This document shows, piece after piece, positions 1 through 64,000 of a DNA stretch of 64,000 nucleotides. The notes beneath the pieces are model-generated. The model had not been told where the DNA came from. It was given only the letters and a program-made list of their open reading frames with translations, and ran no database searches. The stretch is from Terriglobales bacterium (GTDB taxonomy: Bacteria > Acidobacteriota > Terriglobia > Bryobacterales > Bryobacteraceae): the NCBI GenBank assembly GCA_027485675.1, contig JAIXQP010000041.1, positions 186,001 through 250,000 of the forward strand, in the 5' to 3' direction. A program made the translations under genes and the position numbers. The number at the start of each line of letters is the position of its first letter. Positions within the stretch are counted from its first letter, which is position 1.

Positions 1-996
1 GACATCTCCGGCTATGAACAAGGCGTCCGCAAGGCCTACCATCAGGCGATCAACTCCAACCGCTGCCTGCTCGTCTACGAAGGCGCCCGCCACAACGTCG
101 GCGGCAACCCGCCCCCGGCCATCCCCCTCGACTTCGCCACCAAGGAGAGCTTCGACGAACCCGTCTGGCGCAAGGACCGGCTCAACGCCATCAACCAGCA
201 CTTCGTCTCGGCCTTTCTCGATCTCCATCTGAAGGCCGACGAATCGCGCCGCGCTTATTTCGACGGCAAGTTCAAAGGGTTCCAGCGCCGTTGGATGGTC
301 GCCCTCGAACAGAGCTGCCTCACTCCGGCGCCGGTCCCGCACGTTCCGAAACAGAGCGATCGGCCGGAGCCTCCCACCGCCGACGAGAATGGCTTCGTTT
401 CGTTATTTGATGGAAAAACCCTCACCGGCTGGGACGGCGACCCGAAGTACTGGCGCGTCGAAAACGGCACCATCGTCGGCGAAGTCACCCCGGAAACCCT
501 GCTCAAGAACAACACCTTCCTCATCTGGCGCCAGAAGCAGCCCGGCGACTTCGAACTGAAGCTCGAGTACCGCATAACCGAAGGAGGTAACAGCGGCATC
601 AACTATCGCAGCAGCCTGCTCTCCGACCGGCCCTTCGCCCTCCGCGGCTACCAGTGCGACATCGACGGTAAGAACGTCTACACCGGCCAGAACTACGAAG
701 AACGCGGCCGCCTCTTCCTCGCCCTCCGCGGCCAGACCACCCGCGTCACCGGAGACCGCAAGCCGCAGATCCTCTCGACGCACACCGACCCCAAAGAGCA
801 CCTCACCCCCGGCTGGAACAGCGTCCACATCATCGCCCGCGGCAACACGCTCATCCACATGATCAACGGCCATCTGATGAGCACCGTCATCGACGACGAT
901 CCCATCGGCCGCGCCACCCAAGGCTCGATCGGCGTGCAGGTCCACGTCGGCCCGCCCATGAAGGTGGAGTACCGCAACCTCCGTTTGAAACAATAA
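1..996 (+). CDS. Alpha/beta hydrolase (C-terminal part) fused to a DUF1080 domain, 5' partial
   Basis: The frame is open without a stop from the first base of the window to the stop at 996, so the protein starts outside the window. The first ~100 visible residues look like the end of a dienelactone-hydrolase/acetyl-esterase-type alpha/beta hydrolase, with a GARHNVG stretch supplying the likely catalytic His. After a short proline-rich linker the rest (from about nt 390, [15 protein letters not shown]) is a full DUF1080 domain, the concanavalin-like fold recently renamed 3-keto-disaccharide hydrolase. The ATG at 295 lies inside this continuous frame and is probably not the start. The downstream PHP gene follows after 5 nt, so the two are likely co-transcribed. 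Inferred role: a secreted enzyme acting on plant or microbial glycans or esters. Confidence 0.8.
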
Positions 997-1001
997 CGCC
1001 T

Positions 1002-2243
1002 ATGCCCTCCTCACTCCTCCTCCGCACCGCCGCCGGCGCCGCCGCCGCACTCCTTCTGGGCTTGGCCGCGGCGCAGTCCAATCGGGTGGAGCCCGCCCCC
1101 GGTCTCCGCTGGTGGAAAGGCAATCTCCATACCCACACGCTCTGGTCCGACGGCGACGGCTTCCCCGACATGGTCGCCACCTGGTACCGCGACCACGGCT
1201 ACCATTTCCTCGCCCTCTCCGAGCACAACGTCTACGCGCAGTCCGAGCGCTGGATGCCGGCTCGCGCCATCAACCGCCGCGCCGGCGTCGATGCCGTAGC
1301 GCGTTACCGGCAACGCTTCGGCCCCCAGTGGGTGCAGTCCCGCGGCCAGGCCGCCGATGGCAGCGAAGAGATCCGCCTCAAGACGCTCGACGAGGTCCGC
1401 GCCGTGGTCGATGAGCCGCAGCGCTTCCTGATGATCCCGTCGGTCGAACTCACCGGCACCGCTGGCGACGGCCGCTCCCTGCACATGAACGCCACCAACC
1501 TGGCCGAGTCGCTCACCTTCCGCCGCGGCGCCACCATCGCCGAAAGCATGATCCGAAATCTCGATCAGGTGGAGGAGTTCGCCGCCCGCACCGGGCGCGA
1601 GGTGATGCTCCACGTCAACCATCCCAACTACAAGTGGGGCATCACGGCTGAAGACCTCGCGAGCGTCGTGCAGGAGCGCTTCTTCGAAGTCTGGAACGGC
1701 GTCGACAACGACAACGACCCCGGCGACGCGCAGCGCCCGAGCACGGACGCCATGTGGGACATCGCCAACGCCCTCCGCATCACGCGCCATCAGGCCCCGC
1801 CCCTGTACGGCCTCGCCACCGACGATACGCACGACCATCACGACAACAAGACGCGCGCCCTGCCGGGCCGCGCCTGGGTCATGGTGCGGGCTCATCACCT
1901 CAGCGCGGACTCCCTCGTCCGCGCCATCCGCGCGGGCGACTTCTACTCCTCCACTGGCGTCACCCTGGCCGATGTCACCTACCGGGATCGCCAACTCAGT
2001 CTGCGGATTGAACCGGTCACCGGCGAGCAATTCACCACGCGCTTTATCGGAGTTCGCCGCAACGGCACGGCCGGAGCGGTGCTCGCCGAAGTCAAAGGCC
2101 TCAACCCGAGCTACACCCTGCAGCCCGGCGACCTCTACGTCCGCGCCCTCGTCACCTCCACCGGAAAGCCCGCCGTCCCCAGCGACGAGTTCCCCACCAA
2201 ACGCGCCTGGACGCAGCCCGTCGGCTGGGAGCTACCCCAGTAG
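1002..2243 (+). CDS. PHP-domain metallohydrolase (CehA/McbA-like), secreted
   Basis: A 413-aa protein with an Ala/Leu-rich Sec signal peptide (residues 1-24). The PHP-type metal site is visible: NLHTHTLWSDGDG gives H43, H45 and D50, ALSEHN gives H75, and further His/Asp appear in HVNHPNY (about residue 205) and TDDTHDHH (about residue 273). CehA/McbA relatives hydrolyse carbamate and other esters in the periplasm, but the substrate here is unknown. The C-terminal ~90 residues look like a beta-sandwich. It starts 5 nt after the hydrolase-DUF1080 gene and its end overlaps the convergent serine hydrolase by 12 nt. Confidence 0.85.
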   Translation: MPSSLLLRTAAGAAAALLLGLAAAQSNRVEPAPGLRWWKGNLHTHTLWSDGDGFPDMVATWYRDHGYHFLALSEHNVYAQSERWMPARAINRRAGVDAVARYRQRFGPQWVQSRGQAADGSEEIRLKTLDEVRAVVDEPQRFLMIPSVELTGTAGDGRSLHMNATNLAESLTFRRGATIAESMIRNLDQVEEFAARTGREVMLHVNHPNYKWGITAEDLASVVQERFFEVWNGVDNDNDPGDAQRPSTDAMWDIANALRITRHQAPPLYGLATDDTHDHHDNKTRALPGRAWVMVRAHHLSADSLVRAIRAGDFYSSTGVTLADVTYRDRQLSLRIEPVTGEQFTTRFIGVRRNGTAGAVLAEVKGLNPSYTLQPGDLYVRALVTSTGKPAVPSDEFPTKRAWTQPVGWELPQ

Positions 2244-3236
2244 CGCCGCCTGCACGGCCTTCGACACCGGATCGAGCATCGTCTTCTGCGAAACCTGCAA
2301 CGGCAGGCTCGTCAACAAGACAAACGTCACGTCCTTCTCCGGGTGCGCCCAACACATCGTCCCCGTCGACCCGCTGTGTCCAAACTGCCCCAGCGTCAGC
2401 CGCCAACCCAGCCCGTACTGCGCGTTCTGCGCCGTCACCATCAGCTTCGCCGTCTCCGGCTTCAACGGCCCCGGGCCCGGCTTCATGAAGTACCGCAGCA
2501 GTTTCGTAATGTCTGCCGCCGTCGAATGCGCCCCGCCCCACGGCGCCGCCAGCCCCCGCCAGTATTGGCTGTTCCAGTCCCAATGCTTCTCGCCTACGGG
2601 GTCGGCATACTCCGTCTGGTTCTGCACGGTGTCCTCAATCCGATACCGGCCCAGACCCAGGAACGTATCCTTCATCCCCAACGGCCCATAGATCCGCTGC
2701 TCCAGCAGCTTCGGCATCGCCAGGCCGGAGACCATCTCCGCCATCGTCGCCGCCAGCAGGATTCCCATGCTCTGGTAGCTCACCTTCTCGCCCGGCGCGA
2801 ACAGCAGCGGCGTCTTCATCGCGAGCTTCGCCCACTCGCGCAGCGGTGCGTTCCGCTTCCTGAGGTCGATGTTCTCCGGCAACATATCCGGCAACCCCGA
2901 AGCATGCGACAGCATCTGCCGCAGCGTGATGCGCCCGTCCAACCCCGGCAGCATCTTTCCCGCCGGCGCGTCCAACTGCAACTTGCCCGCGTCCACGGCC
3001 GTCATCACGGCCGCCGCCGTCATCGGCTTGGTGATCGAAGCAATCAGAAACGGCGACGCCACGGTCGCCGCTCCGAAGGCCTTCTCGTACACCCCGTCGC
3101 CCTGCGTCACCCGCAGCACCGCCGCCCGCAGCTTACCCGCCGCGACCGCATCGGCCAGCGGCTTCACCGCGTCGTTCCATTTCACCGGCGGCAAGGCCGC
3201 GGCCAGCAGGGCTCGTCGTGTCATCATGCGCTCCAT
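2232..3236 (-). CDS. Serine hydrolase of the class C beta-lactamase/esterase family
   Basis: A 334-aa beta-lactamase-fold serine hydrolase. The SxxK motif is SITK (S67 and K70, counting from the first ATG) and a C-terminal HSG triad element is present. The second motif, normally YxN, reads YQS here, which is seen more often in esterases and peptidases than in true AmpC. A short Tat-like signal (TRRALLAAALP) follows two extra Met codons, so the real start may be at 3227 or 3224. It is the last gene of a minus-strand run and begins 1 nt after the stop of the enolase-superfamily gene. I infer a periplasmic esterase or D-aminopeptidase rather than antibiotic resistance. Confidence 0.87.
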   Translation of the reverse strand: MERMMTRRALLAAALPPVKWNDAVKPLADAVAAGKLRAAVLRVTQGDGVYEKAFGAATVASPFLIASITKPMTAAAVMTAVDAGKLQLDAPAGKMLPGLDGRITLRQMLSHASGLPDMLPENIDLRKRNAPLREWAKLAMKTPLLFAPGEKVSYQSMGILLAATMAEMVSGLAMPKLLEQRIYGPLGMKDTFLGLGRYRIEDTVQNQTEYADPVGEKHWDWNSQYWRGLAAPWGGAHSTAADITKLLRYFMKPGPGPLKPETAKLMVTAQNAQYGLGWRLTLGQFGHSGSTGTMCWAHPEKDVTFVLLTSLPLQVSQKTMLDPVSKAVQAALLG

Positions 3237-3237
3237 C

Positions 3238-4452
3238 CTACCAGTGCGTCAGCGATCCGTCCGGCCGGAAGAAGACATTCTTCCGCCCCGGCTGCGTCAC
3301 CTCGCCGATCAGCTTGCACTTCGACAGATCGGCCGTCACCCCCAAGCCCGGCCGGTCGTTTCGGTAGGCCTTGCCGTCTTTGAAGTCGAGGCACTCGGGC
3401 AGATGCTGAATCGGCCGCCCGCCGTAGTTGTACTCCATGATCACGGTGCCGGGGTACGTCGAGAGACAGTTCACCAGCGCCGCCGTCGCCACCGGCCCCG
3501 TGAAGTGCGGGATGATGCCCACGGCGTGCGTCTCGCAGATTGCCGCGATCTTCATCATCTCCGTGATGCCGCCCACGTTCGGCAAAGTCGCCCGGATGTA
3601 GTCGATGTCGTGGTTCTCAACGAGCTTGTTGAAGTCCCACCGCTGGCCCCACTCCTCGCCATGCGTCAGCGGCACAGAGGTCATCTGCCGCAGCTTGGGG
3701 ATATCCTGGTGGGCGTGCTCATCACGAACCGGGTCTTCGACGAAGTACGGTTCGAACTCCTCCATCAGCCGGCAGGCGCGCAGCGCATCGGCGTAGTCGA
3801 AGCGCTGATGCAGATCGATGCACCAGTCGCCGTCCGGCCCCACGCCCTCGCGGACCTCTTTGCAATCGCGCGCGACTTTGCGCACCCGTTCGTGCGTGTT
3901 GAAGACGCCGCCGCTCGGCGTATCGCCCGCGCCCATGCGGAAGGCCCGGTAGCCCGCGTCCATCGTCGCCCGCGCGCGGTCCCGCAGCGAGAGCGGCGGC
4001 GCACCCTCCGGCCGCGGTGCCCCGCCCGTCGCATAGCACTCCAAATGGTTCCGCACCGTGCCGCCCAAAATCTCGTGCACCGGCAGCCCCAGCGTCTTCC
4101 CCTTGATGTCCCAAAGCGCCAGGTCCATCGCCCCCTGCGCATGAATCTTCTCGCGCCCCGGCGGATAGAACCAGGCGATATACATCTCCTGCCACAACGC
4201 CTCAATCCGGAACGGGTTCTGTCCGATCAGCGTCCCCGCGCACTGTTCGAGCGTATCCTTCGCGCCGCCCTCGCCAATGCCCACTGTGCCGTTGTCGCAC
4301 TCGACGGTCACCAGCATGTTGCTCTGGTTGAACAGCGGATTCAGCCCCGGTGGCTCGTAGATCCGCACCCGCGTAATCTTGATCTTCGGCAGAGCGGCTT
4401 CCGCCACGCCCACTCCGGCTACCGCCGAGAGAAACGACCGTCTCGATATCAT
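3238..4452 (-). CDS. Mandelate racemase/muconate lactonizing enzyme family protein
   Basis: A 404-aa enolase-superfamily enzyme with a Tat signal (SRRSFLSAVAGVGVAEA). The capping domain occupies about residues 23-140, followed by the modified TIM barrel. Metal ligands read as D213 (CIDLHQR), E239 (VEDP) and E266 (HGEEW). H215 and H316 (PHFTGP) are candidate acid/base residues, a layout typical of acid-sugar dehydratases such as galactonate or mannonate dehydratases. The Tat signal is odd because most relatives are cytosolic, although several acidobacterial and planctomycete homologues carry it. It lies between the HMBD protein and the serine hydrolase in one operon. The exact sugar acid cannot be assigned. 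Confidence 0.88.
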   Translation of the reverse strand: MISRRSFLSAVAGVGVAEAALPKIKITRVRIYEPPGLNPLFNQSNMLVTVECDNGTVGIGEGGAKDTLEQCAGTLIGQNPFRIEALWQEMYIAWFYPPGREKIHAQGAMDLALWDIKGKTLGLPVHEILGGTVRNHLECYATGGAPRPEGAPPLSLRDRARATMDAGYRAFRMGAGDTPSGGVFNTHERVRKVARDCKEVREGVGPDGDWCIDLHQRFDYADALRACRLMEEFEPYFVEDPVRDEHAHQDIPKLRQMTSVPLTHGEEWGQRWDFNKLVENHDIDYIRATLPNVGGITEMMKIAAICETHAVGIIPHFTGPVATAALVNCLSTYPGTVIMEYNYGGRPIQHLPECLDFKDGKAYRNDRPGLGVTADLSKCKLIGEVTQPGRKNVFFRPDGSLTHW

Positions 4453-4461
4453 CGCGCCAGT

Positions 4462-5283
4462 CTATAAAGACCGCGCCGTCACGTCAAACCAGCGCGTGTT
4501 CACCAGGCCCAGCCGTTGCATCTGCACCCACAGGCGGTAGCGCCCCGGCCGCGGGAAGATCACGTTGAACTGCACGGTCGGCGCCACCTCGGGCTGATAC
4601 TCCCACTTCGGGTGCACGTGCACCATATCGAGCAGGTCTTCGCTGGCCATCAGCAGATGGCCCCACGCGCCCAGCCACGGCTCCAAGCCCGCGGCCGGAC
4701 TCAGATCGAAGAACAGCATCGTCCGCTGCCCTACGATGGGCTGCGCCGGTTCCGGGCGCAGCGAGATCTTCATATTCGCGGGCGGCTCCGGAGCGCTCAC
4801 CCGCGGCCCCGCCTCCACCAGCAACGACTTGGCGATCAACTGCGGCGTGCCGCCCTGCGGATAGAAATCGGCCAGCACCCGGTACATGCCGGACTGCGGC
4901 AGCACGATGGGCAGTTGAAACGAGCCATCCGCCTGCCGTTCCGGGTGTTCATGTGCGAAGAAGCTCAGGTCCTCGCTCACCACGAACAGATGAAACAGCT
5001 TCTCGTGGATCTCGTTGAAAACCACCACCGGCTTGCCCGTGCGCGGATCGAGCACGCGGAACGACAGCATCGTCGTCCGCCCCGCAGCCGCCCGCGCCGG
5101 CAGCGTCGCCATTTCGACGCGGTATTCAAGCGGATCCGGCAGCCCTGCTTCGAGGCGCATGCCGCAGCGCGGACACCGGCCCGGTCCCTTCGACCGCACC
5201 TCCGGATCCATCGGGCACAGGAACTCCACGTCCTGCGCCTGACAGGCCACCGGAAGCGCCAGCAGAAGCTCCCGCCGCGTCAC
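4462..5283 (-). CDS. Exported heavy-metal-binding-domain (HMBD) protein with duplicated HxHP repeats
   Basis: The start is taken as GTG at 5283, which overlaps the TGA of the upstream SDR (GTGA), giving 273 aa. The open frame continues upstream of this, but that part is the shadow of the SDR gene. A hydrophobic signal ends near a Cys (LPVACQA, residues 10-16), possibly a lipobox. Residues 22-42 (LCPMDPEV...GRCPRCGMRL) match the heavy-metal-binding domain common on copper ATPases and efflux proteins. Two later beta-rich repeats share an S-E-D-L plus H-x-H-P pattern (AHEHPE and VHVHPKW), which suggests an internal duplication that could bind metal. Function unknown; a periplasmic metal chaperone or sensor is a guess. 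Confidence 0.75.
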   Translation of the reverse strand: MTRRELLLALPVACQAQDVEFLCPMDPEVRSKGPGRCPRCGMRLEAGLPDPLEYRVEMATLPARAAAGRTTMLSFRVLDPRTGKPVVVFNEIHEKLFHLFVVSEDLSFFAHEHPERQADGSFQLPIVLPQSGMYRVLADFYPQGGTPQLIAKSLLVEAGPRVSAPEPPANMKISLRPEPAQPIVGQRTMLFFDLSPAAGLEPWLGAWGHLLMASEDLLDMVHVHPKWEYQPEVAPTVQFNVIFPRPGRYRLWVQMQRLGLVNTRWFDVTARSL

Positions 5284-6068
5284 GACGCTGGTTCGAACGG
5301 CCACCGCGCCGTCGTCGTCCAACCACCGTCGGAGGCGATGCACTGGCCCGTCACATAGTTCGAAGCCGGCGCCGCCAAAAACACGGCCAACCCGGCGATA
5401 TCCTCCGGCGCGCCCGCCTTCGGAATCGACTGCGTCCCCTGCAGCCAGGCGTGCATCACCGGCGCCTGCCACATGTCGCGGTTGATGTCGGTGATGATGA
5501 ATCCCGGGGCGATGCAGTTCACTTGAATGTTGTGCGGACCCCACTCCGCCGCCAGCACCCGCGTCAGCCCGGCGATGCCCGCCTTCGAAATGGCATAGAC
5601 GCTCAGGTACGGCACCCCATGCGTCGACATCAGGCTGCCGATGTTGATGATCTTGCCGCCCTTGCCGCGGTCCACCATGCCCTTGCCCACCAGTTGCGTC
5701 AGCTCAAAGATGCTGTGCAGATTGGTCTGCAGAATCAACTCGTACTCTTCGCGCGAGTAGCTCTCCATGTGCCGCCGCACGTTGCGTCCGGCCACGTTGA
5801 TGAGAATGTCCACCTTGTCCGCCCAGGCTTTGCCCACGGCCTGAATCGACTCGCGGCTCTCCATGTCGAGCGCCACGGCCTCGGCCGAATAGCCGGCCAG
5901 ATTCAGCGCCGTCGCTTCGGCCTGCAGCTTTTCCATTGACCGCGACGCCAGCACCGTATGCGCGCCCGCCGCCGCAATCTCCTTCGCAATCGCCAGGCCG
6001 ATACCCCGGCTCGCGCCGGCCACCAGGGCCGTCTTCCCCTTCAATGAGAACAATGATTCGAGTGACAT
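5280..6068 (-). CDS. SDR family oxidoreductase (gluconate 5-dehydrogenase-like)
   Basis: A 262-aa classical short-chain dehydrogenase. The NAD(P)-binding glycine motif reads AGASRGIG, the NAG position is NVAGR, and the catalytic Ser-Tyr-Lys set is visible in GSLMSTHGVPYLSVYAISK. The ending DGGWTT is typical. It resembles gluconate 5-dehydrogenase or 2-deoxy-gluconate dehydrogenase, which fits its place beside an enolase-superfamily sugar-acid enzyme, but the substrate is inferred. Its ATG directly abuts the stop of the spermidine-synthase-like gene, and its TGA overlaps the GTG of the HMBD gene, so translation is probably coupled. Confidence 0.92.
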   Translation of the reverse strand: MSLESLFSLKGKTALVAGASRGIGLAIAKEIAAAGAHTVLASRSMEKLQAEATALNLAGYSAEAVALDMESRESIQAVGKAWADKVDILINVAGRNVRRHMESYSREEYELILQTNLHSIFELTQLVGKGMVDRGKGGKIINIGSLMSTHGVPYLSVYAISKAGIAGLTRVLAAEWGPHNIQVNCIAPGFIITDINRDMWQAPVMHAWLQGTQSIPKAGAPEDIAGLAVFLAAPASNYVTGQCIASDGGWTTTARWPFEPAS

Positions 6069-8432
6069 TTATGTGGAACGAAGATATCGCGAACTGCTGC
6101 GCACCACAACAACCGCGCCGAGGTACAGCAGGCCGCCAACGAGCAGTGTCTCGCGCAGACCCAGGTAGATCGCCAGGAAGATGGCGCCCGCCGAACCCAG
6201 CACGCTGGCCGCCGCGTTCAGGCTCCAGGCCCACCGCACCGAAGGCTTGTGGAAGTTCTCAAGGCGCGCCAAGCCCTGCGGAAACGGCATGCCCATGAAG
6301 AAGGCGGCCGGGGCAATCATCAGCATCGTCAGCGCCATCTTGGCCGCAATCGGCCAGCCCACCAGCGCCGAGGTTACCGGCGCGGCGCTCAGCGCCAGGA
6401 TCAAAACAAACAGGCTGACCAGGGCCAACGCCCCCACCAACTTGCCGTCATTCTCGCCCACCAGCCGCTGGCTCAAGAAACTGCCCAGGCCGCTGAAGAC
6501 GAGCATCGAGAAGATGATCACGGTTAAGGCGTACGTCGGGTGGCCCAGGAAGAGCACGAACTTCTGAATCAGGGCGACCTGAATCAAGATGTAGCCCACG
6601 CCGATACACAGGAAGTAGAGCAGGAACCGCAGCACCCCTTTCTCGCGCGGCAGCCGCGTGCCGAGCACCATCGGCGGCAGCGCCAGAATCACGATGGTGG
6701 CCACGATGCTGATACCCACGAGCGAGAACAGCAGCGGCACGGCTTTGTTGATCTTATAATCGGCGCTCTTGCCTTCCGGGTTGACGAGGAAGCCCCACAG
6801 GTCGCGGGGCTGCACGGTGTAGAAGAAGAAGGGCCGGTTATCATCGACGGTGGAGATATCAAACGGGTATTCGGCGATGTAGTTCTTCAGATCGGGCAGC
6901 GTCAGGACCTTCGCAAACGGCGTATCGTTCGTCGAGCCGGGAAGGTAGACCACTTGCAGCTTGGCTTCCGCGCAGATCAGCTTGGCGTGTTCGACGTCGA
7001 TCTCGGAGAACGGCTTGCGCGAGATCAAGACGGTATCGCGCGCGCCCCAGCCCTGCGTCGAGCCCTCCCGCACCACCATCACGTGCCGGGCGAAATCCTT
7101 CTCGCCGAGCTTGGTCAACGCATCGCGGCCCAGGGTCAGCAGCCGGACGGATTCACGCGGCGGCTCAAAGCCCCACCGCGTAATGGCCAGCACGCCGTCG
7201 TCGGTCAGATGGCTCAGATAGTCATAAAATGCGTCGGTCGTATAGAGGTTGTTCTCGGAAAGCGCGAACGCCCCGGCGGCGGTAGAGGCCCAGGTGTCGA
7301 CCAGCGTCGCCTGCAGCACCTGATACTTTTCGGGCGAACGCCGGATGAACGCGCGGCCATCCTCCACTTCAATCCGCACCTCCGGCCGCTGATAAAGCTT
7401 CCGGGAGAAATCGAGGAAACGCTCCTGCATCACGGTCCGGGCGATGATGGGGTTGATCTCGACGCCGGTGATGTCCTTGCTCCCCATCGCCAGCGCGCGG
7501 GAAACGTCCCAGCCGCCGCCCGGCCCCACGATCAGCGTCTTGGCGCCCGGCCGCATCTTGTAGGGGAAGGCCGGGCCCTGCAGCGTCAGGTCCTTGCGCT
7601 GTCCTTCGGTGAGATTTTCGAGGTCGAAGTTGGCGATGCCGGTGGAGGCGTCGGCGTCGATCACCACCTGCATCTGCCCGCTCTCCCGTTCCTTCGCCAC
7701 GGCGATCCGGGAGAAGCTGTTCCACTTCACGAACACTTCGTTGTCGAGCGTCTGGCCCTTGGCGTACTTCACGTCGATGATGGGCGACTTCGCATTCGCC
7801 ACCACCAGGACGACCAGCGCCAACGCCAGGGCCACGGCCCCGGCCCGCATCTGCCGCTCTCCGGCCAGGTTGTACCAGACGGCCGACCCGGTGGCGAACA
7901 GAATCGCCGCCGCGATCACCGTGTTCGGCCCGCCGAACGTATTCAACAGGGGGATTAGCAGCAGGCAGCCGCCGGCGGCGCCGAGCAGGTCGAAGAAGTA
8001 AACCTTGTCCACCCGTTCAATCGTTTCTGAAATCGCCAGCGAGACAATCGCCCCGGCGATGAAGAACGGCAGGGCGCTGAGGAAGTAGACAGCCGCGAGC
8101 GTCGTGTTCGATAACTCGGTGCCCCGCGTGAGGATAAAAATCAGGCTGATTAACGGGACGACCGCATTCACCGCCGACAGGAAGCCGAGCTTGCCGAACA
8201 TGCTTCCCGGCCGCGCCGCGACGACGTAAGAGAACACGCCTCCGGCTCCTAACCCGAACAGAGCGATCGAGATCGCCAGGAACGCGAAGTGGTAATAGAA
8301 GACGACCGAGAAGATCCGGGTCATCGACAGTTCGAGCAGGAGCGTCGCCATCGTAGTGAAGGCGACGCCGAGATAGACTTGGGGCCAGCTCGTAGGTATC
8401 CCAGAGTTGACGGAGGAGGAGATGCGAGACAA
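6069..8432 (-). CDS. Multi-pass membrane protein with a spermidine synthase-like SAM-binding domain
   Basis: A 787-aa fusion. The N-terminal ~210 residues form several membrane helices. A soluble domain at about 215-560 has the Rossmann SAM-binding motif of spermidine/spermine synthases (IVGPGGGWDVSRAL, then GVEINP) and an aminopropyltransferase-like DTWAS stretch. A second membrane block (about 575-785) follows. Such MFS/spermidine-synthase fusions are frequent in soil bacteria, and their substrate is generally unknown. It starts 26 nt after the OPT transporter stop, so it may share its transcript. Confidence 0.85.
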   Translation of the reverse strand: MSRISSSVNSGIPTSWPQVYLGVAFTTMATLLLELSMTRIFSVVFYYHFAFLAISIALFGLGAGGVFSYVVAARPGSMFGKLGFLSAVNAVVPLISLIFILTRGTELSNTTLAAVYFLSALPFFIAGAIVSLAISETIERVDKVYFFDLLGAAGGCLLLIPLLNTFGGPNTVIAAAILFATGSAVWYNLAGERQMRAGAVALALALVVLVVANAKSPIIDVKYAKGQTLDNEVFVKWNSFSRIAVAKERESGQMQVVIDADASTGIANFDLENLTEGQRKDLTLQGPAFPYKMRPGAKTLIVGPGGGWDVSRALAMGSKDITGVEINPIIARTVMQERFLDFSRKLYQRPEVRIEVEDGRAFIRRSPEKYQVLQATLVDTWASTAAGAFALSENNLYTTDAFYDYLSHLTDDGVLAITRWGFEPPRESVRLLTLGRDALTKLGEKDFARHVMVVREGSTQGWGARDTVLISRKPFSEIDVEHAKLICAEAKLQVVYLPGSTNDTPFAKVLTLPDLKNYIAEYPFDISTVDDNRPFFFYTVQPRDLWGFLVNPEGKSADYKINKAVPLLFSLVGISIVATIVILALPPMVLGTRLPREKGVLRFLLYFLCIGVGYILIQVALIQKFVLFLGHPTYALTVIIFSMLVFSGLGSFLSQRLVGENDGKLVGALALVSLFVLILALSAAPVTSALVGWPIAAKMALTMLMIAPAAFFMGMPFPQGLARLENFHKPSVRWAWSLNAAASVLGSAGAIFLAIYLGLRETLLVGGLLYLGAVVVVRSSSRYLRST

Positions 8433-8458
8433 TCCTCTATCGTATCAGCCGCGTTCGC

Positions 8459-10474
8459 TTAAACCATGGCACTCGGCGGCGCCGGGTCTTCCGGCCGTCC
8501 GGCGTTGCTGAGAGAGGTGCGGATCATCATAAACGCGAGCGCGGCCAGAATCGCTAAGCCGACGCCGTAGCTCGGCGTCGTGAACACCTGCGGCAGGGCT
8601 ACATCGAAAAGCGCGAATGCCGCCACCACCAGGCCCATCAGCCCTTCGCCCGCGATCAGCCCCGAAGAAACCAGGATGCCGGTGTTTTCGATGCGGGCTT
8701 TCTGCGCTTCGTTGTGGCCAGCGCGGGTGCTCAAGGAGTCGGTGAGGCTCCGAATGCAGCCGCCGACGAAAATCGCGAACGTGGTCGCTAAGGGCAGGTA
8801 CATGCCCACGGCCACGAGCATCGGGCTCTTCACTTGCAGCATGATCATGCCGATGCCCATGAAGATCCCCATCACGACGAGCGGCCAGGCCATCTCGCCG
8901 CCGACGATGCCTTGCGCGAGCAACGCCATCAGGCCCGCCTGCGGCGCCGGCAGTTCTGCGTCGCCGAAGCCGATGCCGCCCTTCTTGATGTTGGCCTGAT
9001 GCAGCAGCATTACGGGGATGAACATGACGAGCGAGGAGACGACCACCGAGAGCAGTTCCACCCACTGAATGGTCCGGGGCGTGCCGCCCAGAATATAGCC
9101 GGCCTTAAAGTCCTGCAGCAGTTCGCCGCCCACCGCCGCCGCCACGCAGACCACCGCCGCCACAGCCAACACCGTGGCCACGCCCGCTGGCCCGCTCACG
9201 CCGAGCGACACCATCAAGAGAGCCGCAATCAGCAGCGTCGAGATCGTCAAGCCCGAAATCGGGTTGTTCGACGACCCAATGAACCCGACGAGCGACCCCG
9301 AAACGGTCGTGAACAGGAAGCCGGTGATCAGCATCACCACCGCGGCAATGGCCGCAATCCAAATGGCGCCCGCGAAGTAGGTGTACACGCCGATCATCGC
9401 CAGGAAGGTGACCCCGATCAGGGCGAACACCACCTTGAAGCTCATGTACTGCTCGGTGCGGGCCAGGGTCGCCGGGTCCGGCCCGCCGCCCCGCAGCTCG
9501 GCGAAGGCCCGGCTCAAGCCGCCGATCAGGTTCTTGCGCATGCGGAAGAGGGTGTAGCCGGCGCCCACCAGCATGCCGCCCACCGCGATGGGCCGCACGA
9601 TGTACCGCCACACGGCGTTGGCGGAGTTGGTCCATCCGCCCTCCAACTCCGCCGCTGGGACGAACTGCGCCAGATGGGGCCCCATGAAGTACATCAGCAT
9701 CGGGATGAACAAGCCCCACGCGAGCACGCCGCCCGCAAAGTTCAACGCCGCCAGCCGCGGGCCGATAATGTAGCCGACGCCGATGTAGGCCGGGCTGATC
9801 GACGGGGCGGCCGCGACGGTGAAGCCGCCGGTCGGGATCGCTTTGTCGCCGCCGAGCTTCAGGGTGCTTTTGCCGAGTTCGCCGATCGAAAAGAACAGCG
9901 TATGCTCCGGCTCAAAGAGCTTCAACACGCCGGCGAAGTAGATGCCGGCGCCGGTCATCATGTTGTAGAACAGGTATTTCGCCGCGCCGGAAGCCGTCTG
10001 TCCGGCCTTATGGATCTCGGCGGCGGCGACCGATTCGGGGAAGGGAAGTTCGTCGTCTTCGACGAGCGCCCGCCGCACCAGCGAAACGAACAGGACGCCG
10101 AGGACGCCGCCGACGAGCATCAACGCCGTGGACTTGAGATAAGCGTGTTCGAAGTCAAACGCCGGCCAGCTTTTGGAGATGACAAACGCCGGCAGCGTGA
10201 AGATGGCGCCCGCGGCGATCGACTCGCCGATCGAGCCCGCCGTCCGCGCCAGATTTTCTTCGAGAATCGTCCCGCGCTTGGCCCGCAGCAGCGCCATGCC
10301 GATCACGGCCGCCGGGTAGGTGGCGGCGATCGTAATGCCCGCCTTCAGGCCCAGGTAGGCGTTGGCCGCGCCCAGGATAATACTCATCACCAGTCCGATG
10401 CCCACCGCCGCCACGGTGAATTCGGTCATCTTCATACTCTCGGGAACGTACGGCTGATGCTTTTTCTGGCTCAT
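8459..10474 (-). CDS. Oligopeptide transporter, OPT family
   Basis: A 671-aa polytopic membrane protein. The hallmark ExxxG-type first helix region (LGAANAYLGLKAGITIA) and repeated small-residue helices identify the OPT/YSL family, bacterial branch, which imports di- to oligopeptides or metal chelates by proton symport. The start chosen is the ATG at 10474 (MSQKKHQPYVPESMK), because the extra 16 residues upstream are Cys-rich and overlap the divergent SDR promoter. It is the first gene of a six-gene minus-strand run. A conserved PESMKMTEFT entry motif is seen near the N terminus. Confidence 0.92.
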   Translation of the reverse strand: MSQKKHQPYVPESMKMTEFTVAAVGIGLVMSIILGAANAYLGLKAGITIAATYPAAVIGMALLRAKRGTILEENLARTAGSIGESIAAGAIFTLPAFVISKSWPAFDFEHAYLKSTALMLVGGVLGVLFVSLVRRALVEDDELPFPESVAAAEIHKAGQTASGAAKYLFYNMMTGAGIYFAGVLKLFEPEHTLFFSIGELGKSTLKLGGDKAIPTGGFTVAAAPSISPAYIGVGYIIGPRLAALNFAGGVLAWGLFIPMLMYFMGPHLAQFVPAAELEGGWTNSANAVWRYIVRPIAVGGMLVGAGYTLFRMRKNLIGGLSRAFAELRGGGPDPATLARTEQYMSFKVVFALIGVTFLAMIGVYTYFAGAIWIAAIAAVVMLITGFLFTTVSGSLVGFIGSSNNPISGLTISTLLIAALLMVSLGVSGPAGVATVLAVAAVVCVAAAVGGELLQDFKAGYILGGTPRTIQWVELLSVVVSSLVMFIPVMLLHQANIKKGGIGFGDAELPAPQAGLMALLAQGIVGGEMAWPLVVMGIFMGIGMIMLQVKSPMLVAVGMYLPLATTFAIFVGGCIRSLTDSLSTRAGHNEAQKARIENTGILVSSGLIAGEGLMGLVVAAFALFDVALPQVFTTPSYGVGLAILAALAFMMIRTSLSNAGRPEDPAPPSAMV

Positions 10475-10509
10475 GGATAAGGTCGATGATACAGTACAAT
10501 CGCGAAAGC

Positions 10510-11256
10510 ATGAGCACACCATTTCGATTAGACGGGCGGGTTGCCCTGGTCACCGGCGGCGCGAGCGGGATTGGCGAATCCACCTGCCGCGTATTGGCTA
10601 ACGCCGGCGCCAAAGTCGTCGTCGCTGACATTGATCTTCCGAAAGCCGAGGCCCTGGCCGCGGAGCTTTCCGGCCAGGCCGTCCATTGCGACGTCACCAA
10701 CGAGGCGGCGGTCCAGGCGGTTTTCGCCGGCCTGACGCAGTTGGACGTCCTCGTCAACAACGCCGGGATCGGCCTTGTCGGCAACGTGGAGGAGACCGGA
10801 CTTGCCGATTTCGAACGGCTGATGAAGGTGAACGTTACCGGACCGTTTTTGATTACCAAGTACGCCATGCCGCTGCTGCTGGCCTCCGGCGGCAAGATCG
10901 TCAACATCGGGTCGGTCGCCGGCTTGATTGGCGTCAAGCGCCGCTATGCCTACTGCGCCACCAAGGGCGCCGTCATCGCCATGACCCGGCAACTCGCCGT
11001 CGACTACCCGACGCAGATCCGCGTGAACGCCATCTGCCCCGGCACGGTGGATTCGCCGTTCGTCGCCGCTTATTTACAGAAGTACCATTCGCACGAAATC
11101 GAGAAGACCCGGGCGGAGTTAAATACCCGGCAGCCGATTGGCCGGCTGGGCAAACCGGAGGAAATCGCCCATTTGGCGCTGTATCTGGCGTCGGACGAGG
11201 CGGCTTTCGTCAACGGCAGTGTCATTACGATCGATGGCGGCTGGACAGCAGCTTAA
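10510..11256 (+). CDS. SDR family oxidoreductase
   Basis: A 248-aa classical SDR with TGGASGIG (cofactor loop), NNAGIG, and the S-Y-K triad in GSVAGLIGVKRRYAYCATK. The ending ITIDGGW is typical. It resembles 3-hydroxybutyrate or 2-keto-3-deoxy-fuconate dehydrogenases, but the substrate is not fixed by sequence. The second ATG (10510) is preferred over 10486. Only 35 nt separate it from the divergent OPT gene, and a TACAAT box at 10495-10500 would give an almost leaderless message. Confidence 0.9.
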   Translation: MSTPFRLDGRVALVTGGASGIGESTCRVLANAGAKVVVADIDLPKAEALAAELSGQAVHCDVTNEAAVQAVFAGLTQLDVLVNNAGIGLVGNVEETGLADFERLMKVNVTGPFLITKYAMPLLLASGGKIVNIGSVAGLIGVKRRYAYCATKGAVIAMTRQLAVDYPTQIRVNAICPGTVDSPFVAAYLQKYHSHEIEKTRAELNTRQPIGRLGKPEEIAHLALYLASDEAAFVNGSVITIDGGWTAA

Positions 11257-11297
11257 CGAAACGAAGCCAATTGCCGATAGCGCTATAGAGCACTGGG

Positions 11298-11327
11298 TTG
11301 ACATTCCCTCCTACGGTCCGGGATACT
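11298..11327 (+). promoter_or_regulatory. Sigma-70-like promoter of the PBP gene
   Basis: A perfect -35 TTGACA (11298-11303), an 18-nt spacer and a -10 GATACT (11322-11327) lie about 60 nt before the PBP start, in the 130-nt gap after the SDR gene. The -10 matches the consensus at 4 of 6 positions. Confidence 0.55.
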
Positions 11328-11386
11328 AACGGAATCGTTGGCCCAGTACAAACTGTTCGATTTCACTGACGAGGGGCACAGTCAGA

Positions 11387-12529
11387 ATGCGTATCTTCCT
11401 GATTTTTCTGATCTTTTTGATTCAGACAAATCTCGTATTGGCCGTTCCAGCTTCTAAATCCAAGAAGTTCGCGTCTTCGCGGACGACTGTGGCACGAAGC
11501 AATACCAAGAAGGCGCCCGTTGCCAAGCGGGCCTCTGTGAAGCGTACGAAGAAGCGCTCCGCGGGCCCGAGTATCGTGGCCGGCGGTCCGTGGAAGGAGC
11601 CCACGTTTGCGGATTCCACCCTCGGCGACGTGGTGGATGGAGAAGATTTGATCGTTCGGCGCGCCGCCGTCGATGCGCTCGGGCCGTATAACGGCAGCGT
11701 GGTGGTGGCCGATCCGCAGACCGGGCGGATTCTCACCATCGTCAACCAGAAGCTGGCGCTCGGCAGCGGCTTTCAGCCCTGCTCGACCGTCAAGATCGTC
11801 ACGGCGATTGCCGGCTTGAAGGAAGGCATTATCGAACGGGATACGCCGGTGCGTCTCGGCCGCCGGTCGACCATGACCCTCACGAACGCCCTGGCCCATT
11901 CGAACAACCCATACTTCGCCCGCGTGGGAACCGATCTGGGCTTTGAAAGGGTGCACTCCTACGCCCGGATGCTGGGCCTCGGCGAGAAAGCCGGGCTGAA
12001 CATCGAAGGGGAGTTTCCCGGCGTTCTCACCCCGGAGCCGCCGAAGTTCGGCGGGGTCGGGATGATGACCAGCTTCGGCGAGGGCATTCAGTTGACCGCC
12101 CTGCAACTGGCTTCGCTGCTTTCGGCGATCGCCAACGGCGGGACGCTCTACCATCTGCAGTACCCCCGGACGAAAGAGGAGATTGCGAACTTCGCCCCCC
12201 GGGTGAAGCGTCATCTCGACATCCAGGATCAGATTCCGGACGTGAAGCCCGGCATGATGGCGGCCGTTGACCACGGCACCGCGCGCCGCGCCAACTACGA
12301 CCCGAACGAGCCGATTCTCGGCAAGACCGGCACCTGCACGGATCGCGCCACGCCGACGCACCTCGGCTGGTTCGGCAGCTTCAACGAGGTTGGCCGCAAC
12401 AAACTGGTGGTGGTTGTCCTGTTGACCGGCGGCAAGCCGGTGAACGGACCGGTGGCGGCTGAAGTGGCGGGTAGCGTCTACCGCAACCTCTCCAGCCAGC
12501 AGTTCTTCGCCGTGGCGGCGGCTCAGTAG
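11387..12529 (+). CDS. Stand-alone penicillin-binding protein transpeptidase domain
   Basis: A 380-aa exported protein. A Sec signal (residues 1-20) is followed by a strongly basic Lys/Arg/Ser/Thr linker (about 22-60) and then a transpeptidase domain. All three penicilloyl-transferase motifs are present: SxxK is STVK (S133/K136), SxN is SNN (172-174), and KTG is GKTGTC (K313). It lacks the N-terminal dimerisation domain of canonical class B PBPs and is shorter than FtsI or MrdA, so it may be a specialised or accessory D,D-transpeptidase. Its stop directly abuts the convergent obgE stop. Confidence 0.88.
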   Translation: MRIFLIFLIFLIQTNLVLAVPASKSKKFASSRTTVARSNTKKAPVAKRASVKRTKKRSAGPSIVAGGPWKEPTFADSTLGDVVDGEDLIVRRAAVDALGPYNGSVVVADPQTGRILTIVNQKLALGSGFQPCSTVKIVTAIAGLKEGIIERDTPVRLGRRSTMTLTNALAHSNNPYFARVGTDLGFERVHSYARMLGLGEKAGLNIEGEFPGVLTPEPPKFGGVGMMTSFGEGIQLTALQLASLLSAIANGGTLYHLQYPRTKEEIANFAPRVKRHLDIQDQIPDVKPGMMAAVDHGTARRANYDPNEPILGKTGTCTDRATPTHLGWFGSFNEVGRNKLVVVVLLTGGKPVNGPVAAEVAGSVYRNLSSQQFFAVAAAQ

Positions 12530-13576
12530 TTAGAGCCGCTCGAACGGGCGGTACTCGGCCTCGGCCGGCTCTTCCACCTTCGGGGGATGAACGATTGAGG
12601 CCAGCATGAACTTCAACTGCTCCAGGCCTTCGCCGGTGGCGCTCGAAATCTGCAGGAACGGCATGTCGTGCTCTTCGGCAATCGCCTTCACGGCGGCAAT
12701 CCGGTCCGGATCCTGCGCCGCGTCCACCTTGCTGGCGACCACCAGCATCGGCTTCTTCGGCAACTCGTCGCTGAAACTGGCGAGCTCGTTCAGGATGATC
12801 TCGAAGTCGCTTTGCGGGTCGCGTCCGGTGACGTCGCTGACGTCGACCATATGCACCAGCACGCGGGTCCGTTCGATGTGCTTCAAGAACTGGATGCCCA
12901 GGCCGTGGCCCTCGTGGGCGCCTTCAATCAGTCCCGGGATATCGGCCACGACGAAGCTGCGCTCGTCCGGCATCGGCACGACGCCCAACTGCGGCTCCAG
13001 CGTCGTAAACGGATAGTCGGCGATCTTCGGCCGGGCGGCCGAAATGCGGGAGATCAGTGTCGATTTGCCGGCGTTGGGGAACCCCACCAGCCCGACGTCG
13101 GCCAGAATCTTCAATTCGAGGCGCAGCGTCTTCTCTTCGCCCGGCGTACCCGGCTCGTGCTCGGTCGGGGCCTGGTGCGACGGGGTGGCGAAGTGTTGAT
13201 TACCGCGGCCGCCGCGGCCGCCCTTGGCGATCACGAACCGTTCGCCGGGCTTCGTGAAATCGTAAAGCTGCTCGCTAGTGTGCCAGTCGTAGACCACCGT
13301 CCCCACCGGCACATCCACTTCGCGGTCGGCCCCGTGGCGACCGGAGCAGTTGGAGCCCTCGCCATGGCGGCCGCGTTCGGCCTTATGCTCGGGGTTAAAG
13401 CGGAGTTCGAGCAGGGTATTCCGGTGCTCGCTGGCCACCAGAATGACATTGCCGCCGCGGCCGCCGTCGCCGCCGCTCGGGCCGCCGCGCGGCACGAACT
13501 TTTCCCGGCGAAACGCCATACAGCCGTTGCCGCCGTCGCCGGCCTTCACGTAGATCTTTACTTCATCAATGAACAT
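12530..13576 (-). CDS. obgE: GTPase Obg (CgtA/ObgE), 50S assembly and stress
   Basis: A 348-aa protein with the glycine-rich Obg fold (about residues 1-158; [30 protein letters not shown]) and a G domain with G1 [10 protein letters not shown]3 DIPG and G4-like SKVD. There is no C-terminal OCT extension beyond the G domain and a short acidic tail. Obg binds the large ribosomal subunit and ppGpp and is normally essential. It follows rplU and rpmA, the classical order, but a strong terminator lies between rpmA and obgE, so its expression may depend on read-through or a second promoter. Confidence 0.98.
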
Positions 13577-13611
13577 ATAGAGAACAAACCCAAAAATAAC
13601 CCGCCAAAAAA

Positions 13612-13636
13612 AGAAGCCGCCCCGGAGGGGCGGCTT
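13612..13636 (-). terminator. Intrinsic terminator after rpmA
   Basis: A perfect 10-bp stem (13614-13623 paired with 13627-13636) with a 3-nt loop. On the minus strand it is followed by a T-rich run (complement of the A-rich 13604-13613). It sits 24 nt beyond the rpmA stop and 36 nt before the obgE start, so it would attenuate transcription from rplU-rpmA into obgE. Confidence 0.85.
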
Positions 13637-13659
13637 ACTCTTTTCTTTCGGAATTGAAA

Positions 13660-13929
13660 CTAGTTCGCTTCAGCGGGAACCGGCTTGATGGAAACGAACT
13701 TGCCCATCCGGCCGCGATCGCGGAACTCGACAACGCCGGTGATGCAGGCAAACAAGGTGTCATCCTTGCCGCGTCCCACATTCAAACCCGCTTTGTAGGG
13801 TGTGCCACGCTGCCGCACGAGGATGGAGCCGCCAGGGACCAACTCGCCGCCGAAACGCTTCACTCCCAGTCGCTGCGCATTAGAATCGCGCCCGTTTTTA
13901 CTGGAGCCTAGACCTTTTTTTGATGCCAT
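13660..13929 (-). CDS. rpmA: 50S ribosomal protein L27
   Basis: An 89-aa bL27. The N terminus [20 protein letters not shown] is typical, without the Firmicutes-type cleaved extension, so the flexible tail that reaches the peptidyl-transferase centre starts right after Met. [19 protein letters not shown] matches the core. It lies 17 nt downstream of rplU and in front of the terminator. Confidence 0.98.
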
Positions 13930-13946
13930 GGTTTACTTTGACTTCC

Positions 13947-14258
13947 TTACGCCTGAATGGCTTCGATCTTCACGGCCGAGTAGTTCTGCCGGTGGCCGAT
14001 GGTGCGCTTGTACTGCTTCTTGCGCTTGAACTTGAACACGATCACTTTCGGCCCACGATCCTGCTCCACAATCTTTCCGGTCACCTTCACGGCGGCGGCA
14101 TCGGCCCCGGTCTTCACCGCGCCATCGTCACCGACAAACGCGACCACCCGGCCGAGCTCTACCGAATCGTTCACTTCTCCCGGAAGCGTCTCTACCCTGA
14201 CGGTCTGGCCGGGAGCTACGCGATACTGCTTGCTGCCGGTCTCAATAACTGCGTACAT
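13947..14258 (-). CDS. rplU: 50S ribosomal protein L21
   Basis: A 103-aa bL21. The start is the ATG at 14258 ([14 protein letters not shown]), the universal N terminus of the family; an upstream in-frame ATG would add 32 unrelated residues. The core [19 protein letters not shown] binds 23S rRNA. First gene of the rplU-rpmA(-obgE) unit. Confidence 0.98.
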
Positions 14259-14360
14259 GACTGTCCTCGTTCTCGTTAAGATTCCATCGGGAGAATGTGC
14301 GGCCGGAAGAAAACAAACTGGCGCATCCCGCGCAGACGCACGAGTGCGCTGCAAAATCCC

Positions 14361-14389
14361 AGTCTACCGTCCTTCCGGCCGGAATGCAA
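14361..14389 (-). promoter_or_regulatory. Candidate rplU promoter with an embedded palindrome
   Basis: Read on the minus strand: TTGCAT (14389-14384), a 17-nt spacer, then TAGACT (14366-14361). It lies about 100 nt before rplU. A perfect 12-bp palindrome TTCCGGCCGGAA (14373-14384) fills most of the spacer. The -35 is weak, so this is a candidate only. Confidence 0.4.
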
Positions 14390-14397
14390 CTTGCCGG

Positions 14398-15036
14398 TTA
14401 CTTCAGGATCTTGACGCGGATGTTCTTGTACATCACGGTCGACTTCGGATCGTGGCCCTGCAGCGCAAACGTGCCGCTCGAAAGCTTGCGGTCCTTGAAC
14501 TGCGGATGCTGCCAGCCGGCCGGCTGGGTCCACTCGGAGGCCAGTTTGCCGTCGACGTAGATCTTCACCGAATCGCCCTTCACGACGATGTGCTCAGTGA
14601 ACCACTTGCCGTCCTCGGCCAGCTTCTCCTTCTGGTCCGCCACCGCGTAGAGGCCGCCGGTGCGCCGCCAGTCGGTATGCGAGTTGTTCACCTGGACTTC
14701 GAAGCCCTTGTCCGGCCAGCTCTTTTCCTGATAAGCGGTGTGGAAGTAGATACCGCCGTTCGAGTTCGGCAGCGTCATGCAATCCACTTTCAGTTCAAAG
14801 TCTTTGAAATCGTGGTTGCCCACCTTGCCGACGTAGTACAGGTGCGCGCGCGGGCCCTGCGCCACAATCGCTCCGTCCTTAATCGTGAAGGTGTCCTCGT
14901 TTTCATTGGCCTTCTTCCAGTCCGTGAAGTCTTTCCCGTTCCACAGGGACTTGAAGCCCTTCTCCACCTTGTCCGCGGCGGAGAGGTTCAACGTGGCCGC
15001 CAGCATCAGGGAGCATACAAAGAATTTTCTCGTCAT
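14398..15036 (-). CDS. Secreted DUF1080 (3-keto-disaccharide hydrolase-like) protein
   Basis: A 212-aa protein with a Sec signal peptide (about residues 1-20, LAATLNLSAA) and a single DUF1080 domain (FKSLWNGKDFTDWKK ... GKLASEW ... GTFALQGHDPKSTVMYKNIRVK). This jelly-roll fold is abundant in Acidobacteria and Planctomycetes, and some members cleave 3-keto-glycosides after a GMC-type oxidation. Two GMC/PQQ oxidising systems lie a few kb away, which is suggestive but not proof of a link. It shares the minus strand with, and slightly overlaps, the zincin gene upstream. Confidence 0.88.
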   Translation of the reverse strand: MTRKFFVCSLMLAATLNLSAADKVEKGFKSLWNGKDFTDWKKANENEDTFTIKDGAIVAQGPRAHLYYVGKVGNHDFKDFELKVDCMTLPNSNGGIYFHTAYQEKSWPDKGFEVQVNNSHTDWRRTGGLYAVADQKEKLAEDGKWFTEHIVVKGDSVKIYVDGKLASEWTQPAGWQHPQFKDRKLSSGTFALQGHDPKSTVMYKNIRVKILK

Positions 15037-15434
15037 CGCTTCTGATTATATGCCCGCGCGCGCCCTCGCAGCGCCCGTAACCGCTGCCGGCGGGCTTCCA
15101 CCCGCGCGATCTCGAATTCGTTCAATCCGAAGTAGTGGCCCACCTCATGCCAGACCGTGTCGGCGATGATCTGCTCCAACTCTTCCCGGCTCCGCGCCAT
15201 CTCTTCGTGCGGTTTTTGAAAGATCCGGATCCGGTCCGGCTGGCCAAACGGATCGCTCACGCTCCGTTCCGTCAGGGGCCGGCCTTCGTAGAGACCCAGC
15301 AGGTCGCGGCCCGGCCCCCAGGGCTCGACCGCGAAATAGAGGTTCTCCATGCGGCTGCGAAACCGTCCGGGGATGCCGGCGATGGCGCGTTCCACCATCG
15401 CCTCGAACTCCTCCGGGCTCACCGTCACGCTCAT
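15033..15434 (-). CDS. Minimal zincin-like metallopeptidase family protein
   Basis: A 133-aa protein starting at the ATG 15434, which overlaps the stop of the upstream SDR (ATGA). The HExxH motif is HEVGHYFGL (about residues 96-104) and the leading SPEEFEAMVERAIAGIP matches the small cytosolic metallopeptidase family PF06262 (formerly DUF1025). No signal peptide is seen, so it acts in the cytoplasm; substrates of the family are unknown. Its last bases overlap the DUF1080 start by 4 nt. Confidence 0.88.
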   Translation of the reverse strand: MSVTVSPEEFEAMVERAIAGIPGRFRSRMENLYFAVEPWGPGRDLLGLYEGRPLTERSVSDPFGQPDRIRIFQKPHEEMARSREELEQIIADTVWHEVGHYFGLNEFEIARVEARRQRLRALRGRARAYNQKR

Positions 15435-16195
15435 AACGACTTGGTGGCTCCGCCGTCCATGTCGAGCAAAGCGCCGTGGAGGAAACGGCCTTCGGGTCCC
15501 ACCAGGAACGCGACGAGGCCGGCGATGTCGGCGGGCTCGCCGATGCGGGTCACCCGTTGCTGGCTGACGAAGGCGGCCTCGGCGGCGGAGCGCTCGAGCC
15601 CCTGCGCCGCCGCCAGCGCGTCCATCCGCTTTTCGAACCGGTCCGTCCGCACCGTGCCCGGGTTGATCGCATTCACCTGTACGCCATCCCGCACTCCCAC
15701 GTCCGCCAGCGCTTTCGTGAACGACAGCACCGCCGCGTTCACGCTGCCGCCGATCGTAAACTCGGCGCCGGGGGTCTTGCCGCCGGTTCCCGCGATGTTC
15801 ACAACGGAACCGCCCCGCTGCCGCAACTCCGGCCACGCCGCCCGCGCCAGGCGCACCGCCCCGTGCAGCTTTAGCGCGTAGCCGTCGGCCCAGTCGGCGT
15901 CGGTCAACTCGAGAAACTCGCCCCGCTTGGTCGCACCCGCGTTGTTGACCAGAATGTCGACGCCGCCGAACTCCGCCACCGCCAGCGCCACCACCTGCGC
16001 GGCCGCCGTCGGCTCGCGCAGATCTACCGCCAGCCACGCCGCGCGATCGCCGATCCCTCGGGCGACTTCGGCCAGCGCCGCGGCGTCCCGCGCCGCCAGG
16101 ACGACATTCGCGCCCTCCCGGCCCAATCGTTCCGCAATCGCCCGCCCAATCCCCCGGCTCGCGCCGGTCACAATCGCCGTCTTGCCATGCAGCAT
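15431..16195 (-). CDS. Divergent SDR family protein lacking the YxxxK active site
   Basis: A 254-aa Rossmann protein. TGASRGIG and NNAGA show an intact cofactor-binding half. Where classical SDRs carry Ser...Tyr-x-x-x-Lys, this one has NIAGTGG ... EFTIGGSVNAAV, so Tyr and Lys are replaced (GGSVN) and the helix-5 Lys is missing. Either it uses a different chemistry or it has lost catalysis. The C-terminal LDMDGG is still SDR-like. It is coupled to the downstream zincin gene by a 4-nt ATGA overlap. Confidence 0.85.
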   Translation of the reverse strand: MLHGKTAIVTGASRGIGRAIAERLGREGANVVLAARDAAALAEVARGIGDRAAWLAVDLREPTAAAQVVALAVAEFGGVDILVNNAGATKRGEFLELTDADWADGYALKLHGAVRLARAAWPELRQRGGSVVNIAGTGGKTPGAEFTIGGSVNAAVLSFTKALADVGVRDGVQVNAINPGTVRTDRFEKRMDALAAAQGLERSAAEAAFVSQQRVTRIGEPADIAGLVAFLVGPEGRFLHGALLDMDGGATKSL

Positions 16196-16220
16196 GGACT
16201 CAGGCTACAACACGGCCGCC

Positions 16221-17834
16221 CTATTCGCGGAGGCCGAAGGTGAACAGGGAATGGCCCACGGCAATCGAAATCATCTGCCGTCCGCCCACTTCGTAGGTGA
16301 TGGGCGACGCCACCATCTGGCCGCCGAGATACTTGCGCCAGAGCAACTGGCCGGTCTTGGCATCGAGTGCGAAGAAGTGGCCTTCCCGGGTGCCGGTGAA
16401 CAGGAGGTTGCTCGCCGTGGTCAGCACGCCGCCGTCGCTGACGTCAGTCGTTTTGTACTCCCATACCTTGGCGCCGGTCAGCGGGTTCAGCGCGCGCACC
16501 GCGCCGTAGCCGGAGTCCGGATGGCGGCGCGCAATCCGGTCTCGCCGCGTCGATTGCACATCCGCCTTCACGCCCCCGCCCGCATACCACTTGCCCTGCT
16601 CAAACTCCTGATCCCACGAAAAGTAAAGGCTCGAATAGTCATCCCACACGTTCAGGTAAAAGAGCCCTGTCCCCGGGTGATACGAAGGAGCGAACCAATT
16701 CGTGCCCCCCTGTACGCCAGGATACGTCCGCGACCCCTGCGGACTCGGCCCGCGGCCCTCCACCCGGATGGGCCGGCCCTTGGCGTCGAGGCCCTTCGCC
16801 CAGTCCTGCTTCACGAAGGGTGTGCCCTGCAGGAACTCCCCCGTTGCGCGGTCGATGACATAGAAGAAGCCGTTGCGATTGGCCCACAGCAGCAGCTTCC
16901 GCGGCTGCCCCTTCCATTCGCGGTCCACCAGCACGGGCGTCTGCACGGCGTCCCAGTCCCACTCATCGTGCGGCGTGAATTGAAAATGCCATTTCAGCTT
17001 GCCGGTGTCGGCGTCGAGGGCGATCGCCGAGCTCGTATAGAGGTTGTCGCCCGGCCGCACCTTCGGGTTCCAATCGGGTCCGGGATTGCCGACTCCCCAA
17101 TAGGTTAGGTTCAGCGCCGGGTCATAGGAGCCGGTCAGCCAGATGGGTCCGCCGCCGTGCTTCCAGGAGTCGCCGCCCCAGGTCTGGTTCCCCGGTTCGC
17201 CCGGCTCGGGAATTGTCTTGAACTTCCAAATCTCCTTCCCGGTCTGCGAGTCGTAAGCGGCCAGAAAGCCGCGGATCCCCAGTTCGCCGCCGGCGGTGCC
17301 GATCAGTACTTTGTCCTTGATGATCAGCGGCGCATGCGTCAACGCATATCCCTTTCGGAAGTCGACGACCGTGGTCTCCCAGCGCAGGCGTCCGGTGGCG
17401 GCGTCGAGCGCGATCAGCTTACCGTCCAGAGTGCCCATGAAGAGCGTGTTGCCGCGGATGGCGAGTCCCCGGTTGATCTTGCCGCAGCAGGGGTACGTCA
17501 CTTCCGGGTTTTTGTGTTCATACATCCAGAACTCGCGGCCGGTGGCCGGGTCGAGCGCGATGACGGTATTGGGCGCTTCGGTGAGGTACATCACGCCATC
17601 GACGACGAGCGGCGTGGTTTCGAACTTTTCGAGCGATTGCGCCTGAAACACCCATTTCAGCTCCAACTGGGCGGCGTTGGCCGGGGTGATCTGCCGCAGG
17701 CCGCTGTGGTGCAGGCTGGCGTAGGAGCCGTGGTAGGTCAACCAGTTGGCCGGTTCTTCGCCGGCGCGGAGGAGACGCTCCGGCGTAACCTGCGCGAGAG
17801 CGGCGGTGGCGATGAGGAGCAGCAGCGGTTTCAT
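16221..17834 (-). CDS. PQQ-dependent alcohol dehydrogenase, lanthanide-type signature
   Basis: A 537-aa quinoprotein with a signal peptide (about 1-14) and an eight-bladed propeller with recurrent ALDxxTG repeats. Adjacent C116-C117 form the vicinal disulfide of methanol/ethanol-type enzymes. The catalytic Asp lies in PHDEWDWDAV: D293 is followed two residues later by D295, the extra Asp that coordinates lanthanides in XoxF/ExaF-type enzymes (MxaF-type enzymes have Ala). The length is nearer to soluble ADHs than to glucose dehydrogenases. The upstream diheme cytochrome gene overlaps its ATG, so the two likely form an electron-transfer pair in the periplasm. Confidence 0.92.
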   Translation of the reverse strand: MKPLLLLIATAALAQVTPERLLRAGEEPANWLTYHGSYASLHHSGLRQITPANAAQLELKWVFQAQSLEKFETTPLVVDGVMYLTEAPNTVIALDPATGREFWMYEHKNPEVTYPCCGKINRGLAIRGNTLFMGTLDGKLIALDAATGRLRWETTVVDFRKGYALTHAPLIIKDKVLIGTAGGELGIRGFLAAYDSQTGKEIWKFKTIPEPGEPGNQTWGGDSWKHGGGPIWLTGSYDPALNLTYWGVGNPGPDWNPKVRPGDNLYTSSAIALDADTGKLKWHFQFTPHDEWDWDAVQTPVLVDREWKGQPRKLLLWANRNGFFYVIDRATGEFLQGTPFVKQDWAKGLDAKGRPIRVEGRGPSPQGSRTYPGVQGGTNWFAPSYHPGTGLFYLNVWDDYSSLYFSWDQEFEQGKWYAGGGVKADVQSTRRDRIARRHPDSGYGAVRALNPLTGAKVWEYKTTDVSDGGVLTTASNLLFTGTREGHFFALDAKTGQLLWRKYLGGQMVASPITYEVGGRQMISIAVGHSLFTFGLRE

Positions 17835-18568
17835 TGGACGAGATAGGCGAGCAGGTCTTGGAGTTGGCGGCCGGTGAGTTTGTCGCGGAAGGACGGCATG
17901 GGCGAGCGGCGTTCGAGGGTCTGCCGTTCGATCTCGGTTTTCGCGAGGCCGCGGAGCCGGCCGGCGGAGTCGAGGATCTGCACGGAGAAGGTGTCTTCAT
18001 TGAGCCGGGATCCCTTGATGGTCTGGCCGGAGGTGGTCGTCGCCTGCCAGATCCAGTATTCCGGCGCCACGGCGGCGGAGGGGTCGAGCAACGCCAGTTG
18101 CAGTTCGGCGTCGGTGAGGCGCTGGCCGATGCCGCGGAGGTCGGGCGCCCGGTCGGTGTGGCAGGTGGCGCAGCGCAGCGCCGTGAACAGCTGCTCTCCG
18201 GCCTTGGCATCGCCGCGGGCCGCGGTGGCGGAGCGGGAGACGTTGAGCGACCGGACGTAGGCCACGATCTGCCAGATCTCCCGGCCGTTCATCGAGAAGC
18301 CCGGCATGGAGGTCCCGGCGATGCCTTTCGTGATGACGCGGAACATGGCTTCTTCCGTGGGGGCGTGACGGAGCGACGCGGTCGCCAGATTCGGACCGCT
18401 GGCGCCGCCCTTGCCGTCCATGCCGTGGCAGTTGGCGCATTGCGAACGGTAGAACTCGCCGCCGCGCCGGCGGTCTTCCGGCGCGTTAAACGGGTTCGTC
18501 AGCGCCGTGTCGCTGTGTTGGGCTAGCAGCGGAAGTGCGAGGAGGAAGAACGGAACAAGCGGGCGCAT
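17831..18568 (-). CDS. Diheme c-type cytochrome, partner of the PQQ dehydrogenase
   Basis: The start is the ATG at 18568 (MRPLVPFFLLALPLLAQ), which gives a clear signal peptide; the longer open frame upstream is not coding-like. The protein has 245 aa with two CxxCH heme sites, CANCH and CATCH, each followed by a Met-containing loop (MPGFSM in the first domain, MPSF at the C terminus). The two domains are cytochrome c class I. Its TGA overlaps the ATG of the PQQ dehydrogenase, so it is the likely electron acceptor passing electrons to a terminal oxidase. Confidence 0.92.
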   Translation of the reverse strand: MRPLVPFFLLALPLLAQHSDTALTNPFNAPEDRRRGGEFYRSQCANCHGMDGKGGASGPNLATASLRHAPTEEAMFRVITKGIAGTSMPGFSMNGREIWQIVAYVRSLNVSRSATAARGDAKAGEQLFTALRCATCHTDRAPDLRGIGQRLTDAELQLALLDPSAAVAPEYWIWQATTTSGQTIKGSRLNEDTFSVQILDSAGRLRGLAKTEIERQTLERRSPMPSFRDKLTGRQLQDLLAYLVQ

Positions 18569-18606
18569 CCGTCGAGGAGTATATAACAGCGGCAATTGGA
18601 ATTCGT

Positions 18607-19686
18607 TCAGGCCCGGCGGTGGGCGTACCAGCGGCAGAGCGGGTACATCGCCACGACCACGAAGGCCCAGATGGCGTAGACCGCGGGCAACTCGTACCCG
18701 TAGCCGCTGGGGTAGGAGGCCGCCGCGCCGCCCATTGAAGGCGCCGGCGCCCAAAGAAAATCGATGCGTCCATAGCGGAGCCAGCCCAACGGAAAGGTCA
18801 ACAGATGGAGCAGCAGAAAATGAACCAGGAAGTAAAAGAGCGGTGCCCGGCCAAAGACCGCGAGTGGCTCCAGCCGGCTCCGTTCGAGCCGGCTGAGCAG
18901 GACCAGCGCCGGGCCCAGCGTCATCAAAAGGAAGGCAAGCGACGGGGGATACTTGGTCACCCGGAAGAAAGACAGCAACGATCCATCCCAGGGCGCCGGA
19001 TCCCCATAGACGTTGGCGAGCCGCAGCAGAACGAACCCGGCCGTCAGCGCCCAGCCCCAGCGTTCCAGGCGCTCCCGCTGCTGCACCACGGGCCCGCAGC
19101 AGTAGCCCGCCGCCATGACGGCAAACCAGGGCACCAGCGGATAGACGGAGACCACGATCAGCCCGGCGACCGGGAAGGCCCCCAGTTGGTGCAGCATCTG
19201 CCAGGCGCCCGTGAGCCGCACGCCGTCCGCCAAATTATGAAGCGCGATGGCCGCCACGCTGATGCCGGCCACCCAACGCAGCGGCAGGTGGATCAACCCC
19301 GCGAGAACGATCATGGAAAGGCCGATGGCCCAGAGCACCGTGAGCAAGACCGGTCCGGGCGCAAAGAAGAACGCGACGAAGCGGAAGAGGGTGACCTCCG
19401 CCAGCATGAGCCAGAGGCCGCGGAGGAGCAGGTAGCGCGTGTGCTGCGCGGTGGTGCGCTCGCCCCGCTTCCAGAACCACGCGCCCAGCCCGGCCGTGAA
19501 GACAAACACCGGGGCGCAGAAATGCGTGATCCACCGCGTGAAGAACAGGATCGGCGTCGTCTTGCTCAGGTCCTCCGGCGAGAAACTCATCGCTCCGGCA
19601 TGGAAGAATTCCCGCGTGTGGTCGAGCGCCATGATCACCATCACGAGGCCGCGCAGCGCGTCGATAGAGGGAAGCCGCCGGTGCAT
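18607..19686 (-). CDS. DUF1624/YeiB-like acyltransferase-family membrane protein
   Basis: A 359-aa protein with about ten hydrophobic segments. The start MHRRLPSIDALRGLVMVIMALDHTREFF is the signature of the DUF1624 / heparan-alpha-glucosaminide acetyltransferase-like group (R-x-x-S-I-D-A-L-R-G, then a membrane His). Relatives move acyl groups across the membrane onto sugars; the substrate here is unknown. Its start is 18 nt from the divergent GMC gene and its end is 38 nt from the cytochrome gene. Confidence 0.85.
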   Translation of the reverse strand: MHRRLPSIDALRGLVMVIMALDHTREFFHAGAMSFSPEDLSKTTPILFFTRWITHFCAPVFVFTAGLGAWFWKRGERTTAQHTRYLLLRGLWLMLAEVTLFRFVAFFFAPGPVLLTVLWAIGLSMIVLAGLIHLPLRWVAGISVAAIALHNLADGVRLTGAWQMLHQLGAFPVAGLIVVSVYPLVPWFAVMAAGYCCGPVVQQRERLERWGWALTAGFVLLRLANVYGDPAPWDGSLLSFFRVTKYPPSLAFLLMTLGPALVLLSRLERSRLEPLAVFGRAPLFYFLVHFLLLHLLTFPLGWLRYGRIDFLWAPAPSMGGAAASYPSGYGYELPAVYAIWAFVVVAMYPLCRWYAHRRA

Positions 19687-19704
19687 CTGTTATAGAGTAA
19701 CCGC

Positions 19705-21315
19705 ATGGCCCAAGCGGTTCTCGACGTGCTGGTTGTGGGTAGCGGTCCGGGGGGCGGCATCGCGGCCTACTCCCTCTGTCAGCAAGGGTTGCAAGTTGGT
19801 CTGATCGAAGCGGGGAAACGGTTGGTTCCCGGCCGCGACTACAACGGCCACGGGTCGCCGCATAAGGACTGGGAGAAGCGCCTGGCCGCCGGGTTCAAGA
19901 CGCCCGTCTCCAAGGTCACGGACTATCAGGAAAAGGACCACTTCACGGGTGTGGGCGACAATCCGCGCCACGGCTTGCTGAAGGCCCTCGGCGGCCGTTC
20001 GCTGTGCTGGGCCGGGCATACGCTCCGCTTCGGGCCCGGCGACTTCGCCCAGTGGCCGATCCGCTATGAAGAGGTGGCGCCGTACTACGCCCGCGCCGAA
20101 CGGCTGATGGGGGTATCCGGTTTCCGCGATGGTCTGTGGAATCTGCCGGACGGCGAGTTTCTGCCCGGGGTGCCGCTGCGGTGCAGCGAGAAGATGCTGG
20201 GCAAGGGTGTGGCCAAGCTGCGGGGCAAGCACCGGGAGGCGGCGTTCGTCTCCATCCGCAAAGCGATTCCGACGAAGTCCGGCGCCGTTCCCCGCGCCAC
20301 CTGCCACTTCTGCGGCCACTGCATGGCGGGCTGCGAAGTCGATTCGAAATACACGTCGGCGAACACGCCGATTCCGATGGCCCTGCGGACCGGGCGCCTG
20401 TCGCTGTTTCTGCAGTCGACGGTCACCCGCATCGTCATGACCAACGACGGCCACCGCGTACAAGGGGTCGAGATCGTGAAGGCTGACGGCAGCCGCGAGG
20501 AGTTGCGTTGCCGCGCGCTCGTGCTGGCTTGCAGCACCGTCGAAACGGCCCGCCTGCTGCTGACCCAGAATCTGGCGAATTCGAGCGGCCAGGTGGGCCG
20601 CAATCTGACGTCGCACTTCGGGCTCACCGTGATCGGCCTGTTTCCCCAGGTGCGGGGCCGCGATGCGTCGAACGATGACGGCTGGGACTACTATCACAGC
20701 CTGCTCACCGGCCTCTACTGGAAGGACAAAGCGAAGCAGTTTGAAGGGACCTATCAGGTGCAGTGCGGCGCCGGGGTGCATCCCAAGAAGCTCGCCATTA
20801 AGTGGGCGCCGGGCTATGGCGAAAGCCTCAAGGCGCAGTTGAAGGATTGGAATACCACGCACGCCGGCATGAACATGCAGGGCATGCTGCTGATCTCGAA
20901 GAACAAGTACGTCGATCTCGATCCGGTGAAGAGAGACGCGAATGGGATCCCCTTGCCCCGCATTCATCTGCACTATGACGACTCGGATCTCGCCATGGCG
21001 AACGACGTGATTCAGACGTGCGAGGAGACGATTCGCCTGGCCGGCGGCACCGTCCACTCCTCTCCCGGCAAGGCGACGCGCGACAATCTGGTGATCGACT
21101 CGAACCACTGGGTAGGCACCGCCCGCATGGGCACCGACAGGCGCACCAGCGTCGTGGATACCGAGTGCCGCAGCCACGACATTCCGAACCTGTTTCTGGG
21201 CGACGCCAGCGTGTTCCCGGCCTATCCCGAAAAGAACCCGACCCTCACCAACATCGCGCTCTCCTGGCGCATGGCCGAAAAGCTGGCCGCCCGGGCGCGG
21301 CGAGGAGACCTGTAA
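19705..21315 (+). CDS. FAD-dependent GMC dehydrogenase, Fe-S-type catalytic subunit
   Basis: A 536-aa GMC oxidoreductase. The FAD ADP-binding motif is VVGSGPGGGIAAY (residues 10-22), and the catalytic His and Asn appear in NHWVGTARMGTD and NPTLTNIALSWRMAE. A cysteine cluster C200-x2-C203-x2-C206-x3-C210 matches the spacing of the [3Fe-4S] ligands of Burkholderia FAD-glucose dehydrogenase alpha subunit (6 and 4 residues), with one extra Cys. Its stop overlaps the ATG of the small-subunit gene by 1 nt. The usual triheme cytochrome subunit is not next to it. Likely substrate: a sugar or polyol oxidised in the periplasm. Confidence 0.92.
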   Translation: MAQAVLDVLVVGSGPGGGIAAYSLCQQGLQVGLIEAGKRLVPGRDYNGHGSPHKDWEKRLAAGFKTPVSKVTDYQEKDHFTGVGDNPRHGLLKALGGRSLCWAGHTLRFGPGDFAQWPIRYEEVAPYYARAERLMGVSGFRDGLWNLPDGEFLPGVPLRCSEKMLGKGVAKLRGKHREAAFVSIRKAIPTKSGAVPRATCHFCGHCMAGCEVDSKYTSANTPIPMALRTGRLSLFLQSTVTRIVMTNDGHRVQGVEIVKADGSREELRCRALVLACSTVETARLLLTQNLANSSGQVGRNLTSHFGLTVIGLFPQVRGRDASNDDGWDYYHSLLTGLYWKDKAKQFEGTYQVQCGAGVHPKKLAIKWAPGYGESLKAQLKDWNTTHAGMNMQGMLLISKNKYVDLDPVKRDANGIPLPRIHLHYDDSDLAMANDVIQTCEETIRLAGGTVHSSPGKATRDNLVIDSNHWVGTARMGTDRRTSVVDTECRSHDIPNLFLGDASVFPAYPEKNPTLTNIALSWRMAEKLAARARRGDL

Positions 21316-21734
21316 TGTTGGACCGCCGCGATTTTATCGCCCTCAGCGCCCTGCTGGCCGCGCCGGCCTATGCGGCCCGCGCGCTGACGGAGGCTGAATT
21401 TGCCGCCGCCGAAGAGTTCGTCGAACTGATTCTGCCCGGCGCCAAGGCCGCACGCGTGATGCGGTACATCGATCTGGGTCTGGCTCACGGCGTGGGGGAA
21501 ACGGCGGCGTGGCAGCGCGGCTTGGCCGCCTGGGCGAAGCAGAAGGTGCCCATGGAACAGCTCGCGGCAAAGGAGCTCTCGCCGGCGACCGAGCTCGAAC
21601 GCTTCTTCGGCCTCGCCAAGCGGGCGGCTATTGACGCCTACGCCTTGAGCGACGAAGGGCAGAAAGAGTGGCTCGGCTACCGGGGCGGAGTCCATCTGGA
21701 ATCCTTCCCCGGTTGCACGGAGGAGCACGGTTAA
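21315..21734 (+). CDS. Gluconate 2-dehydrogenase subunit 3-like (gamma) protein
   Basis: A 139-aa protein beginning at the ATG that overlaps the GMC stop (TAATG). It has a twin-Arg signal (LDRRDFIALSALLAAPAYA), followed by ALTEAEFAAAEEFVELILPG, which is characteristic of the subunit-3 family (PF13618). In known complexes this Tat-exported small subunit piggybacks the FAD subunit to the periplasm. Its last 4 nt overlap the convergent amidase stop. Confidence 0.9.
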   Translation: MLDRRDFIALSALLAAPAYAARALTEAEFAAAEEFVELILPGAKAARVMRYIDLGLAHGVGETAAWQRGLAAWAKQKVPMEQLAAKELSPATELERFFGLAKRAAIDAYALSDEGQKEWLGYRGGVHLESFPGCTEEHG

Positions 21735-23116
21735 AGCGGCGGCGTCTGCTTGTGGAAGTCCGTCGCGTCTTCGAGCGCGGCGGCCACGGCGAACAGCCGC
21801 TTCTCTTCAAATGGTCCAGCGATGATCTGCAAGCCGAGCGGCATGCGCCGGGCGTCGAAGCCACACGGCATGGACAGGGCGGGGAAGCCGAGCAGGTTGA
21901 TGGCTCGGGCGAAGCGCGTGGTGGCGAGGCGGAAGTCTTCGTCCACGTCGCCGATGCGCACCGTCTTCTGGCCGATCGGCTGCGCCGCGGTCGGGCTCAT
22001 CGGGGTGAAGAGGACATCCACGCGGCGGAAGATTTCGAGGAACTGATCGCGGAAGACGCGGCGGGCCCGTTGGGCATTCACATAGTCGGTGGCCGACAGG
22101 AAGCGGCCCTGGTCGAACATCGCCTGCACGTCCTCGCCGATCTCGGCGCGCCGGTGCTGGAAGCGCTCCATGGCGGCGGAGGCTTCGCTGAGCAGGATCA
22201 CGCGGGCCGTCGTGTTGAGCGCCATGATGTCCGGCACGCGGATGATCTCCACCTTCGCGCCCAAGCCGGCGGCGAGCTGGACCATTTGCCGGGTAGCGGC
22301 CTGCGCGGCCGGGTCGATGCCGTCGAAGTAAAAGTTTTCCGGTACGCCGATGCGAACGCCCTCGATCGAGACCTGCGGCGGCGGCACATAGTCGTCCACC
22401 GGTTCGGGGCTGGAGGTGTCATCGAGCGGGTCCACGCCGGCGGTGGCCTGCAGGCAGATGGCGGCGTCGCGAACGGTGAGCGTGATGGGCCCCATGTGGT
22501 CGAGCGAGAAATCGAGCGGGAGAACGCCCCGGCGGCTGACGCGGCCGTAGGTGGGCTTCAAGCCGACGAGGTTGCAGAAGGCGGCGGGGACGCGGATGGA
22601 GGCGCCGGTGTCGCTGCCCATCGCCATGAAGCACATGCGGGCGGCCACGGCCGCGGCGGAACCGCCGGAGGAGCCGCCGGGGACACAGTTCAAGTCCCAG
22701 GGGTTGCGGACGGGGCCGAAGTGCGGGTTCGACGAGGTGACGCCGTAGGCGAGTTCGTGCATGTTCGTCTTGCCGACCATGACGGCGCCCGCGGCGGTGA
22801 GTTTTTCGCCGACGGCGGAGTCGGCGTCGGGGACATAGTCGCGGAAGAGGAGGGAGCCTACCGTGGTGCGGATGCCCGCCGTGGCGTAGACGTCTTTCAG
22901 CGCGATGGGGATGCCGTGGAGCGGGCCGCGGTCCCGCCCGGCGGCGAGTTCGGCGTCGGCGGCATCGGCCTGGGCCAGGGCGTGCTCGCCGGTCACGGTG
23001 ATGAAAGAGTTCACGCGGGGGTCGTATTCGGCGATCCGGGCCAGGCAGGCTTCGGTCAGTTGGCGCGAGGTGGTTTGTTTGGCGCGGAGCTGGGCGGCGG
23101 CGTCGAGAATGTTCAT
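21731..23116 (-). CDS. Amidase signature-family hydrolase (AtzE/GatA-like)
   Basis: A 461-aa amidase, start ATG 23116 overlapping the stop of the small upstream gene. The catalytic Lys lies in IALKDVY, the Ser-cis-Ser in GGSSGGSAAA and the nucleophile Ser in DTGASIRVP. Overall it is close to the GatA/AtzE group. Because it is paired with a ~60-aa GatC/AtzG-like protein but no GatB is present, a small-molecule amidase of the AtzE-AtzG type is more likely than a tRNA amidotransferase. Gene symbol withheld for that reason. Confidence 0.9.
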   Translation of the reverse strand: MNILDAAAQLRAKQTTSRQLTEACLARIAEYDPRVNSFITVTGEHALAQADAADAELAAGRDRGPLHGIPIALKDVYATAGIRTTVGSLLFRDYVPDADSAVGEKLTAAGAVMVGKTNMHELAYGVTSSNPHFGPVRNPWDLNCVPGGSSGGSAAAVAARMCFMAMGSDTGASIRVPAAFCNLVGLKPTYGRVSRRGVLPLDFSLDHMGPITLTVRDAAICLQATAGVDPLDDTSSPEPVDDYVPPPQVSIEGVRIGVPENFYFDGIDPAAQAATRQMVQLAAGLGAKVEIIRVPDIMALNTTARVILLSEASAAMERFQHRRAEIGEDVQAMFDQGRFLSATDYVNAQRARRVFRDQFLEIFRRVDVLFTPMSPTAAQPIGQKTVRIGDVDEDFRLATTRFARAINLLGFPALSMPCGFDARRMPLGLQIIAGPFEEKRLFAVAAALEDATDFHKQTPPL

Positions 23117-23295
23117 GCTCGCGGCTCCTGGCGCGAGAGGCGGTAGGCGATGGCGGGTTCGGTTTCGTGCGGCGCCATTTCGCGCAGCGGCGCCCAAGCG
23201 GCCTCCAAGGCGTCCAGCACTCCGGTCAGGCGTTCCATCTCTTCGGCGGAGACTGCGATTCCGCGGGCTTCGGCGATCAGCTTCCAGTTAGGCAT
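23113..23295 (-). CDS. Small GatC/AtzG-like amidase partner
   Basis: A 60-aa protein (MPNWKLIAEARGIAVSAEEM...) of helical, Glu-rich character ending LREMAPHETEPAIAY, which resembles the DUF4089/AtzG family, a shortened GatC fold. Its TGA overlaps the amidase ATG (ATGA), so the two are made together. In the atrazine pathway AtzG stabilises AtzE; the same role is inferred here. Confidence 0.7.
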   Translation of the reverse strand: MPNWKLIAEARGIAVSAEEMERLTGVLDALEAAWAPLREMAPHETEPAIAYRLSRQEPRA

Positions 23296-23329
23296 CGGTC
23301 AGATTAGGATATAACGAGGTCCGAAAACT

Positions 23330-24065
23330 ATGTTCTGTCCCAAGTGTGGTTCCCAGGTGGCGGCCGAAGCCCCCTACTGTCCGGTGTGCGGCATGCCTCA
23401 GAGCCCCGGGGCTCCGCCGAACTCTCCGCTGGGGGCGCCGATGATGGTGGTTCCCCGGCCCCAGATTCGCAGTGAAAAGGCCAACGCCACCAAATGGCTG
23501 GGCCAGGGGTGGGACCTCGTCAAAAGCGACCTGCCGACCTTCGCCATCCACGCGATCCTTTATGCCGTGGTCGCCGGCGCCGTCCCTTTTATTCTGCAGG
23601 GCCCGATGATGCTGGGGCTGCAGTACTCGCTCATGCGCCGGATGTTCGTGGGCAAGTCGGAGGTGGGCGATGTGTTCAAGGGCTTCAACTATTTCGTGCC
23701 GGCGATGGTGGCCGGAATTCTCTACTCTCTGTTCAGCAGCATCGGCTTCGCGCTCTGGCATCGGCTTCGCGCTCTGTCTGATTCCCGGGTTCTTCGTCGT
23801 GGCCGCGCTGCAGTTTCCGTTCCTGCTGATTCTCGATAAGGGCATGGACTTCTGGCCCGCCATGGAGACCAGCATGGACGCCGCCAAGCGGGACTGGGGC
23901 GGCTATCTCGTGTTCGTCCTGCTGCAGATGCTGGTCGTCTTCGCAGGGGTGCTGGCGTGTTTCGTCGGGCTGTTGGTGGCGATACCGGTGATCCATGCGG
24001 CCTCGGTGGCGGCCTACCAGGACGTCTTCGGCTTCGAGCAGCGGACCATCGATAACGCGCGATGA
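23330..24065 (+). pseudogene. Zinc-ribbon membrane protein gene frameshifted by a 19-bp tandem duplication
   Basis: The first part (from ATG 23330) encodes a zinc ribbon CPKCGSQ...YCPVCGMP (residues 3-23), a flexible linker and membrane helices. The frame is lost at 23758, and the rest of the protein (CLIPGFFVVAALQFPFLLILD... to the stop at 24065) continues in another frame. The break coincides exactly with two adjacent copies of a 19-bp unit at 23739-23757 and 23758-23776. Removing one copy restores a single 238-aa frame reading FSSIGFALCLIPGFF. The intact product would be a zinc-ribbon plus 4-5-helix membrane protein of unknown role. The restored C-terminal frame overlaps the DUF2752 gene start by 4 nt. 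Confidence 0.85.
23739..23776 (+). repeat. 19-bp perfect tandem duplication
   Basis: Unit GCATCGGCTTCGCGCTCTG occurs twice head to tail (23739-23757 and 23758-23776). It is the cause of the frameshift in the zinc-ribbon gene, because 19 is not a multiple of 3. Confidence 0.97.
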
Positions 24066-24445
24066 CGTGGCGGGACCGTATCACCGTAGCGGCTTTGCCC
24101 GCCGGGGCGCTCGTGTTTTGCGCCCTGTACCCGCCGGAAGGCGGTCCCCGGTTGATGTTCTGTCCCTTCCGCGTACTCACCGGCCTGGTGTGCCCGCTGT
24201 GCGGCATGACGCGCGCCATGGCCTCGCTCGGGCACGGCCAGTGGCAAAAGGCGATCGCCTACCACCCGCTCTCCCCGCTGGTGATGGCCGGAGTGGTGAG
24301 CTGGCTGGGCTGGAGCCTGCTGCGGCCGGATCGCCCGTGGAATCCGGCGTGGGTGCCGCGGCGCGTCTGGACCGGACTGGGGCTCACTCTTTTGGGGTTA
24401 AATACCCTCCGTTGGTGGGGTACAATTGGAAGTCCGCCACCTTAG
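24062..24445 (+). CDS. DUF2752 membrane protein
   Basis: A 127-aa protein with three hydrophobic segments and the DUF2752 hallmark CPLCGMTRAMASLGHGQW (residues 44-61), preceded by a P-F-R/L-T-G loop. The function of the family is unknown. Its ATG overlaps the stop of the zinc-ribbon gene (ATGA), and the two families often sit together, which supports the view that the frameshifted gene was recently functional. Confidence 0.88.
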   Translation: MTWRDRITVAALPAGALVFCALYPPEGGPRLMFCPFRVLTGLVCPLCGMTRAMASLGHGQWQKAIAYHPLSPLVMAGVVSWLGWSLLRPDRPWNPAWVPRRVWTGLGLTLLGLNTLRWWGTIGSPPP

Positions 24446-24466
24446 GCGGGGACTTCATTACCAATC

Positions 24467-25231
24467 ATGTGGAAAGGCGACTACCTCTTCTTATTGCAGA
24501 ATCTGATCGTGAAGGATTTCAAGATCCGGTACCGCAATATGTCGCTTGGCGTGTTTTGGTCGCTGTTGAATCCGCTCGTGATGATGACCGCGCTGACCTT
24601 CGTCTTTACGGCGGTTTTCCCCAATAACCAGATTGAAAACTTTCCGATCTTTGTTCTCTGCGGGCTCGTACCCTTCAATTTTTTCACGGTGGCCTGGCAG
24701 AACGGGACGATCTCGGTGGCCAATAACGCCGGTCTGATCAAGCGGGTGCCGGTGCCCCGGGAGATCGTTCCCATTGCCACCGTGTTGTCCACCTGTGTTC
24801 ACTTGGGAATTCAGATTGCCCTGCTTTTGGCCCTGGTTGTGGTTTTCGGCCGGGGCGTGAACTGGAACTGGCTCTGGCTGCCAGTTGTTTGGGGTTTGGA
24901 GATCCTGTTCGTCTGCGGCATCACCCTGATGACGTCGGCGCTCGATGTTTACATCCGGGACGTCCGGTACGTGGTAGAGTCCGCTTGTACGCTGCTCTTC
25001 TGGATGGTTCCCGTGTTTTATGCCATCCATTCCGTGCCGCAGAGCTATGCCAATCTGTATCAGTTCAATCCGCTGGCGGCGCTGATTCTGGCCCTGCGCA
25101 CGATTCTGATTGATGGCGAGTCGCCTACCTCTACGCTGCTCTTAAAACTTACCTTTAGTTCCACGCTGATCTTTGCGCTTGGGCTGTTCGTATTCCACCG
25201 CCTGAAACGTCAGTTCTTCGACTATCTCTAA
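24467..25231 (+). CDS. ABC-2 type permease for polysaccharide/O-antigen export (Wzm-like)
   Basis: A 254-aa membrane protein with six predicted helices. The N terminus LLQNLIVKDFKIRYRNMSLG and SLLNPLVMMTALTFVFT are typical of Wzm/TagG/KpsM permeases. It is followed directly (TAA then ATG) by its ATPase. It would export a lipid-linked polysaccharide across the inner membrane. No glycosyltransferase lies adjacent, so the polymer is unknown. Confidence 0.92.
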   Translation: MWKGDYLFLLQNLIVKDFKIRYRNMSLGVFWSLLNPLVMMTALTFVFTAVFPNNQIENFPIFVLCGLVPFNFFTVAWQNGTISVANNAGLIKRVPVPREIVPIATVLSTCVHLGIQIALLLALVVVFGRGVNWNWLWLPVVWGLEILFVCGITLMTSALDVYIRDVRYVVESACTLLFWMVPVFYAIHSVPQSYANLYQFNPLAALILALRTILIDGESPTSTLLLKLTFSSTLIFALGLFVFHRLKRQFFDYL

Positions 25232-25966
25232 ATGAAGGTCATCGAGCTACAGAACGTAAACAAGACTTTCCACCGTTCCGGCGGGCAGAAACTGCTGCGC
25301 CACTACCTCGAAGATATTCTGGGCAGGACCGATCCGGAACGCTTTTTCGCGTTGAAGGACGTCAGCTTTTCGGTGCGGGACGGCGAGTCGGTGGCCGTGA
25401 TTGGCGCCAATGGCGCAGGAAAAAGCACCCTGCTGAGTTTGGTGACCGGGTTGGTGCCGCCCTCGACGGGGACAGTGAAAGTAGCTGGCCGCGCCGCGGC
25501 GCTGCTCGATCTCGGTTCGGGCTTTCATCCGGATCTTACCGGCCGCGAAAACATCATTCTGAACGCCTCGCTGCTTGGCTTTTCCCGGCGGCAGGCCCAC
25601 GATCTGTATGATTCGATTGTCGAGTTTTCCGAACTCGATGATTTCATCAAAGAGCCGCTGCGCACTTACTCGAACGGCATGATGCTGCGGCTGGCTTTCT
25701 CCGTCGCGGTGAACCTCGATCCCGAGATTCTGATTATCGACGAAGTGCTGGCCGTGGGCGATCAGAAGTTTCAGGCCAAGTGCACCGAAAAGATCTTCGA
25801 GATTCGGAATCAGGGCAAGACCATCCTTTGCGTTTCGCACGTCTCGCCCACGCTGCGCGAACTCTGTGACCGCGCTCTATGGCTGGACCACGGCCAACTG
25901 GTGATGGACGGGCCGATCCGCGAGGTCATCGAAGCCTACGAAGGCCGTCTGACGAGACAGGCGTAA
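25232..25966 (+). CDS. ABC transporter ATP-binding protein for polysaccharide export (Wzt-like)
   Basis: A 244-aa ATPase. Walker A is GANGAGKST, the signature loop reads YSNGM (TYSNGMMLRLAFS, as in Wzt/TagH rather than LSGGQ), Walker B is ILIIDEVLAVGD and the H-loop is VSHV. It ends at the nucleotide-binding domain without the C-terminal carbohydrate-binding domain found in Wzt proteins that recognise capped O-antigens. It therefore resembles the KpsT/TagH class. It pairs with the permease immediately upstream. Confidence 0.93.
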   Translation: MKVIELQNVNKTFHRSGGQKLLRHYLEDILGRTDPERFFALKDVSFSVRDGESVAVIGANGAGKSTLLSLVTGLVPPSTGTVKVAGRAAALLDLGSGFHPDLTGRENIILNASLLGFSRRQAHDLYDSIVEFSELDDFIKEPLRTYSNGMMLRLAFSVAVNLDPEILIIDEVLAVGDQKFQAKCTEKIFEIRNQGKTILCVSHVSPTLRELCDRALWLDHGQLVMDGPIREVIEAYEGRLTRQA

Positions 25967-25974
25967 ACTGGGGC

Positions 25975-27117
25975 ATGGCTCCTCTCACCGTTCTGAACGA
26001 AGAAGAGGCAATGCTGCAACGCTCGGTGCGCCAGTTCGCACGCGAGCAAATTGCCCCCCGGGTCCGCGCAATGGACGAAAGCGCCGCGCTCGACCCCAAG
26101 ATTCTGCAAGGCCTCTTTCAACTCGGACTCATGGGGATCGAGGTGCCGGAGGAGTACGGCGGCGCCGGCGGCACCTTTTTTCACTCCGTCCTCTGCGTTG
26201 AGGAGATCGCCGCCGTGGACCCCGCCGTGGCCGTGATTGTCGACGTGCAGAACACCCTGGTCATCAATGCATTGCTCCGCTACGGCACTGATCAACAGCA
26301 AGCCGCGTGGTTGCCCAAACTGAACGAATCCCTGGTCGGCGCCTACGCGCTTTCCGAGGCCGGCTCCGGCTCCGACGCCTTTGCGCTCACCACCACCGCG
26401 CGGGCCGAAGGCAGCAGCTATATTCTCGACGGCCGGAAGCTGTGGATCAGCAGCGCCCATGAGGCCGGCCTTTTCCTCGTCTTTGCCAACGTCAACCCCG
26501 CCGATGGCTACCGCGGCATCACCTGCTTCCTCGTGCCGCGCGAGAGCGACGGACTGCAGGTCGGCAAGAAGGAGGACAAGCTCGGAATTCGCGCCTCCTC
26601 GACAGCCGAAGTCTCGCTGACTGGTGTCCGCGTCCACCGGTCCGCCGTGGTCGGCGAGGTGGGAAAGGGATACAAGATCGCCATCGAGACCTTGAACGAA
26701 GGGCGGATCGCCATCGGCGGCCAACTCGTCGGCCTGGCGCGCGGCGCCTATCAGCACGCGCTGGCCTACGCCAAGCAGCGGCGGCAGTTCGGCAAGGCGA
26801 TCGCCGAGTTCCAGGGCGTGCAGTTCCAACTCGCCGAGATGGCCACCAAACTCGAAGGCGCCCGGCTGATGGTCTACAACGCGGCGCGCCTCCGCGAGGC
26901 CGGCCAGAACTTCGTAACGGAGGCCGCCATGGCGAAGCTCTACGCCTCCACGGTCGCCGAGGAGATCGCCTCGCAAGCCGTGGAGATCTTCGGCGGCATC
27001 GGGTTCACGAAAGACTCGCCCGTCGAAAAGTATTATCGTGATGTAAAGATAGGCCGGATCTACGAGGGCACCAGCAACATGCAGCGGATCACGATTGCCA
27101 AAGGGATTCTGTCGTAA
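25975..27117 (+). CDS. Acyl-CoA dehydrogenase (short/branched-chain type)
   Basis: A 380-aa flavoenzyme starting at the ATG 25975. The substrate/FAD motifs YALSEAGSGSDAFAL and W-I-S-S are present, with the C-terminal RIYEGTSNMQR (catalytic Glu about residue 364, the position used in short- and branched-chain enzymes). The product carries out alpha,beta-dehydrogenation of acyl-CoA, passing electrons to ETF. It starts 8 nt after the exporter ATPase but probably has an unrelated role. Confidence 0.93.
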   Translation: MAPLTVLNEEEAMLQRSVRQFAREQIAPRVRAMDESAALDPKILQGLFQLGLMGIEVPEEYGGAGGTFFHSVLCVEEIAAVDPAVAVIVDVQNTLVINALLRYGTDQQQAAWLPKLNESLVGAYALSEAGSGSDAFALTTTARAEGSSYILDGRKLWISSAHEAGLFLVFANVNPADGYRGITCFLVPRESDGLQVGKKEDKLGIRASSTAEVSLTGVRVHRSAVVGEVGKGYKIAIETLNEGRIAIGGQLVGLARGAYQHALAYAKQRRQFGKAIAEFQGVQFQLAEMATKLEGARLMVYNAARLREAGQNFVTEAAMAKLYASTVAEEIASQAVEIFGGIGFTKDSPVEKYYRDVKIGRIYEGTSNMQRITIAKGILS

Positions 27118-27157
27118 CGGAGCCGGCGCCCCAAGCGTCCGAACTAACGGAGAGCGT

Positions 27158-27952
27158 ATGCGCACGATTGCATTGATGTGGATGGCCCTGAGCCTGCCCC
27201 TGTTGGCCAGCAAGACCGAACCGACCAAGGACGAAATCGCCGGCATCATCGAAAAATTCGCCGCCAAAGAGTCCGAATTCTCGAAGGCGCGCGAGCTGTA
27301 CACCTACCGGCAGACCATCCGGATTCAGGAGTTTGAAGGAAGCGGCCAGGCGCGGGGACGCTTCGATCTCGTCTCCGACATCATCTTCTCGCCCGAAGGA
27401 AAACGCACCGAACGCGTCGTCCGGGCTCCTGCGCCGACCCTGGTTCTGGTTTCACTTTCGCCCGAAGACGAGCAGGACTTGCGGAGCGTGCAGCCGTTCG
27501 TGCTCACGACGAAGGATCTGCCGAAGTATCAGGTGGACTACCTCGGCAAAGAGAAACTGGACGAGATCGACTGCTACGTGTTTTCCGTGAAGCCGAAAAA
27601 GCTGGAGCCGGGCCAGCGCTACTTCCAGGGTCAGGTGTGGGTGGACGACCTCGATCTGCAGATCGTGAAGTCCTACGGACGCGCTACCGGCCTCCTTAAG
27701 AAAGGCAACGACCAGCAGTTCCCCAAGTTCGAGACGTGGCGCGAACAGATCGACGGCAAGTTCTGGTTCCCCGTGCTGACCAAGGCCGATGACACGCTGA
27801 TGTTTGAAACCGGCGCCGTCGGCCTGAAGATGCAGGTAAAGTACGAGGACTACAAGCAGTTCCGGTCCACGACGACGATCACGTTCGGCGATGCGGTGGA
27901 GACCCCGCCCCCCGCCAATACGCCCCCGGCGCCCAAACCGCCCAAGCCGTAA
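27158..27952 (+). CDS. Exported LolA/outer-membrane lipoprotein-sorting-like protein
   Basis: A 264-aa protein starting at the ATG 27158 with a short signal peptide (MRTIALMWMALSLPLLAS). It is beta-rich (YTYRQTIRIQEFEGSG, FDLVSDIIFSPEGKR, CYVFSVKPKKLEPGQRYFQG, GQVWVDDLDLQIVKSYG) in the manner of the LolA/LppX fold common in Acidobacteria. A proline-rich tail ends the protein. A periplasmic carrier role is inferred from fold only. Confidence 0.65.
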   Translation: MRTIALMWMALSLPLLASKTEPTKDEIAGIIEKFAAKESEFSKARELYTYRQTIRIQEFEGSGQARGRFDLVSDIIFSPEGKRTERVVRAPAPTLVLVSLSPEDEQDLRSVQPFVLTTKDLPKYQVDYLGKEKLDEIDCYVFSVKPKKLEPGQRYFQGQVWVDDLDLQIVKSYGRATGLLKKGNDQQFPKFETWREQIDGKFWFPVLTKADDTLMFETGAVGLKMQVKYEDYKQFRSTTTITFGDAVETPPPANTPPAPKPPKP

Positions 27953-28042
27953 CTTTCGCTGTTCAACGCGGCTTTGTCCGCATTCGGCCCCCGTGCGGTG
28001 CGCTTCGCCTGAGCCTGTGTTTTAATAAGAAATTACGCCTCT

Positions 28043-29083
28043 ATGTCCAGCACAGGTTTTCGCATCCGCCGCACGGTAAAGGCCATCAGCCGCCGCCTGC
28101 GAGAGTTGCGGATGATCGGCAAGGGCCTCTGGTCCACGGATCACATCGTGCAAGCGCACATCATTCCGATGCGCCGCTGCAACCTCTCATGCACCTATTG
28201 CAACGAGTACGACGATGTGTCGAAACCGGTGGACGTCACCGTCATGCTGGACCGGATCGACCATCTGGCCAAGCTGGGAACCACCCTGATCATGATCAGC
28301 GGCGGCGAACCGCTGCTGCATCCCGATCTCGATCTGCTCATCAACCGGATTCATCACCACGGCATCATCGCCGGGATGATCACCAACGGCTACAACCTCA
28401 CGGCGGCGCGCATTGAACGCCTGAATCAGGCGGGCCTCGATCATCTGCAGATCAGCATCGACAATGTCATGCCCGACGAGGTTTCAAAGAAAAGCCTCAA
28501 GGTCCTCGATAAAAAGCTGCAGCTCCTCCGCGACCACGCTCTCTTCCACGTCAACATCAATTCGGTGCTCGGTGGCGGCGTGAAGTTCCCCGAGGATGCG
28601 GTGAAGATCGGGCGCCGCGCGCTCGATCTCGGCTTCAGCGCCACGGTCGGCATCATTCATGATGGGCAGGGTCAGTTGAAGCCCCTCGGCGAAACTGAGA
28701 TGTCCGTGTATCGCGAGTTCAAGGTTCTCGCCAAGCGAAGCTTCGCTCGTTTCGCGAAATTCCAGGATCGCATCGCGCTCGGCCAACCCAGCCAGTGGCG
28801 CTGCCGCGCGGGCGCCCGCTACATGTACGTCTGCGAAGACGGCTTGGTGCACTACTGCTCGCAGCAGCGTGGTTATCCCGGAGTGCCGCTGCTTGGCTAT
28901 ACCAAGAACGACATGCGCCGCGAGTTCCTCACCGAGAAGGGCTGTGCGCCTTACTGCACCGTCTCCTGCGTGCACATGACGTCGCTCATCGACTTCTGGC
29001 GGGCTCCGCAGACCTTGGCGCAAAAGGCCGTCACGAAGCCCGAAAAGACCGAGCTCGTCAATATCCAAAGCCACCGCGGTTAA
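28043..29083 (+). CDS. Radical SAM protein with a C-terminal Cys-rich (SPASM-like) region
   Basis: A 346-aa protein. The [4Fe-4S]/SAM motif CxxxCxxC is CNLSCTYC (C46, C50, C53), followed by the GGEP motif in MISGGEPLL. The C-terminal part carries at least five further cysteines (CRAGARYMYVCEDG, HYCSQQ, GCAPYCTVSCVHM), as in SPASM/twitch auxiliary clusters. A basic N-terminal extension precedes the barrel. No peptide precursor gene is evident beside it, so the substrate is unknown. It converges on the PEP-CTERM gene with a 4-nt overlap. Confidence 0.88.
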   Translation: MSSTGFRIRRTVKAISRRLRELRMIGKGLWSTDHIVQAHIIPMRRCNLSCTYCNEYDDVSKPVDVTVMLDRIDHLAKLGTTLIMISGGEPLLHPDLDLLINRIHHHGIIAGMITNGYNLTAARIERLNQAGLDHLQISIDNVMPDEVSKKSLKVLDKKLQLLRDHALFHVNINSVLGGGVKFPEDAVKIGRRALDLGFSATVGIIHDGQGQLKPLGETEMSVYREFKVLAKRSFARFAKFQDRIALGQPSQWRCRAGARYMYVCEDGLVHYCSQQRGYPGVPLLGYTKNDMRREFLTEKGCAPYCTVSCVHMTSLIDFWRAPQTLAQKAVTKPEKTELVNIQSHRG

Positions 29084-29928
29084 GCGCGGCGGCGAATCAC
29101 TCCTCCGGCGATTAACCCGATCCCGATCAGGGCCAGCGTCGACGGTTCGGGGATTTCGCTGTAGCTCCAGCTCACGATGTCGTGATTCTCCCAGGCGCCG
29201 CCCGTGGACGAGGTGAAGCCGATGAACGCATTCCGGCCATTCTGCAGGTTCAGCAGGTCGGCCAGGTTGATGTTCGCGGCCAGGATCGGCGTGTTCATAT
29301 CCGTCAAAAACACCTGCAGCAGACCCGGCGTGTAGCTGATCCGCGCGTTGTACACGTTGCCATTCGAAAGGTCGTCCGCCACGGTCGTAATCCCCAGATT
29401 CGGGTTGGTGAACGTGCCGTCGAACTCCGTCCCCGCGCAGTGCTCGGGCCGGTTCATCAGCGTTCCCAGGCTTTGGATCGCCACGTGGTTGCCGTTGGGT
29501 TCACAGTAGCTGGGTTTGTTCGCCCACGTATCGAACTCCACGGCCAGGCTGTTTCGGATGTTGTAGTAGCCGACGCCGCTGGCAAAGAGTCCCAATTCGT
29601 TAATGCCTTGTGCCTGCACTACGAAGGCGAAGCCGTCCGCGCCGTCATTCACAACGCCCGGCTCCCAGTCCGGCTTGTAGCCGCCGCGCTCCGAGAGGCG
29701 AAAGCTGAAGTCGGTCGTGAATCCGTTCTGGACGCCCACGCTGAGCGTGTACCAGGCGGCCCCGTTCTGGTTCTCGAGGGCCGGGGTGAGCCGCAGCAGG
29801 TTCGCGGTAAGCGTGGCGTCGCCCAGCAGGTTCAAGTTCGCCCCCGAACTGAAGTTAGCAAAGGTGAAGGAAGTCGCGAATAAACCGCTGGCGGCCAGGG
29901 ACAGGATTGCAGTAAGTCGAAGTAACAT
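29080..29928 (-). CDS. PEP-CTERM sorted protein with an L-type lectin-like domain
   Basis: A 282-aa exported protein. It has a signal peptide (about 1-18), a beta-sandwich domain resembling bacterial/legume L-type lectins (FTTDFSFRLS, DGADGFAFVVQ, SLAVEFDTW, then a glycine-rich ending) and a C-terminal PEP-CTERM tripartite tail (IPEPSTLALIGIGLIAGG then RRRA). The tail is the exosortase sorting signal, so the protein is probably processed at the cell surface by an exosortase encoded elsewhere. A strong GGAGG ribosome site precedes the ATG. Confidence 0.9.
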   Translation of the reverse strand: MLLRLTAILSLAASGLFATSFTFANFSSGANLNLLGDATLTANLLRLTPALENQNGAAWYTLSVGVQNGFTTDFSFRLSERGGYKPDWEPGVVNDGADGFAFVVQAQGINELGLFASGVGYYNIRNSLAVEFDTWANKPSYCEPNGNHVAIQSLGTLMNRPEHCAGTEFDGTFTNPNLGITTVADDLSNGNVYNARISYTPGLLQVFLTDMNTPILAANINLADLLNLQNGRNAFIGFTSSTGGAWENHDIVSWSYSEIPEPSTLALIGIGLIAGGVIRRRA

Positions 29929-30016
29929 GGTGCCTCCTTAGCGATTTAGCCATGCGGCGCTGTTCGCTGAATGAGACAAATCGGCCTTTCGTACCTGACC
30001 CCCCGAGAAATTCGTA

Positions 30017-30841
30017 CTAGAACTCGAAGAACACCCTCCCGATCACCCCCGCTCTCGTAAACGCTCCAAACTTCGTCTGCTGGTCAAAGGCGACGAAGAC
30101 GCCGTAGTGCCGGTTCAACCATTTGCGCAGAAAAATCTGCGTCGAAACGCTGTTCAGGTTCACCTCAAGCGGCGTCTGCGCGATGTACATGTACACCTCC
30201 TTACCGCCGCCCACCACGGTGCCCACCCAGTATTTCCCCTCCTGGCCATACTGCACCGCCAGGCTGGCCGAGTTGCCGATCTTGTTACCCGGCTGATTGC
30301 GGTTGATGAAGTAGTTCCCTTCAATAATCATGCGCTTCGGGTAGTAGAGAAAGCCGGTGCTGTAAATCTGCCCCTTCACGGGTCCTTGAAAATCGAACTG
30401 CGAAAACCCTGCCGTCAGCAGCAGCCGCCGATCGAGAACCGGCAGCTTGTAGAACCCGCGCACGTCGAACCGGCGGCTGGCGAAGAGCGATACGCCGCTG
30501 CGTTCCGGTGCGTAGCTCACGCCCTGCGTCGTGTAGAAGTTCTTCGACCAGTTGGCGAAACTGAAGAAGCTGAACGATTGCTGCGTCACGCCCGGCCGGG
30601 TCTGCGAGTTGAACTGAAACACCGGGGTGAACCGGGGAATCTTGCGTACCCACACCGTGGCATCGGCCCCGCGCCAGTATCCGTAGCCATTCGAAACCGC
30701 GTTGTGATAGGTGCCTACCTCGAGCAGGATGGGCAGTGGGCTCTCATAGCCGGGCCGCTCGAACGTCGCCGGCGTGCCCGCGGTTTGCTCGGCCCAGGCT
30801 CCGGGAATCAAACTCAAAAGAAGTACAATGCGCAGTTTCAT
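30017..30841 (-). CDS. YaiO-family outer-membrane beta-barrel protein
   Basis: A 274-aa protein starting at ATG 30841, with a signal peptide (MKLRIVLLLSLIPGAWA) and alternating aromatic beta strands ending in VIGRVFFEF, a C-terminal Phe typical of outer-membrane barrels. The pattern (RFTPVFQFNSQTR, NFYTTQGVSYAPER, LAVQYGQEGKYW) matches YaiO. YaiO is encoded near the GT2 protein YaiP in Escherichia coli, and here a GT2 gene lies two genes upstream. It begins 5 nt after the bactofilin-like gene. Inferred role: outer-membrane export or display of an exopolysaccharide. Confidence 0.78.
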   Translation of the reverse strand: MKLRIVLLLSLIPGAWAEQTAGTPATFERPGYESPLPILLEVGTYHNAVSNGYGYWRGADATVWVRKIPRFTPVFQFNSQTRPGVTQQSFSFFSFANWSKNFYTTQGVSYAPERSGVSLFASRRFDVRGFYKLPVLDRRLLLTAGFSQFDFQGPVKGQIYSTGFLYYPKRMIIEGNYFINRNQPGNKIGNSASLAVQYGQEGKYWVGTVVGGGKEVYMYIAQTPLEVNLNSVSTQIFLRKWLNRHYGVFVAFDQQTKFGAFTRAGVIGRVFFEF

Positions 30842-30846
30842 GGAGA

Positions 30847-31983
30847 TCACGCTCTCGCCCTGTTCGGTTGCAGCCACGCCATTGGTGTCGATACGGCGAC
30901 CACCCGGTTCGCCGACGATACCTTGCCGTTAATCACGACGTTGCTTTCGAGGGTCAGCACCCGCGTCGCATGCGCCGCCACGGGCAGCTTCTCCCGGAGT
31001 CCCCGCACCCCGAAGGAAAGACGCATCTCCCCTCCCGCCCGCAGCAGCGCTTGGAAGTAGACATCCGGCTTCAATACCAGATTGCCGTCCGCCACCAGAT
31101 TGCCCTTCACCACCGATGCCGCCCCCACCGTAATGTTCCCGTGCGCCTTCACATCCCCTTCGAGTAAGCTCTCTTTCCCGCACGAAAAATGGCCGTGCAC
31201 GACGAGGGGCGCCCGCAAATGCAACGGCGCGGTCACGTCCAGATTGCCCTCGTAGAGGTAGGTCCCGCCCCCCATCGAAAACAGCTTCGCCGGGTCAAAC
31301 CCGTCGCCCGCTCGCGGCGTCTCTCCGGCGCCGTGCGGAATCTGCACCAGCGACCGCCGGTCCGCCGAAAGCGCAATCGACTCGTCGTTCCGCCCCTCCG
31401 TCACAATCTCCGGCGCGAAGAGCGATTGGGCATAGGCGCCGGGCAGAAACTCAATCGCCGTGCGCGAAGTGGCCCGCGAATGGATCGCCGTATCGGCACC
31501 AATCGTCAACTTGCCCGCCGCATCCGCCCATCGCCGCACGGTGACGCCCTCGCCCAACTGCAGCGGGCCGTCAGCGGCAATCGCCTGCAGCGCCGTCCCC
31601 TCGCCAATCTGGCCGTCCCCTTTGACCATCAGTTCCTTCCGGAAGTCGCAGTTTGGTCCGCAGGCAAAGGCGCCCTCGGTTACCAGCACCTCTTTCTCCA
31701 CGCGGCCGCCCGGATATTGCACGGACGGGGCAACAAAGATCCGCTCCTGGCCATGGTCATAAACCCGCAGCCCGGCCGTCGAATTCGTAGCCGCCGGCAA
31801 AGTGGCCAGCCAATGCTTCAGCTTCTGGCGGAACGACTGGCCGAAATAGTCCTCCTGCCGCACGTAGCCCATATCCAGCTCCGTCGACTGCTTCCCGCGA
31901 ATGGTCAGCCACGCCCGGTGCGCCAGAGCGAAGTGGAGATAAAAGATCACCAGGAAGACCGCGGAGAAAATCGCAAAGGCCAT
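30847..31983 (-). CDS. Membrane-anchored bactofilin-like (polymer-forming) protein
   Basis: A 378-aa protein with an N-terminal membrane helix (residues 3-22), a linker, and two regions of right-handed beta-helix character rich in Gly/Val repeats (about 105-170, and from about 240: HGNITVGAASVVKGNLVADGNLVLKPDV). The second region resembles the bactofilin/polymer-forming cytoskeletal domain. It sits between a GT2 synthase and a YaiO-like barrel, so it may scaffold the polysaccharide machinery. Its start is 3 nt after the GT2 stop. Confidence 0.7.
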   Translation of the reverse strand: MAFAIFSAVFLVIFYLHFALAHRAWLTIRGKQSTELDMGYVRQEDYFGQSFRQKLKHWLATLPAATNSTAGLRVYDHGQERIFVAPSVQYPGGRVEKEVLVTEGAFACGPNCDFRKELMVKGDGQIGEGTALQAIAADGPLQLGEGVTVRRWADAAGKLTIGADTAIHSRATSRTAIEFLPGAYAQSLFAPEIVTEGRNDESIALSADRRSLVQIPHGAGETPRAGDGFDPAKLFSMGGGTYLYEGNLDVTAPLHLRAPLVVHGHFSCGKESLLEGDVKAHGNITVGAASVVKGNLVADGNLVLKPDVYFQALLRAGGEMRLSFGVRGLREKLPVAAHATRVLTLESNVVINGKVSSANRVVAVSTPMAWLQPNRARA

Positions 31984-31986
31984 GGA

Positions 31987-33366
31987 TCAATCCCCCATCC
32001 CTTCGTTGCTGGCGTGGTAAAGCCCCGCCACCGACTGCCGGGCCGCTCCCGCCGGCTGCGCCCCGGCGAAGCTCTGCCCCTTACTGTCGAGGCGAGTCCG
32101 GTGGGTCTTGTACCAGCCATCGCCCCCGCTACCCCAGAAGCGGTTCCAGTAGAATTTCCGCAGCGCGTTACAGATCGCCCCGGTGTTCGCGAAAAAGTTC
32201 AATATGCTCAAGGGAATCAGCAACGCCCGCAGCCGCGTCCCGTCGAGCAGCGTCGCCACGCCGATTTCGAGAAACGTGGCTTGATTCGAAAACAGCAGGT
32301 AACCGATGATCAGCATCGCCACCGGCAGCACCGGAATTGCATGGGCTTGGGGAATGAAGAACAGCAAGAGCGACGCGATCCAGCCGATGACAATGACGGG
32401 CGCCGTCAGATACATCGCCAGCAGAAAGATGGCGTCCACCTTCTCCCGGCCGCTCAGGAAGCGGGCCTCCAGCAGGTCCGGCCAATAGTTATGCAGGCAC
32501 TCCGTATGCCCGGTCACCCACCGGCTCAACTGCCGGCGGCGCACACCCCAATCCTGGGGCACCTCTTCGTAGCACTCGGCCCGGTTCACATAGGCCGTCC
32601 GCCAGCCGTTCAGCAGCAGGGCGAAGGTCAGGTCCGTGTCCTCGGTCAAGGACTCCGGGTTCCATCCGCCCACAGCCCGCAGCGCCGCAGCGCGTACGCC
32701 GCCCACGGTCCCACCGAACTGCGCCGTGAAGCCCAGGTTAAACCGCGCCTGCTGCACGGACTGGTAGCCGGCGGAACGCTCGAGCGAAAGCAGGCCGGAA
32801 AGCAGACTGTCGCCGATGTTGTGCGGCACCACGCGGCCCATCACGGCGCCGATCTCCGGGTCCACAAAGGGCGCCGTCAGCATCTTCAGCACCGCGCGGC
32901 CGGGCACGTAGTCGGCATCGAACATGAGATAGATCTCGCCCGTCGCCAACTCGGTCGCCTCCACGAGCGCCGCCGGCTTTCCGCCCGCGCCCTTGGTCCG
33001 ATGGTATGGCTTGATGAAGGGATACCGCGCCGCGAACTCATCGACAATGGCGCGGGTGCCGTCGGTCGAACGGTCGTTCACCGGGATCACTTCAAGCAGT
33101 TCCCAATCGTAGTCGCAATCCACCAGCGCCTGCAGAATATCGCGGGCTACCTTCTCTTCGTTATGCATCGGGATGAACACCGTCACCCGCGGCACGACGA
33201 AGCCGACGAGCTCGTTCGACTCCTGCGGGTGTTCAAGGCGCATCCGCGAGAAGCCGAGATGGTAGTGCCGCGCCGCATAGGCGCCCAGCACCAGCATGCA
33301 CAGCACGATCATCGCCCACGAAATCGCGACTAGAGTTGTGACTGCCAAGAACTGCGAACCCCCCAT
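31987..33366 (-). CDS. Processive glycosyltransferase family 2 (PgaC/YaiP-like exopolysaccharide synthase)
   Basis: A 459-aa integral membrane GT2. One helix precedes the catalytic domain (VTVFIPMHNEE, ND in VIPVNDRSTDG, DAD in MFDADYVPG, TED in SLTEDTDL, and the processive QxxRW as RRRQLSRWVTG). Three or four helices follow (about 305-410). These motifs define processive synthases such as PgaC, hyaluronan synthase and YaiP. The sugar is not predictable. It overlaps the upstream membrane-protein gene by 37 nt, so the true start may be the internal Met at 33312. Confidence 0.88.
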   Translation of the reverse strand: MGGSQFLAVTTLVAISWAMIVLCMLVLGAYAARHYHLGFSRMRLEHPQESNELVGFVVPRVTVFIPMHNEEKVARDILQALVDCDYDWELLEVIPVNDRSTDGTRAIVDEFAARYPFIKPYHRTKGAGGKPAALVEATELATGEIYLMFDADYVPGRAVLKMLTAPFVDPEIGAVMGRVVPHNIGDSLLSGLLSLERSAGYQSVQQARFNLGFTAQFGGTVGGVRAAALRAVGGWNPESLTEDTDLTFALLLNGWRTAYVNRAECYEEVPQDWGVRRRQLSRWVTGHTECLHNYWPDLLEARFLSGREKVDAIFLLAMYLTAPVIVIGWIASLLLFFIPQAHAIPVLPVAMLIIGYLLFSNQATFLEIGVATLLDGTRLRALLIPLSILNFFANTGAICNALRKFYWNRFWGSGGDGWYKTHRTRLDSKGQSFAGAQPAGAARQSVAGLYHASNEGMGD

Positions 33367-34130
33367 AGCTTACCCGAGGCGCGGTAAACCGAAATCGAGT
33401 AGAAGAACAGCAGGAACAACAGGTCGCTCAATGTTCCCAGTGCAAACCAGAGCAGTGGCATGAACAGCAAGCCGGTATAGTGCAGCATCCCTAGGCAGAA
33501 GACGAACCGGAGCGCCGAGAACAGAAAGCCATAAACCTGCACGAGCGCCATCCACCCCAATCCCACGCCCAGGTTGGGTTGCGGCAAAAGAAACAGCAGG
33601 ACGCTCACAAAGGGCATCAGCAGCCAGACCAGCAACTCCTGTCGCAACCAGATCTGCCCGAACACCTTCGACTGCAGTTGAAACGTGTCAAAGAATACGT
33701 TCACCACCGCCGAAACGCAAAGCAGCACGATCAGGAAGTTCGCCAGATTGCGAAAGAGAGAGAAGCGCCGCGCCACGATCAGCAGTACAACAATGCCCAG
33801 GATCAACGCAAAACGCGCGCCCTCAGAAACTTGCTCAAAGGTCGGCACCGGCACCAGTGGTCCGGAGCCCGGCTGCAGGCCGGGGAAAATCGCTACCGGC
33901 TCCCAACCCGCGTTTGGAATTCCCGCCCAACGCAGTAGCGTATCCGCTAGCGACGAGTGCAGCGCCATCAGCGGCACCGCGAAATAGGCCAGCAGGCAAA
34001 AGACGGCGAACGCCATCCCTAACGCCGCGCCCACCCGCTCCCGCGTCAGCTGCATGGACCGCACACTCCGGTGGAGGTAAATGGAGGTCCGGTTGACGGA
34101 CCGCCCTCCGGTGCTGATCGCTGGATTCAT
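33330..34130 (-). CDS. Hypothetical polytopic membrane protein in the exopolysaccharide cluster
   Basis: I do not recognise the family. The 266-aa frame holds about seven hydrophobic segments between residues 35 and 250, with a basic N terminus. Met26 (34055) is an alternative start that would begin directly before the first helix. It is the first gene of the GT2/bactofilin/YaiO unit and overlaps the GT2 gene. A regulatory or accessory role in the synthase complex is a guess from position only. Confidence 0.7.
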   Translation of the reverse strand: MNPAISTGGRSVNRTSIYLHRSVRSMQLTRERVGAALGMAFAVFCLLAYFAVPLMALHSSLADTLLRWAGIPNAGWEPVAIFPGLQPGSGPLVPVPTFEQVSEGARFALILGIVVLLIVARRFSLFRNLANFLIVLLCVSAVVNVFFDTFQLQSKVFGQIWLRQELLVWLLMPFVSVLLFLLPQPNLGVGLGWMALVQVYGFLFSALRFVFCLGMLHYTGLLFMPLLWFALGTLSDLLFLLFFYSISVYRASGKLWGVRSSWQSQL

Positions 34131-34157
34131 TCCCCATTATTCTGGCCACCGCAGGGG

Positions 34158-34173
34158 TGTCCAACAATGGACA
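34158..34173. repeat. Small dyad TGTCCA-ACAA-TGGACA
   Basis: A perfect 6-bp inverted repeat with a 4-nt loop, in the 120-nt gap between the exopolysaccharide operon and the MoxR operon. Confidence 0.6.
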
Positions 34174-34208
34174 ACCGGTACCAAACGACCATGGTTACCT
34201 GGGTCCAT

Positions 34209-34248
34209 CACCTTAGTACCGGGGGACCGGATAACCTGTACTAAGGTG
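34209..34248 (-). terminator. Long inverted repeat directly after the MoxR operon
   Basis: CACCTTAGTAC (34209-34219) and its exact complement GTACTAAGGTG (34238-34248) flank an 18-nt GC-rich loop. It begins 3 nt after the last RDD stop on the minus strand. There is no T-tract after it, so it is either a non-canonical terminator/mRNA-stabilising hairpin or a protein-binding site of the operon downstream. Confidence 0.45.
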
Positions 34249-34250
34249 CC

Positions 34251-35009
34251 TTATCGGGACGTGCTGTAGAGCACTTCCACCGCCCGGCGCACATACTGTT
34301 CGTCCGACAACGCCTCTACCGCCTCGGCCGGAAACTCCACCAATCCCCTTAACCGCTCCGCCAAAATCCCAAACACCGCCACCCGCGCCTCCGGCGTCAA
34401 CTCCTCCCGCCGCAACACCGCGTCCAGCGCCAATCCCGCCAACTCCGGCCCCGTCCGCTGCCGCAGCCGCGCCGCCAGCGCCGGATGCTCCCGCAGCGAG
34501 TTGTACTTCTCCCGGCCCAACTGGCTCCAATCGGCTCGCACGGAAACTCCGGTCCGCACCACCACCGTCCCCGCCGCCAAATCGCCCAACCGCTGCCGGT
34601 GTCGCGTCAACCAGCACGATGCCGCCCCCAGCAGGTACAGCGCCGGCAGGGAGTCCACCGGCCGCAGCAGGTTCCGGATCAAAAACTGCGCCGGCCGCGC
34701 CGGCCGCGCCCCCCGGTCCATCACCCGCAGCCCGAACAACCGCTTTCCCAGCGTCTGCCCGTTCCACCAGATCTCCAGCACAATCCCGTAAGCCGTCGAG
34801 ACCCCGAAGTAAGCCAGCGTGATGATCCCTCCAATCACATCCGGCGCCAAGCGCTCGAACGCCCGGAACACGCTGAGCCCCGTCGTGAGAATCGCCAGAA
34901 TCGCCAGCAGGTCAATGAACAGCGCCATCATGCGTGCGCCCGCCCCCGCCAGCGGAATCGAAAACGGCACGCCCTCCGGCGTCCGGATCTCTAAGCCGTC
35001 ACTCGCCAT
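34251..35009 (-). CDS. RDD family membrane protein
   Basis: A 252-aa protein starting at ATG 35009. The RDD domain (GAGARMMALFIDLLAI ... WNGQTLGKRLFGLRVMD ... LLRPVDSLPALYLLG ... QRLGDLAAGTVVV) covers residues about 18-165, and a soluble helical tail (about 170-252) follows. RDD proteins are membrane proteins of poorly known function. It is the last gene of the ten-gene MoxR operon and overlaps SpoIIM by 11 nt. Confidence 0.85.
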   Translation of the reverse strand: MASDGLEIRTPEGVPFSIPLAGAGARMMALFIDLLAILAILTTGLSVFRAFERLAPDVIGGIITLAYFGVSTAYGIVLEIWWNGQTLGKRLFGLRVMDRGARPARPAQFLIRNLLRPVDSLPALYLLGAASCWLTRHRQRLGDLAAGTVVVRTGVSVRADWSQLGREKYNSLREHPALAARLRQRTGPELAGLALDAVLRREELTPEARVAVFGILAERLRGLVEFPAEAVEALSDEQYVRRAVEVLYSTSR

Positions 35010-35988
35010 CGCGCCCCGCCATTTGCAGGAAGGCCACCAGCCCCCCCAACTCCAAAACCCCGAACCCAATCTTCACCGCATACGGAACCACCGGTTCGTG
35101 ATACTGCGAAAAGAACGCCTCCACGAGTCCCGCCCACACCAGCATCACCGCCACCCCGCCCATGATTGCCAGCGTATCCGGAAACACCGCCCGCAGCCGC
35201 TCGCCCACCGGCGCCCGCCGTCCCCGCGGCAGCAGCGCGCCGGTCAACAGAAACGCCGCCTGCCCGGCCAGGATAATCGCCGGCAGTTCAATCACCCCGT
35301 GCGGCAGCAGCCAGCCGAGCAGAAACACTGTCTGCCCGTCTTTCACATAGTCCATCGCCACCGCGCCCAGGTAGACGCCGTTTGAGAACAACAGCACCGT
35401 CGGCCCCACGCCGTAGGTCATCCCGAGCGCGAAGGTGAAAATGGCCACCCGCGTATTGTTCTGGATCAGATGGGCGGAGAAGCGCCCGGTCTGCTCGGCC
35501 ACCACCTTGCTGCGCTCCACGGTCTCCCGTTTCACCCGCTCGCTCGGCTTCGTCGCCAGGCCGGCGAACGGAAACAGCGTCTCCCGCTCTTCGTACATCA
35601 TCACCAGCAGCCCCGCGCCCACGGCGGACCCGCCCCAGAATAGCGCCATCGCCAGCGCTAGCGCCGCCGCCTGCCGCCGCACCGCCCGCGGAAAGTCCCG
35701 CAGAAACCAGCCGAACCACGAAACCTTCTTCCGCTGCGTCACCCCGTGAATGGCCGTGTAGCCGCGGCTCACCAGGCTCTCAAGATACTGCCGCAGCCGC
35801 GCCTCCGAGTGCAGCCCCCGCACCCGCAGCAGGTCCGCCGAAGTTCGCTGGTAGAGCGCGTGCAGCCGTTCCAGTTCCGCCACGCCCACGGCCGCGTAGG
35901 GATGCTTCTCCATCCGCGTCAACACCGCGTCCAACTCCTGCCAGCGCGGTTCCCCCTCGCGGACGAAACGGTCGAGATCGAGAATCAT
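34999..35988 (-). CDS. SpoIIM (DUF95) family membrane protein
   Basis: A 329-aa protein: a soluble helical N-terminal part (about 1-95) and then five to six membrane helices. The SpoIIM pattern is recognisable (NNTRVAIFTFALGMTYGVGP, FSNGVYLGAVA, LLPHGVIELPAIILAGQAAF). In non-sporulating bacteria SpoIIM homologues travel with MoxR/DUF58 and RDD genes as here. Its ATG overlaps the DUF58 stop (ATGA). Confidence 0.9.
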   Translation of the reverse strand: MILDLDRFVREGEPRWQELDAVLTRMEKHPYAAVGVAELERLHALYQRTSADLLRVRGLHSEARLRQYLESLVSRGYTAIHGVTQRKKVSWFGWFLRDFPRAVRRQAAALALAMALFWGGSAVGAGLLVMMYEERETLFPFAGLATKPSERVKRETVERSKVVAEQTGRFSAHLIQNNTRVAIFTFALGMTYGVGPTVLLFSNGVYLGAVAMDYVKDGQTVFLLGWLLPHGVIELPAIILAGQAAFLLTGALLPRGRRAPVGERLRAVFPDTLAIMGGVAVMLVWAGLVEAFFSQYHEPVVPYAVKIGFGVLELGGLVAFLQMAGRDGE

Positions 35989-37225
35989 ACGAGCTGCCTC
36001 TGCCGGATCTCTTCGTACATCGTCAGCGCCCGCAGTCCCATCGCGTTCGGCTCTTCAAACGCCAGCCGGATCCCCTGATGGCCCAGGTCCAGTTGCAACT
36101 CCCGCAGCCCTCGCCAAACGAGATGCCCGCCCAGCGCCTGGTAGATCGCGGCGATCTCCGCCGGCGCCTGCCCGCTGAACAACGGCTCGGCGCCCGGCGC
36201 CCGCGCCGCCACGACGGCCACCAGATGCCGCTCCCCCAACAGCTTCGCCGCCCGCACGAACGGCTCGGCCGAGGCCTGATCGTCGAGCGAGGTAAACACC
36301 ACCAGCAGCGCCCTTCGCGGCAACCGGGACCGCAAGTACGTCGCGGCCTCCGTGTAGTCCGTCACTGCCTCGGAAGGCCGCAGCGGATAGAGCATCTCCT
36401 GGCACGCCGCGAAGTGCGCCGCCCCGTTCCCGGCCCGCACGAAGCCGTCGATGCGGTCGCTGAACGCCAGTAATCCCAACCGGTCCCCCTGCCGCTCCGC
36501 GGCCAAAGCCAGGTGCAGCGCCGCCGTCAGGCTCCAATCGAGCACCGTCTGCGACTCCTGCCGCCGGGCTTGCAGCCGCCCGCAATCGAGCAGGCAGTAG
36601 ATCTCCTGCGTCCGTTCAATCTGGTAGGTTCGCGTAATCGGCGCGCCGCGCCGCGCCGTCGCCTTCCAGTGCACGTCCTGAAAACTATCGCCGGGACTAT
36701 ACTCCCGCAGCTTTTCGAACTCCCGCCCCCGGCCCACCTGCCGCACATGCCGCGACCCCGTCAACGCCCGCTGCAGCGCCTTCATCTCCTGCGCTCCGCG
36801 CACCCGCGGATACACCCGGATCTCAATCTCCGGCTGCCGCACCGCCCGTAGCTCCCAAAGCCCGAACTGCGATGGCGCCTGCACTGCCAACGCCAGAACG
36901 CGATAGCGTCCCCGTTCGCGCGGCGTGAACGTCCACGGATTGCCGGTCTCGGCTTCCATCTCCAACTCCGGCGGCAACGCGAGGGAAAGCAGCGACCCTG
37001 CGGGCGCCGTCACCGGAATCGCCAAGGCCGCCGGCACCCCGAGATAGCACCGCAACGGCTCCACCGCGCCAATCCGCACCCCGGCCATCCGCTGCCGGCT
37101 CACCCCGAAATCCACCGCCGCGGCCAGTGCCACCAACCCCACGCCCACCGCGCCCGCCCATGGCGACACCGCCGCCGCGACGGCCGTCGTCGCCACCAGT
37201 GCGATCAGGCGTGGCGTCGGGGCGA

Positions 37226-37229
<4 letters not shown>
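35985..37229 (-). CDS. DUF58 domain protein
   Basis: A 414-aa protein with two N-terminal hydrophobic helices (about 8-40), a beta-rich stretch, and the DUF58 motif REYSPGDSFQDVHWKATARRGAPITR (a VWA-like domain follows with QTVLDWSL). MoxR ATPases and DUF58/VWA proteins act as pairs, comparable to Mg-chelatase I/D, for protein maturation or metal insertion. It is coupled to MoxR upstream and SpoIIM downstream by 4-nt overlaps. Confidence 0.92.
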
Positions 37230-38181
<952 letters not shown>

Positions 38182-38185
<4 letters not shown>

Positions 38186-39192
38186 AAACTCGGCTTCTCC
38201 CTCACGCACTCCTGCATTCTCCGATACGCCTCCACCGGGTCGTCCGTCGCCGCGGGCAACGGACGTTGCCGCTGCCATCGCGGCAGCACTCCTGCCGCCC
38301 GCTTCCATTCCGAATGGCAGGTGGCGAGCAACTCGCGCGGCGCCACATGCTTGCGCAGCAACTGCGCCATGGCCGCCGCCCCGCCCCCTGGCTCCTCCCG
38401 CGTCACGGCATCCTCCCGCTCCGGCAGCACCGGCGTCAGGCTCCGCCACAAGTACAACGCGGTCGCCACCAGCAACAGCAGCACCGCCGGCCCCCAACCC
38501 GCCCGCCGCATCAGGCTCACGATGCCGCCCTTCTCGGAAACTCCTAAAGCGCTCTCGACGAACATCACCCGCCGCCCCGGCCCCAGCAACCGCAGCAACC
38601 GTTTGCCATCCGGCCCCTCCCGCAGCGCTTCGTTCTGCAACTCCTCGCCGGGGAACAACACCACCGATCCTTGGCCCAACGCACGCTCCGCCTGCGTCCC
38701 GGCGACCTTCCACGCCGGATCCTTCCCCACGAACTCCCAGCGCGTGGTCTCCGCAAACCGCTCGCCCTCATAGGAACCGGCACTATGCGGTTCGAAGCGC
38801 AGGCCCAGCCACTCGACCGCCTCCGTCTCCGTCTTCTGACCTTTGCGCAGCCGCAAGCGCTGCTCCGGCACGCCCACCACCACCCGCGCCCCGCCCGCCG
38901 CCAGGCGCTCCACCGTCTTCGTCAGGCTCTTGAGCTCCCGCGGCTCCTGCCGCAGAAACAATACCGCCCCCGGCGCGGCCGGAATCTTCGTGTCCGGTCC
39001 GAAATGCCGCTCCACGCGCCAGCCAGCCAGCTTCCGCAGGCTATCGTGCAATAGCTTCGTACCCGCGGCATCCGCCCGCAAGCTAGACCACGGCGGATAC
39101 ACGTCCCCGCGCTCGTAGGCCGCGCCCGCCAGGTCCAGAATGGCCCAGCCAAACCCCAATGCCAAAAGGAGTAGCGCCGCTCTAGCCCACAT
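38182..39192 (-). CDS. DUF4350 domain protein
   Basis: A 336-aa protein with one N-terminal helix (about 5-25) and one at about 230-250. The soluble middle starts YPPWSSLRADAAGTKLLHDSLRKL, the DUF4350 hallmark, a ThuA/glutamine-amidotransferase-like fold without evident catalytic residues. It overlaps the DUF4129 gene upstream by 11 nt and MoxR downstream by 4 nt, part of the recurrent DUF4129-DUF4350-MoxR-DUF58 block. Confidence 0.85.
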
Positions 39193-40633
39193 ACTGCCGG
39201 ATCTCCTCCCACCGCGACCGCACCTCGCTCACCCCCGCCGTCCCCAACTCATGAAACCCATACCACGCTTCTTCAAACCGCCGCCGGTTGGCCTCAAACA
39301 GCGGATACACCTGCGGCAACGGCCGCCCGCGGCGCTCCAGCTCCCGCCCGTACTCGCCGCCGCTCTTGGCCGCTCCAATCGTTACCATCCCCCGCTCGCT
39401 CAGCCGCCGCAGCCCCGCCAGATGCAGTGCCCGCAGCGCCAGACGGTATTCGCCCCGGGCCGCATACTCATCCGCCAGCGCCAGCCAGGACGCCTCCGGC
39501 AGCGCATCCGGCCGCAGATCCTCGCGGTTCAAGTCCGGCGCCGCCATCGCCGCCGCCACGGCCGGCGGCGATGGCCGCCGCTGCTGCCGCAGCAGATAGA
39601 CCACCAGCGCCGCCACCAGCAATACTCCCAGCCCAATCAGCAGATTCTGCGACATCTGCGGGCTCAGCCCAAAGCCATCCAACTCCGGCGGCGCCGGCCG
39701 CTCCGGGCGCAGCCAGGCGAAAAAGTCTTCGATCCATTCGGCCAAAGTCCGCAGTGTCCGCAGGAACCATCCCTCGCCGCCGCTGCCCGGCTCCGTCGCC
39801 TTCGGCTGCCGGAAGGCAAACTCCGGCTCCCGCATCGTCTGGGCGATGCTTTGCTCCACCTGCTGCGCCTCCTGCGCCGCCAGCGGCCCCACCAGCACGA
39901 GCGCCGCCGCCACCACCCGCAGCGCCGCCAGCAGGTCGATCCCGGTCTTCCGCGCCTCCTGCAGGAACACGCGCCGCGCCGCCATCGCATTCAACAGCGG
40001 ATCCACGCAAAGGTACGTCGTCAGCGTCACCACCCAGAAGCTCGGCAGATTGAACATCCGGTCTTCAATCCGGCCAAACGCCGTCTCCCACCCGAAGAAC
40101 GCCCGCAGCAACATCGGCGCCACCAGCCAAAGCACGAAGAGGTTCACCCAAAGCAGCAACCCGCCCGCCAGGGCCAGCGTCAGCTCCCAACTCTGCAGCA
40201 GCATGTCCTGCGTGGCATACCGTAGCGCCTGCCGCGGCGAGCTGACGGAGAGCGTTCGGAAGAACGTCACCGCCGGCGCCAGCGGAAAAAACAACAGCGC
40301 CGCCAACGGTAGCACCACCAGCGCCGTCGGCTGGAGCGTCAACTGCGGACCTAACCGTAGCGGAGGCGGCGTCCCGCCCAGCACCCGGATCAACTCGCCC
40401 TGAAAATACGCTTCGCCCACCTGCTTAAACAGGTAGGCCGCCGCCACCAGCAGCGTCAGCCCACCGGCCTGCTCGGGGTAGTAGGCATCGAAGGAAGCCG
40501 CCAACAGCAGCCGCCCCAGCAGGTAGGCAAACGGGAGCGTGCACACCGCCCACGCCACCCACGCCGCCGCCGGCGCGCGCCGCAACAGCGCGGCCGCGGC
40601 ATCAGCGGATTCGGTCCACGATGGCCGCTTCAC
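39182..40633 (-). CDS. DUF4129 domain membrane protein
   Basis: A 483-aa protein starting at GTG 40633, whose codon overlaps the TGA of the zinc-finger gene (GTGA). About six membrane helices fill residues 20-275, one more lies at about 345-365, and the DUF4129 domain is C-terminal (YAARGEYRLALRALHLAGLRRLSERG ... RFEEAWYGFHELG). This domain is an almost constant neighbour of MoxR/DUF58 genes; its role is unknown. Open frame extends further upstream but there it shadows the neighbouring genes. Confidence 0.85.
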   Translation of the reverse strand: MKRPSWTESADAAAALLRRAPAAAWVAWAVCTLPFAYLLGRLLLAASFDAYYPEQAGGLTLLVAAAYLFKQVGEAYFQGELIRVLGGTPPPLRLGPQLTLQPTALVVLPLAALLFFPLAPAVTFFRTLSVSSPRQALRYATQDMLLQSWELTLALAGGLLLWVNLFVLWLVAPMLLRAFFGWETAFGRIEDRMFNLPSFWVVTLTTYLCVDPLLNAMAARRVFLQEARKTGIDLLAALRVVAAALVLVGPLAAQEAQQVEQSIAQTMREPEFAFRQPKATEPGSGGEGWFLRTLRTLAEWIEDFFAWLRPERPAPPELDGFGLSPQMSQNLLIGLGVLLVAALVVYLLRQQRRPSPPAVAAAMAAPDLNREDLRPDALPEASWLALADEYAARGEYRLALRALHLAGLRRLSERGMVTIGAAKSGGEYGRELERRGRPLPQVYPLFEANRRRFEEAWYGFHELGTAGVSEVRSRWEEIRQYVG

Positions 40634-40902
40634 GCCGTCGCCCTCCAGAACAACTCGCCCACGCCCAGAAAGAACAGCCAGCTCAGCACCAAGCCCGCCA
40701 GCGCGCCCAAGCCCCAACCCACGTTGCTCCAGTTCCTGTCCGGCGCCTTGGCCAATTGGCTTCGTTTCGTTAAACAGGGCACGCACAGCATGCGCCCGTC
40801 GTGCTCCGTAATGCACTCGCGGCAAAACGGCTGCTTGCAACTCGGACACCGGGCCACGGCCTCCCGCGCGGCGTGCTGTTGGCAGCGCGCGTGCGCAATC
40901 AT
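40630..40902 (-). CDS. B-box-like zinc-finger protein with one membrane helix
   Basis: A 90-aa protein. The N-terminal half has a C/H series typical of B-box fingers (C7, H10, C19, C22, C27, C30, H34 and C40/C43 by reading ARCQQH, CPSCKQPFCREC, HDGRMLCVPC). A single helix (about 62-84) follows. Such short finger-plus-helix proteins are frequent in soil bacteria and may be protein adaptors. It overlaps both neighbours by 4 nt. Confidence 0.8.
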   Translation of the reverse strand: MIAHARCQQHAAREAVARCPSCKQPFCRECITEHDGRMLCVPCLTKRSQLAKAPDRNWSNVGWGLGALAGLVLSWLFFLGVGELFWRATA

Positions 40903-41807
40903 GCCTTCGCCTCGTCACGCTGCTGCGCCACCCAACCCGCCAGCGCCGCAGCCACCACGCGCCAGCCGATCGCCGCCGCCAGCGCAACCTTCTGCCATCC
41001 CAGCGCCATCAGCGTCAGTTCCGCCAGGGTCAGCGAGAACGTCGGCCGCCGCCATTCAAGGAGCAGGTAGAAGAGGAACAGCAGCAGGTCCACCACGATC
41101 GTGGCCACCAGCGCCGCGGCCACCGTCTGATGACGCCGCAGCATTCGCCACCAGGCGATTGCCACCGTCAATGCGCCCGGCCCCACAAAAATTGCAATGT
41201 TCCAGATCTCCTGCCGCGTCTCGGGCCGGGCGGAGTAGAGCACAATCAAGAGCGCGCTCAGCAGCAGGGTTCCCGCCAAGACCCAGCCGAGCTCCCGCGG
41301 ATGCCGATAGGCCGCTTCCGACTTGCCGGCTTCGATCACCGGCATCATGGCTTGGCGCGGCAGGCCCGCCTGCGCCGCCTGCACCCGCTCAAGGATCAGT
41401 GGCATCGCCTCGGCCACCGCCTGCATTGTCCCCAACCCGCGCAGCGGCCAATCGCCCGATAAACTGATCACCCGCGCCACACACCGCCGGCCCTGCAGCA
41501 GTGACCAAGCCTGCAGCAGCAACAGGGTCGCCGGAAGGAACGCCAGGGCCACCCGTACCCCAGGCTTCGCCGGCAGCATCGCCAGCACCACCAGCAAAGT
41601 GAACACCAAAAGCCGCACCACGCGGCCCGTGGTCCACAGCGGCGCCTCCGTCACGGTAATCGCCCGGATCTCGGCGTACGGAAACCGCTGATACTCATGC
41701 TGCACGCGCAGGGAATTCACCTGCAGCAGATGGTCCCCGCCATCATAAAGCGCCGCCGAACGCACCCAACCCGGCGACCAACCCGTCAACATGCGGTATT
41801 CGCTCAT
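40899..41807 (-). CDS. Hypothetical membrane protein in the MoxR operon
   Basis: I do not recognise the family. The 302-aa protein has a soluble N terminus (1-65, beta-rich, YDGGDHLLQVNSLRVQHEYQR, a PH-like pattern), two helices (about 64-105), a soluble loop and about five more helices from 173. It overlaps both neighbouring genes by 4 nt, so it is a structural part of the operon. Confidence 0.72.
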   Translation of the reverse strand: MSEYRMLTGWSPGWVRSAALYDGGDHLLQVNSLRVQHEYQRFPYAEIRAITVTEAPLWTTGRVVRLLVFTLLVVLAMLPAKPGVRVALAFLPATLLLLQAWSLLQGRRCVARVISLSGDWPLRGLGTMQAVAEAMPLILERVQAAQAGLPRQAMMPVIEAGKSEAAYRHPRELGWVLAGTLLLSALLIVLYSARPETRQEIWNIAIFVGPGALTVAIAWWRMLRRHQTVAAALVATIVVDLLLFLFYLLLEWRRPTFSLTLAELTLMALGWQKVALAAAIGWRVVAAALAGWVAQQRDEAKA

Positions 41808-42373
41808 CGGCTTCTATCCCACGCCCCAATCACCAGGGCCACCATACCCACCAGGATCGCCAGCCAGAGCGCCGAGATCGCCAGCGCCGCCCAGCGGATC
41901 GCTCCCGGCCGCGGCACCACGGTCCGCGTCTTCTTCCAGGTCACCAGGGTAAACACCCCAGCGATTGGACCCGTCAGCACCGTCATCAGAGGGACCGCCG
42001 CCAACAGTAGCCCCATCGCATCATAGAGCGGTGCCCGCCGCTGGAAGCGGGGCTCCCCTGCCGCGGTCCCGCGCTCGAAGCAAACGCTGCAAATAGCTTG
42101 CTCCCCACTGCCGTCCACGCACAGCGAACAAACAAACCGCCCGCAACTCCCGCAGGCCGCTTCCGCCTGATTCTCCGCATGGTGGAAGCACGTCGCCATC
42201 CCCTCGGCCGCAATCGCCGCGGGCGGCTTGCCGTTGACGTCCGTCCATCCCGCGGGAAACACCCAAACCTGCACCGGCGCCTGACAACCGCTGCACGGCA
42301 ATGGCTCCGGCCGGTTCCAGTCCGGCGCCGGAACCTCCAATCCGCAGAGATTGCACCGCGGCATCGCCGTCAT
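41804..42373 (-). CDS. Zinc-finger membrane protein with two Cys-rich modules
   Basis: A 189-aa protein. CNLCGLEV and CSGCQAPV form a first zinc ribbon (about 7-31), and CFHHAENQAEAACGSCGRFVC ... CSVC forms a B-box-like second one (about 62-98). Two helices follow (about 120-185). It is like the 90-aa zinc-finger gene two genes downstream but longer. Function unknown. Confidence 0.75.
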   Translation of the reverse strand: MTAMPRCNLCGLEVPAPDWNRPEPLPCSGCQAPVQVWVFPAGWTDVNGKPPAAIAAEGMATCFHHAENQAEAACGSCGRFVCSLCVDGSGEQAICSVCFERGTAAGEPRFQRRAPLYDAMGLLLAAVPLMTVLTGPIAGVFTLVTWKKTRTVVPRPGAIRWAALAISALWLAILVGMVALVIGAWDRSR

Positions 42374-43119
42374 TTTTTCATCACCCGCGTATCCGCCACC
42401 ATGTCGTGCAGCGTTCGTTTCTCACTGTCCCATAGCGGCAGCAGGTATCCCACCCCAAACGTGAATCCAGTCAGGTATTGCGCAAAGTAGCGCCCGATGG
42501 CCTGGCCCCGCCCCAGCCGGTTTCCCTCGCTGTCGAGTACCTGCAACTGTAGAATCAGCTTGCCCGGCGTCCCGCCTTTCTTCATCAGGAACCAGACCTC
42601 GTAGACGCCCTGCACCACGAGCTGCGCGAGCACCGTTAGCCCGTAGATCCAAAGAAAGGTTGCCCCCATCTGGTCCGGTTTCGCGCCCTGCCCCGCACTC
42701 GCCAGCAGCACGAACATCGGCACCTGCAGCCCCATGTTGACCACCGACAGAATCACCCCGTCAATCATGCGCGCCACGAATCGCACGGCGAATCCCGCGA
42801 ACTCGCCCTTGCCCAGCAGGATCGCCGCGCCCTCCCGCAACTCCGCCACATGCCGCGGCTTGCAATAGGCGCAAACCTCCGCCCCGCCCCAACGGGCAAT
42901 CCAGCGTTCCGGATACATCCGGCTGCACCGCTCGCAGCGCTTCTGCGGGCCCGTGGGCTCCTGATTTTCGAGCAACTCGCTCAACGGCTGCCACCCGGCC
43001 GCACCTTCCTGCCACACGAAGGTGCCTGCCGCCAGCATCCCGGCCGCGGCCCACTCCTTCACCTGTTGCTCTTCGAACGGGCCCTGTTGAACGCCGTTCT
43101 GCCACGTGTACCAGGTCAA
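42370..43119 (-). CDS. GYF_2-RDD family membrane protein
   Basis: A 249-aa protein starting with TTG at 43119 (no ATG or GTG lies upstream in frame). It has an N-terminal GYF_2 domain (WYTWQNGVQQGPFEEQQVKEW, residues 3-23; then AAGWQPLSEL), a small zinc-ribbon-like piece (CERCSRMYPERW ... CAYC) and an RDD membrane domain (about 100-249; GGTPGKLILQLQVLD, YLLPLWDSEKRTLHDMVADTRV). It is the first gene of the ten-gene operon. A TATACT box at 43131-43126 ends seven bases before the TTG, so the message may be leaderless. Confidence 0.82.
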   Translation of the reverse strand: MTWYTWQNGVQQGPFEEQQVKEWAAAGMLAAGTFVWQEGAAGWQPLSELLENQEPTGPQKRCERCSRMYPERWIARWGGAEVCAYCKPRHVAELREGAAILLGKGEFAGFAVRFVARMIDGVILSVVNMGLQVPMFVLLASAGQGAKPDQMGATFLWIYGLTVLAQLVVQGVYEVWFLMKKGGTPGKLILQLQVLDSEGNRLGRGQAIGRYFAQYLTGFTFGVGYLLPLWDSEKRTLHDMVADTRVMKK

Positions 43120-43125
43120 GTCCCC

Positions 43126-43145
43126 AGTATAGCCAGAGTTATAAT
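43126..43145. promoter_or_regulatory. Divergent -10 elements between the MoxR operon and the ECF sigma gene
   Basis: Minus strand: TATACT (43131-43126) just before the TTG start of the GYF_2-RDD gene. Plus strand: a consensus TATAAT (43140-43145), 39 nt before the sigma gene ATG. Neither has a convincing -35, so both remain candidates in the 65-nt divergent gap. Confidence 0.4.
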
Positions 43146-43184
43146 TAATCCAGCCGCCTGAAAAATTCGTATCCCTGGTAGCCG

Positions 43185-43775
43185 ATGTTTTTCTTCCCCA
43201 TCTTATTCGCGGTACTCGACTCGGAGACAGACCGTGCGCTCGCCGCCCGTCTGCAGGCTCGCGAGCCGGAAGCCCTCCGCGAACTCTACGATAAGTATGG
43301 GCGCTTGGCCTACTCCGTCATCTTTCGGGTTGTCCGCAACGCTGCCGCGGCGGAAGACCTGACGCAGGAAACCTTTCTTCGCGTCTGGAACCGCATGGCC
43401 GGCTTTGATGCGCAGCGCGGCTCCCTGGGCCCTTGGGTGCTTACTGTAGCCCGCAATCGGGCCATTGACTACGTCCGCTCCATCGATGGGCGTATGTCGC
43501 AGAACGCAATTGAACTCACCGGCGCCGAATCCCCGGCCCTCTTTCTCGACATGGAGTCCGTGATTCTGAACACTCAACGTGCCAAGTTACTCCAGTCAGC
43601 GTTCCAGCGACTCTCCGACCATCAGCGTACCGTCATTGAATTGGCTTACTTTGAAGGCCTTTCCCAGACGGAAATGGCCGGCCGGCTCGGCCAACCCCTG
43701 GGCACCGTCAAGACCTGGGTCCGCAGCGCCCTGCGCCAGCTGCGGGAAGAAATGGAGGAGCCTGTCACCGCATGA
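43185..43775 (+). CDS. ECF-type RNA polymerase sigma factor
   Basis: A 196-aa sigma factor. Region 2 (EALRELYDKYGRLAYSVIFRVV, DLTQETFLRVW) and region 4 (LSDHQRTVIELAYFEGLSQTEMAGRLGQPLGTVKTWVRSAL) are complete. The pairing with an RskA-type anti-sigma factor suggests the SigK-like ECF group. The first ~10 residues are hydrophobic, so the start may be further downstream. Its TGA overlaps the anti-sigma ATG. Confidence 0.93.
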   Translation: MFFFPILFAVLDSETDRALAARLQAREPEALRELYDKYGRLAYSVIFRVVRNAAAAEDLTQETFLRVWNRMAGFDAQRGSLGPWVLTVARNRAIDYVRSIDGRMSQNAIELTGAESPALFLDMESVILNTQRAKLLQSAFQRLSDHQRTVIELAYFEGLSQTEMAGRLGQPLGTVKTWVRSALRQLREEMEEPVTA

Positions 43776-44509
43776 GCGACACCAACCGGGACACCCTCTA
43801 CGAACTCTATGCCCTCGGCCTGCTCGAAGAGCCGGAACTCTCCGAGATCGAAGCCGAACTCCGCTCCGGCTCTCCCGACGCGCAGCGCCTGCTCCGCCAG
43901 GCTCTGGCCAACAATGCCATGCTGGCCACGCTCGCGCCCGCCGCGGATCCGCCTCCGCGCCTGCGCCGCCGCATCCTGGCTGCCGCCGGGGTGGAAGAAA
44001 AGACCGGCTGGACCTGGATCGGCGCCTGGGGCCTGGCCACCGCCGCCCTTCTCGGCGGCCTGGTTTACTTCAGCACGGAAGCGACTCGCCTCCGCAAGGA
44101 TGGCTTCAGCGTTCGCGAAGAGCTCGCGGTGACGCAAACCGAACTCCGCCGCTCGCACGCCACGCTCGCGTTTCTCCGCGACCCCGGCACCACGATTCTC
44201 AAGTCCGGCTCCTCCGAAGAACGCCAGCCCGTCGCCCGGGTTTTCGTCAACCCCGGCCAGGGCGTGCTCCTGATTGCCAACAATCTCCCGCGCCTCGAAC
44301 CCGGCAAAGTCTTCGAAATGTGGCTGGTTCCGAAATCCGGCGGCCCCATTCCGGCCGGAACCTTCTCCGCCGACGCCTCCGGCGCCGCGCTCCACCGCAG
44401 CACCGGGTCTTTCGATCCGAACGCCACCGCGGCCGTCGCCCTGTCGGTTGAACCCGACGGCGGCTCCCCGGCGCCCACCACTACGCCGTTCCTGATCACC
44501 GGCATGTAA
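43772..44509 (+). CDS. Anti-sigma factor, RskA type
   Basis: A 245-aa membrane protein. The N-terminal cytoplasmic part (LYELYALGLLEEPELSEIEAEL) has the anti-sigma look, followed by one membrane helix (about 88-105) and a periplasmic RskA C-terminal domain (LARVFVNP, GKVFEMWLVP, PIPAGTF, VALSVEPDGGSPAPTTTP). It should sequester the sigma factor encoded just upstream (ATGA overlap) and release it on an envelope signal. The zinc-coordinating HxxxCxxC motif is absent. Confidence 0.92.
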   Translation: MSDTNRDTLYELYALGLLEEPELSEIEAELRSGSPDAQRLLRQALANNAMLATLAPAADPPPRLRRRILAAAGVEEKTGWTWIGAWGLATAALLGGLVYFSTEATRLRKDGFSVREELAVTQTELRRSHATLAFLRDPGTTILKSGSSEERQPVARVFVNPGQGVLLIANNLPRLEPGKVFEMWLVPKSGGPIPAGTFSADASGAALHRSTGSFDPNATAAVALSVEPDGGSPAPTTTPFLITGM

Positions 44510-44542
44510 CCCTGGCCGGTAGCCCAAATTCAAACGCCGCCC

Positions 44543-45826
44543 CTACGGCTCCAGCACTACGTGGGACTCATACCGGTAGCTCAACGGCAGCATCTTGTCG
44601 ATGCTCGTTCGCACAATCACCTGGTAAGCTGCCGAGAACTTTCCCCCCATCCGCTGCCGCAGGTCTCGCAGCGCCTCTCCGGACGTTGCGAAATCCATCG
44701 CTCCCTGCACCCCAGCCGTGTAGGCGCCTACCAACGCGATCGTCCGCTGCCGGCCTTCGCTCCCCTCGCTCGGCATCACGGTCACCATCCCATAGCTCTC
44801 CACGAGCTTATTCTGCCCGTCCCGCTTGGCGGAAAACACCCGCCCACCGGCCTTCTGCTCCACAATCGAGTAGTCCCCCGTCGCCGGGTTGAACTGCAAG
44901 CGGAACGGAGCTTTGCTCAGCCAGTGTTGGATCGCCTCGGAGTCCGAAGACCCACCCAGTAACACGACGTTTCTCCGTCGCATCGCCGCCACCGGCACCA
45001 GCCGCTCCGCCAGCACCTGAAACGAAGCCCCCGCACTCGTCAGTAGCCGTGCCGCCGCCGCCGCTCCCAGCGCATCCCCTAATCCCACCGAGTTCGTCGT
45101 CGGCAGCAGGTAGATCTTGCTGCCCGCCGCCGCCGGTCGCTGCTTTAAATACCACTCCACCACGTTGGGTGGGGCTTCCAGCACCGGCTCTCCCGCCAGC
45201 GGCTTCCATACCCCAGGAGCCTGGATCCCCCGCACCGGCATCTGCGGCGTCGTCGCCACACAGATCAGCGCGTCCGCGTCCGGGCTCAAGAGCGGTCCCC
45301 AAAACTCGTGCAGCACCGGGTCAACTCCGGTCCCCTTTATCGACGTCCAGCCCCAAAAGCCGATCCCGGCGAGCATCAGCCCCAAACCAAACGCCCACCA
45401 TGGGCTCAGCTCCCGTTTCGACACCATCGGCGGCGCCACCACTTCGGCGGGGATAATCGAGGTCTCAAGCGGATCAGGCGCCACGAGTACAAACCGCGGT
45501 ACGTAACTCCCCTTGATGAACTCCACCCGCACCGGCTCCTTGGTCAATTCCCTCCGATAGATCTCGTCCACTTTCCGGCGTAGCGTATACGCCCGGTTCC
45601 TCACCGTCGAGTCTTCTCCCGGCGCATAACTCGAAGGCAGCCCCAACCCCTCCACCGCAATCTGATATTCGGTCAATGTCTCCCGGTGGCCATCGATTTC
45701 CTGCTGCACCAGGTACGTCAAAAGCCCTCGCAGTTGATCGCTCTGCGACATCGCGTGGCTGCGCAAAATCGCGTCGAGCGCTGCCCGCTTCTGCTCGAGA
45801 GAAATCGTTCCTAATGCCTCGGCCAT
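44543..45826 (-). CDS. Membrane-anchored putative regulator beside a TonB receptor
   Basis: A 427-aa protein of a type frequent in Solibacter-like genomes. Residues 1-110 are helical and charged (TISLEQKRAALDAILRSH, LRGLLTYLVQQEIDG, STVRNRAYTLRRKVDEIYR), one membrane helix lies at about 145-165, and the large periplasmic part (about 170-427) is unrecognised. The N-terminal domain resembles putative DNA- or protein-binding modules of the family that precede receptor genes. It is divergent from the TonB receptor, which fits a sensory or regulatory role. No DNA-binding motif is firm. Confidence 0.6.
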   Translation of the reverse strand: MAEALGTISLEQKRAALDAILRSHAMSQSDQLRGLLTYLVQQEIDGHRETLTEYQIAVEGLGLPSSYAPGEDSTVRNRAYTLRRKVDEIYRRELTKEPVRVEFIKGSYVPRFVLVAPDPLETSIIPAEVVAPPMVSKRELSPWWAFGLGLMLAGIGFWGWTSIKGTGVDPVLHEFWGPLLSPDADALICVATTPQMPVRGIQAPGVWKPLAGEPVLEAPPNVVEWYLKQRPAAAGSKIYLLPTTNSVGLGDALGAAAAARLLTSAGASFQVLAERLVPVAAMRRRNVVLLGGSSDSEAIQHWLSKAPFRLQFNPATGDYSIVEQKAGGRVFSAKRDGQNKLVESYGMVTVMPSEGSEGRQRTIALVGAYTAGVQGAMDFATSGEALRDLRQRMGGKFSAAYQVIVRTSIDKMLPLSYRYESHVVLEP

Positions 45827-45852
45827 CCCGCCACCATTCTTAACCGTCCAAT

Positions 45853-45882
45853 TCTATAACGATTTAGCCTTGGTTTCGAAAC
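45853..45882 (-). promoter_or_regulatory. Candidate promoter with a palindromic operator, regulator gene
   Basis: Read on the minus strand: -35 TTTCGA (45881-45876), 17-nt spacer, -10 TATAGA (45858-45853), 27 nt before the regulator ATG. A perfect 10-bp palindrome GTTTCGAAAC (45873-45882) covers the -35, so a dimeric repressor could bind here. The same 128-nt gap also holds the receptor's leader. Confidence 0.4.
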
Positions 45883-45954
45883 GTTTACAAACAGTCCGCC
45901 CACTTCCGCCCCCGCTCCGCTAAACCGAAACTTTAAGGTACTCAGAGGTCTTCC

Positions 45955-48900
45955 ATGCCCCGTCGCTTACTCTACCTTTCCACTACCTTCTTCCTCCTCG
46001 TCGCGAGCGCCTTTCCCCAAGCCTTCACTGGCACCATCAACGGTCTCATTACGGACCCCAACGCCGCCGTCGTACCCGGCGCCACCGTTCGGATCCGCAA
46101 CGCCGATACCAACGACTCCCGCCAAACCGTTTCGTCCGCCGACGGACGCTACATCTTTTCTCAAATCCCGCCCGGCAATTACACCCTCCAAGTCGAAGCC
46201 AAGGGCTTCAAGCAGTTCGCCAGCAGCGTCTTCTCGCTGCGCAGCAGCCAGTCGGCCGAGGTCAACGCCAGCCTCGTCCTCGGCCAGGTCACCGAGACCG
46301 TCGAGGTCCAGGCCGTAGCCACCCAACTCGATACCCAGACGGCCAACCAGTCCTTCACTCTCGAACGCAAACAGATGCTTGCCCTCCCGGCCAGCACCCG
46401 CAACCCCTTCGTTGCCGTCCACGCCATGGCCGGGGTCACCTCCATGTCCGTCGCCCAGTCCAACGCTCCGGCCGACCAAAACGTCGCCCGCTTCGCCTTC
46501 AACGGCGGTCGCGACATGTCCGGCCTTGTGCTGATCGACGGTATCCCCGCTACCGCCGGGGACTGGGGCGGTCTCCTCGCCTCCCCCTCCATTGAAAGCG
46601 TTCAGGAAGTCCAGGTCTCCCGCAATAGCTACGACGCCGAATTCGGCAAGTCCGGCGGTGGCGTAGTCAGCGTCGTCACCAAGGGCGGCTCCAACGTCTT
46701 CCACGGATCACTCTTCAACTTCCTTCGCAACGATAACCTTGATGCCAACGCCTGGGCCAACAACCGCGTCGGCCGCCCCCGCGTCGAGTTTAAGCGCAAC
46801 CAGTTCGGCGGCAACCTTTCGGGCCCCATCTCGAAATCTAAGCGCGTCTTCTTCCTCTCCACCTACGAGGCGCTGAAGCAGGGCTCCCCCGCCACCACCA
46901 CCCAAACCGTACCCACCGACCCCGAACGCGCCGGCAACTTCTCCGCCACTCGCAATCCGGATGGAACCGCCGCCCTCGTCTTCGACCCCTTCTCCACCCG
47001 CGCCAACCCGGCCGGCTCCGGCTTCATCCGCGATAGCTTCCCGAACAACACGATACCCCGCTCCCGCTTCGATGCCGTCGGCGCCAGGGTCCTCGAACTC
47101 TATCCCCGCGCCAACGCCGAGCCGACCAACGTCATCACCAACGCCAACAACTACTTCGGCGCCGGTACCTCCATCACCAACAACTGGCGCATCGACCAAC
47201 GCATCGATTGGGCCAAGAGCGAAAAATGGACGATGTACGGCCGCCTCACCTACGCCGAACAGGAAAGCATCACCCCACGCTTTTTCGGCACCGGGGGCGA
47301 CTCCGGCAGCGAAGGCAAAGCGCCCCGCTACCATGCCACCTTCGGCACCACCTGGGTCCCCTCCCCGAAGCTTGTGATTAACTTCACCGCCGGCAGCGGC
47401 CGCTGGCGCGAAGAGTCCCTGCCCGTTACCCTCCGCGACGGCATCCTCGGCACCACCATCGGCCTCCCCGCCAACGTCGTCTCCCAGATGGACTCGCCGC
47501 ACATGCCCCAGTTCAACGTCGCCGGCTACGCCACGCTCTCGAATGGACGCATCCTGAACTTCCCCCGGCGCACCGATAACGCCCAGCTCAACGCCACCCG
47601 CGAGTTCGGCAAACACAGTCTGAAGTTTGGCTTCAGCCTCGAGAACTCCTACCTCAACTCCATCGATATCCGCTCGGCCGACTTCGCCTTCGATCGCGGC
47701 ATGACCTCCGGCCCCAACGCCGCCGTCTCCAGCGCCAACTCCGGAAACTCGGTCGCCTCCCTCCTGCTCGGCACCGGCATCGGCGCCGCGGCCACCGGCG
47801 CCACCGGCGGCGTCACCGCCGTCAATAACGCCATCACGAACCGCGTTCAGCCCGCGCCCCTCGCGAAATACATCGGCCTCTACATCCAGGACAACTGGCG
47901 CTTCTCCTCCCGCCTCACCATCAACGCCGGCGTCCGTTGGGAACAGCAACGGCCCCGCACCGAGCGCTACAACCGCTATAACTACTTCGACTACGATGCC
48001 CGCAATCCGCTCAGCCAGGCGACTGGTCTCGACCTCAGAGGCGGTCTCGTTTTCGTCGATGGCAACGACCGCGGCCAAACCCAGCTCGACGCGGTGGACC
48101 TCGCCCCCCGCATCGGCCTCGCCTACAAAATCACCAATCGCATCGTCGCCCGCGCCGGCTACGGCATCTTCTATCTGCAAGCCTGCTGTAACGCTCTCCA
48201 GGGTGGTCCCGCCGCCGGCACCGACGGCTTCACGGTCACTACCAACTGGGCCACCTCCCGCGGCGGCGATGGCATTACCCCCCAGGACCTCCTCTCGAAC
48301 CCCTTCCCCAACGGTGTCAACCGCCCCGTCGGCTCCTCGCGCGGACTCCTCACCCAAACCGGTTCCGACGTTACCGCCGTCCAGCGCTCGCGTTCCACCG
48401 GCTACACGCAGAACTTCTCCTACGACCTCCAGTTCGAACTCGGCCAGGGCAGCGTCCTCGAAGTCGGCTACTCCGGCGTCCTCGGCCGCAAGCTGAACCT
48501 CGGAGGTCTCCGGAACGTCAATCAACTGCCCTCGGGCTCGCTCGCCCTCGGCAACGCGCTCAACGAACAGGTCACCAATCCGTTCTTCGGTCAGTTCGCC
48601 ACGGGCGTCTTCGCCGGCCGCACGGTACCCCGCCATCGGCTCCTCCGTCCCCACCCCCAGTTCAACACCGTCGAACTGAGTGGCGACACCCCCGGCGCCA
48701 CCTCTTCTTTCCACGCCCTCTATCTCAAGTACAACAAGAGCTTCCGCTCCGGCCTCACCATCCTGACGAGCTTTCAGTTCTCGAAGAACATCGATAACGC
48801 CAGCGAGAACCAGGGCTGGATCATCAACGAACGCTTCCGCGACGTCAACAACCTCAGCCTCGATCGCTCCATCAGCGCCCACGACGTGCCCCATAGCTTC

Positions 48901-49437
48901 GCCGGCACCATCCTCTATGAAGTGCCCGTCGGCAAGGGTCGCAAGTTTGGCTCCTCCCTTCCCAAGGCCGCGGAACTCATCGCCGGCGGATGGGAAATCG
49001 CCACCACCGCCCGCTTCGCCTCCGGCCTGCCGCTCCGCCTCGAAGCCCCGAATGCCCTCGCCACCTACGGCTTCTCCATCCTGAATGCCCAGGTCGCCGA
49101 TCTCAAAAACCTCAACGTCGCCGAGCGGACCCCCTCGCTGTGGTTTAACACCGCCGCCGTCTCCGCCCCCGCGCCGTTCACGCTCGGCAACGCTCCCCGC
49201 TTCACGCCGAACCTCCGCGCTGGCGGCACCAACCACGCCGATGTCAACCTCTCGAAGAACTTCAGCATCGGCGAGAACATCCGCATCCAGTTCCGCGCCG
49301 AGGCCTACAACATCACCAACACCCCGCAGTTCGCGCCGCCCGGCCTCACCGTCGGCGCCGCGGATTTCGGCCAGGTGAACAACACCCGTTTCAACGACCG
49401 TCGCAATGTACAGTTCGGTTTGAAGATACTGTTCTGA
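45955..49437 (+). CDS. TonB-dependent receptor with an N-terminal carboxypeptidase-regulatory domain
   Basis: An 1160-aa outer-membrane protein. Signal peptide (about 1-22), a CarboxypepD_reg/Cna-B-like domain (GTINGLITDPNAAVVPGATV, residues 25-105), a plug region (about 120-240, SYDAEFGKSGGGVVSVVTKGG) and a long beta-barrel ending in VQFGLKILF, with the C-terminal aromatic residue of outer-membrane proteins. This size and domain order are typical of the expanded OAR-like/Cna-type receptor family of Acidobacteria. The cargo is unknown; glycans or siderophores are usual guesses. The CRTAC gene starts on its stop codon. Confidence 0.93.
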   Translation: MPRRLLYLSTTFFLLVASAFPQAFTGTINGLITDPNAAVVPGATVRIRNADTNDSRQTVSSADGRYIFSQIPPGNYTLQVEAKGFKQFASSVFSLRSSQSAEVNASLVLGQVTETVEVQAVATQLDTQTANQSFTLERKQMLALPASTRNPFVAVHAMAGVTSMSVAQSNAPADQNVARFAFNGGRDMSGLVLIDGIPATAGDWGGLLASPSIESVQEVQVSRNSYDAEFGKSGGGVVSVVTKGGSNVFHGSLFNFLRNDNLDANAWANNRVGRPRVEFKRNQFGGNLSGPISKSKRVFFLSTYEALKQGSPATTTQTVPTDPERAGNFSATRNPDGTAALVFDPFSTRANPAGSGFIRDSFPNNTIPRSRFDAVGARVLELYPRANAEPTNVITNANNYFGAGTSITNNWRIDQRIDWAKSEKWTMYGRLTYAEQESITPRFFGTGGDSGSEGKAPRYHATFGTTWVPSPKLVINFTAGSGRWREESLPVTLRDGILGTTIGLPANVVSQMDSPHMPQFNVAGYATLSNGRILNFPRRTDNAQLNATREFGKHSLKFGFSLENSYLNSIDIRSADFAFDRGMTSGPNAAVSSANSGNSVASLLLGTGIGAAATGATGGVTAVNNAITNRVQPAPLAKYIGLYIQDNWRFSSRLTINAGVRWEQQRPRTERYNRYNYFDYDARNPLSQATGLDLRGGLVFVDGNDRGQTQLDAVDLAPRIGLAYKITNRIVARAGYGIFYLQACCNALQGGPAAGTDGFTVTTNWATSRGGDGITPQDLLSNPFPNGVNRPVGSSRGLLTQTGSDVTAVQRSRSTGYTQNFSYDLQFELGQGSVLEVGYSGVLGRKLNLGGLRNVNQLPSGSLALGNALNEQVTNPFFGQFATGVFAGRTVPRHRLLRPHPQFNTVELSGDTPGATSSFHALYLKYNKSFRSGLTILTSFQFSKNIDNASENQGWIINERFRDVNNLSLDRSISAHDVPHSFAGTILYEVPVGKGRKFGSSLPKAAELIAGGWEIATTARFASGLPLRLEAPNALATYGFSILNAQVADLKNLNVAERTPSLWFNTAAVSAPAPFTLGNAPRFTPNLRAGGTNHADVNLSKNFSIGENIRIQFRAEAYNITNTPQFAPPGLTVGAADFGQVNNTRFNDRRNVQFGLKILF

Positions 49438-50993
49438 TGCGGCGCTGTTTGCGCAAACCCTTCCGGCGAGTAGCTCTCGGGCTACTCGCCCTCTCCATCT
49501 TCGCGGCCGATCTCCCCTTCTCCCTCGTCACCGGCGAAGGTACGCGCCATCCCCTCCCCGCCGCCATGCCCGGCGGCATCGCCGTCTTTGACGCCGACAA
49601 CGACGGCCTCCTCGATCTCTACTTCCCCAACGGCGCCCCGCTTCCCGCCGGTCTGAAAACCTCGCCCGCCCACTCCAACCGCTTCTTCCACAACGACGGT
49701 AACCTCCGCTTCACGGACCGTACCGCCGCCGCTGGCCTCGCCGGCTCCGGCTACGACCTCGCCGCCACCGCTGGCGACTACGACCGCGATGGCCTCACGG
49801 ACCTCCTCGTCTCCGGCCTCCGTGGCGTTACCCTCTATCGCAATCTCGGCCAAGGCCGCTTTGCCGACGTCACCTCCCAGGCCGGGCTCGATAACCAAAG
49901 TCGCTGGTCGGTCGGCGCCGCCTGGCTCGACTACGATCGCGACGGTCACCTCGATCTCTTCCTCGTCAACTACGTCCAGTGGAACCCCGCCACCGAACGC
50001 ACTTGTGTCGTCGACGGCCGCCCCGACTTCTGCCATCCCCGCTTCTATCCAGCTCAGCCCAACGCGCTCTTCCGCAATAACGGCCAAGGCCGCTACGTGG
50101 ACGTTTCGAAAGCCTCCGGCATCGCCACCCACCCCGGCAAGGGCATGGCCGCCGCCGTTGCCGACTTCAACGCCGATGGCTACCCGGACATCTTCGTCTC
50201 GAACGACCGCGTCTTCAACTTCCTCTTCCAGAACACCGGCAAAGGCGCCTTTGAAGAGGTCGCCTTCGACCGGGGCGTCGCCGCCCCCGCCAGCGGCGAT
50301 CCCCCCTCCGCGATGGGCGTCGACGCCGCCGACTATGACAACGACGGCCGGCCGGATCTGATCTATACCGCCCTCCGGGATGAGACCTTTCCTCTCTATC
50401 GCAACCAGGGCGCCGACTTCCAGGACGCCGCCGTCCCCTCAAAAATGGGCGTGCTCACGCGTCCCATGAACGGCTGGGGCATCGTCTTCGCCGACCTCGA
50501 TAACGACGGCTGGAAGGACGTCGCCGTCGCCCGTGGCGATGTCCTGTCCTCCCGCGGCGCCCGCGGCGAAAAGGTCCGCGAACCCCTCTCCTGGTTCCGC
50601 AACCTCGGCAACAAACAGTTCGCTCTCGGGGGTAACTTCGCCGCGCCGCCAGCCCAGTACCGCGGCCTCATCGCCGCCGACTTGAACAACGATGGCTGCC
50701 TCGATCTCGTCGCGACGGCCCTCTCGCAACCCGCCCGCGTCATTGCGGGCAACTGCCCCGCCGCCCACAATTGGCTTAAAGTCGACGTCCCGGACGCCGG
50801 CGCCCGCGTCGACGTCGGTTCTCAATCCCGCCACCTCTCCTCGACCCAGGGCTACGCCTCCTCCTGCCAGTGCCCGCTCCACTTCGGCCTCGGCCTCGCC
50901 ACCGCCGTCGACGTCCGCGTCACGTGGCCTTCTGGCCGCGTCCGCGAGTGGAAAGCCGTTAAGCCCAATCAAACTCTGGTTGTTCCGCGATGA
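49437..50993 (+). CDS. CRTAC family protein (FG-GAP repeats, ASPIC/UnbV C-terminus)
   Basis: A 518-aa exported protein. Its ATG overlaps the receptor stop (TGATG). After a signal peptide, at least seven FG-GAP/VCBS-like blades (FDADNDGLLDLYF, GDYDRDGLTDLL, DYDRDGHLDLFLVNY, DFNADGYPDIF, DYDNDGRPDLI, DLDNDGWKDV, DLNNDGCLDLV) form a seven-bladed beta-propeller with Ca-binding DxDxDGxxD loops. An ASPIC/UnbV segment ends it (SQSRHLSSTQGYASSCQCPLHFGLG). In Acidobacteria this partner commonly accompanies TonB receptors and TPR proteins. Specific function unknown. Confidence 0.9.
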   Translation: MRRCLRKPFRRVALGLLALSIFAADLPFSLVTGEGTRHPLPAAMPGGIAVFDADNDGLLDLYFPNGAPLPAGLKTSPAHSNRFFHNDGNLRFTDRTAAAGLAGSGYDLAATAGDYDRDGLTDLLVSGLRGVTLYRNLGQGRFADVTSQAGLDNQSRWSVGAAWLDYDRDGHLDLFLVNYVQWNPATERTCVVDGRPDFCHPRFYPAQPNALFRNNGQGRYVDVSKASGIATHPGKGMAAAVADFNADGYPDIFVSNDRVFNFLFQNTGKGAFEEVAFDRGVAAPASGDPPSAMGVDAADYDNDGRPDLIYTALRDETFPLYRNQGADFQDAAVPSKMGVLTRPMNGWGIVFADLDNDGWKDVAVARGDVLSSRGARGEKVREPLSWFRNLGNKQFALGGNFAAPPAQYRGLIAADLNNDGCLDLVATALSQPARVIAGNCPAAHNWLKVDVPDAGARVDVGSQSRHLSSTQGYASSCQCPLHFGLGLATAVDVRVTWPSGRVREWKAVKPNQTLVVPR

Positions 50994-51817
50994 TCCCACT
51001 GCTCCTGTTCTTCCTCCAAGCCGCCGACCCCGCCCTGCTTTCGCAGCAAGGGGCCCAAGCCCTCCGCGCCCAACGGTTCAACGAGGCCGAATCCGCCTAT
51101 CGCCAACTGATGAAGGTCGACCCCGCCAACCCCATGTGGCGGATGAACCTCGGCATCACTCTGCACGCCGCCGGGCGCTACGCCGAAGCCGTCCCGGAGT
51201 TCAGCCAGTTCCTCAAAACCAATCCGCCCCCCGGCCCCGCGCATCTCCTCCTCGGCCTCTCGCATCTCAAGCTCAAGAAGCCCTGCGACGCCATCGGCCC
51301 ACTCGAAAAGGCCGTTCGCTGGAACCGCGATCAGGCCCAACTCGAACTCGCCGACGCGCTCTACGGCTGCAAGCGTTATGGCCCCGCCGCCAAAGCCTAC
51401 GAGGCCGCGCTCACCACCACCAGGAAAAGCCCCGCCGTGGCCCGCCAGGCCGCCCACTGTTATTGGAACGCCCGCCAATACCCCGAAGCCAAGCGTCTCT
51501 TTGCGGGCCTTCCCCTGGACGACCCCACCTCGCAGTACGAGTTCGGCGATACGCTCGTTCGCCTCGACGGCCCCGAGGCGGGTCTGGCCTATCTCCAGCG
51601 CGCGGCCGAGTCACTCCTTCCCGCCCGCTCTGAACTCGGCAAAGCGCTACTCGCGCTCGACCGGCCCGCCGAAGCCCTCCCGCACCTGGAAGCTGCGGCA
51701 GCCGCCGACCCCGCCCTCCTGCTCCCGCTTTCAAAAGCCCTCCGCGCCGTCGGCCGCACCGCCGAAGCGGACGCCGCCCAGGCCGAGTATAAACGCAAGC
51801 TCACCCAGGAGCGCTAG
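50990..51817 (+). CDS. Tetratricopeptide repeat protein
   Basis: A 275-aa protein with six to seven TPR-like units (for example AQALRAQRFNEAESAYRQLM, NLGITLHAAGRYAEAVPEF, LLGLSHLKLKKPCDAIGPLEKA). A short hydrophobic signal (MIPLLLFFLQAA) suggests export. It is coupled to the CRTAC gene by an ATGA overlap, completing a receptor/CRTAC/TPR trio, and probably acts as a protein-interaction scaffold. Confidence 0.85.
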   Translation: MIPLLLFFLQAADPALLSQQGAQALRAQRFNEAESAYRQLMKVDPANPMWRMNLGITLHAAGRYAEAVPEFSQFLKTNPPPGPAHLLLGLSHLKLKKPCDAIGPLEKAVRWNRDQAQLELADALYGCKRYGPAAKAYEAALTTTRKSPAVARQAAHCYWNARQYPEAKRLFAGLPLDDPTSQYEFGDTLVRLDGPEAGLAYLQRAAESLLPARSELGKALLALDRPAEALPHLEAAAAADPALLLPLSKALRAVGRTAEADAAQAEYKRKLTQER

Positions 51818-51831
51818 ATCTTCCGCGCTCC
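51808..51831 (+). terminator. Hairpin across the TPR stop codon
   Basis: GGAGCGC (51808-51814) pairs with GCGCTCC (51825-51831) over a 10-nt loop that includes the TAG stop. No clear T-tract follows, so it may stabilise the 3' end rather than terminate strictly. Confidence 0.3.
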
Positions 51832-51920
51832 ACTCTCCTCCGGTTAGCACAAGCCACGCGGACCTTCCCGCCGCCCGCGGCCTTCGACGCGCTGCTCGCG
51901 ATCGCATACTCTAAAGACGC

Positions 51921-52661
51921 ATGATTCCCCTCGCGTGCCTTCTCGTCCTCGCCGCTCTCCCCCCGCTTGCGGCCGCTGACGACGGCCGCGGACTCGCCGC
52001 CCGCTTCGCCGCCGAGGTCGACCGGCGCGTCGTACTCTCCCCCGCCGTCCAGGAGTTCTACGCAAGCTACCTCACGCCCCTGGCCGAACTCGCCCCGGGT
52101 CAGTTCGTGGCCCTCGTCGACCGCAACCGCAGAGCCCAACTTCTCCTGCTCTACTGGCGCGGCCCCAGCGGGCAGTTTCACTTCATCGGCGCCTCGCCCG
52201 TCTCCACCGGCCACCCCGGCCGCTTCGAATACTTCCTCTCTCCCCTCGGTGTCTTCGAACACTCCCTGGCCAACCCGGATTACCGCGCCGAAGGAACCAA
52301 AAACGAATTCGGCATTCGCGGCTACGGCGTCAAAGGAATGCGGGTTTACGACTTCGGCTGGATCCGCGCGAACAAAGGCTGGGGCGACCAGCGGGAAAGC
52401 GTGCTCCGCCTCCAGATGCACGCCACCGACCCCGACTACCTCGAAAGCCGTCTCGGCACGGCCCAATCGAAAGGCTGCATCCGCATCTCCGCCACGCTCA
52501 ACGTCTTCTTTGATCGCTACGGCATTCTCGACGCCGACTATCAACGCGCCGTCAACGAAGGCAACCGCCCGTGGGTCCTTCGCCCCGAGTGGAGCCCCAC
52601 GCCCTGGGCGGGCCGCTACCTCGTCATCATCGATAGCTCGGGCGTCTGGCTTACTCCCTGA
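51921..52661 (+). CDS. L,D-transpeptidase (YkuD family)
   Basis: A 246-aa exported protein with a signal peptide (about 1-18). The YkuD motif HxD...S-x-G-C-x-R appears as HATDPDY ... SKGCIRIS, with the catalytic Cys in GCIR; the residue before Gly is Lys where His is most common. It would form 3-3 or Braun-lipoprotein-type cross-links in peptidoglycan. It follows the TPR gene by 103 nt and converges on the PhyH gene. Confidence 0.86.
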   Translation: MIPLACLLVLAALPPLAAADDGRGLAARFAAEVDRRVVLSPAVQEFYASYLTPLAELAPGQFVALVDRNRRAQLLLLYWRGPSGQFHFIGASPVSTGHPGRFEYFLSPLGVFEHSLANPDYRAEGTKNEFGIRGYGVKGMRVYDFGWIRANKGWGDQRESVLRLQMHATDPDYLESRLGTAQSKGCIRISATLNVFFDRYGILDADYQRAVNEGNRPWVLRPEWSPTPWAGRYLVIIDSSGVWLTP

Positions 52662-53439
52662 AACTGTTCAACGTCATCGTCCCCAAGCTCGCCACCCCCT
52701 CTGGCCGCGTGCCCGGCTGGTGATGCAGGAAGAACTCGTCCGCCACGGCGAAAACCTCCACGACGGCGGGTTGCCGCGGATTCACAACGTGGTAATACCG
52801 CATCGGTTCCTCTCGCGGCACGAGCACCGCGGTCGCCGCCACGCGCTCCGCCCCGCTCGCGTTCGGCGGGGAGCAGTGGAATAGCCGGTTGTCGAACACC
52901 ATGGCTTCGCCCGCCCGCATCGGAATCGTATCCAGACACTCCATCAATTCGGCCGCCAACTCGGGGTAGGCGAAAGGAGTGCAGGCCGCCCGGGGTGCAT
53001 GCGGGAAGGCGTGCGTCCCCGGCACCACCTGCAGGCATCCGTTCTCCCGGTCGACGTCCTGCAGCGGTATCCACAGCCCCAAAGAGTGCGACCTCTCTTC
53101 ATCCACAAACGCCCAATCCTGGTGCAGCGGCACGGCGCTGTCCCAGGGGCCGGCCGGCTTTATGGCGAATGTACAGAAGGCCACCCGGTACTCCGGCAGC
53201 AGCCTCCCCGCCGCCGGGGCGATCGTCCGCCGGATGGCGGCGTCCACGGCGGCGCGGTGGCCGCGGTCCGGGCTCAGAATCGTGGAGGTGAATCCGGCAG
53301 CGGGCCGCTGCGCCAGGCTCTGGTAACTCTGGCGCAACGCCGCAAGCGCCTCCGGCTCCAGAAACGGGACAACCGCAAAGCCGTCCGCCGAGAGCCACGC
53401 CGCCATCGTGGGCGGCAAATCCGTTGAGTACAGTCGCAT
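52651..53439 (-). CDS. Phytanoyl-CoA dioxygenase (PhyH) family Fe(II)/2-oxoglutarate oxygenase
   Basis: A 262-aa oxygenase. The Fe(II) triad is visible as H-x-D in LHQDWAFVDE and the distal His in FHCSPPN, with the Arg for 2-oxoglutarate in the AERVA stretch. Secondary-metabolite hydroxylases and halogenases belong to this family. It is separated from the methyltransferase/P450 operon only by the small kinase, so it may tailor the same product, but it is on its own transcript. Confidence 0.85.
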   Translation of the reverse strand: MRLYSTDLPPTMAAWLSADGFAVVPFLEPEALAALRQSYQSLAQRPAAGFTSTILSPDRGHRAAVDAAIRRTIAPAAGRLLPEYRVAFCTFAIKPAGPWDSAVPLHQDWAFVDEERSHSLGLWIPLQDVDRENGCLQVVPGTHAFPHAPRAACTPFAYPELAAELMECLDTIPMRAGEAMVFDNRLFHCSPPNASGAERVAATAVLVPREEPMRYYHVVNPRQPAVVEVFAVADEFFLHHQPGTRPEGVASLGTMTLNSFRE

Positions 53440-54271
53440 GGTGTGGTACCTCTTGATCTACGTGTTGTCTACCCTCGCAGGCCGGTTCGAACTGCGCGAA
53501 ACGATCGGCCAAGGGACGTTCGCGCAAGTGTGGCGCGCTCAGGATCTCGAAACCGGCCATCCCGTGGCCTTGAAACTCTTTCACTCCGCCCCGGACGTTG
53601 CGGCCAACGTTCTGAACGAAGTGGCCGCCGGCCTGCGCATGCCGCCCCATCCCAACGTCGTGCGTGCCCTGGCTTTTTTCGAGTCCGGCGAGTCCCCCTG
53701 CCTGGTGCTCGACTACGTTCCCGGCTCGAACCTGGCCGAGTGGCTGGCCCGGCAGCCCGCGCCCGGCCCGGACTCCGCTCCGGACCGGCTGGTGGTGCTG
53801 CGGGATCTGCTGCGGGGCCTGGCCCATGCGCACGCCAGTGGCGTCGCCCATCGCGATCTCAGCTTCGGCAATGTTCTCGTCGCCGCCGCCCCCCTGCGCG
53901 CCTGCCTCACGGACTTCGGCGGAGCCTGGTTCGCCGATCCCCCCGCCGGGCTCGCGGACGCCTTCCGCCAGGACGTCTACGCCTTTGCCGTTCTCGCCTA
54001 TCTCACGCTCTCCGGCCGCCATCCGCTCACGGACGATTGGCAATCCCAACACTCCTCCGAGTGGTCCGGCGCCACCGGCGCCCACGCCTCGCTCCCGCGC
54101 CGCCGCCTCGTCGATCTCGCGCCTTGGCTCGCGTCTCATCCCCATCTCCCGGCGCTCTCCTCCGTGCTCGGGAGCTGCGTGGCGGCGGACCCCGGCCAGC
54201 GTCCCTCCTCGGCCGTTGCCTTGGCCGCCGCCTGGGACGCCGCCGGCTTCTCCGCCTCCACCAGTAAGTAG
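53438..54271 (+). CDS. Small Ser/Thr protein kinase
   Basis: A 277-aa kinase from the ATG 53438 (start uncertain; it overlaps the divergent PhyH start). The glycine loop GQGTFAQVW, VAL-K (VALKLF), catalytic HRDLSFGNVL and TDFGG are all present, so it should be active. It ends right after the kinase domain with no membrane helix or sensor domain, unusual for bacterial PknB-like kinases. Its 3' 136 nt overlap the convergent methyltransferase gene. The target is unknown. Confidence 0.83.
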   Translation: MVWYLLIYVLSTLAGRFELRETIGQGTFAQVWRAQDLETGHPVALKLFHSAPDVAANVLNEVAAGLRMPPHPNVVRALAFFESGESPCLVLDYVPGSNLAEWLARQPAPGPDSAPDRLVVLRDLLRGLAHAHASGVAHRDLSFGNVLVAAAPLRACLTDFGGAWFADPPAGLADAFRQDVYAFAVLAYLTLSGRHPLTDDWQSQHSSEWSGATGAHASLPRRRLVDLAPWLASHPHLPALSSVLGSCVAADPGQRPSSAVALAAAWDAAGFSASTSK

Positions 54272-54981
54272 TGACGCACCGTGTCCGTCAGCATGCGGCG
54301 CCAAAACTCCCGTTCCCGGCCCCCGGCCATCGCGTGCTGGCGTTTGCAGAACGGCGTCCAGCTCCACGCCGTCACGTCCCGCAGGCGTGGCGGTCCAAAG
54401 CCCGCCGCCGTTAACTCCGCCGCGTACTCCTCCATCGTGCGGATCCGGTTCTCCTCCGGCGTCATCCATTCGCCCAGATGGCCCGCCTCGGCAAAGAGAA
54501 TGTCCGCCATCCGCAGCCTGCCCCCGGGCCGCAGCAGGCGGCAGGCCTCGCCCAGGAACTCGGCCCGCGTTCGAAAGTGGAAGGCCGCCTCAATCGAAAT
54601 CACGGTGTCGAACGACTCCGGCCGCAGCGCCGTCCGCGCCGCGTCCATCACTGCGAAGCGCGCCCCCGGCGCCCGTCTTCTCGCCTCGTCGATCTGCCGT
54701 TCCGAGAGGTTGATGCCGATCACGCTCGCCTCCGGCGCCCCGTCCTGCAGCCAATGCGCCGGCGCGCCCGTGCCGCATCCGGCGTCCAGCCAGCGTTCGC
54801 CGGCCCGCGGCCGCCGGCCCGCCACGCGGCGCACCAGTTCCCCGCACGCCTCCGGCTGCTCGGCGATCTCCGCCCCCCAATAGCCCACGTTGAAGTACCC
54901 GCTGCTGGCATATACCTGCTGCATCCGCGCATCCAGCATGAAGCGGTCGTAGCTCCGCGCAAACTCACCCGCCGTCAGCAT
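54136..54981 (-). CDS. Class I SAM-dependent methyltransferase
   Basis: A 281-aa methyltransferase. Motif I is WLDAGCGTGAPAHWL, motif II VIGINLSERQIDEA, and FDTVISIEAAFHF follows, matching the methyltransferase_11/25 group found in natural-product clusters (for example UbiE/sterol-methyltransferase-like). The C-terminal ~35 residues (after YLLVEAE) are Ala/Glu-rich and overlap the convergent kinase gene. It is the last gene of the candidate biosynthetic operon and overlaps the P450 stop by 17 nt. Confidence 0.85.
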   Translation of the reverse strand: MLTAGEFARSYDRFMLDARMQQVYASSGYFNVGYWGAEIAEQPEACGELVRRVAGRRPRAGERWLDAGCGTGAPAHWLQDGAPEASVIGINLSERQIDEARRRAPGARFAVMDAARTALRPESFDTVISIEAAFHFRTRAEFLGEACRLLRPGGRLRMADILFAEAGHLGEWMTPEENRIRTMEEYAAELTAAGFGPPRLRDVTAWSWTPFCKRQHAMAGGREREFWRRMLTDTVRHYLLVEAEKPAASQAAAKATAEEGRWPGSAATQLPSTEESAGRWG

Positions 54982-56152
54982 GCCGCTCTCCTCCCCACCG
55001 CACCGCCAGACTCTCCAATCCCCGCAGTACCGCGGGGCTGCGCCGCCATCGGAATGGCCCGGGCATCATGGGCCGGATCATCCGCCGGGTCAGGGCTTGC
55101 AGCGCAATCTGGCCCTCCAGCCGCGCGATCCCCGCGCCCATGCACTGCAGCGGCCCCGCGCCGAAACTCAGGTGCCGGTTGCGCTCCCTGGTCAGCTCCA
55201 GCGAATCGGGGTTGGCGAACTCCTCCGCATCCCGGTTGGCCGAGCCAACGCCGACCATCACCGGCTCCCCGGCCCGGATCCTCTCCTGCTCCACCATTAC
55301 GTCACTGCGCAGCCGGATCATCGAGAACTGCACCGGACTGTCGAACCGTAGCAACTCCTCCACCGCGGCAGGCAGCATCGCGGGGTGGCTCCGCAACCGC
55401 GCCAGCGCCTCCGGATGCAGCACCAGCGTCCGCACCGCGTTGCCGATAAAGTTCATCATGTTCTCGTGGCTCGCAAAGTGAAAGAACGCGAGAAACGGGA
55501 GCCACTCGGCCTCCTCCGCCTCTCCCACGGCCGATAGGAGATCGTTCTCCGGCGCCCCCTGCTTGCCGGCGACGGCGCGGATCAGAAACTCGGCCAAACG
55601 CTCGACGCGGCTCAGTGCCTCCTCCTCCAGGCGCCCGCCGCCTCCCAACGCCTCCAGCAGGCTGCCTGCCGTGCCGCGGGCCAGTTCGGCGAACTGCGCT
55701 TCGTCCCGGTCCGGAATCCCCAGCAGGTGCGCCGCCGCGCACAGCGTGAACGGCTCCGCGAAATCGTTGACGATGTCCAGGCCCGCTGCGGCTTCCGCCA
55801 GCAACTCCTCCGCCCGCTGCTCCAGCCGCCCGCGCCAGGCCGCCATCGCCCGGGGCGTAAACACCGGCGCCACCAGGCTGCGCAGCCGGCCTCCTTGCCG
55901 GGGATCAAGTTGGCCCAGCCAACTGCCCAGCGCCGCGGCCAGCGGTCCGCCTCCCGGCTGCTCCCAGTGCGCTACCTCCGGACTCTTCAGCAACGCCGCC
56001 GCATCGCGATAGCGCAGCACCACCCAGCTCTGCCTCGCGCTGTCCCAATACACCGGCGTCTCCCGCCGGAGCCGCTCGTAATGCGGATACGGATCCGGCC
56101 GCGCCTCGGCGCCCAGCAGGTCGAAGCTCGGGGCCGCGCTAGGTCCGGCCAT
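54965..56152 (-). CDS. Cytochrome P450
   Basis: A 395-aa soluble P450 starting at ATG 56152. The heme motif is SFGAGPLQCMG with axial Cys337, ExxR is E266-x-x-R269, and PDPYPHYERLR at the N terminus is typical of bacterial P450s. In the I-helix, where the proton-delivery motif AGxE/D-T is expected, it reads FASHENMM, so the Thr is replaced by Asn231. P450cin (CYP176A1) has a comparable Asn. It overlaps the small CxxC gene upstream by 14 nt. Likely function: hydroxylation or cyclisation of the cluster product. Confidence 0.93.
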   Translation of the reverse strand: MAGPSAAPSFDLLGAEARPDPYPHYERLRRETPVYWDSARQSWVVLRYRDAAALLKSPEVAHWEQPGGGPLAAALGSWLGQLDPRQGGRLRSLVAPVFTPRAMAAWRGRLEQRAEELLAEAAAGLDIVNDFAEPFTLCAAAHLLGIPDRDEAQFAELARGTAGSLLEALGGGGRLEEEALSRVERLAEFLIRAVAGKQGAPENDLLSAVGEAEEAEWLPFLAFFHFASHENMMNFIGNAVRTLVLHPEALARLRSHPAMLPAAVEELLRFDSPVQFSMIRLRSDVMVEQERIRAGEPVMVGVGSANRDAEEFANPDSLELTRERNRHLSFGAGPLQCMGAGIARLEGQIALQALTRRMIRPMMPGPFRWRRSPAVLRGLESLAVRWGGERHADGG

Positions 56153-56408
56153 AACGAGGGATCCACGACCACAGCACACAACCAAGCACCGCCGGCACCA
56201 CCGGCCAGCCCGTAATGATCTCGGCTTCCCGGATCAGCGCCAGCTTCCCCTTGCTCTCCGGATGCGCCTGCAGAACCCGCTCGGCTTCGTCCGAACGGAT
56301 GGGTGCCCGCCGAATCGTCGCGAGAGAAAGCACCACCAGGACCCGCGAAATCAGCCGGCACTTGGCGCACGTACCGCGGTAGAGCAGCAGCGGTCGCGGT
56401 CTGTTCAT
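56139..56408 (-). CDS. Small CxxC membrane-associated protein
   Basis: An 89-aa protein starting at the ATG 56408, which overlaps the stop of the prenyltransferase-repeat gene (ATGA). The N terminus LLYRGTCAKCRLISRV has a CxxC pair (C14/C17), reminiscent of DCC/DUF393 thiol-disulfide proteins, and a C-terminal hydrophobic stretch (PVVPAVLGCVLWSWI). It is too short for a firm family. It may be a redox partner or anchor for the P450 just downstream. Confidence 0.6.
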   Translation of the reverse strand: MNRPRPLLLYRGTCAKCRLISRVLVVLSLATIRRAPIRSDEAERVLQAHPESKGKLALIREAEIITGWPVVPAVLGCVLWSWIPRYGRT

Positions 56409-57331
56409 TGCGGCTTCTCCGCGCTGGTCATCGCCAGCATGCGCACCGCGCTCGCCGTCGTGAAGAGATGGTCGGCGTCGGCATACAAAGCTCCCTCCGG
56501 ATGCCGCCAAGGGTCGCGGGCATCGTGGCGGCTCACCCGCAGGATGGGCGTCCCGGGCCAACTGCCGTCGTCGCTCTGCAGCGCCACCAACTCCTCCGCC
56601 AGCCTGCTGGTCCCCGCGCCCGCGCCCCAACTCAGCCAGGCGGTCCCCAGTAGATAGGCCAGGTCGAAGGCCGAGCGGACCGTCCGGGATTCCTCCTCCG
56701 AAACCACCACGGCGGTCTCCGCTCCGGCCTCCAACTCCCGCAGTAACGCGGCATTCAGAAAGGTGCTGTAGTGCCGCGTGCGCCACCAGTAAGCCGGCCA
56801 GGTGCCGTCCGTCTCCCGGCTCCTGTGCAGGCACGCCACGACCGCCGTCCGCAGGCGGGCCTGCTCCTCCGCCGCGAGCGCCCGGTAAGCCATCGGCGTC
56901 ACGTCCGGATGCGCCATGCCCCACTGGTCCGGACGCTCATACGTGGCAAAGCCTCCGTTCGCGCGCCATCGCGCCCGCAGCCACTCCTCATCCCGTCGGG
57001 CCACCGGCTCGCCCAACTCCCGGAGCAGCAGGAGCGCGTAGGCCGTCGAATCGGCGTCCGGACCGGTCTTCTCGTTGAAGCCCCAACCCGCGGCGTAGGG
57101 GCGGTTCCTCCGCAGCCATCGTCCAGCGCCACCGGCCGCCTCCGCCGCGCGGGGCAGGGAACCGGTCGAGCGCGCAGCCTCCAGCAGCATGACCCCCGTG
57201 TAAGCCGTCACCCACGCGCCGGACCGGCCCACCGGTAAGGCGAACTCCTCCCAATGGCCGTCGCCGTGTTGCCGCGCGGTGACATAGGCCACGCCTCGCT
57301 CAATCGCCCGCTGCACCGTGGGGTTCCTCAT
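56405..57331 (-). CDS. Terpenoid-cyclase/prenyltransferase-repeat protein
   Basis: A 308-aa alpha-barrel protein of the squalene-hopene cyclase/prenyltransferase (PF13243/PF00432-like) fold, half the size of a full triterpene cyclase. QW-like repeats are RQHGDGHWEEF (20-30) and LQSDDGSWPG near the C terminus. DADST (92-96, PDADSTAYALL) occupies the place where class II terpene cyclases carry the DxDD acid. Whether it is a catalyst or a binding scaffold is not clear from sequence. It is coupled by ATGA overlaps to the ABBA-like gene upstream and the CxxC gene downstream. Confidence 0.78.
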   Translation of the reverse strand: MRNPTVQRAIERGVAYVTARQHGDGHWEEFALPVGRSGAWVTAYTGVMLLEAARSTGSLPRAAEAAGGAGRWLRRNRPYAAGWGFNEKTGPDADSTAYALLLLRELGEPVARRDEEWLRARWRANGGFATYERPDQWGMAHPDVTPMAYRALAAEEQARLRTAVVACLHRSRETDGTWPAYWWRTRHYSTFLNAALLRELEAGAETAVVVSEEESRTVRSAFDLAYLLGTAWLSWGAGAGTSRLAEELVALQSDDGSWPGTPILRVSRHDARDPWRHPEGALYADADHLFTTASAVRMLAMTSAEKPQ

Positions 57332-58290
57332 GCCGCTGCTGCCTTCAGATACACGTTCGCCCTCACCCCGCCGTGGTCGCCCACGCCGACTCCGAGAAAC
57401 GCGACCTCGGCCTCGCCCCGCTCCACGCCCCGCGCCACCGCCTCATCCCGCATCACTCCCTTCCGCAGCATCGCCGCCCACTCTTTTGCCGTGCGGCTCA
57501 GGCAGTGCGCGCAAAAATCCAGCTTCACGTCGGCCGGGCTCCCATCCGCCATTCGGTAGGACGCGCTCATCACCAGCCCCGACAGCGGCACTCCATCCCC
57601 CTCATTCACCGCTTCCGCCAGCCGGCCGGCCTCCGCATTCCAGAACGGGGGCAGTCCCATGGTGGAGAAGGTTGCCTGCTCCCGCAGCCGCCAGTAAAGC
57701 TTCACCCGCGCGTTCCGGAGCCCGCTCCCTTCTATGCCGATACTCGCCACCTGCGCCACCGGTTCCAGCCGATCCACTACGGCCACCGCCGCCGCCGGGT
57801 CTGGCAGGGCGGCCCGCAGCCACCGCCGCACATCCGCCCAGCGTTCCGCGGCCACGCCCCAGCGCAGATTCGCATAGACCGCCGCGCCCCCCTCCAACCC
57901 GCCCGCTAACCAGAGCGTTCCGGCCTCCAGCCCCTGCGCGGGAACCGCCATCGCGAGCATGGTCCCACACACCTCGCTCAGCTCCGCCGAGCGCGTGGCC
58001 TGCAACGTCAAAGCCAACGCCTGCCGGGCCAGCCCCAGCCGGGTCTCCCCCGGCCGCACCCCCGCGGCGGGATCGCCCAGCAACCGCCACCGGCGCCCCT
58101 GCTCGCCGTACGTTACGCACACTTGCAGGGGAGAACCGTCGTTGTTCAGCGCCGAATCCTGCGGCTTGCGCTGCGCCACCGGGAAGACGCTCGCCAGCAG
58201 GACTTCACTGAGCCGGGCCACCCGTTCGGTGGCTCCGCTCAGCCGTCCCGCCCACTGCAAAAGAGCGTCTTCCTGGGGCGTTAGCATCAT
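57328..58290 (-). CDS. Putative aromatic prenyltransferase (ABBA/DMATS-like)
   Basis: A 320-aa protein whose strand pattern matches dimethylallyltryptophan-synthase-like barrels: NNDGSPLQVCVTYGE (residues 49-63) aligns with the DGxPxE strand of DMATS enzymes, ARVKLYW (194-200) has the R-x-K-x-Y diphosphate-binding motif, and AAVYANL, MSASYRM and RANVYLK supply the other tyrosine-shield-like strands. The Glu that usually deprotonates the aromatic substrate is Gln56 here. A CxxC pair (C260/C263) is extra. This is motif reading, so I assign it as likely rather than certain. If correct, it would attach an isoprenyl group to an aromatic substrate. Confidence 0.58.
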   Translation of the reverse strand: MMLTPQEDALLQWAGRLSGATERVARLSEVLLASVFPVAQRKPQDSALNNDGSPLQVCVTYGEQGRRWRLLGDPAAGVRPGETRLGLARQALALTLQATRSAELSEVCGTMLAMAVPAQGLEAGTLWLAGGLEGGAAVYANLRWGVAAERWADVRRWLRAALPDPAAAVAVVDRLEPVAQVASIGIEGSGLRNARVKLYWRLREQATFSTMGLPPFWNAEAGRLAEAVNEGDGVPLSGLVMSASYRMADGSPADVKLDFCAHCLSRTAKEWAAMLRKGVMRDEAVARGVERGEAEVAFLGVGVGDHGGVRANVYLKAAAA

Positions 58291-58952
58291 GCGTTCGGGT
58301 CCTGCGTGATCGTCACTTCACCCGGCCGGCCCGGCGCGCCCGGAACTCCCGGAGCGCCCGGCGAAGCCGGATTGCCCTGCGCCGCCCGCGCCCCGCTGCC
58401 GCCCGTGCGTCCGCCCAAACCGCCCTGGCCGGACGCGCCGCCGATGCCGCCGGTACCTCCCGCCCCCAGTTCGGAGATCCCCGCGAAATCGCCGTCCACC
58501 AGATTACGGTACAGCACGATAATGTCGCCGCCGTCGGCGCCCTTGCCGCCGTTACCGCCGTCGCCGCCGGGTCCGGCATTGCCGCCCCGCGCTCCGCCCG
58601 CCCCGTTCTCGCAACCGCTGCCGCTGCCACCATCTCCGCCCGGCCCGCCGTTTCCGCCGGCCCCGCCGCTTCCTCCGTTCCCGCCCCGGCCGCCCCGGTT
58701 CGTCGCCCGGATGTTGCCGATCAGGTCGCGCATCCGGATCGTCAGATCGAGGGGCGCCGGCGCGTTTCCACCGTCCACCCCGCGCGATCCGCCGGTGCCG
58801 TTGCCTCCCGGAGTGCCCACGCTCGGCGAGCTATCGCCGTACCAGTGGCACCGCGCCGCTTCTCCCGTGGCGCCCGCTCCGCCGGTTCCTCCGGCTGCGC
58901 CGGCCGAGCCGTTCTGGCCACTGGCCGATTCCATCTCAATGTCGTATGCCAT
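58287..58952 (-). CDS. Glycine-rich repeat protein
   Basis: A 221-aa protein dominated by GGxGG/GNGG runs (about 10-35, 50-60, 88-140 and 165-205), interrupted by short beta-like segments (PLDLTIRMRDLIGNIRA, DIIVLYRNLVDGDF) and ending with collagen-like GAPG repeats and a beta strand. Two cysteines are present (CHWYG, GCENG). No signal peptide is seen. It resembles glycine-rich shell/scaffold or substrate-like proteins, and I cannot assign a family. It overlaps the ABBA-like gene by 4 nt, so it is a true member of the operon. Confidence 0.72.
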   Translation of the reverse strand: MAYDIEMESASGQNGSAGAAGGTGGAGATGEAARCHWYGDSSPSVGTPGGNGTGGSRGVDGGNAPAPLDLTIRMRDLIGNIRATNRGGRGGNGGSGGAGGNGGPGGDGGSGSGCENGAGGARGGNAGPGGDGGNGGKGADGGDIIVLYRNLVDGDFAGISELGAGGTGGIGGASGQGGLGGRTGGSGARAAQGNPASPGAPGVPGAPGRPGEVTITQDPNA

Positions 58953-58979
58953 CTCATTTCCCTCCGTTGCTCTCGGTGC

Positions 58980-59729
58980 CTACTCAGAAAAAATCGGCCG
59001 GAATGTGCCGATCGTCAAATTGCCGGCCGTGGTCAGGCCGGGCCGTTTCCGCGGCTTCGTCATCTTGGTGCAGCTGATCGTCAAATGCCCTTGTGAACGG
59101 ATGACGCCGCCGTCTTCGATCTCAATCTCATAGGCCACCAGAGCGTTCACTCCCGGCCCGAACTGCAGCACCGAACCCGCCGCCACCGTGATGCTCGGCA
59201 ACGCGAACACCGGGATGATGATCTGGCCAATCGTGGCTTCAATCAGCGGCCGGTAGCTGCTCACGAGCGTCGAGTTGCCCCGGACGTACGCCCGCGCCGC
59301 CATCCGGATGTTCTCCACCGCTTCCGCGTCGAGCTGCGCGAGCGAACTCGGATCAAACTGGGCCGGCGCGTCGTCATCGCTCCGCCCCGGCGACGCCACA
59401 AACGCTTGTCCCGCGTCCCGGCTCACCGTGATCGGGTTCAAGCCCGCCCCCGGACTCACCGCGATCCGCGAAGGCAGCTTCACCTGTGTGGAGAGCGTCT
59501 TCGCCACCCGGTCGTCCAGTCCGACCATCCGCTTCACCGCGGCAATATCTTTCGTCTTTACGACGAACGGTTGGCGCGCACTTTGAAACTTCGGGCCGTA
59601 GCCCAATTTCACCGCCCCGCTCACCGTCAGCGGCTCCTGCAGCGCCGACATATCCATGCCGAATATCCGTAAACGGCTTTCAAAGTCCTGTCTATCCTGT
59701 GGGGATAGCGCATCCAGATTGACTGGCAT
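58980..59729 (-). CDS. Hypothetical protein, first gene of the candidate biosynthetic operon
   Basis: A 249-aa protein I do not recognise. The N terminus LSPQDRQDFESRLRIFGMDMSA is helical, and the C-terminal part is beta-rich (IIPVFALPSITVAAGSVLQFG, ALVAYEIEIEDGGVIRSQG, HLTISC), suggesting a beta-helix or jelly-roll. No signal peptide is seen. A strong ribosome site (GGAGG) lies just before its ATG. The downstream glycine-rich gene starts 27 nt later. Confidence 0.68.
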   Translation of the reverse strand: MPVNLDALSPQDRQDFESRLRIFGMDMSALQEPLTVSGAVKLGYGPKFQSARQPFVVKTKDIAAVKRMVGLDDRVAKTLSTQVKLPSRIAVSPGAGLNPITVSRDAGQAFVASPGRSDDDAPAQFDPSSLAQLDAEAVENIRMAARAYVRGNSTLVSSYRPLIEATIGQIIIPVFALPSITVAAGSVLQFGPGVNALVAYEIEIEDGGVIRSQGHLTISCTKMTKPRKRPGLTTAGNLTIGTFRPIFSE

Positions 59730-60264
59730 CGGTCCTCCATAAGCGGCACACCTCCGCCCCGCCGGCCATCCTGGCCAGTAGACGCAGTAACTCCGCAGTT
59801 ATCGTAAGTAGTTAGTCCGGCACGATCGCGCTGGGTCCAGCACCTCGGGCATCATGCCGGAAAGTTGTGGAGAGGGTAACCGGATTTTCGCCAAGTTACT
59901 CTCGGCGTTCCGTCCGGGGTTCTGATCTAACGGCCCCGCGAATTGCCCGGGGCGGTCTGCTTCGGAAATTATCTCTTTTGCCGGGCCCTGTCAAGGCTTT
60001 TCTAACCGGCAGCGCCGCTTGGCTCAAGGCCCCGGCAAGGACTCCCGGCCATTGTATCCTCTAATTGTGCGATTGAAACCTCGCGAAATCCCGAGGTTTT
60101 TCCGGCGCTTGTCCCTCGGCCCAGGTAGCTCGAATAACTTTCGACCTGGCGCGAAATAACTCTTGCCTCCGGCGGCTCGCCCATCTACACTCAGTTTGTC
60201 GCAAGTCGAAGTGACCGGCCAGCGCAGGATGCACCGCCGGGCCTTGCGGCCGGAAGGCTAAGGA
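59730..60264. other. Intergenic region between the biosynthetic operon and the astacin gene (535 nt)
   Basis: The longest gene-free stretch of the window, bounded by divergent genes. I see no convincing gene in it; a 65-codon plus-strand frame at 59867-60064 has atypical composition. It contains a small terminator-like hairpin at 60076-60101 and GGAGG (complement at 59735-59739) serving the minus-strand operon. It should hold the promoters of both flanking units, but no strong -10/-35 pair was evident. Confidence 0.6.
60076..60101 (+). terminator. Orphan intrinsic terminator-like hairpin
   Basis: AAACCTCG (60076-60083) pairs with CGAGGTTT (60092-60099) around an 8-nt loop, and the T-run continues to 60101. 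No annotated plus-strand gene ends upstream of it, so it could end a short untranslated RNA or an unseen transcript. Confidence 0.5.
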
Positions 60265-61389
60265 ATGGCTAAAGTGAACGATGGCAAACGCCGGACGAAA
60301 CAGGCGGACACCGAACCGTTGTGCTCCTGGTTCCGGTCCTCGGACGAAGTCTACACGGGATTCGCCTCCGGCTCCCACTTTGAAATGAAACCGGTGAAGT
60401 ACTCCCCCGTCGGCGGCATGGCGATCTTTGAAGGGGACATCGCCTTGGGTACGGTGGAGGAGATGGAAGAGATCGCCGGCGCCGTGGCCGATCCCTCCGG
60501 CCTCCGGCTGAGCGGCGCCATCGTCTCCGATGGCCGCTTCCGCTGGCCCGGCGCCCTGATCCCCTACACCATCGATCCGGGCCTGTCGGACCCCGAACGT
60601 GTCACCAATGCCATGGCGGTCTGGTCCACTAACACGCCCCTGCGCTTCGTCCCGCGCGATCCCGCCAACCCCGATCACCAGAACTACGTCTCGTTTGAAG
60701 AGCTCGATGGCTGCTGGTCCCAGGTCGGGATGCGCGGCGGCAAGCAGATCGTGTCGCTCGGTCCCACCTGCACCCTCGGCTCTGCCATTCACGAAATCGG
60801 GCACGTCGCCGGCCTCTGGCATGAACAGAGCCGCGAAGATCGCGATCAGAACATTCGCATTCTCTGGGACAACATTCTCGAAGGCCGCGAACACAACTTC
60901 GATCAACACGTCGCCGACGGCGACGACATCGGCCCCTACGATTTCAACTCCATCATGCACTACCCCGCGCTGGCCTTCTCCCGCAACGGTCTGCCCACCA
61001 TCGTCACCATCGGCGGCGAGCCCATCGGCCAGCGCATTCAGCCCAGCGGGCTGGACTTTGCCGCGGTCAATGCCATGTACGCCGCTCCGCCCGCGCCTCC
61101 CGAAAAACCTCCCGCGCCCTCTCCCATCGCCTCCCGCCCGGGTCCCACCGGCAGTGAAACCCTCGGCAGCATTCCGCCCCTTGATACCCGCCGTTGGATC
61201 ACCTCCGATTGGCCCGTCGCCTGGCAGGTGCACTGGACCGTCGTGCCCTCCCCGGCCGGAACCCGCGTGGAGACCACGGTCATTACCGAACGCCAGAGCG
61301 GCGACTTCCTGCGCTATTACATCGGTGTCCGCAACCTGAGCGAAAGCACTGTCACCATTGACGCCCGCTTCGCCGTGGTGGGTGCCTGA
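60265..61389 (+). CDS. Astacin-family (M12A) zinc metalloprotease without signal peptide
   Basis: A 374-aa protein. The astacin zinc motif HExxHxxGxxH is HEIGHVAGLWHEQSR (H176, H180, H186; E177 catalytic) and the Met-turn is SIMHYP (M231, Y233). Cys150 and Cys169 could form a disulfide. The N-terminal ~90 residues may be a propeptide. No Sec or Tat signal is visible at the ATG, unusual for astacins, which are normally secreted. A C-terminal Pro-rich linker (about 274-300) joins a beta domain. The next gene overlaps its stop by 1 nt. Confidence 0.9.
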   Translation: MAKVNDGKRRTKQADTEPLCSWFRSSDEVYTGFASGSHFEMKPVKYSPVGGMAIFEGDIALGTVEEMEEIAGAVADPSGLRLSGAIVSDGRFRWPGALIPYTIDPGLSDPERVTNAMAVWSTNTPLRFVPRDPANPDHQNYVSFEELDGCWSQVGMRGGKQIVSLGPTCTLGSAIHEIGHVAGLWHEQSREDRDQNIRILWDNILEGREHNFDQHVADGDDIGPYDFNSIMHYPALAFSRNGLPTIVTIGGEPIGQRIQPSGLDFAAVNAMYAAPPAPPEKPPAPSPIASRPGPTGSETLGSIPPLDTRRWITSDWPVAWQVHWTVVPSPAGTRVETTVITERQSGDFLRYYIGVRNLSESTVTIDARFAVVGA

Positions 61390-61745
61390 TGCCACGGACC
61401 ATTTCAGGCCGCATCTTCCTGCCGCGCCACCTGCGATGGACCGCTGGCACACAGTTGCTCGTTCGCCTCTCCGATGTCAGCTACGAGGACGGCCCCGCCC
61501 CCCTACTGGCCGAAGCCAAAATCCGTACCCTCCGGCCTACGGAACTGGCCGCCGGTAGCGTCCCGTTCTCTCTCGAATGCCCCGATCCCGCCCCGGGCCG
61601 CTCCTACGCCGTCCGCGTCCACTTGGACTTCGATGGCAATGGCGCTGTCTCCCGCGGCGACTTCGTCAGCACTCAACGCTTTCCCGTCGCCGAGTCCGAT
61701 GCCACCCCGTCCCCGCTCCGCATCCGGCTCGAGCGCGTGGAGTAG
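61389..61745 (+). CDS. YbaY/YscW-like small beta protein
   Basis: A 118-aa protein with the pattern of PF09619: ISGRIFLPRHL, LLVRLSDVSYEDGPAPLLAEA, VPFSLECPDPAPGRSYAVRVHLDFDGNGAVSRGDF. Members are often lipoproteins, but no lipobox or signal is seen here. Its ATG overlaps the astacin TGA by 1 nt, so it is likely an inhibitor, chaperone or partner of the protease (inference from position). Confidence 0.75.
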   Translation: MPRTISGRIFLPRHLRWTAGTQLLVRLSDVSYEDGPAPLLAEAKIRTLRPTELAAGSVPFSLECPDPAPGRSYAVRVHLDFDGNGAVSRGDFVSTQRFPVAESDATPSPLRIRLERVE

Positions 61746-61857
61746 CGGCGCCTGCAGATTGCTATACTCTGTAAGGCTCGTCCCCGCCGCGGCCCCCGTT
61801 TCCGCGACCCTCGTAGGTCCCTGTCCGAGCAAGCATCCCGAGAGTCAGGAAACCTTC

Positions 61858-63204
61858 ATGAATTTTCGTCCCGGCAAGCTCCTCCTTGCCTCCTCGCTGA
61901 TCCCGCTTTTCGCTTTCGCGCAGGCTCCCAACCCCGCGCTTCTCACCAAAGCCAAAGCTATCCATGACCGCGTCCTGAAATTGGACACTCACAACGACAT
62001 CGACCCGTCCACCTTCACCGCCGAGTGCAACTACCTCAAGCGGCTCACGACACAGGTCAATCTTCCGAAGATGGTCGACGGCGATATGGACGTCGCGTTC
62101 TTCATCGTCTACGTCGGCCAGGGCCTGCCGACCCCGGAGGCGTACGACATCGCCTACAAACAGGCCATCGAAAAGTTCGAAGCCGTTCATCACTTCACCA
62201 AGACCATCGCCCCGGATGTCATGGGTCTCGCCCTCACCCCGGCCGATGTCCGCCGCCTCCATCGCCAGGGCAAGCGCATCGCCGTCATTGGCGTTGAAAA
62301 CGGCTACCCCATCGGGACCGATATCAAGCGCGTCAAGGAGTTCTACGACCGCGGTGGCCGCTATCTGTCGCTGGCCCACAACGGCAATAGCCAGCTCGCC
62401 GACTCGAACACCGGCGAAGCCTCCGGCTATCTCCACAACAACGGCCTCTCTCCCCTCGGCCGCGAAGTCATCGCCGAAATGAATCGCCTCGGCATGATGG
62501 TCGATCTCTCCCACCCCTCGAAGGGAGCCAACCTCGAAGCCATTCGCCTCTCCCAGGCGCCGGTCATCGCCTCCCACTCGAGCGTGCGCGCCCTCGCCGA
62601 CCACAGCCGCAACATGGACGATGAACAACTCCTCGCCCTCAAAAAGAACGGCGGCGTCATTCAAATCGTCGGCTTCGCGTCGTATCTCAAAGTGGATAGC
62701 AAGGAACGCACCGCCGCCTTGACAGCCCTCCGCGGCGATTTCGGCTTCGGCGCCGGCCGCACCGGCGGGCCCACCTTCCGCCGGCCCACCGGGCCCCGCG
62801 CCTGCCCCGTCGAAGCGCCGCCGTCGGCCACCGCCGCCGCTCCCCGCCGCGCGGGTGGTTTCCTCAACATGCTCCCGCCGGACCGCCGCGCCGAGTACGA
62901 AAAGCGCCTCGCCGAAATCGACGCCAAGTATCCCCCCGCCCCGCGCGCCAACGTGCAGGACATGGTCAACCACATCGACTACGCCGTCAAGCTGATCGGC
63001 ATCGACCACGTCGGCATCTCATCCGACTTCGATGGCGGTGGCGGCATCGACGGTTGGGATAGCGCCGCCGAAGCCTTCAACGTCACCCTCGAACTCGTCC
63101 GCCGCGGTTACACCGAAGAGCAGATCGGCAAGCTCTGGAGCGGCAACCTGCTCCGCGTCTGGGCCGACGTCGAGAAGGTCGCGCAGAAACTACAAAAGCG
63201 GTAA
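61858..63204 (+). CDS. Membrane dipeptidase (peptidase M19)
   Basis: A 448-aa exported enzyme with a signal peptide (about 1-21). The M19 binuclear zinc site reads H45-x-D47 (LDTHNDID), a bridging Glu in VIGVENGYPIG, and His residues in LSHPSKG and ASHSSVRAL. A later DHVGISSDFDGGG is also typical. A proline/alanine/arginine-rich insertion (residues about 300-335, HTML-free repeats such as RRPTGPR and PSATAAAPRR) interrupts the barrel and probably forms a flexible loop. Function: cleavage of dipeptides with a broad or D-residue preference. A TATACT box at 61763-61768 may belong to its promoter. Confidence 0.92.
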   Translation: MNFRPGKLLLASSLIPLFAFAQAPNPALLTKAKAIHDRVLKLDTHNDIDPSTFTAECNYLKRLTTQVNLPKMVDGDMDVAFFIVYVGQGLPTPEAYDIAYKQAIEKFEAVHHFTKTIAPDVMGLALTPADVRRLHRQGKRIAVIGVENGYPIGTDIKRVKEFYDRGGRYLSLAHNGNSQLADSNTGEASGYLHNNGLSPLGREVIAEMNRLGMMVDLSHPSKGANLEAIRLSQAPVIASHSSVRALADHSRNMDDEQLLALKKNGGVIQIVGFASYLKVDSKERTAALTALRGDFGFGAGRTGGPTFRRPTGPRACPVEAPPSATAAAPRRAGGFLNMLPPDRRAEYEKRLAEIDAKYPPAPRANVQDMVNHIDYAVKLIGIDHVGISSDFDGGGGIDGWDSAAEAFNVTLELVRRGYTEEQIGKLWSGNLLRVWADVEKVAQKLQKR

Positions 63205-63220
63205 CCCGGAAGCTCTCTTC

Positions 63221-64000
63221 CTACTTGCTGGCGGGCGTCTCCTTCCATCCGTACGCCGCCATCAGGATATGGAAGATCTGGGTATTCGGCATATATCCCC
63301 TCACTCGTGCTGCCCCCGGCCCCATCGCCGCCACCAGCACCTCCTCCGCCGTGTGCGTGTTGAACATCTGCACGGCGCTGCGCCCCTCCTCCGCGGCCGG
63401 CGTCTCCGGCAGCAGCGGCTGGCCCGGCTTCCCGCCCCGCACCCGCAGGTCGAAGGAATGGTCCGCCGTGAACAGCAGCAACGTCTCCTTGTTGTTCACC
63501 TGCTCCGCCGTCTGCCGCACCAGCTTGTCCAGCATCACCGCCTGGTCCAGGCCCTGCTTGAGCCGGTCAGTGTGCATGTCCCACTCCACCATCAGAAAGT
63601 AACCCTTCGGGTTCCGCGACAAAATCTCGATCGCCCGTTTCACCACCGGCTGCGGATCAAACCGCTCATCAAACAACGCCACCACCCGCTTCGCCCCCGC
63701 CGGAATCTCCTCCGGCCGGTCGTACATCGCGTAGCCCTTCTCGCCCAGCGCCTTCTTGAAGTCGTAACCCGCGGCTTCGGTCGCTTCAAAAATCCCCTTC
63801 CGCCCGCCGCCAATCACCAGGTCCACCCCATCGCCAAACCGTGGCTTGGCAATCTGCGCCACAATCTCGGCGAACTTCCGCCGGTGGTTGCAGTGCGCGT
63901 AACAGGCCGCCGGCGTCGCATCCGCCATCGACATGTTCGAGATCACCCCCGTCGACAATCCGCGCTCCTCGGCATACTCCAAAATCGTCTTCAACGGCGC
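63221..64000 (-). CDS. Alkaline phosphatase, N-terminal part beyond the window
   Basis: The open frame runs off the right edge, so only the C-terminal ~260 residues are visible. The metal-site motifs of the PhoA family are recognisable: ATPAACYAHCNHR, the DMHTDRLKQGLD stretch, TADHSFDL (TADHS) and HTAEEVLVAAMGPGA. The nucleophile Ser region must lie outside the window. A conventional alkaline phosphatase, probably periplasmic. It converges on the dipeptidase with a 16-nt gap. Confidence 0.92.
   Translation of the reverse strand, partial: APLKTILEYAEERGLSTGVISNMSMADATPAACYAHCNHRRKFAEIVAQIAKPRFGDGVDLVIGGGRKGIFEATEAAGYDFKKALGEKGYAMYDRPEEIPAGAKRVVALFDERFDPQPVVKRAIEILSRNPKGYFLMVEWDMHTDRLKQGLDQAVMLDKLVRQTAEQVNNKETLLLFTADHSFDLRVRGGKPGQPLLPETPAAEEGRSAVQMFNTHTAEEVLVAAMGPGAARVRGYMPNTQIFHILMAAYGWKETPASK

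Follow-up and report, generated by a model that had tools for sequence, protein, structure and literature searches.

We propose, with a probability of roughly 0.6, that a seven-gene operon (A to G) in a 64,000-nucleotide stretch of bacterial DNA, hereafter the window, makes a terpenoid-modified protein: a glycine-rich protein (B) would be the acceptor at its tryptophan Trp37, a terpene cyclase (D) would cyclise the chain, and a PhyH-type oxygenase, a cytochrome P450 (F) and a methyltransferase (G) would tailor it. The proposal builds on computed results: a prenyltransferase (C) assigned by fold and by family, D assigned by family, genes that are linked, and a Cys-x-Trp motif that does not vary in C-linked B proteins. 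A whole protein, and not a small peptide, as terpene acceptor looks new. Ribosomal products that carry cyclised terpenoids have come to light recently, in small peptides. The genes studied here suggest that the terpenoid carrier is a whole protein and predict the exact residue, which makes the idea testable by co-expression and mass measurement.

Operon structure and gene content

The operon is real. Its seven minus-strand genes (Table 1) each have higher GC at third codon positions than at the other two, and their grouping exceeds chance since the same genes occur together in relatives from several phyla. Five of the six junctions overlap, three by ATGA (B/C, C/D and D/E), E/F by 14 nt and F/G by 17 nt; the sole non-overlapping junction is a 27-nt gap between A and B. 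The sequence-only reading from which we started had counted six of seven junctions overlapping and four ATGA overlaps. Those counts were wrong, while its genes and its prenyltransferase, cyclase-fold, CxxC, P450 and methyltransferase calls held up in profile, sequence, model and fold searches. The host of the operon is a soil bacterium.

Table 1. Positions in the window of the operon, its genes and associated features
Feature	Coordinates	Strand	Basis or remark
Seven-gene operon A-G	54136-59729	-	PhyH gene (52651-53439) outside these coordinates
Gene A, 249 aa, new family, beta-rich C-terminal half, probable partner of B	58980..59729	-	Alignment A6
Gene B, 221 aa, 34% Gly, candidate acceptor, Cys35-His36-Trp37	58287..58952	-	Motif counts, AlphaFold
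Trp37 codon of B, proposed modified residue	58842..58844	-	Counted from start at 58952
Gene C, 320 aa, DMATS-type ABBA aromatic prenyltransferase	57328..58290	-	Profile, model, Foldseek
Gene D, 308 aa, monodomain class II terpene cyclase, DADS acid motif	56405..57331	-	phmmer
Gene E, 89 aa, small CxxC protein, probably thiol-disulfide	56139..56408	-	Conserved cysteines
Gene F, 395 aa, cytochrome P450	54965..56152	-	Pfam p450 E 4.6e-12
Gene G, 281 aa, class I SAM methyltransferase	54136..54981	-	Methyltransf_11 E 9.5e-21
PhyH-type 2-oxoglutarate/iron oxygenase, 262 aa	52651..53439	-	PhyH E 1.4e-22

The PhyH gene belongs to the operon set. Homologues occur in 11 of the 22 loci that carry C (down to E 7.3e-57), which bears out the linkage suggested by the sequence-only reading, and alignment shows that the H-x-D and the distal His are kept. 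The same reading had linked a nearby kinase to the operon; none of the 22 C loci, in the extent fetched, gave a kinase match at E 1e-4 or better, and we rejected it as a member of the set. The ATG at 56152 is the most likely start of the P450, which in alignment with its Kordia and Pedobacter homologues keeps the heme Cys and has Asn in place of the usual I-helix Thr. Kordia (E 1.1e-42) and Pedobacter (E 2.3e-39) each have a homologue of G beside the P450. Methyltransferase matches in four other loci (L043-L045 and L054) were not accepted as orthologues of G, with E values of 4e-5 to 2e-13 against 1e-42 for Kordia.

Gene A had no Pfam or NCBIfam match and was found by profile search in 16 of the 22 C loci. 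As a hint, an A-like module appears fused to B in Pedobacter and in genomes without C, at only 4-9 bits. Gene E, likewise without a Pfam match, was found in 11 of the 22 C loci, and both of its cysteines are invariant in nine aligned relatives.

The prenyltransferase and the cyclase

By its predicted fold and its sequence family, C is a DMATS-type ABBA barrel, and prenyl transfer is its predicted activity. The C family profile (alignment A3, 22 rows) matched 6zrz (E 1.9e-10), CymD (E 3.3e-6) and PriB (E 1.1e-4). The structure model of C (pLDDT 89.7, pTM 0.90) resembled 5-DMATS, PriB and IptA in Foldseek, with 6zs0 as the best match (E 3.9e-14, TMq 0.74), and all 50 matches listed were ABBA aromatic prenyltransferases. 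No cyanobactin prenyltransferase was among these 50, and no NCBIfam family model for one matched. Window C itself matched nothing in Pfam, nor in NCBIfam at E up to 1; it was not among the 4 of 22 C members that matched Pfam Trp_DMAT (best 7.7e-6). In ABBA prenyltransferases of the DMATS type, a glutamate holds the indole NH. The C profile alignment has Gln or Glu at this position (P-L/V-Q/E), with Glu in 6zrz and Gln in window C.

On sequence grounds, D belongs to the MstE-type monodomain class II terpene cyclases. We performed phmmer and found matches to 8pak (E 1.5e-21 over residues 6-300 of 308), 8paj and MstE (E 2e-11), and E values against the MstE-type structures (MstE 6sbb, 8pak, 8paj and 6ij1) ranged from 1.5e-21 to 3.8e-11. 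Pfam SQHop_cyclase_C scored 24.1 bits on D, slightly under the cut-off of 26.1. The catalytic-acid D-x-D is kept in all 20 aligned D relatives. Two D matches, L049 and L050, were rejected as full squalene-hopene-type ORFs. C and D are adjacent but separate genes in the window; 9 of the 22 C loci encode them as a fusion, with either one first, and 18 have a cyclase within the cluster. D is not confined to genomes with C: only six of the 15 genomes that gave a D match have C.

Distribution across phyla

A search with the single C sequence found only window C itself among 61 relatives and five weak fragments (E 0.0017-0.0068, four with internal stops and one short) among 396 genomes of the phylum; it found none in the collections of genome contigs, viral contigs and plasmids or in the PDB. 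Homologues of C were reached through searches with A and D in the order, followed by inspection between A and D matches; rows L051-L053 were dropped as repeats of L043, L045 and L044. The cluster proved to be kept in relatives from other phyla. The conserved gene order on which the sequence-only reading had staked its case, along with the ABBA barrel, is thus present, and its interpretation is supported overall. Its description of an undescribed acidobacterial pathway has to be revised, as the same gene set extends beyond the acidobacteria and the prenyltransferase-cyclase pair has a precedent in NctPC. Neither B nor the cyclase is obligatory for C, since three loci (L033-L035) have C and D without B and four (L043-L045 and L054) have B and C with no cyclase found nearby.

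We also searched for NctPC-like fusions. Two of 243 genomes in the order of Westiellopsis matched, Westiellopsis itself and L084 (a 640-aa ORF with a C-type domain and no D match); in Kordia's family only Kordia itself matched (1 of 149 genomes), and the plasmid collection gave one record, with the cyclase part only.

The glycine-rich protein and its single tryptophan

In 19 of the 22 C loci, B is the immediate upstream neighbour of C. Trp37 is the only tryptophan of window B; Cys-x-Trp is present in all 19 B proteins beside a C gene, and 18 of these have no other tryptophan. Among the 18 that were aligned, the invariant columns are Met1, Cys35, Trp37 and otherwise glycines only. The B protein of L045, whose frame overruns the expected end, was left out of this alignment (A5), and a slice of it was used for the Cys-x-Trp count. 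The B family was found with a profile that already contained these C-linked proteins, and close pairs are frequent among the 22 loci; the independent cases therefore number fewer than 19. In three genomes without any match to the C profile, none of six B-like proteins has Cys-x-Trp; two of these six proteins (in G618) still keep a Trp near Cys in that region.

The AlphaFold model of B (pLDDT 90.5, pTM 0.75) places Trp37 in a two-residue turn between short strands at 35-36 and 39-40. The best Foldseek matches were springtail antifreeze proteins (7jjv and 3bog, E 2.1e-7), with TM-scores of 0.12-0.39 for which we do not take the match as a common fold. A short leader/core precursor peptide has no room inside the coupled operon, and none was evident among the listed ORFs of at least 60 aa.

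Proposed pathway and alternatives

Known acceptors of the DMATS-type family are mostly tryptophan or indole compounds, which favours Trp37 of B as the prenyl acceptor. From the position of B upstream of C, and from the Cys-x-Trp counts with and without C, we infer that B is the acceptor; among the possible substrates named by the sequence-only reading, the glycine-rich protein is the best fit to the evidence. C would transfer a prenyl chain to the indole of Trp37, and D would protonate and cyclise the chain already attached to B. Joint action of C and D on tryptophan is suggested by their fusions and by the precedent of NctPC on a peptide tryptophan. The PhyH oxygenase, F and G would then oxidise and methylate the cyclised chain. 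A probable role of E is to set the thiol state of the cysteines framing the Trp loop of B, and A is probably a structural partner of B.

It is also possible, though unlikely, that the operon makes a small-molecule meroterpenoid, with C prenylating free tryptophan or a small aromatic, D cyclising, the oxygenases and methyltransferase finishing, and A and B acting as a scaffold for storage, display or delivery. The nearest solved relatives of C (5-DMATS, PriB, IptA and CymD) act on free tryptophan or small indoles, MstE, a relative of D, serves a small meroterpenoid, and B is missing from three of the 22 loci. Against this, the B-containing majority places B directly upstream of C, with a single invariant Cys-x-Trp that the six B-like proteins from genomes without C do not share, and even the B-less L034 has an upstream neighbour with a single Trp, in EEWCGC.

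Two further explanations strike us as improbable. The terpenoid enzymes may serve another target, such as a giant SpvB/RHS-like neighbour, with A and B forming a surface or toxin-associated structure. By eye, giant ORFs alike at the N-terminus come after PhyH or the cyclase in 7 of the 22 loci, with weak matches to SpvB (E 0.0039, below the cut-off) and DUF6443 (E 2.9e-6). The giant ORF is absent from the window operon, from Kordia (L060) and from the other Bryobacteraceae loci fetched, where B is present, and it is therefore not a general target. There is a similarly small chance that B is modified at Cys35, with the tryptophan serving for recognition: Cys35 is as invariant as Trp37, and the prenylated residue in proteins is usually cysteine (PMC13290415). 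C, however, groups with aromatic-amino-acid prenyltransferases, and the CxxC protein E suggests that the cysteines of B may be redox partners. In two genomes without C, moreover, three of four B-like proteins keep Cys at the aligned place with no Trp there, which ties the tryptophan, not the cysteine, to C.

If modification of B at Trp37 is correct, a tryptophan-linked, ring-forming lipid anchor would join the short list of bacterial protein lipidations, families without a function in Pfam or NCBIfam (A, B, C and E) would gain one, and prenyltransferase-cyclase pairs could be used for terpene-protein conjugates. We consider the odds about even for a broader view, in which this would be a new kind of bacterial protein lipidation that places a prenyl chain on the lone Trp in a Cys-framed turn of a folded glycine-rich bundle protein, where the chain would be cyclised in place to a polycyclic terpenoid and then oxidised and methylated. 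The machinery would be spread across several phyla, and further scaffolds whose one Trp is framed by Cys, among them the L034 neighbour, would use the same enzymes.

Comparison with known systems

NctPC and isoprenoid-modified RiPPs were reportedly described by Hubrich et al. in 2024 (Chem 10:3224). The literature we searched contained no description of a glycine-rich acceptor, though the primary NctPC paper may contain one. According to PMC13290415, NctPC joins an ABBA prenyltransferase to an MstE-like cyclase in a single fusion protein, which geranylgeranylates (C20) a peptide Trp and cyclises the chain. Compared by description, the window likewise pairs an ABBA prenyltransferase with an MstE-like cyclase (ATGA-coupled here, fused in 9 of 22 relatives), and the acceptor proposed here would also be a tryptophan. 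NctPC is a fusion, whereas C and D are separate genes in the window; its acceptor is a short precursor peptide, whereas the candidate here is a folded 221-aa glycine-rich protein; and the window adds genes for A, E, a PhyH oxygenase, a P450 and a methyltransferase.

B has glycine-rich repeats in common with the helical-bundle springtail antifreeze proteins (7jjv and 3bog), but no demonstrated common fold, and an antifreeze function is not implied. D resembles the MstE-type cyclases in single-domain sequence and in the D-x-D acid motif; it is shorter (308 aa against 346-367) and, unlike them, sits in a protein-linked operon. C has the fold and a remote sequence kinship in common with the bacterial DMATS-type enzymes (5-DMATS, 6-DMATS, PriB, IptA and CymD), and its leading Foldseek matches align at about 16-18% identity; the C gene, unlike theirs, is linked to genes for a protein and for a cyclase.

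Operon layout

Seven minus-strand genes, A to G, occupy the operon (Table). A and B are spaced by 27 nt, the B/C, C/D and D/E junctions are ATGA overlaps, and E/F and F/G overlap by 14 and 17 nt, respectively. No Pfam or NCBIfam model matched A, B, C or E (E up to 1). The neighboring kinase ORF runs antisense to G and the PhyH gene, overlapping the former at its 3' end and the latter at its start.

Table. Features of the window and of related loci (L numbers, fetched loci around homologues)
Feature	Position	Strand	Description
Operon A-G	54136-59729	minus	seven genes
A		minus	249 aa
B		minus	221 aa, glycine-rich; candidate acceptor
C		minus	320 aa, predicted prenyltransferase
D		minus	308 aa, predicted cyclase
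E		minus	89 aa, CxxC
F	ATG at 56152	minus	P450, 395 aa from this ATG
G		minus	methyltransferase, 281 aa
PhyH gene	52651-53439	minus	same strand as operon
Kinase ORF	53408-54271	plus	between PhyH gene and G; partial match to MAD6 kinase model, under cut-off
Astacin-type metalloprotease	60265-61389	plus	upstream of operon, opposite strand; E 1.1e-47
Candidate acceptor region	L034:8732-10156		upstream of C-D pair
Giant ORF (example)	L063:12751-20841
Region of D-C fusion	L033:11286-12626		followed by tyrosinase-looking and subtilisin-like genes (both by eye)
FAD protein in Westiellopsis cluster	L066:14258-16330		cholesterol-oxidase type, E 2.4e-106

C and D are a predicted prenyltransferase and cyclase

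As a single query, C found almost no matches among relatives, genomes of the phylum, genome_contigs or the PDB. Queries with A and D against 257 genomes of the order gave access to the family, through loci in which relatives of C sat between the two matches. A four-row alignment of C then retrieved 16 loci from genome_contigs (13 previously unseen) in Limisphaerales, Burkholderiales, Aquimarina, Kordia, Pedobacter, Marinovum and Westiellopsis, for a total of 22 C loci including the window (alignment A3). Against the PDB, the A3 profile matched the DMATS-type prenyltransferases 6zrz (1.9e-10), CymD (3.3e-6), 4yl7 (1.3e-5) and PriB (1.1e-4), the only other matches being two cellobiohydrolases (E 0.28-0.29); Pfam Trp_DMAT matched 4 of the 22 members (best 7.7e-6). 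In the model of the window C (pLDDT 89.7, pTM 0.90), helix pairs alternate with strand pairs, and the 50 fold matches listed were all aromatic prenyltransferases of the ABBA type, with 5-DMATS, PriB, AnaPT and IptA at the top.

Using phmmer, D matched the monodomain class II cyclases 8pak (1.5e-21) and 8paj (9.6e-18), followed by MstE (about 1e-11) and 6ij1 (3.8e-11). It fell slightly below the cut-off of Pfam SQHop_cyclase_C and slightly above that of TED_complement, a related toroid. The D-x-D acid motif is present in 20/20 aligned D rows.

B carries a conserved tryptophan next to C

Cys-x-Trp occurs in all 19 B proteins adjoining a C gene, and its tryptophan is the sole one in 18 of them (L058 has two). 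Across 18 aligned B proteins, Met1, Cys35, Trp37 and glycines are invariant. A second cysteine is usual in Bacteroidota, Marinovum and Westiellopsis (C-x-W-x3-C), and in Bryobacteraceae Cys35 is paired with a cysteine near 113-114. As a control, we ran a B profile over the 257 order genomes (threshold 1e-12); it matched nine, six with C and three without (G001, G032, G618). Cys-x-Trp was absent from the six B-like proteins of these C-less genomes: in G001 and G032 the aligned cysteine is kept in 3/4 proteins, with serine or leucine at the tryptophan position; those of G618 have a tryptophan near the cysteine in a different order. This is a comparison of classes rather than a blind test, as the profile was built from C-linked B proteins. 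Tandem pairs of B-like glycine-rich proteins were also seen at L108, L109 and L046, in genomes without C.

In the B model (pLDDT 90.5, pTM 0.75), short strands at 35-36 and 39-40 flank Trp37; the best Foldseek matches, to antifreeze bundles of springtails, have TM-scores below what a fold claim would need.

Conservation and spread of the gene set

B was found in 19 of the 22 C loci, A in 16 (by profile) and a class II cyclase in 18. Fourteen cyclases were direct matches, nine of them fused to C (one with the D part first), and four were more distant (L059, L061, L062, L066), two of these checked with Pfam. No cyclase was found within the fetched DNA of L043-L045 and L054, nor any D match in the genomes of L043-L045 in the order-wide search. 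No B was found among the genes of L033-L035. At L034, the upstream neighbor, 252 aa long with the start chosen here, contains one tryptophan, in EEWCGC; a different candidate acceptor family may be encoded there and at the beginning of the L035 contig.

E and PhyH each occur in 11/22 loci. F occurs with G in the window and Kordia (L060), as well as downstream in a single Pedobacter (L090); the Kordia locus has consecutive A, B, fused C-D, PhyH, P450 and methyltransferase genes. Giant ORFs (1468-2697 aa, cut by locus ends) with a similar N-terminus and weak SpvB and DUF6443 matches follow PhyH or the cyclase in seven C loci (L059, L061-L066). Separately, L040-L042 have a D-type cyclase without C, near an F-like P450 (E about 1e-55), a sulfatase, an ABC transporter and a 729-aa protein whose N-terminus looks peptidase-transporter-like by eye.

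C is rare (9/257 genomes of the order) and single-copy in 16/16 genomes searched. In the C tree, the closest sequences to the window C are those of Limisphaerales (38% identity), and the other copies from its own family lie further away. Transfer between phyla is likely, with the caveat that the window C has a long branch and lies outside every well-supported set.

Tailoring and accessory proteins

F keeps the heme cysteine, and the P450s of the window, Kordia and Pedobacter have A-S/G-H-E/Q-N in the I-helix, at a place where most P450s have threonine. PhyH retains H-x-D and the distal histidine. CxxC is invariant in E, which may be akin to DCC/DUF393 proteins; a MauE protein (E 5.8e-20) between B and C at L056 is consistent with a thiol role. 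The Westiellopsis cholesterol-oxidase-type protein is consistent with a polycyclic terpenoid being oxidised. Three polyprenyl-synthase genes are present in the window genome, all of them outside the operon.

Comparison with known systems

In the literature searched, which covered NctPC through a review, we found no description of a folded glycine-rich protein as acceptor, of this tailoring set or of its phylum-wide spread. The nearest precedent is NctPC itself, described in section 2.3 of PMC13290415 as a fusion of an ABBA prenyltransferase with an MstE-like cyclase that both attaches a C20 chain to tryptophan and cyclises that chain. By that account, prenylation with cyclisation on a ribosomal product is already known.
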